Shown here piece after piece: positions 1 through 64,000 of a DNA stretch of 64,000 nucleotides (position 1 is its first letter; every line of letters starts with the position of its first letter). Origin of the DNA: Cystobacter ferrugineus (lineage in GTDB: Bacteria; Myxococcota; Myxococcia; Myxococcales; Myxococcaceae); assembly GCF_001887355.1 (NCBI RefSeq), contig NZ_MPIN01000004.1, forward strand, positions 124,001-188,000, read 5' to 3'. The notes beneath the pieces were generated by a model that made no database searches, had not been told where the DNA came from, and worked only from the letters and a program-made list of their open reading frames with translations. The position numbers and the translations under genes are program-made.

Positions 1-806
1 TCACTCTCCGGGAGCACATGCGGCCCCTCGAGGGCGTTCTGGTGGTTGACGCGCGCGGTGTACCAGACCATCGCGCCGATACCGGCCAGGAGCAGCACGA
101 AGCTCGCCACCGACCAGACGACCATCGAGCCCGTGGGACGGTTCTCGATGAGCTCCTCCGGCGGCCAGTTGCTGGTGTAGGTGATTTGCTCCCCGGGGCG
201 ATTCGTGGACGTGGCCCAGGCCGCCCAGAAGAAGAACGCATTCATCCGCCGCTGGCGCTCGGGATCCTCGAGGGTGTTCCTCCGAATGGCGTAGGCGTTC
301 CGAAGCCCATCGAGCGCCGGGTCGTCTCCAAAGAGCGCCGTGTAGTGCGTCCCGACCTGATGGATGGCCTCGGCGCGAAGGGATGAGACGGAGAGGGAGC
401 CGGTCGAGGGCTCGTACGTATTCGTGCGCAGCTCCTTCTTCAGTCGCTCACGCAGGACGGCCTGGGTCTCGGAGTCGAGCTCCGCGTAGGGCCTCGCCTT
501 CTCGGCCTTCGCCCAATGGTCGAGCAGCCACGTCGCTTCGCGATGGAGCCAGTCCGCGGTCCAGTCCGGAGCGACGTAGGCGCCGTGTCCCCAGATACTG
601 CCCACCTCCTGCCCCCCCATGGATTGCCAGACATTCTGACCGTCGCGGATGTCCTGTCCGGTGAAGAGGACCTTCCCACCAGCCGTGACGACTCGCTCGG
701 GAATGGGTGGGGCCTTCCGGTAGATTTCCCGGCCGTAGTAGCCGAGGACGAAAAACGAGCCTAACGTCACGGCCAGAAAGGCCATCCAAAGCCTGCGGTA
801 CCTCAT
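1..806 (-). CDS. norB: quinol-dependent nitric oxide reductase, N-terminal part (partial at left edge)
   Basis: Start ATG is at 804-806 on the minus strand; the reading frame stays open to the window edge, giving about 268 residues. The protein opens with a transmembrane segment (RLWMAFLAVTLGSFFVLGYY), followed by a periplasmic stretch with GQNVWQSMGGQEVGSIWGHG, then ATWLLDHW, FFFWAAWASTSTNRPG and YTSNWPPEELIENRPTG, then a second membrane helix (LLLAGIGAMVWYTA). These are the hallmarks of qNor, the single-subunit NO reductase (2 NO to N2O at the inner membrane, electrons from quinol), whose N-terminal extension replaces NorC. The heme and FeB ligands would lie beyond the window. In pathogens and soil bacteria qNor usually serves NO detoxification. 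It lies downstream of the MFS gene on the same strand with a 124-bp gap that holds a candidate FNR-type box. Confidence 0.9.
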   Translation of the reverse strand, partial: MRYRRLWMAFLAVTLGSFFVLGYYGREIYRKAPPIPERVVTAGGKVLFTGQDIRDGQNVWQSMGGQEVGSIWGHGAYVAPDWTADWLHREATWLLDHWAKAEKARPYAELDSETQAVLRERLKKELRTNTYEPSTGSLSVSSLRAEAIHQVGTHYTALFGDDPALDGLRNAYAIRRNTLEDPERQRRMNAFFFWAAWATSTNRPGEQITYTSNWPPEELIENRPTGSMVVWSVASFVLLLAGIGAMVWYTARVNHQNALEGPHVLPES

Positions 807-866
807 CGGTTCATTCCCTTTCACCAGTGATTCCGATGGGAATAGCAGGGCGGGGGCGCGCGTTCC

Positions 867-880
867 TTGCGCTGCGTCAA
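867..880 (-). promoter_or_regulatory. candidate CRP/FNR-family (Dnr/NnrR-like) box upstream of norB
   Basis: The 14-mer TTGCGCTGCGTCAA keeps the outer TTG and CAA triplets of the FNR-type consensus TTGAT-N4-ATCAA (8 of 10 defined positions on a loose reading). It is centred about 67 bp upstream of the norB start, which would suit a class II site with a short leader. The match is short and could be chance. Confidence 0.35.
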
Positions 881-929
881 ACACCCCTACGAGAACGTCG
901 TGCTGGGACAGTTCCCGTTCATCCCCCAG

Positions 930-2156
930 TCAAGGGACGAGCCTCCGGGGAGAAGGGAAGGTGAACGCGACCCAGGCCACGGCCACGCCACAGAGGACCG
1001 CCGCGAGCGTGAAGTGCCAGGCGTAGCCGAGCGCCTGGGCACTGAAGCCACTCACGGCCGCGGCGCCTCCGGTGGCCATGACGACGAGCGAGGCCTGCAC
1101 CGTGTAGTCGGACGCGGCATGCTCCGCGCGGCACAGGCCCATCATCCCCGTGAAGAGGGCCGCGGTGGCCATGCCGCTGGCGAGGTGCTCCACGCCACAC
1201 ACGAGCGTGAGCACCGCGAGGCCCGTCTCCCGACTCGCCGCCAGGGCGTAGAGCAGCACCGCACCCGCCTGGAGGGTGCCGAAGACGAGCAGCGCGCGCC
1301 GCTGCCCCAGCCGGTGGACGAGCGCCCCTCCCATCAGCGCGCCGAGCAGCCCGGTGGTGAAGCCCACGAACCCGAGCATCCACCCCACCTGAGACAGGCC
1401 CAGCCCCGCGTCGACCAGGAAGGTGCGCAGCATGCCCGTGGCCAGACTCTCCCCCGCCTTGAAGAGCACGAGCAGGAGGAACCACGTGCCGGCACCCGGG
1501 CGGTGCACCCAGTACAGCAGGGCCTCGCGCAGCCAACGCCCCAGGCTCGCATCCGCACTCCGCGGCGCGCGCGAGGGGGGCTCGCGGAAGAGCGCCACCG
1601 GCACCGTGGCCACGAGCAACAGCACCCCCAGGCTCACCAGGGTGGGACGCCAGCCGAGAGCATCGAAGACGAGCAGCATCAACCCGCCACCGAGAATCAT
1701 CCCCACCCGGTAGCCCGCCACCTGGATGCCGTTGCCCCAGCCCAGCTCCTCGGGCTCGAGCAGCTCCACCGCGAGCCCATCCGTGGCCACGTCCTGCGTG
1801 GCCGCCAGCAGGTTGACGAGCAGCATGGCCACCAGGAGGGTCGCCACGCCCACGCTCCCCTCGGGCAGGGCGAGCCCCAGCAGCAGCGCCGCCGAGAGGA
1901 ACTGGAGCGGGAGGATGTAGCCACGCCGCCGACCCAGCCGCTCCGAGCCGTACCGGTCCATCACCGGGGCCCAGAGGAACTTGAGCGCCCACGGCAGCGC
2001 GAGCAGGTGCGTCAGCCCGATGGCCGGCAACGACAGACCCTGCTTGCGCAAGAGCACGGGGAGCGCCTGGGTGAAGAAGCCATAGGGCAGCCCCTGCGAG
2101 AGGTAGAGACTCGTGAGCAGTCCGAGCTTCAGGGAGGACTTCAGCGCGGTCTTCAT
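930..2156 (-). CDS. AmpG-like MFS permease
   Basis: A 408-residue multi-pass membrane protein with about 12 hydrophobic segments. The N-terminal half carries YLSQGLPYGFFTQALPVLLR, LPWALKFLWAPVMDRYG and NLLAATQDVATDGLAVE, the pattern of the PAT/AmpG branch of the major facilitator superfamily (muropeptide or acetyl-CoA-type permeases). DxxATDG in the fourth or fifth helix is characteristic. I choose the ATG at 2156; an upstream in-frame start at 2183 would lie inside a palindromic operator and adds only non-conserved residues (VDQPGNGP). Substrate is not decidable from sequence: anhydro-muropeptides are the family precedent, but many myxobacterial members are uncharacterised. norB follows on the same strand after 123 bp. 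Confidence 0.8.
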   Translation of the reverse strand: MKTALKSSLKLGLLTSLYLSQGLPYGFFTQALPVLLRKQGLSLPAIGLTHLLALPWALKFLWAPVMDRYGSERLGRRRGYILPLQFLSAALLLGLALPEGSVGVATLLVAMLLVNLLAATQDVATDGLAVELLEPEELGWGNGIQVAGYRVGMILGGGLMLLVFDALGWRPTLVSLGVLLLVATVPVALFREPPSRAPRSADASLGRWLREALLYWVHRPGAGTWFLLLVLFKAGESLATGMLRTFLVDAGLGLSQVGWMLGFVGFTTGLLGALMGGALVHRLGQRRALLVFGTLQAGAVLLYALAASRETGLAVLTLVCGVEHLASGMATAALFTGMMGLCRAEHAASDYTVQASLVVMATGGAAAVSGFSAQALGYAWHFTLAAVLCGVAVAWVAFTFPSPRRLVP

Positions 2157-2170
2157 GGGCCCATTTCCTG

Positions 2171-2184
2171 GTTGGTCGACCAAC
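2171..2184. promoter_or_regulatory. 14-bp perfect palindrome, likely operator of the MFS gene
   Basis: GTTGGTCGACCAAC is a perfect 14-bp palindrome lying 15-28 bp upstream of the chosen MFS start. Its size, symmetry and position between promoter region and start codon suit a TetR/MarR-type repressor. No such regulator gene is adjacent. Confidence 0.5.
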
Positions 2185-2252
2185 TTATAGGACCCGAGAG
2201 GAACGGCGTCAACAGCGGGCGCTCCCGGCCCAGGGCTGGGGCAACGGTAGCT

Positions 2253-2855
2253 CTATTCCCCCAGCCCTCCCTCCGTTCTGCGCTTGCGTCGCGCATGGAG
2301 CCTCTCAACGATGGAGAAAGGGAACATGGCGCGGTGATTGATGTTCCGGTAATACACCGCGAGGTAGTGCTCGCCGCCAATCTGTATGACGGTCTGGGCC
2401 GGGGGCTCGGCCTGACTGCTGAACCAGGCGTCCGCCTCCTCACGTGTGTTGAACGTCGCCCCCGCTGGAGGGAGGCCGTCCCTCATCATCCCCTCGATGT
2501 GGTATTCAAGATCGGGATCTGGGACGAGCGAGCAGCGCGTTCCATCACGAGAAGAGAGGACGACGTGGTATTCGTCCGCGATCAGCACCAGAGCCAGATC
2601 GGGCGGCTTGGGTTTGGTCCCGAGCCAGGCGTCCGCTTCGTCACGCGTGTTGAAGGCGGCGATGACTCGGTGGGGAGCTTTGGCGTCGACGTCCTCGAGA
2701 TAGTTCTCGAACTCGTATGACTGACCATTCCTCCAGACGAACCAAAGCGCTTCAATGGCGAGGAGAAGCAACTTCTTCTCTTCCGGTGACTGCGTGTTTT
2801 CACGGCTCTTGCCGAGGAGTTCCTGCGCTTCGAGGATCTGGTCAAAAATTGTCAT
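2253..2855 (-). CDS. duplicated-domain small protein (myxobacterial 'head protein' type), putative partner or immunity protein
   Basis: A 200-residue soluble protein with no signal peptide. An N-terminal helical segment (about 1-60) is followed by two tandem copies of one domain: copy 1 opens at FNTRDEADAWLGTKPKPP with IADEYHVV after it, copy 2 at FNTREEADAWFSSQAEPP with IGGEHYLAV. The C-terminus is basic (RLHARRKRRTEG). As far as I recall, this family occurs mainly in myxobacteria and is often labelled 'head protein' without evidence. Its ATG overlaps the stop codon of the upstream lipoprotein gene (ATGA), so the two are translationally coupled. By analogy with Sit lipoprotein toxin/immunity pairs it could be the cognate cytoplasmic protector; this is inference. 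Confidence 0.6.
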   Translation of the reverse strand: MTIFDQILEAQELLGKSRENTQSPEEKKLLLLAIEALWFVWRNGQSYEFENYLEDVDAKAPHRVIAAFNTRDEADAWLGTKPKPPDLALVLIADEYHVVLSSRDGTRCSLVPDPDLEYHIEGMMRDGLPPAGATFNTREEADAWFSSQAEPPAQTVIQIGGEHYLAVYYRNINHRAMFPFSIVERLHARRKRRTEGGLGE

Positions 2856-3508
2856 GGTGCCACCGCCGCGATGGAGGGCTCGCGGACAACTTCCGATGAA
2901 GCCATGACCGTCACTGGAATCAAGGCGATGATGGCTCCTGGGGGAAAGGCCACGATGAAAGCAACTCCCGCGATCACGTCAATGCTCCCCGCCAGGACCT
3001 CGTCGCGATGGCGCTTCAACCAGTCAATCGCCGGGGCCGCGGCCGAAAACTCCCGGGGGCGGAGATTCCGCAGTTCCTCGCAATCACGATAGGGCTGCCA
3101 GCAGCCCTTCTTGCAATACTCTCTCTTGGCTCCAACCGAGGTGATGTGCGAGTAGTCTTCCGAAAGAGGCCGGTTCATACACGTATCGATGCAGTCGTTG
3201 AACTCCTCGTGACAATCTCGCTGGCGAGCAATCGCGAGCAGGATCCTCCTGGATGTGTTTTCAGCGCGTGGCTGGAGACTGGGTCGCGAAAGGTCAAACT
3301 CCTCGACGGGGCGCCAATCGTGCGTGATGAGACCGCGAGGGGTCTCCTGAATGACGAGCACGTACCGGTTGAGCGCTTCAACGGCTGGACCATGGGTGCT
3401 CGCGCTATTGGTCGGCTCCAGAGTCGCCGGCCCCGATGCACAGCCGGACACGAGCACCCCCAGGACGGTCACCATCCCCAGGCGCAGGTTGTAGTTCGAT
3501 CGTTTCAC
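2852..3508 (-). CDS. Cys-rich lipoprotein resembling SitA-type contact-dependent toxins of myxobacteria
   Basis: A 218-residue protein starting with GTG. The signal peptide ends in a lipobox (VLVSGC, Cys23), so an outer-membrane lipoprotein is expected. The middle carries a six-cysteine cluster: RDCHEEFNDCIDTC, then REYCKKGCWQPYRDC. A C-terminal WLKRHRDEVLAGS leads into a long hydrophobic stretch (VIAGVAFIVAFPPGAIIALI). In my recollection of myxobacterial proteins, this combination is the shared scaffold of polymorphic SitA5/SitA6-like lipoproteins, which carry variable C-terminal toxins; here the protein ends shortly after the hydrophobic stretch, so either that stretch is the effector or this is an orphan scaffold. 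The four-base overlap with the downstream gene indicates one operon. Confidence 0.55.
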   Translation of the reverse strand: MKRSNYNLRLGMVTVLGVLVSGCASGPATLEPTNSASTHGPAVEALNRYVLVIQETPRGLITHDWRPVEEFDLSRPSLQPRAENTSRRILLAIARQRDCHEEFNDCIDTCMNRPLSEDYSHITSVGAKREYCKKGCWQPYRDCEELRNLRPREFSAAAPAIDWLKRHRDEVLAGSIDVIAGVAFIVAFPPGAIIALIPVTVMASSEVVREPSIAAVAP

Positions 3509-3647
3509 GAGAAAGACACTAGTGGAACAACAAGCCGTGTAGCCATGAGGGAGTACGAGCGGCCAGAAACAGCAGCGAACTTCGTGGATTATCCACTAGC
3601 GTGTCCCGGGACACCTGGAGCCCCCGCGCCCGACGGGCTCCCCTCCC

Positions 3648-4868
3648 GTGGGATGGACCGTGCGAGACGCCGCGACCCTCTGTGACAACGCCCCCTCGCG
3701 CAAGCGGGCCCTGGCCGAAGCGGCGCTCGTGCTCGCCACCGTGTTCCTCCCGGCCAACCTCGCCGATTTCGGACGCGGGGTGCTGATCGCCGCCACGGCC
3801 CTGCTGGCCCTCTGGGGGCTCGCCCTGTTGCATCCCTGGACGCAGTGGCGCGCGGGTCAGCGGGGACGGGCCGTGGGCACGCTGCTCCTGTGGCCCCTGG
3901 CGCTCGGAGCCTCGCTCGGGAGCGCCTGGTTCATGGAGCGGCCCACACCACCCCCCCGCCTCGGGGTGACCCACACCCGGCCCTCCTCCGGCGCGGGAAT
4001 CGAGCTCACCAGCGTGAAGCCGGGACTGCCGGCCGACGGACGGCTGCAGGTGGGCGACCGCATCCTCGCCGTGGACGGCACGCCCCTGTCCACGAGCGAG
4101 CCCGAGCTGGACTTCCAGACGCGCGTGAGCGAGGCCGGAGGCGGGCAGGCCACCACCCTGCGCTTCACCCTGGAGCGCGCGGGCGAGACACGCGAGGTGA
4201 GCGTCCCCGTGGGCCCCACCCCACCCAAGCCCCGGCCCTTCCAGGGCGAGGCGATGACGTGGCTGTGCGTGCGGGCGCTCGGGATGAGCCTGCTCGTGGC
4301 CCTGCTGCTGTGGCGCAACGGCCAGGGGCCCACCCAGGTGGGGCTGGTGCGCGCGGGGCTGGGACGCGAGCTGCTCTGGGGCCTGCCCGTGCTCGTCGGC
4401 ACGTATGCCGTCCACATCGCCGCGTCCCTGCCCCTGGCCTTCCTGGGCGCGCTCCTCAAGCTGTCCGGCAAGGAGATGGCCGCGCGCAAGGAGGTGGCCA
4501 CCGGGCTCGTGGAGACGGGGCTGGGCGTGCCCGCCTTCGCCCTGATGATGGTGCTCGTCACCGGCTTCGAGGAGCTCACCTTCCGGGGCTTCCTCGTGCC
4601 GAGGCTCCGGGTGGTGCTGGGCCACTGGTACGCGGCGGTGGGCGTGGCCGCCGTGCTCTTCGGGCTGGGGCACGTCTACGAAGGCACCCTCGCCGTCGTC
4701 CAGACGGCCGTGCTCGGCGCCTGGTTCGGCATCGTCTTCGTCCACCGCGCGCGCCTACCTTCAGTGATGTTGGCCCACGCGGCCTTCAACACCCTCAACT
4801 TCACCCTCATGCTGTGGCTCCAGCGATCGGGCCTCCTCGAGAAACTCACCCAGCTCACCCCCAGGTAG
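3648..4868 (+). CDS. PDZ-containing CPBP (CAAX-like) intramembrane glutamic/metallo-protease
   Basis: A 406-residue membrane protein with three parts: N-terminal helices (about 20-95), a PDZ domain (about 104-190, with GLPADGRLQVGDRILAVDG), and a C-terminal CPBP/Abi membrane core (about 205-400). All CPBP motifs are present: EELTFRGF (Glu308-Glu309, Arg313), FGLGH (His342) and HAAFN (His377, Asn381). The family cleaves within or near membranes (Rce1-like); bacterial members process peptides or act in immunity to bacteriocins. A PDZ domain fused to it suggests recognition of unfolded C-termini, as in site-2 proteases. The start is GTG at 3648. The next gene begins 7 bp downstream, so the two are probably co-transcribed. 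Confidence 0.85.
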   Translation: MGWTVRDAATLCDNAPSRKRALAEAALVLATVFLPANLADFGRGVLIAATALLALWGLALLHPWTQWRAGQRGRAVGTLLLWPLALGASLGSAWFMERPTPPPRLGVTHTRPSSGAGIELTSVKPGLPADGRLQVGDRILAVDGTPLSTSEPELDFQTRVSEAGGGQATTLRFTLERAGETREVSVPVGPTPPKPRPFQGEAMTWLCVRALGMSLLVALLLWRNGQGPTQVGLVRAGLGRELLWGLPVLVGTYAVHIAASLPLAFLGALLKLSGKEMAARKEVATGLVETGLGVPAFALMMVLVTGFEELTFRGFLVPRLRVVLGHWYAAVGVAAVLFGLGHVYEGTLAVVQTAVLGAWFGIVFVHRARLPSVMLAHAAFNTLNFTLMLWLQRSGLLEKLTQLTPR

Positions 4869-4875
4869 TCCCGCC

Positions 4876-5640
4876 ATGCTCCCCCACCTGCTCCGCCTCT
4901 CGCGACACACGCCTCCGGTACTCATGGAGACCATCCCCCGGGAGGCGTTCTCCCCCGGGCTCCTACGCGAGCTGCATGCGCTCGCCAACAACCTGATGGC
5001 CGAGGACGAGGAACACTTCCGCGTGCACGCCCTGAGCAACGATCTCGTCCATGTGTTCCGGCGGCGGGACACGAGGGCGGTGGTGGGCTTCCAGTTCTGG
5101 AAGGCGGGGCCCATTGGCCTGCCCCGCGCCCGCGCCATCTACGGAGGCAAGCTGCGAATCCAGCCCGCGTTCCGCCAGCGCGGCCTGCACCTGCTCTCCG
5201 GCCTGACGTTCTTCTTCCAGGACAAGCTCCAGCATCCGCTCAGCCGCCACTACCGGCTGTCCATCGCCAGCCCGTTCGGCTTCGTGTCCATCACCGAGGC
5301 CCTCGCCCGCTACCATCCCTTCCAGCCCCGGGCACGCACCCTCGAGGAACAGGCCCTCCGGGACGCCTTCCTCGCCCTGGCCCGGGAGAGCGACTTCCAG
5401 GTCGACGAGGAGAGCGGCGTCTTCTTCGTGGGCATCTTCATGACGCCCGAGACGCTCGGCCGTTATCCGCCGGCCTACTTCGGGCGGCCCTCGGCCCGGG
5501 CCTACGCCGCCATCAATCCCGACTTCCGCACCAACGGCAGCTATGTGGGCTTCTGGTTCCGCTTCACACCGGACAACCTGGCCGCGCTGACCCGCACCAC
5601 CGTGCGCAAGATGTTGCGGCGTCAGGACGCGAGCGTCTGA
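4876..5640 (+). CDS. hypothetical protein, possibly GNAT-fold
   Basis: A 254-residue soluble protein with no signal peptide. The block AIYGGKLRIQPAFRQRGLHL resembles the region of N-acetyltransferases that binds the CoA pyrophosphate (here QRGLHLLSG after a beta strand). Later segments (SIASPFGFVSITEALARYHP, GSYVGFWFRFTP) are aromatic-rich. I do not recognise a characterised family; a GNAT-like fold is an inference from that one motif. It starts 7 bp after the CPBP protease gene. Its 3' end overlaps the convergent DUF962-like gene by 19 bp. Confidence 0.65.
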   Translation: MLPHLLRLSRHTPPVLMETIPREAFSPGLLRELHALANNLMAEDEEHFRVHALSNDLVHVFRRRDTRAVVGFQFWKAGPIGLPRARAIYGGKLRIQPAFRQRGLHLLSGLTFFFQDKLQHPLSRHYRLSIASPFGFVSITEALARYHPFQPRARTLEEQALRDAFLALARESDFQVDEESGVFFVGIFMTPETLGRYPPAYFGRPSARAYAAINPDFRTNGSYVGFWFRFTPDNLAALTRTTVRKMLRRQDASV

Positions 5641-6005
5641 GGCGCGGAGGCAGGGCCCGCCGCGCGCCAGGCACGGGAGAACCCTCCCGACAGCACGAAG
5701 CGGGGAAACGTCACCCACTGCTCGGCGAAGATGCGCGTGAGGACGTCCCAGGGGCCGCGAAAGGGCACGGGCGCGACCCGCTCCAGCCGGTGGGCCCGGC
5801 CCTGCACCGCCATCGCGCCCACCATGGCCAGGGCGCCGGGAATCGCCCACGCGAGCGAGGTGAAGGGCGCGGCGACGAGCCCCAGCGTGCCGAGCTGGAA
5901 CACGGGCACCGACACCGCGTGCAACAGCAGGTTGCGGCGCGCGGCGTGGTTGTCCGGGTAGAGCTTCCACTGCCAGGGGAGGAGTTTCTCGGAGCGTTCC
6001 ATCAT
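5622..6005 (-). CDS. DUF962/Mpo1-like membrane protein
   Basis: About 127 residues from the ATG at 6005 (a second ATG follows directly at 6002). It has PDNHAARRNLLLHAVSVPVFQLG, read in two blocks around two hydrophobic helices (VFQLGTLGLVAAPF, AIPGALAMVGAMAVQG). Then come a His/Arg stretch (GRAHRLE), FRGPWDVLTRIFAEQW and an aromatic tail. The Asn-His pattern at the first helix and the layout resemble the DUF962 family, whose yeast member Mpo1 is a membrane-bound Fe(II) dioxygenase of 2-hydroxy fatty acids. The match is by pattern only. The gene follows the AraC gene after 10 bp. Confidence 0.55.
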   Translation of the reverse strand: MMERSEKLLPWQWKLYPDNHAARRNLLLHAVSVPVFQLGTLGLVAAPFTSLAWAIPGALAMVGAMAVQGRAHRLERVAPVPFRGPWDVLTRIFAEQWVTFPRFVLSGGFSRAWRAAGPASAPQTLAS

Positions 6006-6015
6006 GGGGGGGAAC

Positions 6016-6822
6016 CTACGAGCGCCCCGCCCCACGGTCTTGAACGAGCTGGCTACGATGAGCGCCGCGCAGCGCCGACGGCGGCATGCCCAGCATGCGC
6101 CGGAAGGTGCGCGACATGTGGGCGGAGTCGGCGAACCCGGCCGCCTGGGCGGCCTCCCCTAGCGGCATGCCCGAGACGATGGCGGTGGCGGCCCGCTGGA
6201 GCCGCAGCCAGGCGAGGTAGGGCCGCAGGGGCAGGCCGATGGACTCGGTGAAGGCGTGCATCAGACGTCCAGGGGACAGCCCTACCTGGGCCGCGAGCGT
6301 GGCGAGCGAGGCATCCTCGCCCGGGGGCAGCTCATGCAGCAGCCGGAGCACGCGCCGGACGCGGGGGTGGATGGACCGGGGAGGAGGAATGACGCCGGCT
6401 CCCAGCACCTCGACGACCCGCCGGGTCCACGCCACGCCCTCGGGGCCCATGAGACGCGAGGGCTCGGCGTCCTGGGCAAGGGTGTCGCGCTCGGCGGTGG
6501 AGAGCGCCCGGAAGGGTCCGGTCAGGGTGGCGGCGAGCGCGGCACCGGCCTCGCTCTCCGGGTCGAGGAAGACGAGCAGCACCTGACGGCCCTCGGCGTC
6601 CAGGGAGTGGGGCACATCGGGTGCCGTCAGCACTCCGGCCAGGCTCGTCCAGGGCGCATCGGCGGCCCGCATCCGCAGGGGCCCATCCAGCCCCAACACG
6701 AGGTGCATGGCGTGGTGGGCGTGGCCGGTACTGCTCGTGCCAGGGCCTCGCGAGGCCAGCAGGGGCGGCCAGAGCGGCGGAGGTCCCCCGAAAGGGACGT
6801 GGGGTACTTCGGAGAGGCGCAC
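6016..6822 (-). CDS. AraC-family transcriptional regulator
   Basis: 268 residues with a GTG start. The N-terminal half is a cupin-like sensor domain (HAHHAMHLVLGLDGPLRMR, PDVPHSLDAEG). The C-terminal 100 residues hold the double helix-turn-helix of AraC regulators: SLATLAAQVGLSPGRLMHAF, then GMPLGEAAQAAGFADSAHMS and RTFRRMLGMPPSALR. The second HTH with the final PxxLR is the diagnostic C-terminal signature. It sits between the metal permease gene (26 bp upstream) and the DUF962-like gene (10 bp downstream) on one strand, so local or autogenous regulation of this small operon is plausible. The ligand is unknown. Confidence 0.88.
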   Translation of the reverse strand: MRLSEVPHVPFGGPPPLWPPLLASRGPGTSSTGHAHHAMHLVLGLDGPLRMRAADAPWTSLAGVLTAPDVPHSLDAEGRQVLLVFLDPESEAGAALAATLTGPFRALSTAERDTLAQDAEPSRLMGPEGVAWTRRVVEVLGAGVIPPPRSIHPRVRRVLRLLHELPPGEDASLATLAAQVGLSPGRLMHAFTESIGLPLRPYLAWLRLQRAATAIVSGMPLGEAAQAAGFADSAHMSRTFRRMLGMPPSALRGAHRSQLVQDRGAGRS

Positions 6823-6848
6823 CCGGCGATGCTACCCCCAATCCCCTC

Positions 6849-7460
6849 TCAGGCCATCACCCACCAGCCACCGAGACAGAGGGAACCCACCGACGCCACC
6901 GCCGGCACATGGCGCAGGAGCGCCTCGGGCTTGGGCAGGGAGCGCGAGCCGGCCGCCAGGGCCGCCGTCAGCGCCGCCATGGCCAGCGTGCTCCCCAGGG
7001 CGAAGCCACCCAGGTAGAGCGCCTTCCACACGGCCGAGTTGGAGATCGCCGCGGGCAGCAGCAGGAGCACCGCCGCGGCGCCCGACACGCCATGCAGCAG
7101 GCCGATCGACAGCACCTCCCAGGAAGACACCTTGCCCTTGCTCGCCGGGGCGGACGGCTGGGGGGGAGCACGCAGGGCACGCCAGCGGCGCAGGCCCACC
7201 CCCCCCATGACGAACAGGGCCCCTCCCGCCAGGCGGTCACCCCAGGAACTCACCACCTCGAGATCGAGCATGGAGGCCACCGCCAGCACGGCCGCCGCGC
7301 ACACGAGCGTGCCCAGCGCATGACCCAGACCCCACAACAACCCCACACGCCAGGCCTTCCGGCGCATCCCCAACGACAGAGGCGCCAGACTCAACAGATG
7401 ATCCGGTCCGGAGACCGCGTGGAGCGCACCCGAACCCAGTCCGACGAGAGCTGCGACCAT
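6849..7460 (-). CDS. NicO/HupE-type nickel/cobalt-like permease
   Basis: About 203 residues and six predicted membrane helices. The first helix carries LGSGALHAVSGPDHLL, matching the His-x4-Asp-His metal-selectivity motif of Ni/Co permeases; WGLGHALGT lies in the second helix and GLLHGVSGAAAVLLLLP starts the second half. I take the ATG at 7460 because GGGAAGGA sits at ribosome-binding distance; ATG 7475 or a longer start at 7619 is less well supported. The same fold also includes sulfite exporters and urease-associated permeases, and no nickel enzyme gene is nearby, so the substrate is open. Confidence 0.7.
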   Translation of the reverse strand: MVAALVGLGSGALHAVSGPDHLLSLAPLSLGMRRKAWRVGLLWGLGHALGTLVCAAAVLAVASMLDLEVVSSWGDRLAGGALFVMGGVGLRRWRALRAPPQPSAPASKGKVSSWEVLSIGLLHGVSGAAAVLLLLPAAISNSAVWKALYLGGFALGSTLAMAALTAALAAGSRSLPKPEALLRHVPAVASVGSLCLGGWWVMA

Positions 7461-7644
7461 GACATTCCTTCCCATCCGCGACGAAGCGGCTCCCGCCCCG
7501 TCACGTGGAGAAAGATGCGCCACGGGCGCTGATGGTTCCAAGACAAGTTCCGCATCATCCTGAAAGCATCTGCCTATCAGCGCCGGGAATACGGGCGCGA
7601 CCGCCTCGAAGGAGCCCACGCCCTTCCAGGGCCAGGCATCCCGC

Positions 7645-8970
7645 TCACGGACTCATATAACGCCCGAGGAAGAGCACGTTCTTGGTGGGCACGTGCTCGA
7701 TGAGGAAGAGGAACGGCCGGTCCACGAGGAAGGGCTCGGGCATGGAGGGAGGACCCGCCACCACCGCCGTGGCCGCGGCCGCCTCCGTTCCCTTCTCGTT
7801 CACGGACACGAAGGCCTTGTGCTCGACCGACGAGATGAGGAGGGACTCGGCGCTCGACAGACCCGACAGGTCGGCATGCTCTTCGAACAGGTCCCGGATG
7901 CCGAGCTCCCGCAGTTTCGGAATCAGCGACGCCGGGGTCTCCACCTCGAAGCGCGGCAGGCGCACGTCCACCTCACGACCCTTCAGTGCCCCGCGGATGC
8001 CCCCCAGGAAGTCCGCCGACAGCCGCGATTCGATCTCCTCGAACCGGCCCGAGTCCGGAAGGACGATGAGCATGCGGAATTTGCGCCCCACGTAGTCGAG
8101 CGCGAGGGCCTCGAAGCCCTCGCCCTTCATGTGCCAGGCCCCGCCCCCGCGCATCGTCGGCACCTGCCGGGTCGCGCCGTCGAGCGTATGGAATGGCGCG
8201 TTCTGGGTGCCCTTGTCCATGAAGGGCGAGTCCCACGCGGCCTTGAAGTGCAGCGCGTTGACGAGGACGAGCCGGGTCAGGGGCGTCACCGCGCCCGAAG
8301 GCAGCAAGTCCTGGATGCGCTCCTGCGTCTGCTCCCAGACCCAGGTGTTGATGTCCTCGCGGATACCGGAGGGGTCGGCGGAGAAGTCCACCACGTGCAT
8401 GCCCGTGCCGTAGTGCTGGGCGAGCACATCGAGGTACTCGGGCTGGAAGGCGAAGCCCCTCTGGCCCCAGGTGGCGTTCACCCCGCTGAACTGGGGCGGC
8501 GTCGCCTGCCCCGTGTCTCCCGGGGGAGCGAGCAACGCCAGGCTCAGGGCATTCATGGCCGGATGGAGCCGGTCCTGGGGCAGGGAGAACCGAAGCCCCT
8601 GGCCCATCTGGCGCTCGGTCTCCCCGCGCGCGCCCGCGTACACCATGGCCAGCGCCTGCGAGACGCTGTACGGCGAGAAGAAAAGATTCTTCCCGGGCTC
8701 GCGCAACTCCCGGTACAGCGCGGCCCCGAAGTCGGTGTTCCCCGCGGCGACGGCCTCGAGGTCCGAGGCGGGGGCGTCGGGGTTCGCCACGCGCTCCTTG
8801 CCCGAGGAGATGAACTCACCAGGCGCGCTCACCGCCTCCGTGGAGCCCGGAGTTGGGCCCGGCGTGGGTCCCTGCCCGACGCCGAGCGGTTCTCCGGAGG
8901 AGCACGCACAGGCCGCGAGCAACCACCCGGTGGTGAGACGACCCATCAATCCCTGACGCCATGCAACCAT
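7645..8970 (-). CDS. secreted serpin lipoprotein (serine protease inhibitor)
   Basis: About 441 residues from the ATG at 8970, which is preceded by GGGAGGTT. The signal peptide ends in LLAACACS, so it is probably lipidated at the first or second Cys. A Pro/Gly-rich spacer follows, then a full serpin fold: NLFFSPYSVSQALAMVYAGA, LVLVNALHFKAAWDSPF, LVDRPFLFLIEH and a C-terminal FLGRY. The reactive-loop hinge NEKGTEAAAATAVV has the Gly and small residues required for loop insertion, so it should be an inhibitory serpin; the bait region is within VAGPPSMPEPF. A predatory bacterium producing many S8 proteases could use it for self-protection or against prey or host proteases (inference). Confidence 0.92.
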   Translation of the reverse strand: MVAWRQGLMGRLTTGWLLAACACSSGEPLGVGQGPTPGPTPGSTEAVSAPGEFISSGKERVANPDAPASDLEAVAAGNTDFGAALYRELREPGKNLFFSPYSVSQALAMVYAGARGETERQMGQGLRFSLPQDRLHPAMNALSLALLAPPGDTGQATPPQFSGVNATWGQRGFAFQPEYLDVLAQHYGTGMHVVDFSADPSGIREDINTWVWEQTQERIQDLLPSGAVTPLTRLVLVNALHFKAAWDSPFMDKGTQNAPFHTLDGATRQVPTMRGGGAWHMKGEGFEALALDYVGRKFRMLIVLPDSGRFEEIESRLSADFLGGIRGALKGREVDVRLPRFEVETPASLIPKLRELGIRDLFEEHADLSGLSSAESLLISSVEHKAFVSVNEKGTEAAAATAVVAGPPSMPEPFLVDRPFLFLIEHVPTKNVLFLGRYMSP

Positions 8971-9087
8971 ATAACCTCCCTGAGACAGCGATTCGAGCGG
9001 CCAGATAGCAAGAGCCATGCGAACACAGCCCACCAGGGATTCCAATGGCTTACAGGAGCGCATCCGGGCGCCCCTCGGATTTCCGAG

Positions 9088-9125
9088 GTGGATTTCGTGG
9101 CCTTGACGTATCCTATGAAATCCAC
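9088..9125 (+). promoter_or_regulatory. inverted repeat around a putative promoter of the GH6 gene
   Basis: Nine-base arms GTGGATTTC (9088-9096) and GAAATCCAC (9117-9125) flank TTGACG (9103-9108). An ATAAAG hexamer 17 bp further on (9126-9131) completes a sigma70-like promoter. The cellulase start is 45 bp downstream. The arms could be a repressor or activator site. The whole 205-bp gap is AT-rich compared with the neighbouring genes. Confidence 0.4.
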
Positions 9126-9175
9126 ATAAAGACGCTCAAGTAGTTTAAACATTAAAACACGACAGGCAGGTCAAC

Positions 9176-10723
9176 ATGATTCCTCGCCGAACCTCGTTCC
9201 GCCCGTTCCTCGCCGCCGCGCTGACACTGGCGTCGGCGCTCGTCTCGGCCTGTGGCCAGGAGCCCGCCACCTCCCTCGGGGAGGAGTCGCCCGCGGAGTC
9301 CGCGAGCCAGACGGCGACGCTCACCGAACTCATCGTCAACGGAAATTTCAACGCGGGGAGCACCACGCCCTGGTGGAATGGCGCCAACACGCAGTCGCGC
9401 GTCGAGAACGCCCAGTGGCGGATCGATGTCACCACCGGCACCGCCAATGTCTGGGACGCGATCGTCGGCCAGAGCGGCATCCGCCTGACGAGCGGGCAGA
9501 GCTACACCCTGTCCTTCACCGCGTCGGCCTCGACGGCTGGGGCGCTGGTCACCACGGTGCAGACGGAGGCCGCCCCGTACACCACGACGCTGAACCAGCG
9601 GATCACGGTCGACGCCACGCCGCGCCGCTACTCCTTCCCCTTCACCTCGTCCCTGAGCACGGGCCAGGGCCAGGTGACCTTCCAGCTCGGTGGCGCGGCG
9701 GCCCGCACCCTCCGGCTCGATGACATCTCGCTCACGACGGGTACGGGCGGAGGCACGGATGGGGGCACTGGCGGAGGCTCGGACGGGGGCAGCGATGGGG
9801 GCACCGGCGGAGGCTCGGACGGAGGCACCGATGGGGGCTCGGGACCCCTGGCCATGACCAACGGCTTCTACGTGGATCCGAACTCCAACCCCTCCGCCTG
9901 GGTGAAGGCCAACAGCGGCGACTCGCGAGCCGCCAGCATCCAGTCGGCCATCGCGAGCAAGCCGATGGCGCGCTGGTTCGGCAACTGGAACAGCGACATC
10001 ACCTCGGCGGTGTCGAGCTACGTCGGCGCGGCGGCCGCCGCCGGCAAGCTGCCCGTGCTCGTGGCCTACAACATCCCCGGCCGCGACTGCGGCAGCCACT
10101 CGGGAGGCGGCGCGGGCAGCCCCGAGGCCTACCGGACGTGGATCTCCGGCCTCGCCTCGGGCATCGGCAACCGCCCCGCCATCGTCCTCATCGAGCCGGA
10201 TGCCGTCGCCCAGCTCGACTGCCTGCCCGACGACACCGCCCGGCAGACCCGCCTGGGCCTGCTGCGCTACGCCACCGAGCAGTTGCGTGACCGCGCCCCC
10301 AACACGTGGGCCTACCTCGACGGCGGCAACGCGCGGTGGATCGCCGCCGACACCATGGCGCAGCGGCTCCACTCCGCGGGCGTGAGCAACATCCGGGGCT
10401 TCGTGGTCAACATCTCCAACTTCTACACCACCGCCGAGTCCATCTCGTATGGCAACGCCGTCAGCGCCGCGCTGTCCAGCCGCTACGGCTACGGCAAGCC
10501 CTTCGCGGTGGACACCAGCCGCAATGGCAACGGCTCCAACGGCGAGTGGTGCAATCCCGGCGGGCGCAAGCTGGGCACCCTGTCCCAGGTGGGCGGCGGC
10601 GCCGAGCTGCTCTTGTGGGTGAAGATCCCCGGGGACTCCGACGGCACGTGTGGCATCGCCCCGAACACGCCCGCGGGCCAGTTCAGCCCGGACCTCGCCA
10701 TCCGCCTCATCAACGGCACGTAG
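9176..10723 (+). CDS. GH6 cellulase (endoglucanase/cellobiohydrolase) lipoprotein with N-terminal CBM
   Basis: 515 residues. Signal peptide with lipobox LVSAC (Cys26). Residues about 50-180 form a jelly-roll carbohydrate-binding module of CBM4/9 type (ELIVNGNFNAGSTTPWWNG, TLRLDDISL). A Gly/Ser/Asp linker (GGGTDGG, GGGSDGG repeats) leads to the catalytic domain at about 228-515. Both GH6 signatures are visible: YNIPGRDCGSHSGGG, with the catalytic-acid region, and LIEPDAVAQLDC. LLWVKIPGDSDGTCG matches the C-terminal active-site loop (WxKxPGExDG in the family, here GDSDG). The enzyme hydrolyses beta-1,4-glucan by inversion. As a lipoprotein it would be held at the outer membrane. GH6 in myxobacteria fits saprophytic cellulose use. 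Confidence 0.93.
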   Translation: MIPRRTSFRPFLAAALTLASALVSACGQEPATSLGEESPAESASQTATLTELIVNGNFNAGSTTPWWNGANTQSRVENAQWRIDVTTGTANVWDAIVGQSGIRLTSGQSYTLSFTASASTAGALVTTVQTEAAPYTTTLNQRITVDATPRRYSFPFTSSLSTGQGQVTFQLGGAAARTLRLDDISLTTGTGGGTDGGTGGGSDGGSDGGTGGGSDGGTDGGSGPLAMTNGFYVDPNSNPSAWVKANSGDSRAASIQSAIASKPMARWFGNWNSDITSAVSSYVGAAAAAGKLPVLVAYNIPGRDCGSHSGGGAGSPEAYRTWISGLASGIGNRPAIVLIEPDAVAQLDCLPDDTARQTRLGLLRYATEQLRDRAPNTWAYLDGGNARWIAADTMAQRLHSAGVSNIRGFVVNISNFYTTAESISYGNAVSAALSSRYGYGKPFAVDTSRNGNGSNGEWCNPGGRKLGTLSQVGGGAELLLWVKIPGDSDGTCGIAPNTPAGQFSPDLAIRLINGT

Positions 10724-10761
10724 TCAGACGAGCGCGGCCCCAGCCACGCCGCGCGTCGGCA

Positions 10762-10800
10762 GGGTGAAGGACCGGCCCTTCTACACCGGCCTTCCCACCC
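10762..10800. terminator. imperfect hairpin between convergent genes
   Basis: GGGTG-AAGG-CCGG pairs with CCGG-CCTT-CACCC, with small bulges. It lies between the convergent GH6 and beta-trefoil genes, where a bidirectional terminator is expected. There is no U-tract. Confidence 0.4.
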
Positions 10801-10827
10801 GGCCAACACGAGCAGATGGGGCGCCGC

Positions 10828-11835
10828 TCAAGGAACGTAGGCGATGTTCCACTGAGCGTAGGCTTCCTTGTTGGGGTCCGTGGCATGCACGGTGACGGAG
10901 TTGGGCGTCGAGGCGCCTGGCGAGCAGCCATTGCAGCGCGCCAGGTACTTCCCCGTGTCGGCCTGGAGACCCCACTTGCCATTGTTGAGCAGCACCGGCT
11001 TGAACTGAGCATACGCCGGGGCCGAGTCGGCCACGTGCACCGTCGCGAAGTCCGGCACCGTGCCGCCCACGATGCAGCCATTGCAGCGGCCCACGAACTT
11101 GCCGGTGTCCGACTTGAGGGCGATCTTCCCGCCGCTCACCTGCACCACCTCGAACTGGGCATAGGGCTCGGTGGCCGCCTTGACGTGCGTGGTGATGGTG
11201 TCGGGGATCTTGTTGTCCACGCTCTTCTGGCAGCCGTTGCACCGCGCCAGGTACGTCCCCTCATCCGACTGGAGGGAAATCTTGCTGCCCTTGGGGAAGA
11301 TGGGAGTGATCGTCCACTGGGCGTAGGCTTCCTTGCCGGGGTTCGTGGCATGCACGGTGACGGAGTTGGGCGTCGAGGCGCCCGGTGAACAGCCATTGCA
11401 ACGTGCCAGGTACTTCCCCGTGTCGGCCTTGAGCGCGTACTTGCCGTTGGCCAGCGTCTCGATCGTGAACTGGGCATACGCGGGCGGGGTGGCTTCGCCG
11501 ACATGCACCGTCGCGAAGTCCGGCACCTTGCCGCCCGTGATGCAGCCATTGCAGCGGCCCACGAACTTGCCGGTGTCTGACTTGAGGGCGATCTTCCCGT
11601 TGCCCACGAGCACCAGTTCGAACTGGGCGTAGGGCTCGGTGGCCGCCTTGACGTGCGTGGTGATGGTGTCGGGGATCTTGTTGTCCACGCTCTTCTGGCA
11701 GCCGTTACACCGCGCGAAGTACGTCCCCTCATCCGACTGGAGGGAAACCTTCAGACCAGAGGCCAGGCTGGCTCCCGGAACCAGCCCACACAGCGCCACC
11801 AGACACAACACCCACTTCTTCAAGCCTTCCATCAT
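10828..11835 (-). CDS. secreted six-repeat beta-trefoil/fascin-like protein with CNGC motifs
   Basis: 335 residues from the ATG at 11835 (TTGGGGGA ahead of it); a signal peptide ends near ASLASG. The mature part is six repeats of about 51 residues. Each contains a core of (L/A)(Q/K)(S/A)D(E/T)GK(Y/F) followed by RCNGC, then TVHV or TTHV and AYAQ(F/W). Spacing between successive CNGC motifs is 52, 51, 53, 52 and 50 residues. Repeats 1-3 are nearly identical to repeats 4-6, so two tandem three-fold trefoils are implied. The fascin/hisactophilin or ricin-B-like fold is an inference from repeat length and number; carbohydrate binding or adhesion is likely. The paired cysteines (CxxC in every repeat) could form disulfides or bind metal. 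Confidence 0.75.
   Translation of the reverse strand: MMEGLKKWVLCLVALCGLVPGASLASGLKVSLQSDEGTYFARCNGCQKSVDNKIPDTITTHVKAATEPYAQFELVLVGNGKIALKSDTGKFVGRCNGCITGGKVPDFATVHVGEATPPAYAQFTIETLANGKYALKADTGKYLARCNGCSPGASTPNSVTVHATNPGKEAYAQWTITPIFPKGSKISLQSDEGTYLARCNGCQKSVDNKIPDTITTHVKAATEPYAQFEVVQVSGGKIALKSDTGKFVGRCNGCIVGGTVPDFATVHVADSAPAYAQFKPVLLNNGKWGLQADTGKYLARCNGCSPGASTPNSVTVHATDPNKEAYAQWNIAYVP
10831..11754 (-). repeat. internal tandem duplication of about 460 bp within the trefoil gene
   Basis: The stretch at 11296-11754 (repeats 1-3) and the one at 10831-11283 (repeats 4-6) match closely at DNA level. For example, the segment encoding CNGCQKSVDNKIPDTITTHV occurs twice almost unchanged. This points to a recent whole-domain duplication or ongoing gene conversion. 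Confidence 0.8.
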
Positions 11836-12047
11836 TTCATCCCCCAAGGTCAATCCCAGACATCCGCCATCGGCGTGGGTGCGATTGGATCGAGCAAGAG
11901 CACTTCACCCGATGTGAATCGACACTAGACGAATAGTGAAACGAACAACAAGAGGAAGCCGACGCCCGGGGTGAATGAAATGCCCACCACTGGACGAACA
12001 GAGAACGGATGGGAAAAAGCCAGACGCGTCCACGCGCGGGGCGCGGC

Positions 12048-13727
12048 TCAGAAGGGAGCCCGCCGCTCGAAGTGGACGCGCCCGCCCGTCTCCGGGTGCG
12101 TGAATTCGAGTGCCTCCGCGTGCAGCATCAGGCGCGCGTCCTCGTGCCCGTAGAGGCGGTCTCCGACGATGGGCGCGCCCAGGCCGAGCGGGTGCGCCGC
12201 GTGGACGCGCAACTGGTGGGTCCGTCCCGTGAGCGGGAAGAAGGCCACGCGGGTGCGTGTCCCGGTCCGCTCGAGCACCCGCCAGCGGGTGACGGCGGCC
12301 TTGCCATGCACGGGATCGTGGATCTGCCGGGGCCGGTCGTTCAGGTCCACGCGCAGGGGAAGGTCGATGGTGCCCTCCTCGCCCTTTACCTGACCCTCCA
12401 CCCACGCCACGTAGCGCTTGTGGACGTCGCGGTGGAGGAACTGCCGCTGCACGGCCGCGTGCGTGCGCGGGTCGAGCGCCGCGACGAGCAGCCCCGAGGT
12501 GTCCAGGTCGAGCCGGTGCACCAGCAGCGGCCCCGTGGCCTGGGAATACCGGGCGCGAAGCCGGGCCAGCACCGAGTCCGTCACCGCCTCGTCCTTGCCC
12601 GGCACGGACAGCAGACCCGAGGGCTTGTCGATCACCACGAGCCAGGCGTCCTCGAAGAGGATGGCCAGTTCTCCGGCCACGCGAGCGGGGGGAGCGAAGC
12701 GCCGGGGAGGCGCGACCTCGAGTCCCTCCAGCATGAAGGGCAACAGGGGGCCGCACTTGTCCCGGCAGGCGGCGTAGAAGGCCCCCGAGACGCGGCCACC
12801 CGAGGCCGGCGGCGTGCCCCACCAGAACTCGGCGAGCGCCAGGGGCATCAGACCGTGCGCGAAGGCATGGGCGAGCAGTTTGGGGGCGGCGCAATCGGCG
12901 GCGCCCGAGGGAGGCTCACCCGGAGCGTAGAGCGAGCGGAGGGGGCGGCGCGCTCCCCGCGCGTTGACCACCCCGTAGGTGTCGTGCAGGCGCCGCATGA
13001 GCGCGCGGCAGAACATGTGCCGCAGCCGTTCGAGCGCCCGCCCCCGGCGCTCGAGCCGTGCGAGCCTCGGCGCGAGCTCCCGTCGCTCGGCGTCCTGGGC
13101 CGCGTCCTCACGACGCCGCTCCGCCTTGTCACCCCGGCTCTCCTGGTCGAGCCGGTGGAGTGCCTCGCGCCGCGCGTCCTCGGACAGCACCCCCGAGGCC
13201 TCGAGCTCGGCCCGCCGGGCATGGCGCAGGCGCCGCCGCTCCTCATGTGCGAAACGGAGCTCCTCCCTGCGCCGGACATGGCGTGCTTCCTGGCGCGCGT
13301 GAGCGTCGCGGAGCGCGGCGAGCTCGGGCGAGGACTGGAAGGCTTCCGCGCGGGCGAGCAGCCGCTTCACCTGGGCCTCGCCGGGGGACTCGATGAGGGC
13401 ACGGGCCTCGGCATCGAAGAGCGGCGGGACGTATCCCGGCAGGTTCCAGCGTCCCCCGAGCATGCCGGAGAAGGCGCGCAGGAAGCCAACACGGCCCCCG
13501 GGCTCGCGCACCACGAGCACCCCGAACATCTTGCCGCCCTCGGCACCCTCGAGCGGGCCGGTGGGGACACCCGGGGCCACGAAGCCCGAGCGAAGCTCCG
13601 CCCGCATCACCTCCGCGGCCCGTTGCGCCAGGGCGTGAGGGCCCTGCTCGTCGAAAGGACTCGGGAAGGCAGCGGGAAGCGCGTCCGGGGCTGGCTGCGG
13701 CTCGAAGGGGGTGAACCACGTCTCCAC
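12048..13727 (-). CDS. RluA-family pseudouridine synthase with long N-terminal extension
   Basis: 559 residues with a GTG start. The C-terminal 220 residues are an RluA catalytic domain: VVIDKPSGLLSVPGK, the catalytic motif HRLDLDTSGLLV (Asp after HRL) and GRTHQLRVHAAHPLG. The first 340 residues are an extension with an Arg/Glu/Ala-rich predicted coiled coil (about 145-235). Its C-terminal part carries AHGLMPLALAEFWWG and ACRDKCGPLLPFML, which I associate with a known long RluA subgroup. Substrate RNA is not predictable. The start faces the LysM gene, so the 131 bp between them must hold two divergent promoters. Confidence 0.88.
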   Translation of the reverse strand: METWFTPFEPQPAPDALPAAFPSPFDEQGPHALAQRAAEVMRAELRSGFVAPGVPTGPLEGAEGGKMFGVLVVREPGGRVGFLRAFSGMLGGRWNLPGYVPPLFDAEARALIESPGEAQVKRLLARAEAFQSSPELAALRDAHARQEARHVRRREELRFAHEERRRLRHARRAELEASGVLSEDARREALHRLDQESRGDKAERRREDAAQDAERRELAPRLARLERRGRALERLRHMFCRALMRRLHDTYGVVNARGARRPLRSLYAPGEPPSGAADCAAPKLLAHAFAHGLMPLALAEFWWGTPPASGGRVSGAFYAACRDKCGPLLPFMLEGLEVAPPRRFAPPARVAGELAILFEDAWLVVIDKPSGLLSVPGKDEAVTDSVLARLRARYSQATGPLLVHRLDLDTSGLLVAALDPRTHAAVQRQFLHRDVHKRYVAWVEGQVKGEEGTIDLPLRVDLNDRPRQIHDPVHGKAAVTRWRVLERTGTRTRVAFFPLTGRTHQLRVHAAHPLGLGAPIVGDRLYGHEDARLMLHAEALEFTHPETGGRVHFERRAPF

Positions 13728-13858
13728 GGTGTCGCGCTAGCACGAAACCGACCCCATGCGGGAGGCGGCGAAGCAACCAGGCGGGTCTGGGGACGAGCGG
13801 CCCCCAAGAAGGGGCGGATCCGAGTAGACTTCGGCCCTCATTCCGGCGGTGAAGGCGC

Positions 13859-16186
13859 ATGACCCCAACCGAGTACAAGGTCAAACCGGGCGACACGCTG
13901 TCCGCGATCGCTCGACATCACCATGTCACCGTGGATGACATCGCCCACCTCAACGGCATCAAGGACGTCAACCGCATCCGCGTCGGTCAGTCCCTGCGGA
14001 TTCCGGTGAAGAGCGCCCCGAAGGCCCAGTCCGCACCCAAGGCCCCGCCCCCGGCCTCCCCGCCTCCCCGCCCGTCCGTTCCGCCTCCGCTCCTGTCCCC
14101 TTCCGTGCGACCCCGAACCCATCGGGTCCGCCTGTCGGAGACCCTGCTCCAGATCGCGCAGCTCTACGGGCTCTCGGCATCGGAGCTGGCGAAGATCAAT
14201 GGCCTCGCCGATCCCCGCCTGCTCTGGGTCGGCCAGGAGCTGAAGCTCCCCGCGGGGAGCGCGTCCGCCCCGCCCGCTTCCGCCCCTTCGCACCCGAACA
14301 ACGAGGCCGCTTCCACCGGCGCACACGCCTCGCCTCACACGGGCTCCTCCCCACCTTCGATGAACGCCATCCGGGAGGTCGCCTTCCGGATCACCGGGGC
14401 CATCGAGGGAGGCAAGGCCAGTAGCTACCAGACCAAGGACAAGGGAATCGTCAGCTACGGAAAGCACCAGGCCACCCTGGCCTCCGGCACGCTCGAAGTC
14501 ATCATCACCCAGTACGTCAAGCAATCCAGCTCCGAGGCGGCGAAGGGCCTGGCCAGGTACAAGGACAAGCTCAGCGAGAAGGACAGCTCGCTGCGCACGG
14601 ACGTGACCTTCAAGAAGCTGCTCCTGGAGGCGGCGGATGATCCGCTGATGAGCACCATCCAGGACTCGGTGTTCGCCAAGAACTACTGGTCCAAGGCCGA
14701 GCAGAGCGCGAAGAATGACAAGCTCAAGACCCCGCTCGCCTTCGTCATGTATTACGACACCCACATCCAGGGCGGACTGTCCGAGATACGTGCGAAGACC
14801 GCGGCGGCCCTGAAAGGCAAATCCTATACAGAGGCGGAATTCCTCACGGAATTCAACCACCAGCGCAAGGCCCGGCTGACAAGACTCGCGGCGGCCGCGA
14901 GGGCGAAGGGCGACGAAGATCATGCCGGAATGCTCGAGGGCTCGCGAAGCCGTGTGACCACCCTGCAGAATCTGGTGGACGCGAAGGACCTCCAGCTCCG
15001 GGGTGACCGGGATGGAATGCTCACCGTCAATGGCAAGAAGGTGCGGGGCCTGGATCCGTCCCACGCCTCCTCGGCCACGGCCTCGTCCGACTCGCCCGCG
15101 ATGTCCTCCCCGGGCACCAGCGCCTCGTCCCCGGGCCCGTCCGCGAAACAGCGGACCCTCACCGGCTCGGTCGGCACGGGAGGCCACAACGCGGACGCCG
15201 ATGTCCGGCTGGTCCAGAACCTGCTCAACGCACACCGTCTGCCGCCGCGCGCGCTGCTGCCAGTCAACGGCCGGGTCGACCTGCAGCTCGTCTGGGCCAT
15301 CACCGAGTTCCAACGCTCGATGGGCATGCAGAAGCCAGACGGCCGCGTCGATCCCGGAGGCGGCACGTTCAAGGCGCTCTGCGCACAGCAGTCCAACCCC
15401 TGGGACGTGTCCCTGCCCATCGGGACCTCGGGAGGCGGGAACAGTGCCCCAGCCCACATCCCGGCCGCGGCGAACAAGGCGCATGCCGCCACCCTCGCGA
15501 AGCTCGCGAAGGCGGCCCGCCAGAGATTCAAGCTGAAGAACCTGGGAGCATGTGCCCGGGGCATGAGCGAAATGCTGCAGGCCGCGGGGTACACCTACGC
15601 GGGGGGCCGGCCCCGTGTCGCGGACGGAATCATCAAGAACCAGGCGTATGACTACAGCACGGACACCTGGGTGTCGGGCACCACCGTGGGCTACTACGTG
15701 GGCAGCCGGAGCCACCTCAAAGAGGGCAGGGTCCTTCCCGGCAAGCAGAAGTCCGCGGCCGCCAACGTGAGCGCCAGGTTCTTCGCCCACACCTTACGGA
15801 TGTTCGGCTTCGCCGATTGCACGAAGTGCCTGCCCGGCAATGGCAGGAGCGGAGCGGTCGCCCCGGAAAGCGTGAAGGCGCTTCGGGCCCTGCCGGAGGG
15901 CGCGGTGATTGTTTTTGGCCCCGCCCTCAACCGCAGCGTCCAGAAGACCGGCGGGCACTACTCCGTCGGTGGGCATGGCCACGCGGGCCACGTGGGCGTC
16001 CTGGTGCACGAGGGCCAGGAGGCGCTCGTCGTCGCGGATGGCCTGCTGGCCAAGGGGGGCGTGCGCTACACGGTGGAGTCGTGCCTGTCGAACTACGCCT
16101 GGGCCATCGGCTTCGTCCCGACCACCGCCGGCAAGGCCCTGACCGCGAAGGACCTGCCCAAGAGCTCGCTTCTCGGACCGGCATAG
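13859..16186 (+). CDS. multidomain peptidoglycan hydrolase: 2x LysM, muramidase/chitosanase-like, PG-binding, cysteine-hydrolase-like
   Basis: 775 residues without a signal peptide: the first LysM begins at residue 4 (YKVKPGDTLSAIARHHHVTV). Order: LysM 4-49, Pro-rich linker, LysM 86-131, a lysozyme-superfamily/GH46-like domain at about 170-385 (ITGAIEGGKASSYQTKDKGI with Glu183 as candidate acid, then SYGKHQATL), a PG_binding_1-like domain at about 433-510, and a C-terminal domain at about 540-756 with GACARGM (Cys565) and GHAGHVGVLV (His711), which fits an NlpC/P60- or CHAP-like papain fold. Two cutting domains plus three wall-binding domains mean cell-wall degradation. The missing signal suggests export by a dedicated machine or release by lysis. 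A GTPase gene follows 46 bp downstream. Confidence 0.75.
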   Translation: MTPTEYKVKPGDTLSAIARHHHVTVDDIAHLNGIKDVNRIRVGQSLRIPVKSAPKAQSAPKAPPPASPPPRPSVPPPLLSPSVRPRTHRVRLSETLLQIAQLYGLSASELAKINGLADPRLLWVGQELKLPAGSASAPPASAPSHPNNEAASTGAHASPHTGSSPPSMNAIREVAFRITGAIEGGKASSYQTKDKGIVSYGKHQATLASGTLEVIITQYVKQSSSEAAKGLARYKDKLSEKDSSLRTDVTFKKLLLEAADDPLMSTIQDSVFAKNYWSKAEQSAKNDKLKTPLAFVMYYDTHIQGGLSEIRAKTAAALKGKSYTEAEFLTEFNHQRKARLTRLAAAARAKGDEDHAGMLEGSRSRVTTLQNLVDAKDLQLRGDRDGMLTVNGKKVRGLDPSHASSATASSDSPAMSSPGTSASSPGPSAKQRTLTGSVGTGGHNADADVRLVQNLLNAHRLPPRALLPVNGRVDLQLVWAITEFQRSMGMQKPDGRVDPGGGTFKALCAQQSNPWDVSLPIGTSGGGNSAPAHIPAAANKAHAATLAKLAKAARQRFKLKNLGACARGMSEMLQAAGYTYAGGRPRVADGIIKNQAYDYSTDTWVSGTTVGYYVGSRSHLKEGRVLPGKQKSAAANVSARFFAHTLRMFGFADCTKCLPGNGRSGAVAPESVKALRALPEGAVIVFGPALNRSVQKTGGHYSVGGHGHAGHVGVLVHEGQEALVVADGLLAKGGVRYTVESCLSNYAWAIGFVPTTAGKALTAKDLPKSSLLGPA

Positions 16187-16232
16187 CCCCAGACGACCAG
16201 CACCCGATTCACCTCCCCCCGGAGCACCCGAC

Positions 16233-17321
16233 GTGGAATTCAATCTCGCGGAAGAGGTCAGACGGCAGCTCGAGGAGGCCCTGCGCAAGCGGGGCCGTGT
16301 CAACATCGTCATCGCGGGCCGCAGCGGCGTGGGCAAGAGCACCCTCATCAACGCCGTCTTCCAGGGCAACCTCGCGGAGACGGGCCAGGGGCGCCCCGTG
16401 ACCCAGAGCGCGCGCGAGTACACGAAGGAGGGCATTCCCGTCGCCCTGCTCGACACGCGCGGGCTGGAGATGGAGCGCTACCGGGAGACCGTCGAGCAAC
16501 TGGAGCGCGAAGTGCAATCCCGCGCCCAGGATCCGGACGCGAGGAACCACCTGCACATCGCCTGGGTGTGCGTCTCCGAGGACTCGCGCCGCGTGGAGCC
16601 CGGCGAGTCCGCCATGGCCGCGATGCTCGCCCGGCACATGCCCGTCGTGGCCATCATCACCAAGGCGCGCGCGGACGGGGGCTTCCGCGACGAGGTGCAG
16701 AAGCTGCTGCCCATGGCGCGCAACGTCGTGCGCGTGCGCGCCCTGCGTGAGCAGGACGACGAGGGGCATGTGCTCGAGCCCCGCGGCCTGGTGGAGCTGA
16801 TCGACCTCACCATGCAGCTCGTCCCCGAGGGCCAGCGCGATGCATTAGCCGCCGCGCAGAAGGTCAGCGTGGCGCAGAAGAAGGCGCGCGCCCGCCTCAT
16901 CGTCGCGGGAGCCGCCACCACGGCCGCGCTCACGGGGGCCTCGCCCATCCCCTTCTCCGACGCGCTCGTGCTCGTGCCCATCCAGATCGGCATGCTCGCC
17001 AGTGTCAGCGCCACCTTCGGCCTGTCTCCCAGCCAGCTCTTCCTGACGACGCTCATCAGCGCGGCGGGCGGCGGCTTCATGGCCACCGTGTCCGGCCAGT
17101 CCATCGTCTCGGGCCTGCTCAAGTTCGTGCCCGGCGCGGGCACCCTCGCCGGGGCCCTCATCTCCGGCACCACCGCGGCCTCCATCACCACCATCTTCGG
17201 CGAGGCCTACGTGTCCGTGCTCACCCGCCTGTTCGAGCGCGACCAGGAGCGCACGCCCTCGGAGCAGGAGATCGCCGAGGCCTTCCGCGAGGAGCTGACC
17301 CGGCCCCGCTCCACGCACTGA
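16233..17321 (+). CDS. Era/dynamin-like GTPase with C-terminal DUF697-like hydrophobic domain
   Basis: 362 residues from a GTG start. G1 is GRSGVGKST (29-37), switch II is DTRG (74-77), and the base-recognition motif is IITKARAD (TKxxxD rather than NKxD). The C-terminal part (about 220-345) has two or three hydrophobic stretches (IVAGAATTAALTGASPIPFS, GFMATVSGQSIVSGLLKFVP, TLAGALISGTTAASITTI), as in DUF697/YcjF-type GTPases that associate with membranes. Role unknown; the family includes stress and envelope GTPases. Its close position behind the signal-less peptidoglycan hydrolase gene suggests a joint function such as control, export or protection, but this is inference. Confidence 0.8.
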   Translation: MEFNLAEEVRRQLEEALRKRGRVNIVIAGRSGVGKSTLINAVFQGNLAETGQGRPVTQSAREYTKEGIPVALLDTRGLEMERYRETVEQLEREVQSRAQDPDARNHLHIAWVCVSEDSRRVEPGESAMAAMLARHMPVVAIITKARADGGFRDEVQKLLPMARNVVRVRALREQDDEGHVLEPRGLVELIDLTMQLVPEGQRDALAAAQKVSVAQKKARARLIVAGAATTAALTGASPIPFSDALVLVPIQIGMLASVSATFGLSPSQLFLTTLISAAGGGFMATVSGQSIVSGLLKFVPGAGTLAGALISGTTAASITTIFGEAYVSVLTRLFERDQERTPSEQEIAEAFREELTRPRSTH

Positions 17322-17333
17322 GGCCGGAACACC

Positions 17334-17379
17334 GGACCCGGGAAGCAGGCGGGCCGAGGGGCCTGCCCTTCCCGGGTCC
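17334..17379. terminator. strong hairpin between convergent GTPase and GH2 genes
   Basis: Arms GGACCCGGGAAG (17334-17345) and CTTCCCGGGTCC (17368-17379) are perfectly complementary. An inner GCAGGC/GCCTGC stem extends the hairpin. Position between two converging genes supports a bidirectional terminator. Confidence 0.7.
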
Positions 17380-17400
17380 ACGGACCGGACGTCTCTCGGC

Positions 17401-20169
17401 TCAGGGAGCCCAGGGCGCCACGACGTTCCAGGTCGCGTCCGCGTTGAAGCCACCGGCCGAGTCCCAGCCCGTCCCAGCCCCCGAGGCGATCCACGCCTCG
17501 GCGGAGTAGTGGCGCAGGTAGCGTCCGGGGAAGTTGTAGGACTCGAACGAGACACCAGAGCCCGACAGGCCCGGCCGGGCACAGAAGGTGGCATCCTGCT
17601 TGAAGAGCGCCGTGCCATCGGAGGCGTCCCTGCGGATGCGGCTGTTGGAGTGGCGCAGGTAGCTGCCGGGGTAGTTGCGCGACTCGAAGGAGTAGCAGCT
17701 CGACTCGGCCAGGCCGGGCACGAGCTTGAAGGTCGCGTCCTGCTTGAGCGTGGTGTTGCTGTTGCCCTCCACCACCTCGGTGCGGCCCAGGCTGTCCTGG
17801 TGGCGCAGGTAGCGGTTGGTGTAGCCGGGCGTCACCACCTGGATGGACTGGAAGGCGCCCATGGACACGTTCGCCTCGCTCTGCCACCACGGAGACGCGA
17901 TGCCCCACGACGCGTCCTGACGGAAGCCCGTGGTGTTCTCGAGGGCGTCCACCCACACCTCGCCGTTGCGGTGGCGCATGTAGGAGCCGGGCTTGTTCTT
18001 GGACTCGAGCGACACGGCCGTCGAGCCGTCGAGCGCCGCGCGGGCGCAGAAGGTGGCGTCCTGGTCGAAGAGCGCCGTGCCGTCCCGCGTGTCCCGGCGG
18101 ATGCGGCTGTTGAAGTGGCGCAGATAGCTGCCCGGGAAGTTGCGCGGCTCGAAGGAGTAGCAGGAGGCGTCCGCCAGACCGGGAACGATCCTGTACGTCG
18201 CGTCCTGCTTGAGCGTGCCGGTGCCAGCGCTGTCCACCACCTCGGTGAAGCCCAGGCTGTCCTGGTGGCGCAGGTAGCGGTTGGTGTAGCCGGGCGTCAT
18301 CACCTGCAGGGAGCGGTGCTGCCCCGAGCCCAGCAGGCCCTGGCTGTTGAGCTGGCGCGAGGCGGTGAGCAGGTTCTGGTGCGCCGCGCGCACCTGGGCG
18401 GCATCCACCTTGAGGACGGCGCGGTCATAGGTATACAGGCCGTTGACCTCCCCCTCCACGTCGGTGATCTCCGTGTAGACGGATGCGTTCAGACCCGGCC
18501 GGTACATCAGGCTCCGCAGCCCCTGGACGAGGCCCAGGTAGCGGCTGGTGAGCGTCGCGCTGTCGGGAACCAGCTCGTAGTAGAAGAACTGGCCGGTGGG
18601 GCTCCACACGTGGCCGTCGTACTTCAGGCCCAGGCCGCCGAACTCGCCCAGCACCGCGGCGCGCGTGGACGACGCGGGCGGAGAACCCGGGCCCACGTAG
18701 ACGTGCCAGTCCGCCAGGTCCCCGTTGCCACCATCCACGGCGCCGCAGCAGTTGATGCCACTCATGTTGTCCACCAGGCGGCTCGGGTCCCAGCTCTTCG
18801 CCAGGGCCGCCAGCCGGTTCTGGTCATACTGGCCCCAGCCCTCGTTCTGGATCACCCAGGTGATGACGGAGGGCGAGCCGCGGTGCTCATCGATCATCTC
18901 GCGCATCTCCAGCTCGAACTGGGTGCGCGCGGCGGCCGTGGGCGTCTTGCCCGAATCCATGCAGGGCATGTCCTGCCACACGAGGATGCCCAGCTTGTCC
19001 GCCCAGTAGAACCAGCGCTGGGGCTCGACCTTGATGTGCTTGCGGATGAGGTTGAAGCCCAATTCCTTGTGCTTCTCGATGTCGAACTTGAGCGCCGCGT
19101 CCGTGGGCGCGGTGTAGACGCCATCCGGCCAGTACCCCTGGTCCAGCGTGCCCAACTGGAAGACGAACTGGCCATTGAGCACCGGCCGCAGCACGCCGCC
19201 CACGAGCTTGAGGGCAATGGAGCGCATGCCGAAGTAGCTCGACACCTGGTCCACCGTGGTGGAGCCGCTCTTGAGCGACACGCGCAGGTCGTAGAGGAAG
19301 GGGCTCTCGGGAGACCACAGCTTGGGCGAGGGCACGGGGATGCGGAGCTCCGAGCCCACGGCACCAGTGACGCTGCTCACCTGCGTGGCGCCATCGAAGG
19401 CCACGGCCTCGACGGTCTGGCCGGCGATCCCAGCGCCCTGCACCGTGAGGCGAAGGGCGGCGCCGGCCACGTCCGGCGTCATGTCCAGCCGGGTGATGCG
19501 CGCGGAGGGCGTGGGCTCCAGCCACACCGTCTGCCAGATGCCCGAGGCGGCCGTGTACTCGATGCCCTGCGGATTGTTGGTCTGCTTGCCCACCGGCTGC
19601 CCGCCCGCGTCGGTGGGATCATAGACACCGACGAGGATCTCGTTGGTGCCGCCGTTGAGGAAGTGGGTGATGTCGAAGCTGAAGGCGTCGAAGCCACCCT
19701 GGTGGGTGCCGACGAGCTGCCGGTTGACGTAGACGGCGGCCTCCCAGTCCACGGCGCCGAAGTTGAGCTGGACGCGGCGGCCGCTCCAGGCGGCGGGCAC
19801 GGTGAAGGTGCGGCGGTACCACATGCGGTCCTGGTGCCGCTTGATGCCGGAGAGCGCGGACTCGATGGGAAAGGGGACGAGGACGCTCTCGGCGAGGTTC
19901 TGGCCGAACGGAGGCGTCTGGCCAGCGGTGGCGTTGCCAAACTGCCACTCCCCATTGAGGTTGAGCCAGTCGGCGCGGACCATCTGCGGCCGGGGGTATT
20001 CCGGCAAGGCATTGGAGGGGGACACCTGCGCGGTCCACTGCGTGGCCAGGGGAGGCGCCTTGGGCGCCCAGGCGGCCTGAGCGCCATGCAGCGGGAACAG
20101 GCCACACAACAGGGGCAGCAGCCGCAGGGCGGCGCTACCCACACGCGACAGTCCAGGGGATCGGCTCAT
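17401..20169 (-). CDS. secreted GH2-family glycosidase with C-terminal CBM42 (AbfB) domains
   Basis: 922 residues from the ATG at 20169, preceded by GGAGGAAACC. A signal peptide ends at HGAQA. It has the GH2 sugar-binding jelly roll (WLNLNGEWQFGN, MWYRRTFTVP), an immunoglobulin-like middle and a TIM barrel with VITWVIQNEGWGQYD (acid/base Glu443) and TEITDVEGEVNGLYTYDR, where the nucleophile Glu lies. The last roughly 290 residues hold two AbfB/CBM42 domains made of repeats with PGYTNRYLRHQDSLG, PGSYLRH and TFCARPGL. CBM42 binds arabinofuranose side chains. The likely role is removal of beta-galactosyl, glucuronyl or related residues from arabinose-decorated plant polysaccharide; the precise bond is open. 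Confidence 0.9.
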   Translation of the reverse strand: MSRSPGLSRVGSAALRLLPLLCGLFPLHGAQAAWAPKAPPLATQWTAQVSPSNALPEYPRPQMVRADWLNLNGEWQFGNATAGQTPPFGQNLAESVLVPFPIESALSGIKRHQDRMWYRRTFTVPAAWSGRRVQLNFGAVDWEAAVYVNRQLVGTHQGGFDAFSFDITHFLNGGTNEILVGVYDPTDAGGQPVGKQTNNPQGIEYTAASGIWQTVWLEPTPSARITRLDMTPDVAGAALRLTVQGAGIAGQTVEAVAFDGATQVSSVTGAVGSELRIPVPSPKLWSPESPFLYDLRVSLKSGSTTVDQVSSYFGMRSIALKLVGGVLRPVLNGQFVFQLGTLDQGYWPDGVYTAPTDAALKFDIEKHKELGFNLIRKHIKVEPQRWFYWADKLGILVWQDMPCMDSGKTPTAAARTQFELEMREMIDEHRGSPSVITWVIQNEGWGQYDQNRLAALAKSWDPSRLVDNMSGINCCGAVDGGNGDLADWHVYVGPGSPPASSTRAAVLGEFGGLGLKYDGHVWSPTGQFFYYELVPDSATLTSRYLGLVQGLRSLMYRPGLNASVYTEITDVEGEVNGLYTYDRAVLKVDAAQVRAAHQNLLTASRQLNSQGLLGSGQHRSLQVMTPGYTNRYLRHQDSLGFTEVVDSAGTGTLKQDATYRIVPGLADASCYSFEPRNFPGSYLRHFNSRIRRDTRDGTALFDQDATFCARAALDGSTAVSLESKNKPGSYMRHRNGEVWVDALENTTGFRQDASWGIASPWWQSEANVSMGAFQSIQVVTPGYTNRYLRHQDSLGRTEVVEGNSNTTLKQDATFKLVPGLAESSCYSFESRNYPGSYLRHSNSRIRRDASDGTALFKQDATFCARPGLSGSGVSFESYNFPGRYLRHYSAEAWIASGAGTGWDSAGGFNADATWNVVAPWAP

Positions 20170-20322
20170 GGTTTCCTCCACGGAACCGGCCTGGGGGGTA
20201 GTCGGCACGGGTCCGCTTCACGCTCCGTCTACCCGAACTTTCCTTGAATTAACAGGAAGACGACTACTTCTCATTATCCGACAGAATAGGGGTAGGCTGG
20301 GACGAGGCTCGAGGGGGGCATC

Positions 20323-20359
20323 AAAAAAGCGCCACGCGGAAGGCACGGTGTCCTTCCGC
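20323..20359 (-). terminator. rho-independent terminator of the histidine kinase gene
   Basis: On the minus strand GCGGAAGG pairs with CCTTCCGC (20336-20343 and 20352-20359) and is followed after 7 nt by six T residues (20323-20328). It starts about 10 bp beyond the kinase stop codon. Confidence 0.7.
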
Positions 20360-20369
20360 CGCCCCCACC

Positions 20370-22616
20370 TCAGGCGGACAGCGCGACGGGGACGTAGGGA
20401 AGCTCCAGGGCGAAGGTGGCGCCATGACCGGGCCCATCGCTGTGCACGGACAGGGAACCATCCATCTCCTGCGCCGCGATGGCACTGGAGTGCAGACCGA
20501 AGCCGTGTCCCTCATCCCGCGTGGTGAAGCCGTACTGGAAGATGCGCGTGAGCATCTCCGGCGCGATCCCCATGCCGTTGTCGTGGATGGAGATGCGGAC
20601 CCGAGCGGCCACCTGCTCCAGCTTCACCGTCAGCAGCCGCTCCTCCGGTGCCACCGAGTCCATGGCGTACTTGGCATTGCTGATCAGGTTCACCAGGATC
20701 ATCAGCGTCTTGTGCTTGTCGGTCATCACCAGGGGAATGGAAGCGATGTCGCGCTGCACCTTCACCTGGTGACGTACCAGCCCCGCGAAGTTGATGCGCA
20801 ACGCATCCTCCAGCAGCGCCGGCAGTGACACCTGCTCGTGCACCCGGGGAATCCGGGCGTAGTTCTGTTGCACCTTGACGATGTCACCGATGTGCTCGGT
20901 ATAGCGGCCCACGTCATCCAACAACGAGACGATCTCCTGGCGATCCTCGACCAGGCTCTGCCCCAGCTTGTCCAGGAAGGGCATGAGGTGACGTCCGCGC
21001 ACGTCCTGGGAGAGGAAGGTGGACAGGTCCTCCTGGTGCTCCTGGATGAGCTGGGCCACCCGCCCCACGTGCTCCAATCGCATTCCACTCACCCGCTCCT
21101 TGGCCATCTGGGACGAGGTGTAGACGCTGTTGAGCACGTTGCCCACGTTGTGCAGCACGTTGGTGGCGATCTCCGCCATGCCCGCGCGCCGGGCCGTCTG
21201 CACCAGTTGCAGGTGCACGTCCTTGAGCTCGCGGGTGCGCTCCTCCACGCGCAGCTCCAGCCCCTCGTTGGCCTGGCGCAGGGCCACCTCACGCCGCTTC
21301 ACCTCGTCGGCCATGAGCCGGAAGGCCTGGGCCAGTTGCCCCAGCTCGTCACGGCGCGCGGTGTCCAGCGCCACCTCGAAGTCACCGGCCGCGACCTTGT
21401 CCGTGGCCTGGATGAAGTCATGCAGGGGCCGGGTAATCTGCTGCCGGAGCACCTGGTACATGATGATCAGTTCCAGCAGCAGCGACAGGATTCCCAGCAA
21501 CAGCACGTAGCGCGCCGCGAGCAGGGCGGGCTGGGACACCACGCGGCCGGGCAACACCGTGGCGAGATACCAGCCGGGGCCACGCAGTTGGGTGACGGCG
21601 ACATACTCGCCGTACTCCGGCAGCTCCAGGAGGGTCTCACCGGGCTGACGGCCCTTCACCTGCTCGAAGATGGCGCGCAGGTGGGCTGCTTTCCCCACGG
21701 AGCCGAGCAGTCTGGCGGCGACCTCGGGCTGCCCGGTGTTGCTCAGGATGTTGTAGGCGCTGGGGGTGTCCTCCAGCTTCAGCTCGGGATGGGCGATGAG
21801 CTGCCCATCGTCGCGGAAGAGCAGGTTGTAGGCACCCGGCAGGTGGTCATTGATGGTGCGAGTCATCAACTCGTCGAGCAGGACATCGTGGCCGACGGAG
21901 GCGATATGGCGGCCGTCCAGGTCCACTGGCGTGGTGACCGAGGTCACCCACATATTGGCGACGACCTCCTTGAAGATGCCGGTCCAGGCGGTGCGCCGCT
22001 GGGGGTTGTTCTCGGGCAGAGAGAGGGGGAAGTCCTCGTAGGAAGCGACCGAGAAATCAGCCGGGAGGTCCTGGGTCCAGGTGGGCAGCTTCGGCCAGAA
22101 GCCCGCGATCGCGCCCTCCGGAAAGGTCACGTAGGTCGTCGAGAAGCGGACGTGGTACGCGGGGGCGTACCAGGAGAGCACGTCGTACACGGCCATGAAC
22201 CGGGTACGAAACCCGGTGTCGAGCACCACGTGTGGGGGAATGAAGCCCTGCACCATCCTCGTCCCATCGGTGATTTCAGGCCGGCTGCGGACCGTGCCAT
22301 CGGGCAGCCGCACGAAGAGCTCGTCGAAGCGGGCCTTCACCTCCTCGTCCTGTTGCTGGAGTTCCCGGATTCTCTCCGTCACGCGCTTCTTGAAGAGGGC
22401 GTGGTTGTCCTCCGCCAGGAGGAAGATGGTCTGCTCGCGCTCGCCGCGCTCCGAGACCTGCTGCTGCAACTGCTCGAGGGCCTCGGTGCGCAGGGCATGG
22501 CGCATGTGGAGGTAACTGAAGAGCGTGGAGAGGGCGATGATGACCCCGATGCGCGCGCCCATCTTGAGGAGCGTCGAGCGGGCCAGGGGGGCGCTGAGAC
22601 TGGAGGATGGCTGCAT
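20370..22616 (-). CDS. Cache-HAMP sensor histidine kinase
   Basis: 748 residues. A transmembrane helix at about 20-40 and a second near 385-405 enclose a large periplasmic Cache-like sensor (ANMWVTSVTTPVDLDGRHIA, GPGWYLATVLPG). A HAMP domain (QITRPLHDFIQATDKVAAGD) and a coiled coil (EGLELRVEERTRELKDV) follow. The H-box is the HNVGN type (LHNVGNVLNS, His489). The ATPase domain has NLISNAKYAMD, DNGMGI and FTTRDEGHGFGLH. Kinases with HNVGN boxes are common in myxobacteria and usually lack a neighbouring response regulator; none is seen here. It is divergent from the exopolysaccharide operon. Ligand unknown; dCache domains commonly sense small organic molecules. Confidence 0.9.
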   Translation of the reverse strand: MQPSSSLSAPLARSTLLKMGARIGVIIALSTLFSYLHMRHALRTEALEQLQQQVSERGEREQTIFLLAEDNHALFKKRVTERIRELQQQDEEVKARFDELFVRLPDGTVRSRPEITDGTRMVQGFIPPHVVLDTGFRTRFMAVYDVLSWYAPAYHVRFSTTYVTFPEGAIAGFWPKLPTWTQDLPADFSVASYEDFPLSLPENNPQRRTAWTGIFKEVVANMWVTSVTTPVDLDGRHIASVGHDVLLDELMTRTINDHLPGAYNLLFRDDGQLIAHPELKLEDTPSAYNILSNTGQPEVAARLLGSVGKAAHLRAIFEQVKGRQPGETLLELPEYGEYVAVTQLRGPGWYLATVLPGRVVSQPALLAARYVLLLGILSLLLELIIMYQVLRQQITRPLHDFIQATDKVAAGDFEVALDTARRDELGQLAQAFRLMADEVKRREVALRQANEGLELRVEERTRELKDVHLQLVQTARRAGMAEIATNVLHNVGNVLNSVYTSSQMAKERVSGMRLEHVGRVAQLIQEHQEDLSTFLSQDVRGRHLMPFLDKLGQSLVEDRQEIVSLLDDVGRYTEHIGDIVKVQQNYARIPRVHEQVSLPALLEDALRINFAGLVRHQVKVQRDIASIPLVMTDKHKTLMILVNLISNAKYAMDSVAPEERLLTVKLEQVAARVRISIHDNGMGIAPEMLTRIFQYGFTTRDEGHGFGLHSSAIAAQEMDGSLSVHSDGPGHGATFALELPYVPVALSA

Positions 22617-22993
22617 GATTGCAAGGTAGCTAGCCGACTACCGGGTGAATGGTGGCCAGTCGGGGGTGACACGGTTCGGCTGACGAATATTCCGCCCCAC
22701 GATTTGCAAGCGATTGCCCGCTCGGTTCCATGAACCCCGAGGCCTGTCACCGCGCCCAGGGCCTCCCGCGCCCCCGGACGGGGATGTGAATCGCCCTGGA
22801 GGGCAGGTGTTCTGTTGTCTGACTTCGGCGTCCTATTGCCTTCCGGACAGCACGGAGACGCATGGGATTGCGGGTGTTCCCCCGGATCAGGACAATCGGG
22901 CGGTCTCGAGGCAAGCACTCCCTCCCCCTCGACGGACGTGTTCAACCGGCTCGTCGAGGTCGGGGGGCCTCGGCGAGCCCTCGGAGATGGTCG
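22617..22993. other. divergent intergenic region between histidine kinase and exopolysaccharide operon
   Basis: 377 bp without a credible gene. It must contain the promoters for the kinase (minus) and the wza-led operon (plus). I could not identify a convincing sigma54 (-24/-12) or sigma70 promoter by eye. The wza start is preceded by GGAGATGG. Confidence 0.5.
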
Positions 22994-24115
22994 ATGAGGC
23001 GCGTCCTCTTGCTGGTCTGGGTATTGTGCACGAGCGCGTGCGCATGGGGCCCGGGCATGTACATGGACGAGGGCGCCCTCCGGAAGCGATACGCCGAGAA
23101 CACAGACGCGGGCACCGGTGACGAGTTCAAGGTCGTCCCCATCGACGTGGGCCTGCTGAAGGAGCAGCAGAAGGCCCGTCTGGGGACGCGGCCCCCGCCC
23201 CTCCAGGATCCACTGGCGGAGCTCGCGGCGAACTACAACTACCGGGTGACCGCCCATGACGTGCTGAGCGTCATCGTCTGGGACCACCCCGAGCTCACCA
23301 TCCCAGCGGGCGAGTTCCGCTCCGCCGAGGCCACCGGCCACCCGGTGTCGACCGATGGGACGATGTTCTTCCCCTACGCGGGGATCCTCCAGGTCGCCGG
23401 CAAGACGCTGCCCGAGATCCGGGAGCTGCTGACGCAGCGGTTGACCCACGTCATCGAGAAGCCCCAGCTCGACGTACGCGTGGTGGGCTTCCGGGGGCAG
23501 AAGGTCCAGGTCACCGGGGAGGTGCTCGCCCCCAGCAGTCTCCCCATCACGGACGTGCCCATGCGGGTGCAGGACGCCATCAGCCAGGCGCGAGGGCCCA
23601 CCCCCGAGGCCGATCTGCGCGGCGTCACACTCACCCGGGACGGAAAGACGTCCACCCTGGATCTCCAGGCGCTCTACGAGCAGGGGGACATCAGCCAGAA
23701 CTGGCTCCTGCGGGACGGAGACATCCTTCATGTCCCCGACCGGAGCCGCAACAAGGTCTTCGTCCTCGGCGAGGTCCGCAAACCTTCGTCTCGCATCATG
23801 GTGAAGGGCCGGATGACACTCGCGGAGGCGATCGGCGACACCGAGGGGTTCGATCCAATCAGTTCCAACCCGGCGAAGGTCTATGTCATCCGCGGCAGCT
23901 TCGACCAGCCCACCATCTACAAGCTCGATGCCCGGTCACCGGACGCGCTCCTGCTCGCCACGCAATTCCAACTCCAACCACACGACGTTGTCTTCGTCTC
24001 GGCGCACAACTTGACGCGCTGGAATCGCATCATCACTCAAATCCAGCCAACAGTTCAGATGCTCTGGCAGGCAGTAGATATCGGCGACAGGTCCGTCGTA
24101 TTCCCACCACCATGA
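22994..24115 (+). CDS. wza: outer-membrane polysaccharide export protein (OPX/Wza-like lipoprotein)
   Basis: 373 residues from the ATG at 22994; upstream in-frame ATGs add an Arg-rich non-conserved segment. The lipobox is VLCTSAC. The polysaccharide-export (PES) domain is seen as YRVTAHDVLSVIVWDHPELT and SVDGTMFFPY-like text (VSTDGTMFFPYAGILQVAGK), followed by two SLBB domains (VTGEVLAPSSLPITD; VFVLGEVRKPSSRIMV). Wza homologues form the octameric channel through which Wzx/Wzy-made polysaccharide leaves the cell. The stop codon overlaps the start of wzc (ATGA), and the gene leads the exopolysaccharide operon. Confidence 0.93.
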   Translation: MRRVLLLVWVLCTSACAWGPGMYMDEGALRKRYAENTDAGTGDEFKVVPIDVGLLKEQQKARLGTRPPPLQDPLAELAANYNYRVTAHDVLSVIVWDHPELTIPAGEFRSAEATGHPVSTDGTMFFPYAGILQVAGKTLPEIRELLTQRLTHVIEKPQLDVRVVGFRGQKVQVTGEVLAPSSLPITDVPMRVQDAISQARGPTPEADLRGVTLTRDGKTSTLDLQALYEQGDISQNWLLRDGDILHVPDRSRNKVFVLGEVRKPSSRIMVKGRMTLAEAIGDTEGFDPISSNPAKVYVIRGSFDQPTIYKLDARSPDALLLATQFQLQPHDVVFVSAHNLTRWNRIITQIQPTVQMLWQAVDIGDRSVVFPPP

Positions 24116-26226
24116 CGAGCGTCCCCAGCCGCGAGGACCCCGCTCGCTCCAACCACGGGGCACCCGAAGACGAGCTCGATCTGCGCAGCCACCTCGGCAT
24201 CCTGCTCGAGTCCCGCGGGTCGATCCTCGCGACGCTCTTGCTGACGCTCGTGGCGGGCTCGCTGTACCTGCTCGTCGCGCCCCCCGTCTATCGCGCGAAC
24301 GTCGTTCTCCAGATCGACAAGAAAGGCAGCCGGCTCGGAGAGCTCGACGCGCTGCTCGCGGAGCTCTCCGGAGAGGTGTCCACGGAGATCGAGATCATCA
24401 GCTCGCGGACGCTGCTGGGAAAGGTCGTCGATGAACTCCAGCTCGACGTGGAGGCCGGACCGCGACGCTTCCCGTTCACCTCGGACGCAGGGCGTCTTCA
24501 GGTGAAGCAGCTCAGCGTGCCGCCGGAACTGGAGGAGCTTCCGCTCACGCTCGTGGCGGGCGAGGCCGGTGCCTACACGCTCCTCGATCCGGACTCCGAA
24601 CCGCTCCTCGACGGGCGCGCCGGTGAACCCGCCGCCACGCCACCAGACTCCCTCTGCCAGGTGGAGCTCCTCGTCTCCGAGCTCGACGCCGGCCCGGGCA
24701 CGCGGTTCCAAGTGACCCGGCGCTCGCGCATCGAGGTGGTGGAGGAGCTCCAGCGGACGCTGCGCCTGAGCGAGAAGGGCACCAACACCGGAGTGCTCTC
24801 CGTGGCCCTCGAGGGAGAGGATCCCGCGAAGCTCTCCGCGACCCTCGGGGCCATCGCGCGCCACTACGTCCGTCAGAACGTCGAGCGCAGGAGCGAGGAG
24901 GTCGAGAGGACGCTGGCGTTCCTCGACACCCAACTGCCCGGACTGCGCCAGGAGCTGGAGCGGGCGGAGGGGGCCCTGAGCGCCCACCGCGCCGGAAGCG
25001 GAATCGTCGATCTCGGGCGGGAGGCGCAGGCGATCCTGGATCGAAGCGTCGACATCGAGAAGTCGATCTCGGCGCTCGTGCTCGAGCGCTCCGAGTTGCG
25101 GCAGCGCTTCACCGGCAAACACCCGGTGCTCGTCACCACGCGTCAGAAGCTGGCGCGATTGCAGGCGGACCGGGCGGCCATCAACGCCCAGCTCAAGGGC
25201 CTGCCGAGCGCGGAGCTCAAGTCGACCCAGCTCATGCGGGACGTGACGGTCGCCACCGAGCTGTACCTCCAGCTCAACAACAAGGCCCAGGAATACCGGG
25301 TGCTGAAGTCGAGCATCGCGGGCAACGCGCGGATCCTCGATGAGCCCGTGGTGTCCCGTCTGCCGGTGCGCCCCAGCAAGCCAGGCGTCATCGCGCTCAG
25401 CCTCGTGCTGGGGCTGACGCTCGGCGTGGCGCATGCCTTCGCCCGGCAGGCGCTCCGCAAGGGCGTCTCGGACCCCGCCATGGTCGAGGCACAGCTCGGA
25501 GTGCCCATCCATGCCACCCTCCCTCTCGCGTCGAACCGCGAGGCGCTCGCCATCCTGGCCCAGACCCATCCGCGCCACCCGGTCACCGAGAGCCTGCGCG
25601 GCCTGCGCACCCGCATCCAGCTCGCACTGAGGGACTCGCCCAACAACGTGATCGCCCTCACCGGGCCGAGTCCCGGAGTGGGCACGTCCTTCGTCGCCCT
25701 CAACCTGGCCTGGGTGCTGGCGGACTCCGGCAAGCGCGTCCTGCTCGTGGACGCCAACCTGCGCGGGGGCACGCTCCACCGCGGTTTCCGGGCCGAGCCC
25801 GCCCGGGGCCTCTCCGAGGTCCTCGGCGGCACGGCCAGCCTGGAAGAGGTGGTGCGGCGGCTCCCCGGTCAGAGCCTGTCCTGGCTGTCCACGGGCGCCC
25901 TCCCGCCCAACCCCGCCGAGTTGCTGCAGAGCGACGCGTTCACGGCGCTCGTGGCGCGGATGTCGGCCGGGTATGACCTCGTCCTCCTCGACACGCCCCC
26001 CATCCTGGCGGTGACCGACGCGGCGCTCGTGGGCCGGCACGCGGGGATGAACCTCGCCGTGGTGCGCGCGGGCGTCCATCCGATGAAGGAGATTTCCGCG
26101 GCCCTCCACCGGCTCGAGCAGGACGGAGTCCTGGTGCGGGGAATCATCCTCAATGGAGTGCCGCGCTCCTCGGCGGGACGCGTCGTGAGCGGCATCTACC
26201 AGTACGACTACCCGACCACCGGCTGA
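24112..26226 (+). CDS. wzc: polysaccharide co-polymerase / BY-kinase-like protein with degenerate Walker A (Wzc-like)
   Basis: 704 residues. A Wzz domain with membrane helices (about 38-58 and 425-445) surrounds a long periplasmic coiled region; the C-terminal cytoplasmic domain has the BY-kinase layout. The Walker A loop, however, reads GPSPGVGTS (518-526): the invariant Lys is Thr525 (codon ACG). Walker A' reads VDANLR with Asn549 where Asp is usual. Walker B (LVLLDTPP) and a C-terminal Tyr cluster (YQYDY, Tyr696, 698, 700) remain. In active kinases the Walker Lys is needed for ATP hydrolysis, so this may be a pseudokinase that still acts as chain-length regulator and channel partner of Wza. 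Translationally coupled to wza. Confidence 0.9.
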   Translation: MTSVPSREDPARSNHGAPEDELDLRSHLGILLESRGSILATLLLTLVAGSLYLLVAPPVYRANVVLQIDKKGSRLGELDALLAELSGEVSTEIEIISSRTLLGKVVDELQLDVEAGPRRFPFTSDAGRLQVKQLSVPPELEELPLTLVAGEAGAYTLLDPDSEPLLDGRAGEPAATPPDSLCQVELLVSELDAGPGTRFQVTRRSRIEVVEELQRTLRLSEKGTNTGVLSVALEGEDPAKLSATLGAIARHYVRQNVERRSEEVERTLAFLDTQLPGLRQELERAEGALSAHRAGSGIVDLGREAQAILDRSVDIEKSISALVLERSELRQRFTGKHPVLVTTRQKLARLQADRAAINAQLKGLPSAELKSTQLMRDVTVATELYLQLNNKAQEYRVLKSSIAGNARILDEPVVSRLPVRPSKPGVIALSLVLGLTLGVAHAFARQALRKGVSDPAMVEAQLGVPIHATLPLASNREALAILAQTHPRHPVTESLRGLRTRIQLALRDSPNNVIALTGPSPGVGTSFVALNLAWVLADSGKRVLLVDANLRGGTLHRGFRAEPARGLSEVLGGTASLEEVVRRLPGQSLSWLSTGALPPNPAELLQSDAFTALVARMSAGYDLVLLDTPPILAVTDAALVGRHAGMNLAVVRAGVHPMKEISAALHRLEQDGVLVRGIILNGVPRSSAGRVVSGIYQYDYPTTG

Positions 26227-26241
26227 GCGCGAGCGCCTCCC

Positions 26242-27498
26242 ATGACATGGATCCGATGCTCAGGACTGGGGTTCATCGCCGCGCTCTACGTGCTCGCGGG
26301 CCGCTGGGGCTTCCACCGGCTGGCCTCCGCCAACCCCGAGCCAGACCCGTTCCTGGAGCTGCGGTTGTGGATCGTCCTGGGAGGCGTGGTGCTCGCCACC
26401 CTGGGACTGCTCCACCGCGCCCACCGCGCGGCGAGGCCCGGAGAGAGCCGGCCCGACACCCGGCTGTCGATGGCGCTGCTGCTGTTCCTCGGCTACCTGT
26501 GCACCAGCTCGCTCTGGGCGCCCGACGCGAGCTTCGCCCTGGGAAAGCTCTACGATCTCGTCCTCGTCGGGGTGATGAGCGTGGGCTTCGGACTCGCCGC
26601 GCTCCGGCAGCCGGCGGCGCGGGTGCTGGACGCGTTCTGGGCCGTGGTGGTCGTGGCCACGGGGCTGCTGGCGCTCACCGGCGTGAGCCAGTTGCTGGGT
26701 GGCGGGGGCGGCGCGCGGCTGGCGGTCCTGGGAGGAGGACCGAACATCTTCGCCCGGCTCATGGGGCTGTTCGCGCTCGGCGCCCTGTACTTCTGGCACC
26801 GGCGGGGACAGACGTGGCTCTGGATTCCGATGGCGGCCGCCGGCGTGATGCTCGCGCTGCTCACCGGCTCCCGGGGAGGCACGGCCGCCATCCTCGCGGG
26901 TGTCCTCACCTTCCTCGTGGTGGGGTGCATCCCCTTGCGCCGGCTCGCCCTCCTGTCGCTGCTCGCCACGGCCGTCGTCCTGGCGGTGATCACCCTCACC
27001 CCCCTGGGCAAGGCGCTCACCCGGTCCATGGAGGAGCGCTTCCTCCGGTTGACCCTGAACTACGAGGGAGGGAGCGACTCGGAGAGCAAGGTCTACCTGT
27101 CGGGACGCGAGTCCCTGTATGCCGCCGCGTACGAGCTCGGGCTCGACAACCCGGTGGCGGGGGCGGGGCTCGCCGCCTTCCCCGCGCTCGGGCTGGGCGT
27201 CTATCCCCACAACCTCTTCCTCGAGGTGTTCTGCGAGGGCGGCGCACTGGGCCTCGCCTTCCTCGGATGGACCCTGTTCGCCTTCCTCCGCTCGGCGTTC
27301 CGAGGCCGCCACCGCATCGACGGCGCGACCGTCGGCGCGGTGGTGCTGGTGCTGCTCGGCAGCCAGTCCAGTGGCGACCTCTATGACACCCGGGCCCTCT
27401 TCCTGCTGATGGTCATGTCCTCGTGCACCCTGGCCGCGAGGACTCCCTTCGTCCCCTCTCCTCCTCTCGCCCACCCCGCTGTCCACGGAGCCGCCTGA
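26242..27498 (+). CDS. wzy: O-antigen/exopolysaccharide polymerase (Wzy-like)
   Basis: 418 residues, about 11-12 hydrophobic segments. A Wzy_C/WaaL-type signature is present: LLTGSRGGTAAI in the middle, YLSGRESLYAAAYELGLDNP in the large periplasmic loop, then YPHNLFLEVFCEGG near the C-terminal helices. The PHN...E motif is typical of both ligases and polymerases; location between wzc and the glycosyltransferases in a Wza/Wzc operon favours polymerisation of undecaprenyl-linked repeat units in the periplasm. The gap to the preceding gene is 15 bp and to the next is 1 bp, consistent with one transcript. Confidence 0.85.
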   Translation: MTWIRCSGLGFIAALYVLAGRWGFHRLASANPEPDPFLELRLWIVLGGVVLATLGLLHRAHRAARPGESRPDTRLSMALLLFLGYLCTSSLWAPDASFALGKLYDLVLVGVMSVGFGLAALRQPAARVLDAFWAVVVVATGLLALTGVSQLLGGGGGARLAVLGGGPNIFARLMGLFALGALYFWHRRGQTWLWIPMAAAGVMLALLTGSRGGTAAILAGVLTFLVVGCIPLRRLALLSLLATAVVLAVITLTPLGKALTRSMEERFLRLTLNYEGGSDSESKVYLSGRESLYAAAYELGLDNPVAGAGLAAFPALGLGVYPHNLFLEVFCEGGALGLAFLGWTLFAFLRSAFRGRHRIDGATVGAVVLVLLGSQSSGDLYDTRALFLLMVMSSCTLAARTPFVPSPPLAHPAVHGAA

Positions 27499-27499
27499 C

Positions 27500-28717
27500 A
27501 TGAAGATCATCTACCTGCACCAGTACTTCACCACGCCCACCATGCACGGCGGGACCCGGTCCTACGAGCTCGCCCGCCGCCTGGTCGGCATGGGACACGA
27601 GGTGCACCTGGTGACCTCGGACACCGAGCCCACCCAGGACGCGAAGGGCTGGCGCGAGACGAACGAGAGCGGCATCCACGTGCACTGGCTCCCGGTGCCC
27701 TACTCCAACTCGATGAGCTACGCGGACCGGATGCGTGCCTTCAGCCACTTCGCCCTCAACTCCGCTCACCGGGCGATGCGGCTGTCGGGGGACGTGGTCT
27801 TCGCCACGAGCACCCCGCTGACCATCGCCGTCCCGGGCATTCTCGCCTCGCGCTGGAACAACAAGCCCATGGTCTTCGAGGTGAGGGATCTCTGGCCCGC
27901 CCTGCCCATCGCGGTCGGCGCGCTCAAGAGCCGCCCCGCCATCCTCGCCGCCCAACTGCTCGAGCGGGCCGCCTACGCGGGAGCCGCGCACATCGTCGCG
28001 CTCTCGCCGGGAATGAAGGCCGGAGTGGAAGCGGCGGGTGTGTCCCCGGAGAAGATCACCGTCATCCCCAACCTCTGCGACCCGGAGCGCTTCCACGTCC
28101 CCGCCTCGGCGGGCGCGAGGTTCCGGAGCAAGTACCCGTGGCTCGGGGACCGGCCCATGGTCCTGTACGCGGGCACCCTGGGTCTGGTGAATGGGGTCGA
28201 CTATCTCGTGCGGGTCGCCGCGGACATGCTCGATCGAGACCCGGAGGTGCGCTTCGTCATCATGGGACACGGACGTGAGGAGCAGGCCCTGCACGGGCTC
28301 GCCGATCGGCTGGGCGTGCGAGACCGCAACCTCTTCTTCCTGCCCAGCGTGCCCAAGGCGGAGATCCCCTCGGTGCTGTCCGCGGCCACCATCGCCACCT
28401 CGCTCTTCACCGACGTGCCGGGCATGCAGGACAACTCCGCCAACAAGTTCTTCGACGCGCTCGCCGCCAGCCGGCCGCTCGCGCTCAACTACGGCGGCTG
28501 GCAGGCGGAGCTGATCGAGCGGGAGCGGTTCGGCCTGTGCCTGCCGCCCAAGGACACCGCCGCCGCGAGCGAGCTGCTGGAGAGCCGGGTGCGGGATTCC
28601 CGGTGGCTCACCGAGGCGGGAGCGCGGGCCGGAAGGCTCGGCCGGGAGCGCTTCTCCGCCGACTCCGCGGCCCACCGGCTCGCCGAGGTGCTCCAGCGCG
28701 CGGTGGCTAGCGCGTGA
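27500..28717 (+). CDS. GT4 glycosyltransferase (WbuB-like)
   Basis: 405 residues, GT-B fold. The N-terminus MKIIYLHQYFTTPTMHGGTR is the pattern of WbuB-type transferases that add amino-sugars (L-fucosamine in the E. coli precedent). LVTSD and FEVRDLWPALPIAVG follow. The nucleotide-sugar half has LYAGTLGLVNGVDYLV, FVIMGHGREEQAL and a degenerate acceptor/phosphate region (VPGMQDNSANKFFDALAASRP). It would add a sugar to the lipid-linked repeat unit on the cytoplasmic face. The stop overlaps the wzx start (GTGA). The exact sugar is not predictable. Confidence 0.88.
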   Translation: MKIIYLHQYFTTPTMHGGTRSYELARRLVGMGHEVHLVTSDTEPTQDAKGWRETNESGIHVHWLPVPYSNSMSYADRMRAFSHFALNSAHRAMRLSGDVVFATSTPLTIAVPGILASRWNNKPMVFEVRDLWPALPIAVGALKSRPAILAAQLLERAAYAGAAHIVALSPGMKAGVEAAGVSPEKITVIPNLCDPERFHVPASAGARFRSKYPWLGDRPMVLYAGTLGLVNGVDYLVRVAADMLDRDPEVRFVIMGHGREEQALHGLADRLGVRDRNLFFLPSVPKAEIPSVLSAATIATSLFTDVPGMQDNSANKFFDALAASRPLALNYGGWQAELIERERFGLCLPPKDTAAASELLESRVRDSRWLTEAGARAGRLGRERFSADSAAHRLAEVLQRAVASA

Positions 28718-30027
28718 CGCGGCGGTCGCTGGGAGGCAACTTCGCCTGGACGCTCTCGTCCGGGCTCGTGTACGCGCTCGCCCAGTGGGGCGTGCTGGTG
28801 GCCTGCGCCCGGCTCGGCACCATGGAGCTGCTGGGCGAGTTCGCCCTCGGTCTGGCCCTCACCGCCCCGGTGATGCTCCTCGCGCGGATGAACCTGCGCA
28901 CGCTCCAGGCCACCGACGCCCGGAGCGCCTACGGGTTCGAGCACTACCTCGGGCTGATGGTGCTCAACGTGCTCGGGGGGGTGCTGCTGTGCTGCGCCCT
29001 CGGCTGGCTGGCGGGGTATCCGGCGCGCACCGGCCTCGTCATCGCGCTGCTCGCGCTGGCCAAGGGCTTCGAGGCCCTCAGCGAGGTGTTCTACGGCGCC
29101 CTGCAGAAGGCCGAGCGGATGGGCCTCATCGCCCGGTCGATCATCGCCAAGAGCGTGCTCTCCGTGGTGCTCGTGGTGCTCGCGCTCCTGCTCACGAGGA
29201 GCGCGGCCGCCGCGGCCGCCGCCCTGGGGCTGTCCTGGGCGCTCGTGCTCCTGCTGTTCGACGCGCACGCGTACCGGCGCGTGTTCGGAGGGAACTCTCC
29301 CTGGGGCCGGCTGTGGCACACGCCGTGGCGGGACCAGGGCACGCGCCTGAAGAGCCTGCTGGGACTGGCCTACGCGCTGGGAATCACCGCCCTGCTGGGC
29401 TCGCTGCGCCCCAACGTGCCCCGCTACCTCCTGGAGGCGCACGCCGGCGAGGCCGAGCTGGGCATGTTCGCCGCGCTCGCCTACTTCACGGCCCTGGGAG
29501 GCCGGGTGGTCCATGCACTCGGGCAGGCGATGAGCCCCCGGTTGGGGCGCTACCACGCGGCGGGGGACGCGGCGCGCTACGGCCGGGCACTCGCGGGCTT
29601 CACGGGGGGAGCGGCCCTGGTGGGCGTCTGCGCCATCGCCGGCGCGGCGTTGCTCGGACGTCCGGTACTGGCGTTCTTCTATGGGGCCGCCTACGCGCGC
29701 AACCTCGAGCTGTTCGTCTGGCTCATGGGTGCCGCCGCGCTGGAGTACGTCTGTGTGAGCTTGCAGTTCGGGCTCACGGCGGCGCGGGAGCTGAAGGCCC
29801 AGGCGCCGCTGCTCGTCCTCTCCGTCCTGGTGGTCGCGCTGGGCAGCGCCTGGTGGGTGCCCTCCGTGGGGACCGTGGGCGCGGCGTGGGCCCTGGCGCT
29901 GGGCTGGTTCGTCGAGCTGGGCGGCGGCGCGTGGCTCTCCGTGCGCGCCTGGAGGCGCCTCGCGCGACAGGAGGAGAACACGAAGGCCCATGGCCCGCGC
30001 GTCCAGGCGGCGGACGCGGCGCCATGA
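28714..30027 (+). CDS. wzx: polysaccharide flippase (Wzx-like, MATE/MOP superfamily)
   Basis: 437 residues with about 12 predicted membrane helices and a GTG start overlapping the GT4 stop by four bases. Opening RRSLGGNFAWTLSSGLVYALAQWGVL and LGTMELLGEFALGLALTAPV (read as separate blocks) match the first helices of O-antigen/PST flippases. It would move undecaprenyl-diphosphate-linked repeat units to the periplasm for Wzy. A 186-bp gap separates it from the next gene, the largest inside the forward operon. Confidence 0.87.
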   Translation: MTRRSLGGNFAWTLSSGLVYALAQWGVLVACARLGTMELLGEFALGLALTAPVMLLARMNLRTLQATDARSAYGFEHYLGLMVLNVLGGVLLCCALGWLAGYPARTGLVIALLALAKGFEALSEVFYGALQKAERMGLIARSIIAKSVLSVVLVVLALLLTRSAAAAAAALGLSWALVLLLFDAHAYRRVFGGNSPWGRLWHTPWRDQGTRLKSLLGLAYALGITALLGSLRPNVPRYLLEAHAGEAELGMFAALAYFTALGGRVVHALGQAMSPRLGRYHAAGDAARYGRALAGFTGGAALVGVCAIAGAALLGRPVLAFFYGAAYARNLELFVWLMGAAALEYVCVSLQFGLTAARELKAQAPLLVLSVLVVALGSAWWVPSVGTVGAAWALALGWFVELGGGAWLSVRAWRRLARQEENTKAHGPRVQAADAAP

Positions 30028-30811
30028 GCTCCGCGGAGGGATCCGGCGGATGCGGAAACTCCAACACAGGACTCGGGCCCCGGGGTGATTGGTGAGCAAC
30101 CAAGGGGACCTCTACCCTCGAGTCCGAGCGGGTGCGTGCGCACGGGCTCAACTCCCTCCATCTGGGACGGAGTCGAGCACGGAGCTCCCCGCCGGAAACC
30201 GGAGTGAGAACACATGCGTCGACAGACTGGAGCGGGGCTGTTCCTCAAGCGGTGCATCGATCGGCTGGCGGCGGCCGTGGGGCTGGTGTGCTTCGCCCCG
30301 GTGATGGCCGTTACGGCGCTGGCCATCCGGGTCTCGATGGGTGGACCCGTCCTCTTCCGGCAGGTGCGTCCGGGCCGCGGGGGAAGGACGTTCCAGCTCG
30401 TGAAGTTCCGCACCATGCTCGATGCGCACGACGCGGATGGCCAGCCGCTCCCCGACGAGCTGCGCCTCACACGTCTGGGGAAGTTCCTGCGCGCGACGAG
30501 CCTGGACGAGCTGCCGCAGTTGTGGAACGTGCTGCGCGGCGACATGAGCCTGGTGGGGCCCCGCCCGCTGCTGGTCGAGTACCTGCCCCGCTACTCCTCC
30601 GAGCAGGCGCGGCGCCACGACGTGCTCCCCGGCATCACGGGCTGGGCGCAGGTGAATGGGCGCAACTCCCTGGGCTGGGAGGAGCGCTTCCAGCTCGACG
30701 TCTGGTACGTGGACCACTGGAGCCTGGCGCTGGACACGAGGATTCTCGCACTGACGATCCTGCGCGTCGTGCAGCGCCAGGGCATCTCCCACGCGGGAGA
30801 CGCGACGATGT

Positions 30812-31957
<1,146 letters not shown>

Positions 31958-31972
31958 TCGAGGCTCCTGCGG

Positions 31973-32009
31973 AAAAAGGGGCGTGCCGGACACTCGACCG
32001 GCACGCCCC
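31973..32009 (-). terminator. rho-independent terminator upstream of pglE
   Basis: Perfect 12-bp arms GGGGCGTGCCGG (31978-31989) and CCGGCACGCCCC (31998-32009) are followed on the minus strand by TTTTT (31973-31977). It should end transcription of the preceding secreted-protein gene (stop at 32069), giving pglE its own promoter or leaving it dependent on attenuation. Confidence 0.75.
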
Positions 32010-32068
32010 GGAGCCTGCCCATCCACTCCCTATCGCGCACTCGGGCGAAAGGGAGGGGCTTGTGTTGT

Positions 32069-33292
32069 CTACCGCGCGGCCAGCGGCGCGGCCGCCTCGG
32101 ACAGCAGCCGCACGTTGAGCGCGCCGTTGCCGAAGAACTGGGTGTTGTTGCCAACCTTGTGCGTCTCGAGCCGCTTCTGCAGGTTGGTGTCGTAACGGCC
32201 GAGCTTCATCAGGCCATCATTGAACCAGCCCGTGCCGCTCCCCGAGCCGTCGACGTACTCGGCGTACTTGCCCGCCGAGGGCCAGATGACGGAGTTGAGC
32301 GTCGCCGTGAAGGCGCGAACGTCCTGATCCGTCCACTCCATCTTCGCATCGTGCGCCTCGACGATGAAGGCCATCACCCCGTTGCCGTGGGCCACGTCCT
32401 GGCCAGGGCGGGAGCGGGAGGCCCACTGGTCGCTCCAGAAGTAGGCCGACGCGTTCACGGGGCTGGGAGCCATCTGCTCGCGCAGGGACGACGCGGCGTT
32501 GGGCAGGTCCCGGTTGATGTTGTTGAAGACGGCCACGTAGTTGGCCTTGCGCGCCGAGTCCGTCGTCATGAGCGACAAATCCATGGCGATGTAGGCCCAG
32601 TGCGTGGCCATGTGCGTTCTGTTGCGGTAGATGTAGCTGTTCGCCCCGCGCTTGGACCACTTCTCGAAGATGTTCTTCTCGGAGAACGCCAGCAGCTTGT
32701 CGTACTGCGCGCGGTAGTTGGCGTTGTTGTAGACGTCGGGCGTCTCACGCATGGCGCGCAGCAGGCGCGTCACGTACCGCCAGCAGTAGCTCTCGAACAG
32801 CGGCACCTCCTGCCCCAGCGTGTCCGAGCGCGCCGAGGCCCAGCCCAGGTACACATCCTTGAACTGGCTCTTCGGCAGGGACGCGGAGCTCTTGGCGTTG
32901 CTCACCATGTTGTTGACGTAGAGCAGGGCGCGGTCGAGGTACTCCGTCTTCCCCGTGGCCCGGAACATCGCGGTGTTCCCATCGATGCCGTAGGCGAGAT
33001 CGTAGAACTGCCAGCTATCGAGCGAGGTGCTCTTGGGCAGGAAGCTCGAGGTGTGCTCCGAGTTCCAGTTCTTCACGAACAGCTTCTCCCAGTCAGCCAC
33101 GGAGCGTAGCCCAGCGGGCGTCTGGAGCGCGGCGAGCTCGTCCGGACTCGTGGCCAGCTCTTGCGCGAACTCCTCACCGGCGGGCTCCAGCCCGGCGTTG
33201 GGATCACAGGCCGCTCCGAATGCCAGGGAGAGGAACATCAACGAGGACAGAGCGAGCCCACGGGTGCTTCGATGACGAATACCAGACATCAA
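32069..33292 (-). CDS. secreted lipoprotein, possible (alpha/alpha)-toroid carbohydrate-active enzyme
   Basis: 407 residues. The signal peptide ends at LAFGAAC (lipobox). The mature protein is rich in Trp, Tyr and Asn and in helices such as WQFYDLAYGIDGNTAMFRAT, YWR-type text (ESYCWRYVTRLLRAM) and HMATHWAYIAMDLSLM. This alternation of helices with WAY, NGVMAF and GTGWFNDGLMKLG resembles six-hairpin lyases or glycosidases. I know no exact family. Its position inside the exopolysaccharide locus fits a polysaccharide lyase or hydrolase that trims or releases the polymer (inference). Confidence 0.6.
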   Translation of the reverse strand: MMSGIRHRSTRGLALSSLMFLSLAFGAACDPNAGLEPAGEEFAQELATSPDELAALQTPAGLRSVADWEKLFVKNWNSEHTSSFLPKSTSLDSWQFYDLAYGIDGNTAMFRATGKTEYLDRALLYVNNMVSNAKSSASLPKSQFKDVYLGWASARSDTLGQEVPLFESYCWRYVTRLLRAMRETPDVYNNANYRAQYDKLLAFSEKNIFEKWSKRGANSYIYRNRTHMATHWAYIAMDLSLMTTDSARKANYVAVFNNINRDLPNAASSLREQMAPSPVNASAYFWSDQWASRSRPGQDVAHGNGVMAFIVEAHDAKMEWTDQDVRAFTATLNSVIWPSAGKYAEYVDGSGSGTGWFNDGLMKLGRYDTNLQKRLETHKVGNNTQFFGNGALNVRLLSEAAAPLAAR

Positions 33293-33519
33293 TGGCGTCC
33301 TTTGGGGGGGTAACCCGATGCTCGCACAGGGGGTTACTCTGTGATGTGAACGCTGAATTGCGTTCTGTTAACGGCAGAAAAGAACGTGCGTACGCGAATC
33401 GAATTCCGGCATGGACCTCGGGTTGTGGCAGACAGGTTGCTCGCTTCATGGTGCGAGCCGACGTGGGCCTGTCTCTCAGGCAACCCAGGTGGGAGATCGT
33501 GGGTGGGGGGGAAGCGGCC

Positions 33520-34488
33520 ATGAAGACGGAGCAGAAGAAGACGACGACCCGGTTGAAGGCGGTCCTGGTTCCCGACGCGGGGAAACTCGCGCTGTCGGAG
33601 GACTACTTCCGCTCGGAGCAGCACCTGCGCGCCGAGGGCGTGACGCATACCCTCGTCATCGATGGAGCCGCGGCGGGCTCACTGCGAATCCCACTCATCG
33701 TGCGGCCCATCGAGGGGACGTCCTACCGGGATGCCGTCTCTCCGTATGGCTACCCGAGCGGGGTGATGGATGGGCTGAGCGAGGTGCCGAAGGAAGCGGT
33801 GGACTGGCATGGCACCGAGCTCGTCAGCATCTTCGTGCGTGACCGCCTGACCGGTCCCCATTGCTTCGCGGGCGGAAAGGGGCGCAACCAGGTGTTCTTC
33901 ATCGACCCCCGCCTGCCCGTCGAGTTCCGGGAGATGCACCGCCGGCACATCCAACGCAACCGCCGGCAGGGCTTCGTGAGCACCTACGGCCCGGCGCGCG
34001 AGGCCTCGCTCGAGGAGCGGGAGGGTTTCAAGGAAGTCTACCGGCAGACCATGGTCCGTGATGAGGCGAGTGCCCGGTACTTCTTCCCGGACGCCTACTT
34101 CGAGGAGTTGTTCTCCTCACCCGCCGCCTGGCTCGCGACGACCCGAGCGCCGAACGGCCATGTGGCGTCCTCGGCGATCGGCGTCTCGAGCGATGGCGTA
34201 CTGCACTACTACCTGGGCGGGACGGCCGACGCCTACCTGTCACGCTCGCCCGCGAAGAACGTCTTCACGGCGCTGCTCGAGCTCAGCGGGCAACTCGGGA
34301 TGCCGCTCAACCTGGGGGGCGGAATGCAACCGGGCGACAGCCTGGAGGCCTTCAAGCGGGGCTTCGCGAACGCGAGCTTCCAACTCTATACCCACGAGCT
34401 CGTCTGCGACCCGGAGGTGTACACCCGCCTGTCGGAGGGCGGCCTCCGCTCGGACTACTTTCCAGCCTACCGGGCCTCCCAGGGCTGA
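33520..34488 (+). CDS. FemAB/GNAT-like acyltransferase of the exopolysaccharide locus
   Basis: 322 residues from the ATG at 33520; longer in-frame starts back to 33220 run through the promoter of the divergent gene. Blocks RRHIQRNRRQGFVSTYGP, SSAIGVSSDGVLHYYLGGTA and LNLGGGMQPGDSLEAFKRGF are the pattern of FemAB-like double-GNAT proteins (second GNAT half with the LGG and FKR motifs). It ends in YFPAYRA, shared with the second such gene at 37393-38520 (YFPAYRT), so the two are probably paralogues. In exopolysaccharide loci these proteins may acylate or aminoacylate sugars. Substrate unknown. Confidence 0.7.
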   Translation: MKTEQKKTTTRLKAVLVPDAGKLALSEDYFRSEQHLRAEGVTHTLVIDGAAAGSLRIPLIVRPIEGTSYRDAVSPYGYPSGVMDGLSEVPKEAVDWHGTELVSIFVRDRLTGPHCFAGGKGRNQVFFIDPRLPVEFREMHRRHIQRNRRQGFVSTYGPAREASLEEREGFKEVYRQTMVRDEASARYFFPDAYFEELFSSPAAWLATTRAPNGHVASSAIGVSSDGVLHYYLGGTADAYLSRSPAKNVFTALLELSGQLGMPLNLGGGMQPGDSLEAFKRGFANASFQLYTHELVCDPEVYTRLSEGGLRSDYFPAYRASQG

Positions 34489-34495
34489 ACCTGGA

Positions 34496-34522
34496 GGCCG
34501 GGCCCCGGAGCCGGGCCCGGCC
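34496..34522. terminator. hairpin between convergent FemAB-like and pglF genes
   Basis: Arms GGCCGGGCCC (34496-34505) and GGGCCCGGCC (34513-34522) are perfect with a 7-nt loop. It lies in the 42-bp gap between converging stop codons, so it probably works in both directions. Confidence 0.65.
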
Positions 34523-34530
34523 CCGAACAC

Positions 34531-36468
34531 TCACCGCTGCTTGGACCGCTCACCCACCTGGGGTCTCGCCGGCTTGTACGTCGGGATGAGGTGACGCAGG
34601 GCGAGCAGCACTCCAGACGAGTCACCCGCCTGCGCCACCCGCCGCAACCGCTCGAGCTGGAGCTGGAAGTCCGCGGGGGGCAAGGGGCCCTGGGCCACCT
34701 TGATGCGGTTGCGGACCTGGTGGGTGCGCTCCTCCTCCTCGCTCAAGAGCGTCTCCTCGAGCTTCTCGCCCGGACGCAGCCCGGTGTAGACGATGGAGAT
34801 GTCCTTGCCGGGCACCAGGCCCGCCATGGTGATCATGTTCGCGGCGAGCTCGGCGATGCGCACGGGGGTCCCCATGTCGAGGATGCACAGTTCCCCATAG
34901 CCCGCCAGTCCCGCCTGCACCACGAGCCCGACGGCCTCGGGGATGACCATGAAGTAGCGGGTGCAGTCCGGGTGCGTCACCGTGACCGGTCCGCCCCGCT
35001 GGATCTGCTGTTTGAAGAGGGGCACCACGCTGCCCGCCGAGCCGAGCACATTGCCAAAGCGCACGGCGGTGAAGCCAGTGTGTGAACGGGCCGCGACGTC
35101 CCGGATGACCATCTCGGCGAGCCGCTTGGAGGCTCCCATGACCGAGGTGGGGTGGACCGCCTTGTCGGTGGAGATGAGCACGAAGCGCTCCGCGCCGCAG
35201 GCATCGGCCATCCGCGCGACGTTCAGGGTGCCAAAGACGTTGTTCTTGATGGCTTCCTCGGGCGAGTCCTCCATCAAGGGCACGTGCTTGTGCGCGGCCG
35301 CATGGAACACATAGTCCGGGGTGTGATCCCTCCCAATGCGCATCAGCCGTTCCTGGTCCCGGATGTCCGCCACGACGGCGCTCACCGACAGCCGCGGATG
35401 GCGCTCCTGGAGCTGGCGCACGAGGAAGTAGAGCTCGTTCTCGTTGATGTCGAGCAACACGAGCGAAGCGGGCTTATGCGCGGCGAGCTGGCGCGCGATC
35501 TCGCTGCCGATGGAGCCCGCGCTCCCGGTGACGAGGATGCGGCGGCCCACGACGCGCCTGCGCACCTCCTCTTGATCGAAGGAGACCACGTCCCGGGGCA
35601 GCAGGTGCTCCGGGCTGAGTTCGTGCAGCATCGCGGCGGTGATCTTCTGGTCGATGTAGGCGAAGGAGGCGGGAATGATCTTGAAGCCAACGCTCTCGTT
35701 CTTGCACAGGCCGAGGATGTGCCGGATGCGCTCGGGAGGCAGGCTGGGGATGGCGATGAGCACCTGGGTCACGTGGTGCCTGGACACCAGCGCTGGCAAG
35801 GCATCGATGGGCCCGAGCACCTGCTTGCCCTTGAGGAAGGTGCCCTGCTTGGCCCGATCGTCATCCACGAGCCCGATGACGTGCCAGGGGCTGTTCGGGG
35901 TGCGCAGCAGGTCATGCAGCAACAGGTCGCCGGCGCTGCCAGCCCCGACGACGATCGTCCGCTGCGAGCCCCGGGCTCGCGAGCGCTTCCGGTCGAGGTA
36001 CCACAACCGGGTCGTCCGCGGGACGAACCGATAGAATCCCATCAGCGCCGTGGAGAGGATGAACTCGATGGCGGCCACCGAACGCGGCGGGGCCTCGAAG
36101 AAGGAGAAGGACCGGAGCGCCTCGAACGCGAGGGAGGCGAACGCATTGGCCAGGACGAGCCGGACCGCCTCGTTCAAGCCAGCTCTGCGGAATGACCAGC
36201 GCTGCAGCCCGAACCGGGCGAGGGCGGCCAGACGCACCAGGAGCAGCAGTGGCAGAGATTGCTCGAACGACACCCGCCACAGCACGGGCAATACTCCATC
36301 AAAGCGCAGCAGTATCGCGCAGAAGAGAGCACCGGCCACGAGGAGCGCGTCCATCAGCATCACGAGCGCTGAACGCAGGAGTGGAAAGTAACGCGAAATA
36401 CCTTCCGTCTGCGCCATGGGGCGCGAGCCCAAGAAGAGAAGAACTCCCCCACTCATTCCTCGAAACAT
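34531..36468 (-). CDS. pglF: membrane-bound UDP-GlcNAc C4,C6-dehydratase (PglF/WbpM/CapD-like)
   Basis: 645 residues from the ATG at 36468, chosen because GGGGAG precedes it; frames further upstream are low-complexity. Four membrane helices occupy about 25-150. The first Rossmann region (VVGAGSAGDLLLHDLL) is of the CoA-binding type; the second (VTGSAGSIGSEIARQL) starts the SDR dehydratase, with AAHKHVPLMEDSPEEAIKNN, STDKAVHPTSVMGASKR and RFGNVLGSAGSV. This matches long PglF/WbpM enzymes that convert UDP-GlcNAc to the 4-keto-6-deoxy sugar, the first step to bacillosamine, QuiNAc or FucNAc. It is transcribed away from pglD, which lies across a divergent promoter region. Confidence 0.9.
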   Translation of the reverse strand: MFRGMSGGVLLFLGSRPMAQTEGISRYFPLLRSALVMLMDALLVAGALFCAILLRFDGVLPVLWRVSFEQSLPLLLLVRLAALARFGLQRWSFRRAGLNEAVRLVLANAFASLAFEALRSFSFFEAPPRSVAAIEFILSTALMGFYRFVPRTTRLWYLDRKRSRARGSQRTIVVGAGSAGDLLLHDLLRTPNSPWHVIGLVDDDRAKQGTFLKGKQVLGPIDALPALVSRHHVTQVLIAIPSLPPERIRHILGLCKNESVGFKIIPASFAYIDQKITAAMLHELSPEHLLPRDVVSFDQEEVRRRVVGRRILVTGSAGSIGSEIARQLAAHKPASLVLLDINENELYFLVRQLQERHPRLSVSAVVADIRDQERLMRIGRDHTPDYVFHAAAHKHVPLMEDSPEEAIKNNVFGTLNVARMADACGAERFVLISTDKAVHPTSVMGASKRLAEMVIRDVAARSHTGFTAVRFGNVLGSAGSVVPLFKQQIQRGGPVTVTHPDCTRYFMVIPEAVGLVVQAGLAGYGELCILDMGTPVRIAELAANMITMAGLVPGKDISIVYTGLRPGEKLEETLLSEEEERTHQVRNRIKVAQGPLPPADFQLQLERLRRVAQAGDSSGVLLALRHLIPTYKPARPQVGERSKQR

Positions 36469-36760
36469 CAGCTCTCCCCACTCTGAACTCATACGGGCAC
36501 CGCACGGTGGCGCCTCGCTTTGATTGACATCAGAGGATGAAGAGAAATGAGTCCGGTTCCAAGCCACCCTCGAGCGCATGGAATTGTGATGAAAGACACA
36601 TGAAAGGTAATGGGCGGGGTCCCCGCCCCGCCGGGCAGTCGCGGAGCCTGCCGCCACACCCCATCTGCACGAACGTCGGCTTGGACCGTGCGGCATGCAT
36701 GTCAATGACGAGGTGGGCGGTGCCAAGTAGCCATTCACGCCGTATCTTCCGCTCCGGTGA

Positions 36761-37417
36761 ATGCCAGTGGCTCAAACGAAAACAAAACCAAAGCTGGTCA
36801 TCTATGGATGTGGGGGCCACGGGAAGGTGGTCGCCGACATCGCGTTGGCCTGCGGCCTGGCCGTCGAGGGATTCCTCGATGACAGGGCGCTCGAGGGGAA
36901 AAGGGTTTTCGACCTTCCCATCCTCGGAGGGTCCGGCTGGCTCGAGATGCGCCGGTCCGAAGTAAGTGTCGCGCTGGGAATTGGCGAGAACCGCGCGCGG
37001 TGCCGCATCTACAAGCTGTGCGAGAGGCTTGGAATGACACCCATCACCTTGATCCACCCCACCGCCTCCGTGGCGGCGTCCGCCCAGGTCGGAGCGGGCG
37101 TCGTGATCATGGCCCAGGCGGTCATCAACCCGGATGCCCGCGTCGGCAATGGAGCGATCATCAATAGCGGCGCCATCGTCGAGCACGACTGCGAGCTCGG
37201 CGCCTTCGCCCACCTCTCGCCCAACGCGACACTGGGGGGAGCCGTGAGGATCGGAGCCCTCACCCACCTCGGCCTCGCGGCCTCCGTCCTGCCCGGCAAG
37301 ACCGTCGGAGAGGAAACGGTGGTCGGCGCCGGAGCGGTGGTCACCGCCGACGTTCCCCCCCGAGTGGTGGTGACTGGCGTTCCAGCGCGCGTTCAACGCC
37401 AGCTCGAGACGACCTGA
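36761..37417 (+). CDS. pglD: sugar N-acetyltransferase, left-handed beta helix (PglD/NeuD-like)
   Basis: 218 residues. The N-terminal Rossmann-like part has KLVIYGCGGHGKVVADIA; the C-terminal half is a hexapeptide beta helix with NGAIINSGAIVEHDCELG, in which His142 matches the catalytic base of PglD, and GAGAVVTADVPPRVVVTGVP near the end. PglD acetylates the C4 amine of UDP-4-amino-sugar with acetyl-CoA, yielding UDP-di-N-acetylbacillosamine. The presence of pglF, pglE and pglC homologues within 7 kb supports this over the sialate O-acetyltransferase alternative (NeuD). Its 3' end overlaps the next convergent gene by 25 bp. Confidence 0.85.
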   Translation: MPVAQTKTKPKLVIYGCGGHGKVVADIALACGLAVEGFLDDRALEGKRVFDLPILGGSGWLEMRRSEVSVALGIGENRARCRIYKLCERLGMTPITLIHPTASVAASAQVGAGVVIMAQAVINPDARVGNGAIINSGAIVEHDCELGAFAHLSPNATLGGAVRIGALTHLGLAASVLPGKTVGEETVVGAGAVVTADVPPRVVVTGVPARVQRQLETT

Positions 37418-38520
37418 GACCCATCGCCGGCCACCACGCATACCGCGGGCGGGGTCCGGTAGGCCGGGAAATAGGACTCGGCGAGTGACTGGGCATGGTG
37501 GCGCTTCCAGCTCTCGACCAATCGCTCATACACTTCTGGATGGTACACCTTCTTCCCATTGTTGAGAGTGAGCGTGCCCTCCGGGTTGAAGCGGTGCTTG
37601 AACTGGAAGAGCGAGTCCCTTCCCCGGTGGCCCCCGCCGAGGTGGAAGGCACGCAGCCCGTCGCGCCTTGCCCACAGCGCGATGTGATGGAATTGAAAGG
37701 TGTTCGTCCCGAGGTGCAGTGACGTCTCCTCCGAGGCCCCCAGGTGATAGGTGAGCACGTCTCCCTCGCGCAGGCACAGGGCGGCGGAGATCATCCGGTC
37801 CCCGAGGAAGACCGCGCCGAGCAGGGCCCCTCGGCCCAGGCGCGAGAAGAGCCGTACCAGGTACTCCGTCGAGAAGTAGTAGTACGGAAGCGCTCCCACC
37901 TTGTCCATCGTGGCCCGGTAGAGGCGGTAGAACACCTCCAGTTGCTGGAGCGCCCCGTGCCCCTCGAACACTCGGAACTCCAGCCCGCTCTTCAGCGCCT
38001 TGCGGATGTTGCGCTGGTGGTTGGGGTGATAGCGCTCGAAGAGCTCCTCCTCCGTCAGGCTCAGGTCGATGACGACGGTCTCCCGGTCGTAGACGATGTC
38101 CATCGTCCCCTCCAGGAGCTGGTGGTTGCCCAACAGCGGATGGAAGCGCACGAACTCGCTGACGATGTTCGCGCCGCGGCAGTACGCCTCGAACTCCGCC
38201 CGGAACTCCCAGAGGAGTTGTTCGCGGGGCTCCGCGCAGAGCGGGCCCCCATAACCGTAGGTGGGGCTGATGATGTCGTACCACTCCCCTTCGAGTCTCG
38301 CGTCGCTGGCGAAGGGCAGAGCATGGAGCGGTCTGCGGATGAAGGCATAGCAGACCGTGTTGCCCTCCTCATCTTCGTAGACGAAGAGAAAGGGATCACC
38401 ATCTCCCATGCAATGACACAGCTCCGCATAGGCGTGGCGGTAGTAGATGTCCTTGCATGAAGCCCGCGCGTACGCGCGCTCCCACCGCTCCGGTTCGGAG
38501 AACGAGATGATCTGGTGCAT
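37393..38520 (-). CDS. second FemAB/GNAT-like acyltransferase
   Basis: 375 residues from the ATG at 38520. It shows the same double-GNAT architecture as the gene at 33520: YHPNHQRNIRKALKSGLEFR (first half motif), AALCLREGDVLTYHLGASEE and HLGGGHRGRDSLFQFKHRFN in the second half. GNAT-like FemAB proteins in polysaccharide loci (for example those tied to exosortase or capsule clusters) are thought to decorate sugars with acyl or amino-acyl groups. The end SYFPAYRTPP matches the paralogue. The first 39 residues of the longer frame (from 38637) look non-coding. Confidence 0.7.
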   Translation of the reverse strand: MHQIISFSEPERWERAYARASCKDIYYRHAYAELCHCMGDGDPFLFVYEDEEGNTVCYAFIRRPLHALPFASDARLEGEWYDIISPTYGYGGPLCAEPREQLLWEFRAEFEAYCRGANIVSEFVRFHPLLGNHQLLEGTMDIVYDRETVVIDLSLTEEELFERYHPNHQRNIRKALKSGLEFRVFEGHGALQQLEVFYRLYRATMDKVGALPYYYFSTEYLVRLFSRLGRGALLGAVFLGDRMISAALCLREGDVLTYHLGASEETSLHLGTNTFQFHHIALWARRDGLRAFHLGGGHRGRDSLFQFKHRFNPEGTLTLNNGKKVYHPEVYERLVESWKRHHAQSLAESYFPAYRTPPAVCVVAGDGSQVVSSWR

Positions 38521-38608
38521 GTTCCGCTGGACTGTGTGGTGTCGATGGAAATACGGCAAGCAGGCTGTAGGACTGAGGAGATGGACCACCACTGAACAAC
38601 CGGGCGCG

Positions 38609-39769
38609 TCAGCGAGAGGCGCAGACGACCCCGACACAGCCGCCCGCGTCGTTGCCTCGCGCGACGTTGCCGCCTCCGTCGATCACACCCGGCACATGGA
38701 GACCCCAGCCCGTGTTGTCGATCGCGACGTTGCGGGACACCGTGAGCGTGCTGGAAACCAACACCCGGAGACCGTCCCCCTGGTTGCGCAGGAAACGGTT
38801 GCCACTCACTCCTCCGGTGAGTTCGGGTGGCACATACTCCGGCAGATCGGCCAACGTCAGGCCGCTCCCGTTTTCCCACCAGGTGTTGCCCTGGACGTCG
38901 ACCGTCCTGGCCCGGACCAGGAGCTCCCCGCCATTCTCGATGACCCACGAGTCGCGCAGCACGAAGTTGAACGGTTCCCAGACCGGCACGTCGGTGGCGG
39001 CGAGTGAGCCGTTGCGCGCGAGCACCGTCTGGACGAACGAAGCCTCCAGGCAGACGCCGTAACCGGACTGGCCGAACCGCAGGTCGCCCACGACCGTGTT
39101 CCGCACGATCGAGCTCGACGTGAAGGAGACACGGCCATAGGGACACCAGATCACGGTCTCGTTCTGGAGGAAGGTCGAGCCCACCACGTCGACGGAATGG
39201 CTGTTCGCGGACAACGCGAGCTGATTGCCGAGGAAGAACGACGACCGCACCTCGAACACGCCCCTGCTCGCGTCCTGCTCACTGCCCAATCCCGAACCAT
39301 TCCCGATCAGACGGCAGTCCGTGACCGTCAACGTCGTATCACCCCCCCGGTTGTAGACGGCGATCACGTTGTCGATGAACGTGAGCCCGGACAACCCCAC
39401 ACGCTCTGGGGAAGGCAGCGACTCACCGCCGGCAACGTAGCCCCGGTCGAACCCCCGGATCGTGCCGTTCCTCACCGTACTGTCGGCCGATACCCTGATG
39501 CCCTCGGAAACGCCCGTCCGCGAGCCCACGCGGCGCACGGTGTGGCCGCCGAGATCGAGGATGACGCCCTCCCCCGCGACATGAAGCGCGGGGACCTCGG
39601 TTCCCGGGCACGAGAGATCGCGGGTGAGCCGGGTGCTCGTGGTGATCGTGTCACCACATCGCACCTCGGTCCTCCCTGCAGCCCCCCCCCCGAACCGCAC
39701 GGTGGCTGTTCCCGCGAGAAGCATCACCAGGCCCACCACCACGGTGACAACACCTCGTGCCTGACCCAT
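38609..39769 (-). CDS. secreted right-handed parallel beta-helix protein
   Basis: 386 residues from the ATG at 39769. A signal peptide ends near RFGGGAAG. Then follow repeated rungs such as GVILDLGGHTVRRVG, STVRNGTIRGFDRGY, LTVTDCRLIGNGSGLG and LTVSRNVAIDNTGWGLHVPG. This is the pattern of right-handed beta-helix proteins (pectate-lyase-like, NosD/CASH), with paired cysteines at the ends. No catalytic residues can be assigned. A polysaccharide-modifying epimerase or lyase role fits its place at the end of the exopolysaccharide locus, upstream of the FemAB-like gene on the same strand (88 bp gap), but this is inference. Confidence 0.75.
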   Translation of the reverse strand: MGQARGVVTVVVGLVMLLAGTATVRFGGGAAGRTEVRCGDTITTSTRLTRDLSCPGTEVPALHVAGEGVILDLGGHTVRRVGSRTGVSEGIRVSADSTVRNGTIRGFDRGYVAGGESLPSPERVGLSGLTFIDNVIAVYNRGGDTTLTVTDCRLIGNGSGLGSEQDASRGVFEVRSSFFLGNQLALSANSHSVDVVGSTFLQNETVIWCPYGRVSFTSSSIVRNTVVGDLRFGQSGYGVCLEASFVQTVLARNGSLAATDVPVWEPFNFVLRDSWVIENGGELLVRARTVDVQGNTWWENGSGLTLADLPEYVPPELTGGVSGNRFLRNQGDGLRVLVSSTLTVSRNVAIDNTGWGLHVPGVIDGGGNVARGNDAGGCVGVVCASR

Positions 39770-39932
39770 GACGCCCCCCCGCTCCAAGGCCCCCTTGCCC
39801 CAGCCCATGGACGGTAGACACCCACCCGTCAGCGGACAAACCGTACCGGAAGGCGGATACGGGGTGACGTCCCAGACAAAATGGGACGGACGTCGCCGTG
39901 TGTGTCATTCCGGCCTGAGCGCCCGGAGCGCA

Positions 39933-40736
39933 TCACTCCTCCACCGCGGAGTAGATCCGGGTGCGGATGTCGTTGGGCGTGTTGGAGGCCATGTCCCACA
40001 GGTTGATCATGATGATGCCCGCGAGCTTGTGCTCGGGATCGACCCAGGCGTGGCTCTTGAAGATGCCAGGCCAGAAGTAGTTGCCCACCGGGCCCTGCTC
40101 CTTCACGAGAGTGGGATCCTCCTGCACCCCGAAGCCCAGACCGAAGCCGGTGCCGAAGAAATCCGCTCGCAGGGCACCGATCTGGTTCCGGGTCATCTGC
40201 TCGACCGTCTCCCGCTTCAGGAGGTGCACGCCGCCGAGTTCACCGCCGTTGGCCATCATCTGGAGGAAGCGCGAGTAGTCGCTCGCCGTCGACACCAGCC
40301 CCGCGCCACCCGAGCGATAGGTTTTGGCGCCGGTGGTCTGGAAATCCGGCGCGTAGGAGAAGAAGCCCTCGACCACGTTGGTGCCTGTCTCGGGCACACG
40401 CTCGAGCGCCCCCGAGGAGGTGTGCCGGTACAGGGCGACCAGACGGGAGACCTTGTCCTCGGGCGGGAAGAAGGACGTGTCCTTCATCCCCAGGGGAGTG
40501 AAGATGCGCTCCTGGAAGAAGCGGTCCAGCGGCACTCCGGAGACCTGCTCGACGAGGTAGCCGAGGAGATCCGTGTTGAGGCCGTAGGTGAAGGCCGCGC
40601 CCGGCTGATGCTCGAGCGGCAGCGAGGCCAGGGCACGCGACTGGTCCGCGAGCGTCCACGAGGTGTGCTCGAAGCCGTCGACGATGCCGGCCTTCTGGTA
40701 GACGAACGCTCCTGACTCAATGAAAGACGGGGGCAT
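39933..40736 (-). pseudogene. 5'-truncated serine hydrolase (class C beta-lactamase-like)
   Basis: The readable homologous part (about 268 residues) runs from YQKAGIVDGFEHTSWTL through PLEHQPGAAFTYGLNTDLLG, LVEQVSGVPLDRFF, IFTPLGMKDTSFFPP and RSGGAGLVSTASDYSRFLQM to a final WDMASNTPNDIRTRIYSAVE. These are the second half of EstB/beta-lactamase-family hydrolases. The first part, with the catalytic SxxK and the LLTHTSG block, is absent; residues encoded upstream of about 40736 resemble nothing in the family in any frame. The nucleophile is therefore missing, and this is a decayed gene. A short ATG (40736) could still allow translation of an inactive fragment. Confidence 0.75.
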
Positions 40737-41016
40737 TCCATTCGTCTTCGCTCGTCTCCGCCACCGGAAAGTCCGCAATGTTGGCCGAGCGGCGTGCTCC
40801 GGCACCAGCGAGCAATAGCCATCCGGTGCGCGGCGGCGCATATCGTGCGAGCCCCAGGGAATAGCTCCCGGCTTCGCCAGGCGACCGAGGCCAGGCTCAC
40901 CTTCGCGCTCCATCCCGAGCAAGCACCCATCGTGCGTCATCCCCTCTCTCCGGGCAGTCGCGACCCGTTGCCATGCCAGCCGCTGTCCGGGGAGCGGCGA
41001 GGGAGTCCTGACACCC
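40737..41016. other. intergenic region, non-coding or decayed
   Basis: Open frames here do not resemble known proteins. It may be what replaced the 5' end of the serine hydrolase. It must include the promoter for the large S8 protease gene. Confidence 0.4.
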
Positions 41017-44000
41017 ATGCGACTCACGTTCCTTGAATCCTTCAAGTGGGGTGCGCGACCGCTCGCACTGCTCTTCCTGTTGGCCGTGGCCCTACCAATA
41101 GCCTGTCAATCCAACGCTCCACCGGGCGAGCCACCGGCACCGCAAACGCGGCCCTTGCGGAACAGCACCGCCTGGGTCTTCCTCCGCCAGAAGGTGGATC
41201 TGAGCCCGGCCTTCGGGATGAAGGATTGGAACGCGCGCGGACGCTTCGTCGTGGAACAGCTCCAGTCCGCGGCCCGGACCAGCCAGAGCGGTCTCCGCAA
41301 CGAGCTGCGGAGCAAGGGCGTGGAGCACCAGTCCTACTGGCTGCTCAACGTCATCCGCGTGAAAGCAGACGACGAGACCCTCAAGGCGTTGGCCCGGCGG
41401 CCCGACGTCGAGCGCATCCTCCAGGAAGAGACGTACCGCATTCCAACGCCGCGCCCCGGGATGAAGCTGCAACCCACTCCCGGAGCCATCGAGTGGAACA
41501 TCGCCCGCATCCGCGCCCCCGAGGTCTGGTCCACCTTCGGCATCCGCGGCGAGGGCATCGTCATCGGCAACATCGACACCGGCGTCCAGTTCGATCACCC
41601 CGCGCTGGCCCGGCAATACCGCGGGCGCCTTCCGGACGGGACCCTGGATCACAACTACAACTGGTTCGATCCCACCCAGGTCTGCGGCAACCCCTCGCTG
41701 GCGCCCTGCGACAACATCGGCCACGGCACGCACACCATGGGCACCATGGCGGGGGATGATGACGGCGGCAACCAGATTGGCGTGGCGCCGGGCGTGCGGT
41801 GGATAGCCGCCAAGGGCTGTGCAGATTTGAGCTGCTCGCCCGAGGCGCTGCTGGCCGCTGGCCAGTGGATGCTCGCCCCCACGGATCTGAGCGGCAACAA
41901 CCCGCGGCCGGACCTGCGGCCGCACATCATCAACAACTCGTGGGGAGACGGACCGACGGATCCCTTCTTCCAGCCCATCGTGCAGGCCTGGGTCGCCGCG
42001 GGCATCTTCCCCGTCTTCTCCGTCGGCAACCCCCAACCGGCCACCTGTGGCAGCGTGGGCGTGCCGGCCGCGTACCCCGAGAGCTACGGGGTCGGCGCCT
42101 TCGACAGCAACGGGAACATCGCCTCCTTCTCCGCCCGGGGCCCCTCGGCTTTCGAGGGCCTCACCCGGCCCGACATCACCGCGCCCGGCGTGGACATCCG
42201 CAGCAGCGCGCCGGGCAACGGCTACGAGTCCCGCAGCGGCACCTCCATGGCGGCGCCTCACGTGGCGGCCACGGTGGCGCTGATGTGGTCCGCGGCCCCG
42301 TCGCTGATGGGAGACGTGGAGACCACCCGCGCGCTGCTCGATGCGTCGGCGGTGGACCGGGAAGATCTGAGCTGCGGAGGCACTCCGGGGGACAACAACG
42401 TCTGGGGGGAGGGCCAGCTCGACGCCCTCGCTGCCGTGGAGCGCGCTCCCATCGGCCCCACCGGCATCGTGAACGGCGTGGTGACCGATGCGTCCACCGG
42501 CGCCCCCCTGGCCGGCGCGCGGATCGTGGCCGAAGGGCCCTTCCCACGGGAAACGCTCACGGATGCGGAGGGCCGGTATTCCCTGACGCTCCCGGTGGGG
42601 ACGTACCGCGTCTCCGCCACCTACTTCGGCTACGAGCGCCAGAGTGTGGAGGGGGTGGTGGTGACCGAGGGCGGCGTCACCCGCCTGGACTTCGCGCTGC
42701 GCCCGGTGCCGGTGCATACCGTCTCGGGGCGAGTGCTCGACACCACCGGAGCCCCCATCGCCTTCGCCCGCGTCACCCTCCTGGGCACTCCCCTGCCCCC
42801 CACCCTCACCGACGCGGCCGGCACCTGGCGCTTCGAGGGCGTGCCGGAGGGCGAGTACGACGTGCAGGTGGAGGCGGGCGGCTGCTTCCTGCCACGCACC
42901 GAGCACCTGATCGTGGACGGCGACGAGTCGTTGGACCTGGTGCTGGAGTCCCGGACAGACGCCTACGGCTACTCCTGCCGGTACGAAGCGCCGGCCTATA
43001 TCGAAGCCACCACGCCCCTGCCGCTCAGCGGTGATGACAGCACGCTCCAGGTGCAACTGCCCTTTGCATTCACCTTCCATGGCCAGACGTACGGCACCGC
43101 CTACGTCACCACCAATGGCAACCTGAACTTCCTCGCGCTCAATGGGAGCTTCTTCAACGAGGCCCTCCCCAGCCCGAATCCACCCAACGCCGCCATCTAT
43201 GCCCTCTGGGACGATCTGATCGTCGACGGAGCGTCCAGCGTGCTGACGCAGGCGCGGGGCACAGCCCCCGAGCGCGAGTTCGTCATCGAGTGGCGCAACG
43301 TGGCCTTCCTCAGCGACATGTCCCAGCGTGTCGACTTCGAGATCATCCTCTCCGAGCGGGGAGACATCCGCCTGCAGTACCGCAACCTCTCCGACGCCGG
43401 GTTCGAGAGGGGAGAGTCGGCCACGGTGGGCATCGAGAACGAGACGGGGACCGTCGCGTTGCAGTACTCGTTCAACACCCCCTCGCTGCGCGACGAGCGG
43501 GCGCTCCGCTTCACCCTGCCACCCAACGGCTTCGTCGAGGGCGTGGTGACCGATGCCAATAACGGCCTGCCGCTCTCCGGCGCCACCGTGCGCGCGCTCG
43601 AGGGGAACCAGGTGGTGCGCGAGGTCACCACCGGCGCGGACGGCCGCTACCGCATGCAGCTCTTCCTGGGCACGTACACACTGGAGGCCTCCGCGCCGAA
43701 CTACGTCACCGAGACGGACACGGTGACGCTCTCCACGGATGGCCAGGTGGTGAGACGGGACTGGGTGCTGCGCACGGCGCGCGCGGAGCTCGAGCCCACC
43801 GTGCTCGAGTTCATCGTGCCGCGAGGCGAGCAGCGGACCCAGGACCTGACCCTGCGCAACATGGGCTCCGCGCCCCTCCAGTGGGCGTTGCAAGAGACGG
43901 GCGGCGAGCGGGTGGGCGTCGTCTCCCAGCGCGGGCTCATCCGCGGCCTGAAATACGACCCGAACAGCTACACCACACGGGAGGTCTTCGGTGGCGGGGC

Positions 44001-45381
44001 ACGGTCCGGCTGGGCACCGACGCTCGTGGGAGACGTGCTGCGGAGCTGGCCGGCCACGGGGCTCGGGATGGCCTGGGGCGTGGGCTACATGGGTAACGTC
44101 TGGCTCTCGGATCCTTCCGGCAGGAGCAACCATGAGTTCACCGTGGACGGGATGACCACGGGGCGGAACTGGCTGGCACCTTGGGCGGGAGAGTGGCCAG
44201 CGGACATGGCCTACGACGCGGGCCGCGGCCTGATGTGCCAGGTCAACGTCGGCGGTGACAACGGCATCCACTGCTGGGAGCCGGCCACCGGCAACGTGGT
44301 GGACTCCATCACGGGCACGTTCCCCTGGACCGTGACCTCGCAGCGTGGCCTGGCCTACCGGCCCGATGACGACACCTTCTACGTCGGTGGCTGGAACGAG
44401 GGCATCATCTACCACGTCAAAGGCCTGTCGTATCCGGACAGGGGCACGGTCATCAGCCAGTGCAACTCGCCGGATAGCACCATCTCCGGCCTGGCCTGGA
44501 ATCCGTCCTTCCGAGTGCTCTGGATGGCCACCAACAGCCCGAGTGACACCCTCTACGAACTCAACCCGGACACCTGCACGGTGGTGGCGACCCTGGCGCA
44601 CCCCACTCCCGGCCACAGCGGAGGAGGCCTGGAGATGGACGAGCGGGGCAACTTGTGGATGGTCAATCAAAGAACCTCCCAGGTGTACCTCATCGAGAGC
44701 GGCGTGCCGGCCTTCACGGACGTGCCTTGGCTCTCGGAGAGCCCCGAGCGTGGGAGACTGGCCGTTGGCCGCGAGCAGCGGATCGCCGTCACGGCCGATG
44801 CCTCGGACCTGGACCCGGGCATCTACCACGCCACGCTGTACCTCCAGAGCAACAGCGGGCGCGAGCCCACACTGCAGGTGCGCGTCGTCCTCATCGTCCC
44901 GGAGTACTACCAGGGCGTGAACGTGGGAGATGGCTCCTATGTCGATCGCGCGGGCAACCTCTGGGCGCCCGACCGGCGGTACGCCCGGGGGAGCTGGGGG
45001 TACGTCGACTCGTCCCGGGAAGTGCGGACCTCCTCCGCCATCCGCGGCACGGACGACGATCCGCTCTACCAGACGGGGCGGCGTGGCTTCTTCGAGTACC
45101 GCTTCGATGGCCTGCCGCCGGGCGTGTACCAGCTCGACCTGCGCTTCGCGGAGATCCAGGACGAGCGGCGCCGGGAGCGCGTCTTCGACGTGGTGGCGGA
45201 GCAGACCCTCCTGCTGCCGGCGCATGACATCGCGGGGGAGGTGGGCAGGTTGAAGGCGGATGACCACGGCTTCTTCCTCGAGGTCACCGACGGCCAGCTC
45301 AACCTGCGGTTCATTCCGCGCGAGGGCTTCGGGGAGCCACTCGTCAACGCCCTACGGATCATCCACCGGCCCGATCGGTAG
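41017..45381 (+). CDS. very large S8 subtilisin-like protease lipoprotein with CarboxypepD-like and malectin-like domains
   Basis: 1454 residues. Lipobox ALPIAC (Cys30), inhibitor-like propeptide to about 155, then the S8 domain with the catalytic triad: Asp187 (IGNIDTGVQFDHP), His236 (GHGTHTMGTMAG) and Ser410 (SGTSMAAPHVAA). After it come repeated carboxypeptidase-regulatory-like beta sandwiches (VNGVVTDASTGAPLAGARI; VSGRVLDTTGAPIAFARVT; VEGVVTDANNGLPLSGATV). Then follow a nidogen-like beta domain (VTTNGNLNFLALNGSF), a beta-propeller-like region (about 980-1250) and a C-terminal malectin-like domain (GVNVGDGSYVDRAGNLW). It is likely an outer-surface enzyme that degrades prey or environmental protein and may bind sugar. 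It is the largest gene in the window. Confidence 0.9.
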   Translation: MRLTFLESFKWGARPLALLFLLAVALPIACQSNAPPGEPPAPQTRPLRNSTAWVFLRQKVDLSPAFGMKDWNARGRFVVEQLQSAARTSQSGLRNELRSKGVEHQSYWLLNVIRVKADDETLKALARRPDVERILQEETYRIPTPRPGMKLQPTPGAIEWNIARIRAPEVWSTFGIRGEGIVIGNIDTGVQFDHPALARQYRGRLPDGTLDHNYNWFDPTQVCGNPSLAPCDNIGHGTHTMGTMAGDDDGGNQIGVAPGVRWIAAKGCADLSCSPEALLAAGQWMLAPTDLSGNNPRPDLRPHIINNSWGDGPTDPFFQPIVQAWVAAGIFPVFSVGNPQPATCGSVGVPAAYPESYGVGAFDSNGNIASFSARGPSAFEGLTRPDITAPGVDIRSSAPGNGYESRSGTSMAAPHVAATVALMWSAAPSLMGDVETTRALLDASAVDREDLSCGGTPGDNNVWGEGQLDALAAVERAPIGPTGIVNGVVTDASTGAPLAGARIVAEGPFPRETLTDAEGRYSLTLPVGTYRVSATYFGYERQSVEGVVVTEGGVTRLDFALRPVPVHTVSGRVLDTTGAPIAFARVTLLGTPLPPTLTDAAGTWRFEGVPEGEYDVQVEAGGCFLPRTEHLIVDGDESLDLVLESRTDAYGYSCRYEAPAYIEATTPLPLSGDDSTLQVQLPFAFTFHGQTYGTAYVTTNGNLNFLALNGSFFNEALPSPNPPNAAIYALWDDLIVDGASSVLTQARGTAPEREFVIEWRNVAFLSDMSQRVDFEIILSERGDIRLQYRNLSDAGFERGESATVGIENETGTVALQYSFNTPSLRDERALRFTLPPNGFVEGVVTDANNGLPLSGATVRALEGNQVVREVTTGADGRYRMQLFLGTYTLEASAPNYVTETDTVTLSTDGQVVRRDWVLRTARAELEPTVLEFIVPRGEQRTQDLTLRNMGSAPLQWALQETGGERVGVVSQRGLIRGLKYDPNSYTTREVFGGGARSGWAPTLVGDVLRSWPATGLGMAWGVGYMGNVWLSDPSGRSNHEFTVDGMTTGRNWLAPWAGEWPADMAYDAGRGLMCQVNVGGDNGIHCWEPATGNVVDSITGTFPWTVTSQRGLAYRPDDDTFYVGGWNEGIIYHVKGLSYPDRGTVISQCNSPDSTISGLAWNPSFRVLWMATNSPSDTLYELNPDTCTVVATLAHPTPGHSGGGLEMDERGNLWMVNQRTSQVYLIESGVPAFTDVPWLSESPERGRLAVGREQRIAVTADASDLDPGIYHATLYLQSNSGREPTLQVRVVLIVPEYYQGVNVGDGSYVDRAGNLWAPDRRYARGSWGYVDSSREVRTSSAIRGTDDDPLYQTGRRGFFEYRFDGLPPGVYQLDLRFAEIQDERRRERVFDVVAEQTLLLPAHDIAGEVGRLKADDHGFFLEVTDGQLNLRFIPREGFGEPLVNALRIIHRPDR

Positions 45382-45405
45382 GCCCCCCCCCCGGGCCCGG
45401 GCCAA

Positions 45406-45487
45406 GGTGTCAGAGGACTCGTAAGGGACGAATCCTTTGACACCTTCCCGGGAGACACCTTCCCGGGATCCCTCGTGAGGACGAGGG
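45406..45487. terminator. hairpin pair with tandem 15-bp repeat downstream of the large protease
   Basis: A 17-bp stem with one mismatch and one wobble (45406-45422 with 45428-45444) encloses the loop AAGGG. Directly after it GACACCTTCCCGGGA occurs twice in tandem (45439-45453, 45454-45468). A third element CCCTCGT-GAGG-ACGAGGG makes a second hairpin (45470-45487). It could terminate the protease transcript or be an RNA-level element before the next gene. Confidence 0.6.
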
Positions 45488-45525
45488 GTATGCTGGACCG
45501 CCCCCCCCCACAAAGAGGATGGTCC

Positions 45526-47295
45526 ATGCGGGAAGCAGTCTCCGCGGAGGAGAACAAGAAGAACACCGCCACGGCCACGCTCCACGCGCTGATCGCGAGC
45601 GAGTGGCAGTACCAGCTCGAGCACTGCCCCACCTATGCGTCGGTGCTGGGCGACCGCCGCTGGAACGACCGCTGGGATGACCGGAGCCTCACCGCCATCG
45701 AGGCGGACCACCAGCACGACCTCCAGGTTCTCGCGCGGCTCCAGGAGCTGGATCGCCAGCAGCTCCCGGCCGAGGACCAGCTCACCTACGACCTGTTCCG
45801 CCGCGACTACGAGCTGTGGGTCGAGGAGCACCGGCTCCAGTGGCACCTGCTGCCCACGAACCATATGGGCGGGATCCCGGAAGGCATCAAACAGCCACCG
45901 GGCCTCCAGACGGCCTACCAGCTCGCCGACACGCTGCGCTTCTCGACGACGAAGGACTACGAGGAGTGGATTGTCCGCCTCGACGGCTTCGGAACCTACG
46001 TGGACCAGATCATCGCGCTCATGCGCGAGGGCATGCGTGAGCGCCTCATGTATCCCAGGGTCGTCCTGCAGCGCATTCCGCCCCAGCTCGAGAAGCAGCT
46101 CGTGGACGACCCCACGAAGAGCGGGTTCTACAGTCCCTTCACGCGCTATCCCTCCAGCATCCCTCCGGCCGAGCAACAGCGGCTGTCCGCCGCCGGCCAT
46201 GCCGCCATCGCGCGCGGGGTGCTGCCCGCGCTCACGCGCTTCCACCAGTTCCTGACCACCGAATACCTCCCCGCCGCGCCCGAGCAGGTGGGCGCCTGGC
46301 AGTTGCCGGAAGGGCAGGCGCTGTATGGCTTCCTGGCTCGCAAGTACACGACGACGAACCTGAGCCCGGAGCAGATCCACGAGCTCGGGCTGGCCGAGGT
46401 CCAGCGCATCCACGCCGAGATGGAAGCGGTGAAGCAGAAGGCGGGCTTCCAGGGCTCGCTCCACGAGTTCTTCCAGTTCCTGCGCTCGGACCCCCGCTTC
46501 TATTGCAAGAGTGGCGAGGAGTTGCTGATGCGCTACCGCGCCCTCTCCAGGCAGATCGACCCGCGTCTGGTGAAGCTGTTCAAGACGTTGCCGCGGCAGC
46601 CCTATGGCGTCGAGCCGACCCCGGAAGCCATGGCCCCGGATGCCACCACGGGCTTCTACTACCCCGCCGCCTCCGATGGCTCCCGCCCGGGCACGTACCT
46701 GGTGAATCTCTATCGTCCCGAGACGCGGCCCACCTGGGAGATGGTTCCCCTCACGCTGCACGAGGCCATGCCCGGACACCACCTGCAGACGTCGCTCGCC
46801 GCCGAGCAGGAGCACCTCCCCGACTTCCGGCGCTACGGCTACCACGTGGCCTACGGCGAGGGCTGGGCCCTGTACTGCGAGACGCTGGGAGACGAGCTCG
46901 GCCTGTACGACAACCCGTACGACAAGTTCGGTCAGCTCGCCTACGACATGTGGCGCGCCGTGCGGCTGGTGGTGGACACCGGCATGCATGCCCAGCGCTG
47001 GAGCCGGCAGCAGGCCATCGACTACTTCCTGGAGAACTCGCCGCGCCAGTCCCTGGACGTCATCAACGAGGTGGACCGCTACATCGTCTGGCCGGGTCAG
47101 GCCCTCGCCTACAAGGTGGGGCAGCTCAAGATTCGCGAGCTGCGCACGCGGGCCGAACACGAGCTGGGCGCGCGCTTCGACGTGCGCGAGTTCCACGACG
47201 TGGTGTTGCTCGACGGTTCCCTCCCGCTGGACATCTTGGAGCAGCGCGTCGAAGCGTGGGTGGCCAGGACCCGTCCCGCCTTCAAGGAAGGATGA
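45526..47295 (+). CDS. DUF885 zinc-metallopeptidase-like protein
   Basis: 589 residues from the ATG at 45526 (AGAGGAT ahead); no signal peptide, so probably cytoplasmic. The core motif is LTLHEAMPGHHLQ, a HExxxGHH-type zinc motif, with a downstream GEGWALYCETLGDELG that can supply the further Glu ligand. Early blocks ASVLGDRRWNDRWDD and YDLFRRDYELWVEE are characteristic of DUF885, a family related to carboxypeptidase-like metallopeptidases. Peptide substrate unknown. The family often also has periplasmic members; this one lacks an export signal. Confidence 0.85.
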   Translation: MREAVSAEENKKNTATATLHALIASEWQYQLEHCPTYASVLGDRRWNDRWDDRSLTAIEADHQHDLQVLARLQELDRQQLPAEDQLTYDLFRRDYELWVEEHRLQWHLLPTNHMGGIPEGIKQPPGLQTAYQLADTLRFSTTKDYEEWIVRLDGFGTYVDQIIALMREGMRERLMYPRVVLQRIPPQLEKQLVDDPTKSGFYSPFTRYPSSIPPAEQQRLSAAGHAAIARGVLPALTRFHQFLTTEYLPAAPEQVGAWQLPEGQALYGFLARKYTTTNLSPEQIHELGLAEVQRIHAEMEAVKQKAGFQGSLHEFFQFLRSDPRFYCKSGEELLMRYRALSRQIDPRLVKLFKTLPRQPYGVEPTPEAMAPDATTGFYYPAASDGSRPGTYLVNLYRPETRPTWEMVPLTLHEAMPGHHLQTSLAAEQEHLPDFRRYGYHVAYGEGWALYCETLGDELGLYDNPYDKFGQLAYDMWRAVRLVVDTGMHAQRWSRQQAIDYFLENSPRQSLDVINEVDRYIVWPGQALAYKVGQLKIRELRTRAEHELGARFDVREFHDVVLLDGSLPLDILEQRVEAWVARTRPAFKEG

Positions 47296-47390
47296 GCCGC
47301 GTTGCGCCCTGGCGACGAGCGGCGCGATGGGTCGCGTGGCCGTTCCCGCGAATCGGGTTAGGGTGGCGCCCCTTTCATGGAGGATGTCAC

Positions 47391-48266
47391 ATGAGACGAG
47401 TGCTGCTCACCGCCGTGATTCCCACCCTGCTGCCGGCGCTGCTCTCCGGTTGCGCCAGCACCACCGCCGCGGCGCCCGCGGAGCGCCCCGCGCCGACGGC
47501 CACCCACACCACCGTTGCCGCGCTCGATGAAGCGCTCTCCGGCTCCTGGCGCGATCCGAAGAACGTCACCCGTGACGTGCACCGCCATCCGAAGCAGACG
47601 CTGGGCTTCTTCGGTGTCACGCCGGACCAGACGGTCATCGAGATCACACCCGGCGGAGGCTGGTACAGCGAGATCCTCGCGCCCTATCTGCGCGACAAGG
47701 GCCACTACGTCGCCGCGGTGTGGGACGACGCGATCACCGGTCAGCCCAAGTACCGCTACGAGCTCAACCAGAAGCTGCGCGAGAGGTTCGCCGGCAACGC
47801 CGCGGTCTACGGCACGCCCGAGGTGCGCGTGTTCGATCCCGCGAAGCCGGACTTCGGCCCCGCCGGTTCGGCCGACACGGTGCTCACGTTCCGCAACGCG
47901 CACAACTGGGTCAGCGACGGCAACGCCGCCGCGTACTTCAAGGCGTTCTACGACGTGTTGAAGCCGGGTGGCACCCTGGGCGTCGTCGATCACCGCGCCA
48001 AACCGGGGACCGACCTCGAGGTGATGAAGAAGTCCGGCTATGTGACCGAGGAGCTGGTCATCGAGCTGGCCCAGGGCGCCGGGTTCGTGCTCGCGGACAG
48101 GAGCGAAATCAACGCCAACCCGAAGGACACCGCCGACCATCCCAACGGCGTGTGGTCCTTGCCTCCCAGCAACAGGCACGACGCGGCCGACGATGCGAAG
48201 TACCAGGCCATCGGAGAGAGCGACCGTATGACGCTGCGCTTCACCAGGCCCACCAGCGCCCGGTGA
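47391..48266 (+). CDS. lipoprotein with methyltransferase fold (COG4798-type)
   Basis: 291 residues from the ATG at 47391, preceded by GGAGG. Signal peptide with lipobox LLSGCAS. The mature protein resembles class I SAM-dependent methyltransferases: VIEITPGGGWYSEILAPYLR (SAM-binding glycine loop; here TPGGG), FDPAKPDFGPAGSADTVLTF, and LKPGGTLGVVDHRAKPG. SAM is not known to be present outside the cytoplasm, so an exported methyltransferase fold is odd, but the COG4798 family generally has signal peptides. Function unknown; it may bind other ligands. Confidence 0.8.
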   Translation: MRRVLLTAVIPTLLPALLSGCASTTAAAPAERPAPTATHTTVAALDEALSGSWRDPKNVTRDVHRHPKQTLGFFGVTPDQTVIEITPGGGWYSEILAPYLRDKGHYVAAVWDDAITGQPKYRYELNQKLRERFAGNAAVYGTPEVRVFDPAKPDFGPAGSADTVLTFRNAHNWVSDGNAAAYFKAFYDVLKPGGTLGVVDHRAKPGTDLEVMKKSGYVTEELVIELAQGAGFVLADRSEINANPKDTADHPNGVWSLPPSNRHDAADDAKYQAIGESDRMTLRFTRPTSAR

Positions 48267-48270
48267 TGGA

Positions 48271-48293
48271 AGGGGGGGGACACCCGCCCCCCT
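48271..48293. terminator. G/C-run hairpin between convergent methyltransferase genes
   Basis: AGGGGGG (48271-48277) can pair with CCCCCCT (48287-48293). It lies within the 33-bp gap between two converging stop codons. Confidence 0.5.
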
Positions 48294-48299
48294 GCCCGC

Positions 48300-49067
48300 T
48301 CAGCGGCGCGCGGTCACGACGGGCTGATAGAAACCCGAATCCTCGGGTGGGTACCAACGGATGTGCGTGAAGCCCGCCGCGCCGAGCGCCGCATCCAGCT
48401 CGGCGCGGCGGAGCGCGCGGTACACCGTCCGCCGCTCGGTCGTCTCCCAGAGCCCGCCGCGCTGGCGCACGAGGAAGAGCGAGAACGCATAGGTGCGGCC
48501 ATCCTCGGCCCAGTCCCACACCTGGAAGACGATGCGCCGGCCCTCGGGCGAGTCGATGACCTGGGGCTGGGTGGCGTGGGGCTTCTCCTCCAGGAGCTTG
48601 TCGTAGTCCCGCAGGGTGGCGAGGAACACCCCCCCGGACCGCAGCTTCGCCGAGACCGCGTGCGTGGCGGCGCGCAGGTCCTCGTCGGTGAGCAGGTGGG
48701 GAAGCGCGTTGTCGCAGGAGAGCACCGCATCGAACGTCCCGGGCACCTGCGTGTCGAGGGTGCGCAGGTCCGCGACCCCCGTGGTGAGCGGCACGCCGAG
48801 CGAGGAGGCCTCATGCGCGGCGCGTTGCACCGAGGCGGGGCTGAGGTCCGTGGCGTGGACGCGGTGGCCGCGCGAGGCGAGCCCGAGTGCTTGTGTGCCA
48901 ATGCCACACGAGGCATCCAGCAACGCGTGGGGGCCAGAGCCGAGTTCCGCGCGGAGCAGCCGATCCAGCACTTCCCCCTGTCGGGAGATCGAGCGCCGCC
49001 AGTCGGCGAAGATGAGGTGATAGTCACCGGCGAGCTGCTCGTAGAAGTCGAGAACGGAATCGGCCAT
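48300..49067 (-). CDS. class I SAM-dependent methyltransferase (glycine/sarcosine methyltransferase-like)
   Basis: 255 residues with no signal. Opening VLDFYEQLAGDYHLIFADW and ISRQGEVLDRLL are typical of glycine N-methyltransferase-like enzymes. SAM motif I is LLDASCGIGTQALGLASRGH, followed by ATDLSPASVQRA and FDAVLSCDNALPHLLTDEDL. The C-terminal part has DYDKLLEEKP and TERRTVYRALRRAELDAAL. The acceptor is not predictable; the resemblance is to small-molecule N-methyltransferases. Its start is separated from the divergent pectate lyase by 289 bp, which hold a LacI-like operator. Confidence 0.85.
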   Translation of the reverse strand: MADSVLDFYEQLAGDYHLIFADWRRSISRQGEVLDRLLRAELGSGPHALLDASCGIGTQALGLASRGHRVHATDLSPASVQRAAHEASSLGVPLTTGVADLRTLDTQVPGTFDAVLSCDNALPHLLTDEDLRAATHAVSAKLRSGGVFLATLRDYDKLLEEKPHATQPQVIDSPEGRRIVFQVWDWAEDGRTYAFSLFLVRQRGGLWETTERRTVYRALRRAELDAALGAAGFTHIRWYPPEDSGFYQPVVTARR

Positions 49068-49154
49068 GTGCGCTCTCCCTTGGGATTCCTACCGCCACCT
49101 CTGAATGGAAGCACCTCCAGCCTTGGGGTGCCGCAAAGTCATAACACACCGCGT

Positions 49155-49168
49155 AAAAAACGTTTTCC
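49155..49168 (+). promoter_or_regulatory. LacI-type operator-like site upstream of the pectate lyase gene
   Basis: AAAAAACGTTTTCC matches 12 of 14 positions of the palindrome GGAAAACGTTTTCC that occurs exactly twice in the uronate island (54054-54067 and 56632-56645). It lies 188 bp before the PL1 start and 87 bp before the divergent methyltransferase start. I found no other close copy in the window by eye. Confidence 0.55.
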
Positions 49169-49356
49169 ATGACATCCGCGCCAAAAAGTGGTAGCATGCA
49201 TGAGGCGACGGCACTCCATACACCACTGCTGGGAGTGTTCTGGGACTGGAGTCCGAGGCGTTCCCACGCGTCGCCGTCGGGCGGTGCTCGGTCCAGCGGA
49301 TGCACGCCCCCTTCTGCTCGAGAACAACCGCGGTTTCCTGACGGAGAAAGAAAGCC

Positions 49357-50928
49357 ATGAGATTGAGATCCCAGAAGCAGGGAGTGGTGTCTTCGGCTGT
49401 GTTTCTGGCGGTAGCCCTGGCGTCAGCCTGTGGAGGGGCCGACAGTCCTGTCACGGCCTCCGACAGCGCGCTGTTGAGCGCCGCTTCCACGCCCCTGGCG
49501 GTGATTGACGCGAAGACCCTGACGGATACCACGGCACCGCTGCTGCTGCCGCTGGCCGGGACCCGGACCTACAGTGCTCCGGTCGAAACGTCGAGCGGGC
49601 ATGACCCCTCCAATTACAAGGCGGCGCCGGTGGTGCCGAGCATCGTGCCGGCCAGGAGCGATCCGACAGGGGGCGTGCTGACCTTCGAGCGTGAAACGGC
49701 GCCCCTGGAAGGGTGGCATGCCTGGGCCCGCGACGGAGCGGCTGGCAAGCACCGCCAGGTGCTGGTCACCGGAGGGTCCTCGGCGGCGGCCAACCGTATC
49801 TACACCGTGTACACCAAGGAGCAGTTGGTCAACGCCATCCGCGAAGCCAGGAACGAGCCGAAGATCATCCGGGTCGTCGGGCACATCGACTTCCGGGTGG
49901 ATGGTGGCGTGTTCAAGGAATACACCAGCTATGACGACCTGAAGAGTGGCGGCTCCCTCTTCATTCCGTCCAACACCACGCTCGTGGGAATCAACGACGC
50001 GAGTGGCAAGCCCGCCAGGATTTCCGGTACGCAGATCCTGATCGGCAACGAGAACGGCAACTTCGAGGTGGACTTCAAGGCCTGGGTGGCGGCGGGCAAG
50101 AACCCGGATGCCTTCCCGGGTTGGACCCGCAACGTCATCGTCCGCAACCTGGCCATCGACATCATGTGGGACGTGAACCCGGAGGACTCGGCCAATGCCT
50201 ATGCCGATGGCATCTGCGTCGCCTGGGCCCAGAACGTCTGGATCGATCACATCACCATGACGGATCTCCCCACGCCGTCGTCCATGTCCTCGGATACCCG
50301 CCATGACGGCGGCCTGGACGTGGTGCGTGGCTCCGACTACGTCACCATCTCCAACAGCTACTTCACCGTGCACGGCAAGATGACCCTGGTGGGCAACAGC
50401 GACGGCGGGCGGCAGTGGAGCGATGAGGGCCGCCTCCATGTCACCTTCACCGGCAACCACTGGCAGGGCGTGAACAGCCGGACGCCGCGCGTGCGCTACG
50501 GTCAGGTGCACATCTACAACAACCTGGTGACGGGCGACACCAACCCGAGCGCCGCCAATGGCACCATTCCCCCCGGAGCGGCCGCGTCGGACGTCAAGTT
50601 CGCGAGCGCGATCGGCGTGGGCTACAAGGCCGACATCCTGGCGGAGAACAACTACTACAACATGAAGACCCTCAAGCCGAAGGAGGTCTGCGGCAAGCTG
50701 GTGACCGATCACGGCAAGGGGGTGAGCTTCCGCAGCAGCGGGGCCCGCTTCATCAGCAACAAGGACGACGCGGGCAAGCCCATGACGGCCACGATCGACG
50801 TGCAGTTGCAGGGCTGCGACGGCATTCCGGTGGCCAACCTCTGGAGCCCGCCCTACAGCTACACGCTGAAGACGGCGGACACCGCCAAGGCCGAGATCCT
50901 GGCGAACGTCGGCGCTGGCACGCTGTAG
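49357..50928 (+). CDS. secreted PL1 pectate lyase lipoprotein
   Basis: 523 residues with GGAGAAAG ahead of the ATG. Lipobox LASAC. After a Ser/Thr/Pro-rich linker (to about 110), the parallel beta-helix catalytic domain has FIPSNTTLVGIND, ADGICVAWAQNVWIDHITMTD (the WIDH block that binds Ca2+ and substrate), DGGLDVVRGSDYVTIS and the signature region RTPRVRYGQVHIYNN with the catalytic Arg. The enzyme cleaves de-esterified pectin by beta-elimination, giving unsaturated oligogalacturonates. The uronate-oxidation genes 3-7 kb downstream could use the monomers, and the shared operator suggests co-regulation. Confidence 0.93.
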   Translation: MRLRSQKQGVVSSAVFLAVALASACGGADSPVTASDSALLSAASTPLAVIDAKTLTDTTAPLLLPLAGTRTYSAPVETSSGHDPSNYKAAPVVPSIVPARSDPTGGVLTFERETAPLEGWHAWARDGAAGKHRQVLVTGGSSAAANRIYTVYTKEQLVNAIREARNEPKIIRVVGHIDFRVDGGVFKEYTSYDDLKSGGSLFIPSNTTLVGINDASGKPARISGTQILIGNENGNFEVDFKAWVAAGKNPDAFPGWTRNVIVRNLAIDIMWDVNPEDSANAYADGICVAWAQNVWIDHITMTDLPTPSSMSSDTRHDGGLDVVRGSDYVTISNSYFTVHGKMTLVGNSDGGRQWSDEGRLHVTFTGNHWQGVNSRTPRVRYGQVHIYNNLVTGDTNPSAANGTIPPGAAASDVKFASAIGVGYKADILAENNYYNMKTLKPKEVCGKLVTDHGKGVSFRSSGARFISNKDDAGKPMTATIDVQLQGCDGIPVANLWSPPYSYTLKTADTAKAEILANVGAGTL

Positions 50929-50937
50929 GACGGCAAC

Positions 50938-50963
50938 GGGGACTTCTCCTCCGGGAGAGTCCC
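50938..50963. terminator. hairpin between convergent PL1 and CgeB-like genes
   Basis: GGGACT (50938-50943) pairs with AGTCCC (50958-50963); an inner CTCC/GGAG stem extends it. No U-tract. Confidence 0.5.
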
Positions 50964-51008
50964 TGTCCGCTTCCGGGGGAGGCGCAGGGCCGGAGCCGGC
51001 CCGCCCCA

Positions 51009-52124
51009 TCAGACGCGAATCTCGCGCGGGAGCGACGGACGCCCCGTGTACCCGAGCACCTGCTCCACCTGCACCGCCCGGTGCGCGTACGTGTGCTCGG
51101 CGAGCACCCGGCGGCGTGCCGCGTCGCCCAGCTCGAGCACTCCCTCGTCCGTGAGACACAGCACCGCCTCGGCGACTTCCATCCCATCCCGGGCCACCAG
51201 GCACTCCCGGCCCGGCTCCAGGAACAGCTCGATGCCCTCCCAGGTGTCGGTGATGAGGCACGCCCCCGCGCCCGCGGCGGCGAACAGGTGCGCGGTGGGT
51301 GAAAAGCCAAAGCGCGCCATTCCCTCGCGGCTCACGTCGAGCACCGCGCGCGCCGAGCCCCGCATGACGTTGTGCTCGCACGGAGCGAGGGAGCCCAGGT
51401 AGTGCACGTTGGCGGGGCGCGGCCGCTCTCCCCACCCCGCGCCCCCGAGCAGGAAGTGTTTGTCCGGCAGCAGCTCCGCGGCCCGCAGGAAGAAGCACTC
51501 CACACGCTGCTCCAGGTCCGGCAGCCGATCCTCCAGCAGCGCCAGGGCACAGCCGAAGCGTGGATCCGAGGACACCGGGTAGTGAACGTCCGGATCCACC
51601 GCGCTGTACACCGGTACGCAGTCGCGTGCCCCCAGGTCCCGGTAGGCCAGCACCACCCGGTCTCCCCCGCCCTGGGTGAGGATGCAGTCGTAGCGCGGCA
51701 CCAGCGCGCGCAAGGAGTCCCCCGGCTCGCGCAGCAGGCGCTCCAGGGTCACCGGCGCGTCCAGATCCCAATACACCACCTGGGTGCGGCCCGAGCGCAG
51801 CTCCAGCACCCGGTGGTTGAGCCACTCGTCGTGGAGACCCACGCCGCTGGCCTTCACCACCACGTCCATGCCCCGCGCCTGCTCCAGACACCGCTCCAGC
51901 CCCGTGGTGTCCTGCACCGGATACACCACGACGCGCGCCCAGGACGGCACCGGCACGTCACGCGGGAGCGGGTGGCCGGCGGGCTCGGGCTCGAAGCAGG
52001 TGATGTGGTGCCCGCGCGCGTGCAAGGCCCGGAGGATGCCGCGGTAGTACATCGACGCCCCGTTCCACCACGCCGAGGCAAGGCTCGCGCCAAAGAAGGC
52101 GATCCGAAGTCCCTGGCTGCGCAT
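51009..52124 (-). CDS. CgeB-like glycosyltransferase
   Basis: 371 residues from the ATG at 52124, with GGAGCGG ahead. It opens with RIAFFGASLASAWWNGASMY and ILRALHARGHHITCFEP, then has YWDLDAPVTLERLL and a C-terminal CgeB/GT-B block (FGFSPTAHLFAAAGAGACLITD, EGIELFLEPGRECLVARDG). CgeB-type proteins are GT-B transferases first described in spore surface maturation of Bacillus; in myxobacteria they occur in polysaccharide gene groups. It follows a GT4 gene on the same strand after 60 bp, so both probably act on one glycan. Confidence 0.82.
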   Translation of the reverse strand: MRSQGLRIAFFGASLASAWWNGASMYYRGILRALHARGHHITCFEPEPAGHPLPRDVPVPSWARVVVYPVQDTTGLERCLEQARGMDVVVKASGVGLHDEWLNHRVLELRSGRTQVVYWDLDAPVTLERLLREPGDSLRALVPRYDCILTQGGGDRVVLAYRDLGARDCVPVYSAVDPDVHYPVSSDPRFGCALALLEDRLPDLEQRVECFFLRAAELLPDKHFLLGGAGWGERPRPANVHYLGSLAPCEHNVMRGSARAVLDVSREGMARFGFSPTAHLFAAAGAGACLITDTWEGIELFLEPGRECLVARDGMEVAEAVLCLTDEGVLELGDAARRRVLAEHTYAHRAVQVEQVLGYTGRPSLPREIRV

Positions 52125-52184
52125 GTCCGCTCCTTCTCCCACGCCCACCAGCCCCCCAGACCGGTATCGACGCGGGCTTCCCCC

Positions 52185-53369
52185 TCAAAGAACCCGGGAG
52201 CGGCCCCAATCCGCCCCCGCCTTCGCCCGTGCCAGCTGGGGCTGGGAGGGCGGACTCCGCTGGGACAGCTCCCCCATGCGGCTGTAGAGCGCAACGTAGG
52301 CATCCGCCATGCGCTCTGGGGAGAACTCCAGTGCCCGCGTTCGTGCAAGGGTGGACATCCTGCCCCGCAGGACAGGCTCCGAGACCAGCCGGCGCAGCGC
52401 CCTCCCCCACATCTCCGTGTCTTCCGGAGGAACGAAGACGGCGGCGTCCTCCCACATCTCCCGCAGGGACGGGATATCTCCCAACACCAAGGCACACCCC
52501 GCGAGCGCGGCGTCCAGGGCGGCCAGGCCCGAGGGCTCCTCGCGCGAGGGGAGCACGAACAGGGAGGCCCGGCCGAGGCGCTCCGCCAGCGACGCGCGGG
52601 GCAGCTCTCCCAACAGGTGCAGGGCACGCGAGCGCACGAGGCCCCCCTCGGGGTGCTCCCGGGCGCCGGCCACGAGCACGGGCCAGTCCAGCCGGTGCGC
52701 CACCGCCTCCAGCACCTCCAGGTTGCGCGCCTCGTCCCAGGGCGCCCCCGTGGTGAAGAGGAAGGGCTCACGCACGGCAGAGGGCGGGAAGTCCACATGA
52801 CGGCGAGCGGGCGGAATGACGCTGGTGGAGGCCAGAGGCCCGGCCTGGAGCTCCAGGGACTCGAGCAGCGCGTGGGAAGGCACCACCACGTGGCCCGCGG
52901 CCCGCAGCCCCCGCGTCACCTCCGCCAGATAGCGCGGCTCGCGCCGTGCTCGCGCCAACGGGCACACATGGCCCACCACCAGCGGCTTGCGCATCCAGGG
53001 CAGCGCGCCATGGCAGTAGCCGTTGAGATGGACCACGTCCGGCAGGTACCTGGCCTCCAGCTCCAACAACCACGCCCCCGCCTCGGCGACATCGTCCCAG
53101 GCGTCCAGCATGTCCTCGGAGCGCCAGACGCTCTGCTCCACGCGCAGCCCGGGCACGTCACGCGCCTCGGCCCACTGTGCCCGCGTGAGCGGAGCGCCCA
53201 GGGTGGCCAGCGTCACCGCCAGGCCCCGCTCGCCCAGGGCCCGGCTCAACTCCAGCGCGCACGTCCACTCCCCTCGGGAGGACTGCGTGCTCATGAGCAC
53301 GTGACGCACCCGTCCCTTCCCGCTCGAAGGCGCGGGGGAGGAAAACGGGGACCGAGAGCGCTCACGCAT
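52185..53369 (-). CDS. GT4 glycosyltransferase
   Basis: About 394 residues; the ATG at 53369 is the likely start, since the longer frame from 53567 adds non-conserved text. GT-B features: MSTQSSRGEWTCALELSRAL (acceptor side), VVHLNGYCHGALPWM, IPPARRHVDFPPS, then FVLPSREEPSGLAALDAALA with the ExxG(L)xxLEA-like nucleotide-sugar motif (here EEPSGLAALDA), and ALVLGDIPSLREMWEDAAV. Donor and acceptor sugars are unknown. It probably heads a two-gene operon with the CgeB-like gene. Confidence 0.85.
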   Translation of the reverse strand: MRERSRSPFSSPAPSSGKGRVRHVLMSTQSSRGEWTCALELSRALGERGLAVTLATLGAPLTRAQWAEARDVPGLRVEQSVWRSEDMLDAWDDVAEAGAWLLELEARYLPDVVHLNGYCHGALPWMRKPLVVGHVCPLARARREPRYLAEVTRGLRAAGHVVVPSHALLESLELQAGPLASTSVIPPARRHVDFPPSAVREPFLFTTGAPWDEARNLEVLEAVAHRLDWPVLVAGAREHPEGGLVRSRALHLLGELPRASLAERLGRASLFVLPSREEPSGLAALDAALAGCALVLGDIPSLREMWEDAAVFVPPEDTEMWGRALRRLVSEPVLRGRMSTLARTRALEFSPERMADAYVALYSRMGELSQRSPPSQPQLARAKAGADWGRSRVL

Positions 53370-54053
53370 GGGTAGAGAGGTAACACGGCCCGGCCAGCCC
53401 ACCAGACGGGGGGCCCCCTGCCTCCGGGCTGGTGAACGGAGTGGCCCCCGAGGCGATGACTCGCCAACGCTCGGAGTGACCGGGAACGGACATCGCGCTC
53501 CGACACGAAAGAACGTACTTGTCAGGCGGTTTCGCCCCGGGTGGGGGTGGCACGCCGGGCACTCCACCGTGGAAGCTGTCGAATCCCTATCTGGAGTTTT
53601 GCTTGCAGTTGGACAGGGCGTACTGACAGGAAATGACGTCGGTATGGAGACGGACCCACCGCCGCACCTCGGTGTGCGCGCAAGGAACGCACTTCACCGC
53701 GGGCCTGGACCTGGAGCACGTGGGGCCGAGGTGGGCAACGGCGGGTTCCCATCCCGCGGCGTCGCAGCGATCGCGATGCCGCATCGCGCAATGCGTCTTC
53801 TGTTCGTCTGACCCGGCTTCTCCAGGTGGCGAGCTGGTGCGGAGGGCACGACAAGGGTTGCTGACACGAGTCGCCTGGACCGCCCGCCCAGGGCAGGACC
53901 CCGCCCGGAGCACCGGCAAAGCCTGACGTTCGATGCCCGATACTCATGACGCAGCGGGACAAGACAACTCATCACATTCCGCCCGCCACGGGACCTCGCA
54001 CCCAACTGACTTTTCGGACTACCCAAGCGCATCCAAGGAGGCTATATCCCCCT
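53370..54053. other. long intergenic region, no recognisable gene
   Basis: About 680 bp. A minus-strand frame ending at 53587 is Cys-rich (seven Cys in its last 70 residues, for example CVPCAHTEV and CQYALSNC) but has no clear start, signal or ribosome-binding site, and I recognise no family. Composition falls towards the right end, where AT-rich text (TTTTCGGACTACC, GCTATATCCC) starts the uronate island promoter. Confidence 0.45.
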
Positions 54054-54067
54054 GGAAAACGTTTTCC
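54054..54067. promoter_or_regulatory. LacI-type operator upstream of the hexuronate transporter
   Basis: GGAAAACGTTTTCC is a perfect 14-bp palindrome with the central CG and flanking A/T runs of LacI/PurR-family operators. It lies 131 bp upstream of the transporter start and is identical to the site at 56632. Confidence 0.8.
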
Positions 54068-54197
54068 TTATGGACACGAGTCGTGAGCCCGCGTGCCACC
54101 CACATGCGGGCGAGCGGCCCAGTGGTGTTCCGGTGCTTGTACCCGACAACAACGCATAGGTGCGGCATGACGAGCCGCACCACGCACGGAGACACTC

Positions 54198-55469
<1,272 letters not shown>

Positions 55470-55523
55470 GCGGCGGGCAGCGAGGCCACACGCCGCCCGC
55501 GCGGCTGCCGCTCGTGATGCGGC

Positions 55524-56516
55524 TCATCCGCGACGGGCGGTGGACTCGCGCACGATCAGCCGCGGCTCGAAGGTCGCGTACCCACTGTCAGACCCGCCGC
55601 CCAGCAGGTCGAGCAGCTTGCGCATCGCGAGTTCGCCCATCTTCTCGCTCTGGATGTCCACCGTGGTGAGCGACGGCGCCGAGTACTCGCCGTATGGCAC
55701 GTTGTCGATGCCCGTCACCGACACGTCCTGCGGCAACCGGAAACCGAGAGCGGCCGCTTCCTTCATGAAGCCGAGCGCGATCAGGTCGTTGTAGCAGATG
55801 ACCGCCTCGGGCCGGTTCTGCCCCAGCATCACGCGCGAGCACGCGCGTTCACCGGCCTGCGCGGTGGGTGCATACGCATCGTGAACCTCGAGCGTGAGAC
55901 CGGACCTGGCGAGGCATTCACTGGCGCCGCGAATTCGCTCGTCGTTGATGCGCGCCTGCCCGAAGCCGAGATAGGCGATGCGCCGATGCCCCTGGCTCAG
56001 CAGATGCTGCGCGAGCATGTAGGTCGCCAGCTGGTTGTCGATGCCGACGCTCGGAATCGGCAGTTGCTGGCTGCGGCGCAGCAGCACCACGGGCTTGTTG
56101 AGCTCGAGCATCCATTGCAAGGCCTCATCGGGCATGCGCGAGCTGACGATCAGACCGTCGACGCGCTGCGCGAGCGCTTCGATCAACGGCCGCTCGCGCG
56201 CCTGGTTCTCCTCGGCATCGACGAGCAGCAGCGTGTAGTCGTGCTGCAACGCGACGCGGTTCGCGCCCTTCACGACGCTGGTGAAATGCGGATTGCTGAT
56301 GTCGAGGATCGTCAGGCCGATGGTGCGCGTCTGTCCGGTAATCATCGAGCGCGCCAGCGGATTCGACCGATAGCCGAGCTTCTCGATGGTCGCCTTCAGC
56401 TTCGCTTCGACCGGCGCGGAAAAGCGCTGCGCGCCGTTGATGTATTTCGACACCGTGGCGACCGACACGCCCGCGGCGGCCGCCACGTCGCGAATGGTCG
56501 GTGAGGGTTTCTTCAT
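55524..56516 (-). CDS. LacI-family repressor of the uronate genes
   Basis: 330 residues from the ATG at 56516. The N-terminal helix-turn-helix is classic: TIRDVAAAAGVSVATVSKYI, with the hinge KLGYRSNPLARSM. The periplasmic-binding-like core has TIGLTILDISNPHFTSVVKG, VDGLIVSSRM, GFRLPQDVSVTGIDNVPYGE and a final RLIVRESTARR. The effector is probably an uronate or aldarate. Two perfect palindromes flank its locus (54054-54067 and 56632-56645); the latter lies between this gene and divergent udh, so it probably represses udh and itself. Confidence 0.9.
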   Translation of the reverse strand: MKKPSPTIRDVAAAAGVSVATVSKYINGAQRFSAPVEAKLKATIEKLGYRSNPLARSMITGQTRTIGLTILDISNPHFTSVVKGANRVALQHDYTLLLVDAEENQARERPLIEALAQRVDGLIVSSRMPDEALQWMLELNKPVVLLRRSQQLPIPSVGIDNQLATYMLAQHLLSQGHRRIAYLGFGQARINDERIRGASECLARSGLTLEVHDAYAPTAQAGERACSRVMLGQNRPEAVICYNDLIALGFMKEAAALGFRLPQDVSVTGIDNVPYGEYSAPSLTTVDIQSEKMGELAMRKLLDLLGGGSDSGYATFEPRLIVRESTARRG

Positions 56517-56631
56517 CGGAAGGTAACGGTTGTTCGCAGGGTTAACCAATTTTCGCAGGAAAGCAGCCCGCGTGGTACGGCAAAAGTCGGAGACCCGGGC
56601 CACATGCACCCCGCGCGACACTGCCATGGCC

Positions 56632-56645
56632 GGAAAACGTTTTCC
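56632..56645. promoter_or_regulatory. LacI-type operator between lacI and udh
   Basis: A second exact GGAAAACGTTTTCC palindrome, in the divergent promoter region 116 bp from the repressor start and 110 bp from the udh start. Confidence 0.8.
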
Positions 56646-56754
56646 CCGTCGATGCGTTCTCCGCTAAAATCCAGCTCGGTTTTCCCGCCCGGATCTGCGA
56701 ATCGCCACACCGGGCGAACGACCCGCAGTCCACCATGAGTATGAGGTACTCCCG

Positions 56755-57585
56755 ATGAACAACCCATCCGCGCCACGCAAACCCTTCCGGCGCCTGCTTC
56801 TGACCGGCGCAGCCGGCAACCTCGGCCGTCAGTTGCGCGCCGCGCTCGCCCACTGGGCGGAGACCGTCCGCGTCACCGACATTGCCTCGCTCGGCCAGGC
56901 CGCCGCGCACGAGGAGGCCGTGCAGGCCAACCTGGCCGACCGGGAAGCCGTCCACCGGTTGCTGCAGGATGTGGATGCGGTGGTGCACCTGGGCGGCATT
57001 TCGGTCGATGCGCCATTCGACGATCTGCTCGAAGCGAACATCCGCGGCACGTACAACCTGTACGCGGCGGCACACAAACATGGCGTGAAGCGGGTGGTGT
57101 TCGCGAGCTCGAATCATGCGATTGGATTCCATCCGGTCACCGAGGTGCTCGACGCCGATTCGCCGCTGCGGCCCGACTGCCTGTACGGCGTGACGAAGTG
57201 CTTCGGCGAGTCGCTGTCTCGCTACTACTTCGACCGCTTCGGCATCGAGACGGTGTGTCTGCGCATCGGCTCGTCGTTCGAGGAGCCCAAGAACCCGCGA
57301 ATGATGGTCACGTACCTGAGCTACCGGGATTTCATCGAGCTGGTGCGCTGCTCGCTGTTCACCAATCGGGTCGGGCACGCCATCGTCTACGGCGCATCGG
57401 ACAATGCGGTGAAATGGTGGGACAACACCAAGGCGTCGTTCCTCGGCTTCCGGCCGAAGGACAGCTCGCAGCAGTTCGCCGAACGCTTTCCGCCGAGCGC
57501 GCCGACCGCGGATCGCGATGATCCGGCACAACGGTTCCAGGGCGGCGCGTTCGTGATCGGCGAGCCGATGGAGCGCGCTCGATGA
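56755..57585 (+). CDS. udh: uronate dehydrogenase (NAD-dependent)
   Basis: 276 residues of the SDR superfamily. Cofactor loop TGAAGNLG (Gly18, 21, 24), catalytic YGVTK (Tyr144, Lys148), preceded by VVFASSNHAIGFHP (Ser/Asn region of uronate dehydrogenases). RIGSSFEEPKNPRMMVTYLS and AVKWWDNTKASFLGF are further blocks found in Udh. It oxidises D-galacturonate and D-glucuronate at C1 to the aldarolactone. The stop codon overlaps the start of the SMP-30 lactonase gene by four bases, so the product lactone and its hydrolase are made together. Confidence 0.92.
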   Translation: MNNPSAPRKPFRRLLLTGAAGNLGRQLRAALAHWAETVRVTDIASLGQAAAHEEAVQANLADREAVHRLLQDVDAVVHLGGISVDAPFDDLLEANIRGTYNLYAAAHKHGVKRVVFASSNHAIGFHPVTEVLDADSPLRPDCLYGVTKCFGESLSRYYFDRFGIETVCLRIGSSFEEPKNPRMMVTYLSYRDFIELVRCSLFTNRVGHAIVYGASDNAVKWWDNTKASFLGFRPKDSSQQFAERFPPSAPTADRDDPAQRFQGGAFVIGEPMERAR

Positions 57586-58484
57586 GCACGAAGGCGAGCG
57601 TCGAGCGCATCGACGTGGCGGGACGCGCGCAGGTGGGCGAGAGCCCGGTCTGGCGCGCGTCGGAGCAGGCGCTGTACTGGGTGGATATCCCCGCCCGTCG
57701 GATTGTGCGGCTGCACATCGGCTCCGGCCTCCGTTCCGAATGGGTGCTGCCGGAACAGGTGGCGTGCCTCGCATTCGACCGCGGCGGCACGGTGCTCGCC
57801 GGGCTCGAGACGGGACTGTTCGCGGTGACGCTGGCCTCCGGAGCATCCGACGCAACGGCCCGTCGGCTCGCCGCGCCGACCTTCTCCGCGCCCGGCATGC
57901 GTTTCAACGACGGGCGCTGTGATCGCCAGGGGCGCTTCTGGTCCGGCACGATGGTGCAGGACATGTCGCTTGCCAGCCCGGCCGGTGCCCTGTTCCGCTT
58001 CGACGCGCAGGGCACGCTGTCAGCGCCGATCGTCGACGGACTCATCACGCAGAATGGGCTGGCATGGTCGCCGGATGGCACGACGATGTACTTGTCCGAT
58101 TCGCATTCGACGCGACGGACGATCTGGGCCTTCGACTTCGACACGGAAACGGGCACGCCGCACAACCGGCGCCTGTTCGCCGATCTGCATCACTACGCCG
58201 GCCGTCCCGATGGCGCCGCCATCGACGCCGACGGCTGCTACTGGACATGCGCGAACGACGCGGGGCGGCTGTTGCGATTCACGCCACAAGGCAAGCTGGA
58301 CCGGGAGATCGCGGTGCCCGCCGTGAAGCCGTCGATGTGCGCGTTCGGCGGCAACGGTTTCGATACGTTGTTCGTGACATCGATCCGGCCGGCGGGCAGT
58401 GCTTCGGATGACGACGGCGCGGTGTTCGCCGTGAGGCCGGGCGTATCCGGCCTGCCGGAGCCGGAGTATGCCGGCAGGCTGTGA
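57582..58484 (+). CDS. SMP-30/gluconolactonase-family aldarolactonase
   Basis: 300 residues, six-bladed beta-propeller of the SMP-30/regucalcin type: AQVGESPVWRASEQALYWVD (first metal Glu), MRFNDGRCDRQGRFWSGTM (Asn/Asp ligands), ITQNGLAWSPDGTTMYLSDS and HYAGRPDGAAIDADGCYW (Asp general base). It would open the galactaro- or glucarolactone formed by uronate dehydrogenase, giving galactarate or glucarate. Translationally coupled to udh. Later steps (aldarate dehydratase, KDG aldolase) are not in this window. Confidence 0.9.
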   Translation: MSTKASVERIDVAGRAQVGESPVWRASEQALYWVDIPARRIVRLHIGSGLRSEWVLPEQVACLAFDRGGTVLAGLETGLFAVTLASGASDATARRLAAPTFSAPGMRFNDGRCDRQGRFWSGTMVQDMSLASPAGALFRFDAQGTLSAPIVDGLITQNGLAWSPDGTTMYLSDSHSTRRTIWAFDFDTETGTPHNRRLFADLHHYAGRPDGAAIDADGCYWTCANDAGRLLRFTPQGKLDREIAVPAVKPSMCAFGGNGFDTLFVTSIRPAGSASDDDGAVFAVRPGVSGLPEPEYAGRL

Positions 58485-58511
58485 TGGCCGGGCGTGGCCG
58501 CATTGACCGGG

Positions 58512-59138
58512 CTACTTCTTCGCGGGCTCGGTCGCCGCGGGAGCCGCCGCCTTCCTCGGGGTGAGCTCCAGGGCCAGGCTGATTGTCACTTCCTCACCCA
58601 CGGCTACGCCACCCGCCTCGAGCGCCTTGTTCCAGGCCAGTCCGAAGTCCTTGCGGTTGAGCTTCGTGGTGGCCTCGACGCCACGACGGATACCACCGAA
58701 CGCGTCCTTCACCTCGGGGGTGGGCCCCACCACGTCCAGCACCACCGGCCTGGTCACGCCGTGCATGGTGAGGTCGCCCGTCACCTTGAGGTTCTTGCCA
58801 GCCTTGGCCACCTTGGTCGACTTGAAGGTGATGGTGGGAAACTGCGCGGTGTTGAAGAAGTCCGCGCTCTTGAGGTGCTCGTCACGCTTGGGCTCGTTGG
58901 TGTTGATGGAGCCAGCGTCGAGCGTGGCCTGCACGGTGGACCTGGTGATGTCCTTGTCATCGATGTTGACGGTGCCGGCCATCACCTTGAAGGAGCCCTT
59001 CACGTTGGACACCATCATGTGCCTCACGGAGAAGTCGGCGGAGGAGTGGGCCGCGTCGACGTCATACTCGGCCGCGAAGACGAACGAGGGGACGGCGAGG
59101 ACAGCGGCGGCGAGGGCGGACTTGAGGAACAGCTTCAT
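58512..59138 (-). CDS. periplasmic YceI-family protein
   Basis: 208 residues from the ATG at 59138, which has GGAGG ahead. A Sec signal peptide ends FVFAAEY. The beta-barrel core has YDVDAAHSSADFSVRHMMVS, FKVMAGTVNIDD, LKSADFFNTAQFPTITFKST and GDLTMHGVTRPVVLDV. These are the standard YceI blocks; the family binds long isoprenoid lipids in an extended lipocalin-like barrel. It ends in a Lys/Ala/Pro tail (AAPAATEPAKK). Convergent with the lactonase gene (27 bp gap), and it marks the return to host-like codon use. Confidence 0.92.
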   Translation of the reverse strand: MKLFLKSALAAAVLAVPSFVFAAEYDVDAAHSSADFSVRHMMVSNVKGSFKVMAGTVNIDDKDITRSTVQATLDAGSINTNEPKRDEHLKSADFFNTAQFPTITFKSTKVAKAGKNLKVTGDLTMHGVTRPVVLDVVGPTPEVKDAFGGIRRGVEATTKLNRKDFGLAWNKALEAGGVAVGEEVTISLALELTPRKAAAPAATEPAKK

Positions 59139-59351
59139 GTGTGTGCCTCCAGGACGGGGCATCGAAGTGCGGTGGAACATCACCACGGCCCCGCGGCTGT
59201 CTTATTACCAAGCGCGGGACCAAGGTATATTCAACCATCCAATCCCTTGAAATGATTCAGGACTCTTTGGGCCGGATCAGCGCGAAAGGCAACAGTACGG
59301 CCCGGCTTTCCGCCAGTTGAGCAGCTTCTTTTCGACGGCCTTGGCCCTCGT

Positions 59352-59507
59352 CTATAGACACACAGTCACCGATTGCCGAACTCCGTGCCGCTCTCGCTTG
59401 AACCACGCCTGAAGCAGTTCCACGGACACGCGCGTCTTTGGCACGAGTGCACCACCGACAGGAAAGACGGCATGCACCTCCAACCCAGGCGGTGTCGACT
59501 CCAGGGA
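59352..59507 (-). pseudogene. possible remnant of a LysR-type regulator C-terminus
   Basis: A minus-strand segment encodes LEVHAVFPVGGALVPKTRVS and then VELLQAWF, which resembles the C-terminal strand-helix end of LysR regulators (aromatic-Pro-x-x-x-x-L-x-x-K-x-R-x-F-x-D-x-L). Text upstream in this and other frames does not continue the homology. The rest of 59140-59812 shows no recognisable gene. Confidence 0.35.
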
Positions 59508-59812
59508 GCGTCTGGCTGACATCGAGCCCCAGAAGGACTTCGCGGCCTCCGCCGACCTGCGTGAAGGTGCCTGAGACGGTGTCAAGCCCCTCCGCGGCAA
59601 GTCTTTACAACCGCCGCTGTCGCGGCTCATGCGATCTCCCCCGGCTCCGCTCATCCACAGCCCCCCCCCCAGGGAAACAAGAAAGCAAAAAAAGCAGGTA
59701 TTCTTTGACCATCCTCATCCTTCTGTTCCACCATGCGGCGAGCAAGGTGTCGCCCGCCGTGGTGGCAATCCTGCTTCCTTGGGGGCGCGTAGCAGATGAA
59801 AGGAACGATGAG

Positions 59813-61732
59813 ATGAGACGTAACCGTAGCCGTTTTGAGCTGCGCCACGCCCGCTGGCCCTGGGCGTCGGTGGCATTGACGCTGGCGGGTTGTTCTCCCG
59901 CTGGGGGGGATGAGGCGCCCGCGCCGAAGCAGGAGGCCATGGGAGAAAGCCAGGCGGGGCTCGCGCGGGTACCGGGAAAGCTCCTCAACCAGCAGACGCG
60001 CGACACGGCCCGGGGCGCCTTCACGTACGTGAAGATCCTCGACGAGGCTGGCCAGATCCGGGGCGCCGTGCTGGACGCGCGGGGCAACCCCGTGTTGGAG
60101 AGCGCCGTCAATGACAGCGGCGCGCGAATCATCGGTGATTCGCTCGCCGCCGCCTTGAAGGAGACCGCAACGAAGGGCTCGGCCCGGCTGACGGTGGACG
60201 TGGCCCTCCACGACGACCTCGAGCCCAAGGACGAGCCCGTCGAGATCGGCGGCAGCGAGTTCAGGCCCTTCACTTCCACGGACGTCATGCTCAACGGGAA
60301 GAAGGCCTCGAAGCCGGAGTTCGACGAGCACAACCGTCGGAAGCTGGCGCGCCTCGACGCGGCCCGGATGGACAAGCGCCAGAAGCGGCTCCAGGCGATC
60401 CAATCGCTCACCAGGCGCGAGGCGCTGGGCCTCTCGCGCGGCGAGATCGAGGCGCTCGCGGAGGGTAGTGGCGCCATCGTCCTCGAGTTGGAGGCGGGCC
60501 GGATCGAGCGGTTCCTCGCGAACAACGCGGACCTCGTCGCCGCGATCGACCTCCACCAGAAGCCGGCCGACAACACGCTCGCCACCGCCATGGCGGCCAC
60601 CTCGGTGAGTCCCGGGGCCCTGGACCTCGCGAACAGCCAGGGAGCCGATATCGGCATCTACATGACCGAGGGCGGCTGTCCCGACCCGGGCGTCATCACC
60701 AACTACACCCGGCTGGCCGGCACCAGCACGGACCACTCGCGCAACGTCAGCTCCATCATCCGCGCGGTCTCGCCGGACTCGTGGGTCTACTGCCGGGGCG
60801 GCGCGGCGCTGCCCACCGCGACCGATCTCTCCTCCGCCAGCCCCCGCATCTTCGTCTCCACGCGCTCCAACTCGTCGACCGCCAGCAACGACTACGGCAC
60901 GTTGGATCGCGATTGGGACAACTTCGTCTACAACAACGCGGTGCTCGCGCTGAACTCCGCGAGCAACGAGGGGAACGGGACGGGAACCATCGGCTCTCCG
61001 GGCAAGGGGTTCAACATCCTGACCGTCGGCAACTACAACGACGCGACCAACACCATCGTCGGCTCGTCGAGCTGGTTGGACCCCACGACGAAGAACCGCA
61101 AGCCCGAGGTCTCTGGCCCCGGCGCGAACATCGACGCGGGCGGCGTCACGATGACGGGCACCAGCCAGTCCACGCCGCACGTGGCGGGTATCGCCGCCGA
61201 CTTCATGAGCGCCTACACCTGGCTGCAGTTGAGGCCCCATCTGCTCAAGGCCTTCTTGATGGCGGCGGCCACGGATTCGATCTCGGGAGGCTTCGACCGG
61301 GTCGGCGCCGGCGGAGTCGACTTCATGAAGGGCTACGAGGTGGGGGCGTTCCGCTGGTACGACGGGGCGAACAGCGACTTCGCCTACTTTGATTCGCAGG
61401 ACGAGGAGCCGAACAACGGCACCATCGACGCGACCTTCTACGTGAACTCGAACTACTCGAACATGCGGGTCGTGCTCACCTGGCTCAACCGGGGCACGTA
61501 CACGTACGACCATCGCGCCGACACCCATCCCATCGGCATGGACCTGGACTTCTCGGTCTATGCACCCGATGGTTCCTACGTGGGGGGGTCCGCCTCCTGG
61601 GATGATCCCTTCGAGTTGATCGATGTCGTCCCGCCCATGCTGGGCAAGTACACGGTGCGGATCAGCCGGTCGGCCAACCGAGATACCAGTTCGAACCTGC
61701 GCATCGCGCTGGCCGTCGATTTGAACTACTAG
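59813..61732 (+). CDS. S8 family serine protease lipoprotein with atypical Asp region
   Basis: 639 residues from the ATG at 59813. Lipobox ALTLAGC. A propeptide-like region (about 40-270) precedes the subtilase domain. His308 (TDHSRNVSSI) and Ser451 (TGTSQSTPHVAG) are clear, and LNSASNEGNG supplies the oxyanion Asn. The usual DTG/DSG Asp is not seen: the aligned strand reads IGIYMTEGGCPDPG, so the acid may be the Glu, a shifted Asp, or lost. A C-terminal beta domain (VLTWLNRGTYTYDH, DLDFSVYAPDGSYVGG) resembles a P-domain or PPC module. A lipoprotein gene follows 13 bp downstream. Confidence 0.82.
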   Translation: MRRNRSRFELRHARWPWASVALTLAGCSPAGGDEAPAPKQEAMGESQAGLARVPGKLLNQQTRDTARGAFTYVKILDEAGQIRGAVLDARGNPVLESAVNDSGARIIGDSLAAALKETATKGSARLTVDVALHDDLEPKDEPVEIGGSEFRPFTSTDVMLNGKKASKPEFDEHNRRKLARLDAARMDKRQKRLQAIQSLTRREALGLSRGEIEALAEGSGAIVLELEAGRIERFLANNADLVAAIDLHQKPADNTLATAMAATSVSPGALDLANSQGADIGIYMTEGGCPDPGVITNYTRLAGTSTDHSRNVSSIIRAVSPDSWVYCRGGAALPTATDLSSASPRIFVSTRSNSSTASNDYGTLDRDWDNFVYNNAVLALNSASNEGNGTGTIGSPGKGFNILTVGNYNDATNTIVGSSSWLDPTTKNRKPEVSGPGANIDAGGVTMTGTSQSTPHVAGIAADFMSAYTWLQLRPHLLKAFLMAAATDSISGGFDRVGAGGVDFMKGYEVGAFRWYDGANSDFAYFDSQDEEPNNGTIDATFYVNSNYSNMRVVLTWLNRGTYTYDHRADTHPIGMDLDFSVYAPDGSYVGGSASWDDPFELIDVVPPMLGKYTVRISRSANRDTSSNLRIALAVDLNY

Positions 61733-61745
61733 GAGCCCAGCATCC

Positions 61746-62267
61746 ATGAGCAACAGGATTCCCAGGACACGGATGCACGCGGTCGCGGCCATGGTCGCGG
61801 CGCCCGTGCTGGCCCTGTTGCTCTCGTGCGCGGCGGGCTCCGCGAGTACGGGCGAGAGCCTGCCCCACGAGTCTCGTGCACTCTCCGTCGTGCCGCTGAG
61901 GTGCTCGGGATGTACCGGCGACATCGCCCGGACAAGCCGGGCGCGCGAGCTCTTCGAGGACGCGGAGAGCTTCCGGAGGGCGTTCCTCGAGTCCGTTCCG
62001 GAAGGAACGGAGGTCCCCGAAGTCGACTTCTCGCGGTTCGTCGTCGTCGCCGCGTGGATGGGGCAGCAGGCGAATTGCGGCTCGGCGCTCGCGATTCCCA
62101 GCGCCCGGGAGAGCGGAACGAGGGTGGAGGTCGAGGTGAGGACCTCCCTCCCAGGGAACTGCGCCGCCGATGACGCGATCTCCTATCCCTTCTGCTTCGC
62201 CAGGGTGGAGAAGGTGGCGAAGCCCTATGTCTTCCTGGAGAAGACGGAGACACGCGTCTGCGAGTGA
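61746..62267 (+). CDS. lipoprotein with PrcB-like C-terminal domain
   Basis: 173 residues. Lipobox ALLLSC. The mature part has RCSGCTGDIARTSR and then a small beta domain: FVVVAAWMGQQANCGSALAI, VEVEVRTSLPGNCAADD and FCFARVEKVAKPYVFLEKTE. This resembles the PrcB_C domain named after the Treponema dentilisin complex, in which PrcB supports the PrtP subtilase. Being directly behind an S8 protease gene (13 bp gap), it could be its chaperone, stabiliser or inhibitor. The family assignment is by pattern and moderate. Confidence 0.6.
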   Translation: MSNRIPRTRMHAVAAMVAAPVLALLLSCAAGSASTGESLPHESRALSVVPLRCSGCTGDIARTSRARELFEDAESFRRAFLESVPEGTEVPEVDFSRFVVVAAWMGQQANCGSALAIPSARESGTRVEVEVRTSLPGNCAADDAISYPFCFARVEKVAKPYVFLEKTETRVCE

Positions 62268-62308
62268 AGGCTCTCCTGGGGCGGAACGACACACCTCCAT
62301 CATGAAGG

Positions 62309-63103
62309 TTACCGGTGGTAACGCGATGCGACCTTGCCAGACAGCGTCGCCTTCATGAACTCGACACGAGCCGCCTCCAAGGCGTTCCAGGTCTGCACGT
62401 CGGGCATGGACGGCACGGTTACGCCCTCTCCCGCCTCGAGTCCAACGAGTGCGGCGTCCACGAGCTGTTCAGCGGTGAGATAAGCCTCGCTCGGAAAGAC
62501 CGAGTCACTCATGCCTTGTGACGAGAAGAACTCGGTGCGGATCGGCCCGGGCATGACGAGCTGAATCTGGATCGGCTTGTCCGCGTACTCCTGCTGCAAT
62601 GACCGGGTGAAGTTCAGCACATAGGCCTTCGAGGCGCTGTAGGCGGCGCCACCCGCCGACGGCGAATGCGCCATGACCGAGCCGATGTTCACCAGAACGC
62701 CCGCGTTGCGCTTTTGGAAGACCGTCAGCGCCGCATGCGACAGGCGTGTGAGGGCGGTCACGTTCAACTTGATGACGCGCTCGAGCTGCTCGGCGGTCAC
62801 CTGGGCGCTTCTGCCCAAACCGCCTGCGCCGGCGTTGTTGACGAGGAAGGTGACATCGCCGGACGCGACGCGCGCCTCGACGTCCGACAGTTCCGAAGGA
62901 CGCTCGAGATCCGCGATGACCGTCTCCACGTCTACCCGGTGCGCGCGAGACAATTCCTCCTTGAGGCTGGCGAGGCGGTCAGGCCGACGCGCCACCAGCA
63001 ATAGCGAGTAGCCGCGCGCCGCCAGCCGCGCTGCATAGGTCGCACCAATCCCCGAAGAAGCCCCGGTGACAACCGCCAGTCCTTTTTCCTTGCCCATGAT
63101 CAT
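62309..63103 (-). CDS. SDR-family short-chain dehydrogenase (DltE-like)
   Basis: 264 residues. Classical SDR: cofactor loop VTGASSGIGATYAARLA, NNAGAGG (NNAG), catalytic NIGSVMAHSPSAGGAAYSASKAY in two blocks (Ser, Tyr-x-x-x-Lys as YSASK), and PGPIRTEFF. The start ATG at 63103 has GGGGAATC ahead of it. Substrate unknown; the GASSGIGATYA form is the DltE/YqjQ-like subgroup. Probably co-transcribed with the tautomerase gene (86 bp upstream), both behind the inverted repeat at 63768-63795. Confidence 0.9.
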   Translation of the reverse strand: MIMGKEKGLAVVTGASSGIGATYAARLAARGYSLLLVARRPDRLASLKEELSRAHRVDVETVIADLERPSELSDVEARVASGDVTFLVNNAGAGGLGRSAQVTAEQLERVIKLNVTALTRLSHAALTVFQKRNAGVLVNIGSVMAHSPSAGGAAYSASKAYVLNFTRSLQQEYADKPIQIQLVMPGPIRTEFFSSQGMSDSVFPSEAYLTAEQLVDAALVGLEAGEGVTVPSMPDVQTWNALEAARVEFMKATLSGKVASRYHR

Positions 63104-63189
63104 GATTCCCCGCAGTGAGGCGCGGAGAGGACGTCCGTCCCTCCTCTCCGCGTGATTGTTCCTTCACATCAGCAGCTCAGTGACTCGCC

Positions 63190-63618
63190 TCAAACATGGG
63201 TCCTGGGTGAGGGCTTGTTCTCCGCGATCCACCGCTTCTCGTCTTCCGTTCCCGGGCGTGGTGGCCGAAAGCCCTGGATCGTCCAGAGCTCAAAGGGCGT
63301 CTCGTCGACGTGGAACTCCCAATCGAAGCCCCGGTCTTTGATGAAGGGATCAACAGCGGCATCCACCTTGGCGAGGAATCTCGCCCTGGCCTCATCTGAA
63401 TTCAGCGTGCGAGCAATATGATCCGCGTGAATCCTGACGAAATTCTTTGTCGGCTCTCCGCCAATATAAAACGAGTCCGCCGCGATCTCCTGAAAGATCA
63501 CACCGACATAGAATTTCGGCAGTACCGACGAGTAGATCTCCGTGATTCTCTTGGAGAGGGTGTGTTTGTCCTCGCCGGTAAATGCACCCACCGGGTGATA
63601 GATTTTCCACAATGGCAT
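63190..63618 (-). CDS. tautomerase-superfamily protein (cis-CaaD-like)
   Basis: 142 residues from the ATG at 63618, preceded by GGGAGACGG; the longer frame has unconserved sequence. The protein starts MPLWKIYHPVGAFTGEDKHT with the N-terminal Pro that serves as catalytic base after Met removal. Further blocks: YVGVIFQEIAADSFYIGGEP, RIHADHIARTL and DWEFHVDETPFELWTIQG. This is the longer Tautomerase_3 type (relatives: cis-3-chloroacrylic acid dehalogenase and fungal proteins). A xenobiotic or quinone-like substrate is possible, together with the SDR. Confidence 0.85.
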   Translation of the reverse strand: MPLWKIYHPVGAFTGEDKHTLSKRITEIYSSVLPKFYVGVIFQEIAADSFYIGGEPTKNFVRIHADHIARTLNSDEARARFLAKVDAAVDPFIKDRGFDWEFHVDETPFELWTIQGFRPPRPGTEDEKRWIAENKPSPRTHV

Positions 63619-63767
63619 TTCCGTCTCCCTGACATGAAGGCCAACGCGCGGACTTCCATTGACTTGCGCATCGGACGACTGACCGAGCCGAAGCGCGCGA
63701 CCTCTCCGGCCCGGCGCGAGGACCTGAGTGGACCTCGTGCCGGGCAGTTCCACCGCGCCGCGACGCG

Positions 63768-63795
63768 CGCTCATATTATGGACATAATATGAGCG
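63768..63795. promoter_or_regulatory. 28-bp perfect inverted repeat (operator) upstream of the tautomerase-SDR genes
   Basis: Arms CGCTCATATTATG (63768-63780) and CATAATATGAGCG (63783-63795) are perfectly complementary with a 2-bp spacer. The AT-rich core stands out in a GC-rich region and could include the -10 box. It is 150 bp upstream of the tautomerase start, and could equally control a gene to the right. PadR, MarR or TetR proteins use such sites. Confidence 0.7.
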
Positions 63796-64000
63796 TCCGG
63801 CCTCGTGTCAAGCGAAGCGCGGACGGTTGGGGCCCGGTTCCAGCCTCGTTGCCCTTCTCGACGGTCACCACGCCCGCCGAGGCCCGTGAAGCACCCGGGC
63901 GTGCCTGGTCGGTGGGCGAGGGACGGAGTGAGGGTGCCGGAAGGATGCCGCTATACTCACGGCGTTCGAAAGGGTGGGTTTCGTCTCATGCATGGCCGTC
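63796..64000. other. right-edge region without a confirmed gene
   Basis: 205 bp. A TATACT hexamer at 63952-63957 could be a -10 element; an ATG at 63990 is only four codons from the edge. Too little sequence to call a gene. A divergent regulator gene sharing the 28-bp repeat is a reasonable expectation. Confidence 0.35.

What the first reader, a model, noticed from the sequence alone, without database searches (positions are those of the whole stretch)
24112..26226. Wzc-like protein with Walker A lysine replaced (predicted pseudokinase)
The P-loop reads GPSPGVGTS; codon 525 is ACG (Thr) where AAG/AAA (Lys) is invariant in active BY-kinases. Walker A' has Asn549 in place of Asp. The C-terminal tyrosines remain, so it could be a substrate of another kinase or act without phosphorylation cycling.
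Basis: partly seen in the sequence, partly recalled or inferred. Interest (0 to 1): 0.7.

Follow-up and report, generated by a model that had tools for sequence, protein, structure and literature searches.

The report
Capsule-export kinase that lost catalysis
A soil bacterium's polysaccharide-export protein keeps the body of a tyrosine kinase but has lost the lysine such kinases need, and its relatives show how that came about step by step, so it probably works as an unphosphorylated scaffold.

Summary
P0001 (24112-26226, +) is a 704-aa Wzc-type co-polymerase in a wza-wzc-wzy-GT-wzx operon. Walker A is GPSPGVGTS (Thr525, aligned with E. coli Wzc K540); Walker A' is LVDANLR (Asn549, aligned with D564). 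It is not a sequencing error: of 27 distinct family orthologues covering the kinase domain, all have Asn549, 19 lack Lys525 (16 Thr, 3 Ala), 8 keep it; the 20 more distant relatives aligned all have K and D. In the 19, the other 14 motif positions scored and the tail core YQY are invariant, so the pocket is preserved, not decayed. The 27 have 2-3 tail Tyr (relatives 3-9). A Wzb-like phosphatase lies beside a wzc in 9 of 12 K/D genomes; none of the 27 Asn549 genomes has a match scoring in that range. A CpsB-type phosphatase is missing from 17 of 19 Lys-less genomes, present in 8 of 8 Lys-keeping ones. Best reading: a fused BY pseudokinase, a natural counterpart of engineered Wzc K540M, acting as a phosphorylation-independent octamer scaffold. 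BY pseudokinases, stand-alone and fused, are already in print, so this is a new variant of a known kind; the graded loss series is the new part. Catalytic inactivity is inferred, not measured.

The parts
22862..24115 (+). wza-like outer-membrane export protein (OPX), 417 aa; its stop overlaps the wzc start by 4 bases
   Evidence: Poly_export, SLBB, Wza_C above cut-off; PRK15078 345.9 bits (cut-off 333); conserved neighbour
24112..26226 (+). Wzc-type PCP-2a with degenerate BY-kinase domain, 704 aa
   Evidence: Wzz, WZC_N, GNVR, AAA_31 above cut-off; TIGR01007 136 bits, cut-off 108; Wzc, E 6.5e-125
25588..25608 (+). E493-x2-R496-x2-R499 oligomerisation motif, intact
   Evidence: invariant in 47 of 47 distinct sequences
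25663..25689 (+). Walker A GPSPGVGTS (residues 518-526)
25684..25686 (+). codon 525 ACG (Thr) where Lys is expected
25750..25764 (+). Walker A' core D547-A-N549-L-R551
25756..25758 (+). codon 549 AAC (Asn) where Asp is expected
25990..25998 (+). Walker B D627-T-P, intact
26197..26211 (+). C-terminal tail YQYDY (residues 696-700)
   Evidence: Y696, Q697, Y698 invariant in 27 of 27 Asn549 orthologues
26242..27498 (+). wzy-like polymerase (Wzy_C), 418 aa
   Evidence: conserved neighbour
27500..28717 (+). GT4-type glycosyltransferase, 405 aa
   Evidence: conserved neighbour
28714..30027 (+). wzx-like flippase (Polysacc_synt), 437 aa
   Evidence: conserved neighbour
30812..32026 (-). DegT-family sugar aminotransferase, conserved flank of the operon
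   Evidence: (LegC family, 369.8 bits, below cut-off 420)

Best explanation
P0001 is the Wzc-type co-polymerase (PCP-2a) of a Wzx/Wzy polysaccharide pathway. Its BY-kinase domain folds like Wzc but has lost tyrosine-kinase catalysis (inferred from T525 and N549). It most likely works as an unphosphorylated scaffold: the periplasmic part sets chain length and contacts Wza, while the cytoplasmic domains form the ring, each tail (YQYDY) resting in the neighbour's kept but non-catalytic pocket, as in engineered Wzc K540M. The pocket may still bind nucleotide. Any assembly/disassembly cycle would be driven by binding (nucleotide, lipid-linked repeat units, Wzy or Wza), not by phosphate. Shown: sequence, operon, clade-wide substitutions, preserved pocket and tail, phosphatase distribution. 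Inferred: inactivity, octamer, tail docking, phosphorylation-independence. Likely order of loss by parsimony: locus-linked wzb gone and tail shortened, then D549N, then K525T, with Ala from Thr in some lineages.
For: T525 and N549 align with Wzc K540 and D564. 27 of 27 orthologues have N549; 19 lack K525; 20 of 20 K/D relatives aligned have both. Clade support 100/99 and 99/97 with P-loop columns masked. In the 19, 14 of 14 other motif positions are invariant against 93 of 244 kinase-domain columns (P 7e-7; positions chosen by me after seeing the alignment). Kinase-domain dN/dS 0.26-0.72 in 14 Lys-less pairs. wza-wzc-wzy-GT-wzx order kept in 16 of 17 loci read, the 17th cut by its contig end. 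Wzb-like LMW-PTP (111.5-129.4 bits) in 10 of 12 K/D genomes, 9 of them within about 1.7 kb of a wzc match; in the 27 Asn549 genomes the best LMWPc score is 72.1 bits, and the three such genes read (own genus) are ArsC-like, CVHNAGRS. CpsB_CapC missing in 17 of 19 Lys-less, present in 8 of 8 Lys-keeping. AlphaFold2 model pLDDT 89.6; best PDB match Wzc K540M octamer 7nhs. K540M gives stable octamers and a stable Wza-Wzc complex (passages); tail of one monomer sits in the next one's active site (passage); MgADP is bound in K540M and K55M structures.
Against: Nothing here measures activity. Two Lys-less genomes (G038, G016) keep a CpsB-type phosphatase, and the Corallococcus-type genomes lack it although their BtkB-like kinase has intact motifs, so its absence does not by itself prove absence of tyrosine phosphorylation. 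Genomes are not independent: Lys loss is one or two events (minimum 2, single clade not rejected, p-AU 0.476) and CpsB absence falls in two groups. Engineered K540M abolishes Wzc phosphorylation (passage), and by recall such mutants are defective in capsule in E. coli, so the natural protein would need an unseen bypass. YQY conservation could equally mean phosphorylation in trans. In the window's own group kinase dN/dS exceeds periplasmic in 5 of 5 pairs, hinting at some relaxation.
Confidence: 0.62

Rival explanations
1. Pseudokinase tail phosphorylated in trans by a stand-alone BY kinase (BtkA-like) elsewhere in the genome, so phosphorylation cycling persists.
For: YQY is invariant in 27 of 27. 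The genome has one other BY kinase above cut-off, G000:C23:20329-20922, with GEGKT and LIDADLR intact. Y-tail position next to a neighbour's site is known for the family.
Against: That kinase lies beside its own Wzz-domain co-polymerase gene (C23:22227-22475). No Wzb-like or CpsB-type phosphatase was found in the genome. EcpK authors argue from mutants that pseudokinase function does not need active BY kinases (section 10 read).
Confidence: 0.13
2. The domain keeps weak ATPase or autokinase activity without the P-loop lysine, perhaps through another basic residue.
For: All other motif positions scored are kept; ADP binds Lys-less BY kinases. R501 is Arg in 19 of 19 Lys-less and 2 of 8 Lys-keeping; R476 in 17 of 19 and 0 of 8.
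Against: Replacing this lysine abrogates Wzc phosphorylation (passage). R476 and R501 lie outside the three catalytic motifs; whether they reach the pocket was not tested. N549 further removes an acidic active-site residue.
Confidence: 0.09
3. Nucleotide-gated switch: the pocket binds ATP or ADP without phosphotransfer, and nucleotide state sets ring assembly.
For: S526, D547, R551, D627 and the P-loop glycines are invariant in 19 of 19; K540M and K55M structures hold ADP-Mg.
Against: Conservation could serve tail docking alone; no binding data.
Confidence: 0.12
4. Decaying or non-functional gene, or sequencing error.
For: wzc is less conserved than its operon neighbours.
Against: Intact frame in the 27 orthologues, dN/dS below 1 in every pair measured, conserved operon, and the same residue in many genomes.
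Confidence: 0.04

Closest known systems
Wzc of E. coli (PCP-2a with BY-kinase), including the engineered K540M form
   Same: Full-length homology, same domains and fold, same operon partners; T525 sits exactly where K540M was engineered
   Different: Lys and second Walker A' Asp lost naturally; 3 tail Tyr; no Wzb-like phosphatase found in the genome
EcpK of Myxococcus xanthus (stand-alone BY pseudokinase, PMC12004946)
   Same: Myxobacterial BY pseudokinase proposed to act as a phosphorylation-independent scaffold for a co-polymerase
   Different: EcpK is a separate protein with all Walker motifs and all tail Tyr gone; here the domain is fused and only two catalytic residues are changed
Fused PCP-pseudokinases listed by Cuthbertson et al. 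(SMc01795 and others; seen only as cited in PMC12004946)
   Same: Co-polymerase and BY pseudokinase in one chain
   Different: Not compared here by sequence; their residue changes were not seen
PssP2 of Rhizobium leguminosarum (passages of PMC4182512)
   Same: Co-polymerase with kinase-like domain judged inactive
   Different: Lacks Walker A, A', B and the Tyr cluster altogether
CapB1 of Staphylococcus aureus (passages of PMC3795738)
   Same: BY kinase inactive in assays, discussed as a pseudokinase
   Different: Separate chain, binds ADP-Mg and keeps the motifs

Membership tests
Wzc / PCP-2a co-polymerase | Wzz, WZC_N and GNVR domains with C-terminal P-loop domain in one chain | tested here: met
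   all four above Pfam cut-off; NCBIfam Wzc equivalog 499 bits, below its 1068 cut-off
Wzc / PCP-2a co-polymerase | Encoded with wza, wzy, wzx | tested here: met
active BY-kinase | Walker A lysine | tested here: not met
   Thr525
active BY-kinase | Two Asp in Walker A' | tested here: not met
   D547 kept, N549
active BY-kinase | Walker B Asp | tested here: met
   D627
active BY-kinase | C-terminal Tyr cluster | tested here: inconclusive
   three Tyr, at the low end of relatives (3-9)
active BY-kinase | Autophosphorylation | not testable with these tools
   needs purified protein
BY pseudokinase (as for EcpK) | BY-kinase fold | tested here: met
   (3la6 TM 0.88-0.92)
BY pseudokinase (as for EcpK) | Catalytic residues missing | tested here: met
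   two of the key residues; unlike EcpK the motifs are otherwise intact
BY pseudokinase (as for EcpK) | Needed for export without phosphorylation | not testable with these tools
   needs mutants

The most novel reading that the evidence does not exclude
A whole myxobacterial lineage has turned its Wzc from a phosphate-driven into a binding-driven machine: a naturally Lys-less, nucleotide-binding ring locked in the unphosphorylated form, with the Tyr tail reused as a docking latch, and the phosphatases lost around it. The surviving K/D, K/N and T-or-A/N orthologues record the steps.
Probability: 0.4. Interest if true: 0.72.

Novelty: new variant of a known kind. Interest (0 to 1): 0.5.

Why it matters
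Whether capsule export needs phosphorylation cycles or only ring assembly is an open question; structures so far rely on an engineered Lys-to-Met form. An operon whose own Wzc lost that lysine, with close orthologues that keep it, is a natural experiment for that question, and a graded series of how a bacterial kinase becomes a pseudokinase.

Tried and rejected
Sequencing error: rejected. Gene decay: rejected. Several clearly independent Lys losses: not supported; the tree needs at least two K/non-K changes, but a single Lys-less clade is not rejected. A compensating lysine in the P-loop: none; R476 and R501 are group-specific but outside the motifs. dN/dS as a test of relaxed kinase constraint: mixed (kinase above periplasmic in 5 of 5 pairs of the window's group, below in 8 of 9 other Lys-less pairs and 5 of 5 Lys-keeping pairs, above in 2 of 2 K/D pairs). 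Search with ParA-like AAA_31 was uninformative: it returned a chromosome-partition-type protein. An EcpK orthologue in this genome was not searched for. How often BY kinases elsewhere lack the lysine was not measured.

In print: searches gave no paper on this myxobacterial locus; the library holds open-licence papers only, and Cuthbertson et al. was not seen itself.

Full report
Observation. The ORF 24112-26226 (+) encodes 704 residues. Pfam finds Wzz, WZC_N, GNVR and AAA_31 above their cut-offs; TIGR01007 scores 136 bits against a cut-off of 108; the nearest solved structures are Wzc octamers (best E 6.5e-125). In that alignment residues 506-607 pair with Wzc 521-622 without gaps, so T525 = K540 and N549 = D564.

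Surroundings. Upstream is a wza-like gene overlapping by four bases; downstream follow wzy, a GT4 glycosyltransferase and wzx, with 15-base or shorter gaps or a 4-base overlap. Of 17 orthologous loci read with flanks, 16 have wza-wzc-wzy-GT-wzx in this order and a DegT aminotransferase beyond wzx; the 17th (L035) ends with its contig inside the glycosyltransferase (two genomes appear twice among the 17). The more distant locus L105 keeps wza, wzc, DegT and a weak wzx match; L106 keeps wza and wzc only.

Relatives. In 96 genomes of the family, 29 have a match at E up to 1e-90. One of these (G011) has two K/D proteins and one (G104) is partial; the other 27 are distinct orthologues covering the kinase domain, all with N549. 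At 525: 16 Thr, 3 Ala, 8 Lys (recounted in 73). All 20 K/D sequences aligned with them, from G011, other families of the order and four gammaproteobacterial records, have K and D. These 20 are best matches fetched within loci caps, not a census. The 27 form a clade with 100/99 support, 99/97 when the P-loop columns and 549 are removed. On the masked tree the fewest K/non-K changes are two; holding the 19 Lys-less together costs 0.85 log-likelihood (p-AU 0.476), so one loss or two cannot be told apart. K (AAG) to T (ACG) and T to A (GCG) are single-base steps.

Is the pocket decaying? In the 19 Lys-less sequences the 14 other motif positions that I scored (E493, R496, R499, G518, P521, G524, S526, N531, D547, N549, R551, D627, T628, P629) are all invariant, against 93 of 244 kinase-domain columns (hypergeometric P 7e-7). 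I chose the positions after seeing the alignment and they are conserved in the family anyway, so the point is only that they have not decayed. Of 30 kinase-domain columns invariant in the K/D set, 23 keep their residue in the 19, and 7 do not (463, 466, 504, 519, 525, 549, 654). Y696, Q697 and Y698 are invariant in all 27; Y700 is kept in 25 of 27. Kinase-domain dN/dS (counting method) is 0.26-0.72 in 14 Lys-less pairs, 0.27-0.36 in 5 Lys-keeping pairs; pairs are not independent.

Tail and phosphatases. The 27 have two or three Tyr after N681, the 20 K/D relatives three to nine; the one at three includes L013, the K/D protein nearest the clade, which shares the YQYxYP ending. A Wzb-like LMW phosphatase (111.5-129.4 bits) is present in 10 of 12 K/D genomes tested, in 9 of them within about 1.7 kb of a wzc match and in one about 19 kb away. 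In the 27 Asn549 genomes the best LMWPc match is 72.1 bits; I read three of these genes, from the window's genus, and they have the CVHNAGRS motif of arsenate reductases (family recalled), while four of the K/D ones read have C[VT]GNICRS. The other 24 genomes rest on score alone. G011 has a Wzb-like gene (118 bits) 12 kb from its second wzc, not at the locus of L013. The CpsB_CapC family, which by recall includes the M. xanthus phosphatase PhpA, is found in 8 of 8 Lys-keeping genomes and in 2 of 19 Lys-less ones (G038, G016), and not in the window's genome or its two same-genus carriers. Against a simple reading, Corallococcus-type genomes lack it while keeping a BtkB-like kinase with intact motifs (G032, G047).

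Other BY kinases. In the window's genome only two places score above the TIGR01007 cut-off: this gene and a stand-alone kinase at C23:20329-20922 with intact motifs, next to a Wzz-domain gene at C23:22227. Full Wzc-like BtkB orthologues seen in other family genomes were not found above cut-off in the three genomes of this genus that carry the gene.

Structure. An AlphaFold2 model of residues 440-704 from 45 sequences has mean pLDDT 89.6 and pTM 0.88; the tail is low-confidence. Foldseek's best PDB matches are Wzc K540M octamer chains and the Wzc kinase-domain octamer 3la6.

Mechanism. From passages read: Lys540 replacement abrogates phosphorylation and gives homogeneous octamers (PMC8285477), and a stable Wza-Wzc complex (PMC12881504); in the unphosphorylated octamer one monomer's tail lies in the next one's active site (PMC10294653); Lys-less BY kinases still hold ADP-Mg (PMC3795738; titles of 9exo, 9exq, 9i2q). 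P0001 has the same lysine missing by nature, the pocket otherwise kept and the tail core kept. The simplest model is a ring stabilised by tail docking that works without phosphate cycling. How the natural protein escapes the defect that engineered forms show is unknown.

Known or new. The EcpK paper (abstract, passages, sections 9 and 10 read) defines BY pseudokinases, proposes the phosphorylation-independent scaffold, and cites Cuthbertson et al. for fused examples in other bacteria. So the kind is known. What I did not find in the searches made is this lineage, its graded series, or the accompanying phosphatase pattern.

Noticed in passing
window 32069-33292 (-): Conserved 407-aa protein beside the DegT gene in the orthologous loci (cut off in L035), with no match in Pfam, NCBIfam or PDB sequences; possibly an enzyme acting on the polymer.
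   Followed up: partly
window 22862-30027: Outside the genus, wzc (56-75% identity) is mostly less conserved than wza, the glycosyltransferase and wzx of the same operon.
   Followed up: partly
G032, G047 and twelve further Corallococcus-type genomes: No CpsB-type phosphatase found in these 14 genomes; in the two checked, the BtkB-like kinase has intact motifs. What dephosphorylates it is unclear.
   Followed up: no
G000, G002, G003: No BtkB-like fused kinase above the TIGR01007 cut-off, unlike most other carriers tested.
   Followed up: no
G011:C4 and G011:C6 (L106, L105): One genome with two K/D wzc loci, one with a Wzb-like gene 12 kb away, the other with the shortened tail: a possible intermediate.
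   Followed up: partly
window 9176-10723 (+), 13859-16186 (+), 17401-20208 (-): Plant- and wall-polymer enzymes near the operon: GH6 with CBM, LysM with GH46, and GH2 with AbfB domains.
   Followed up: no
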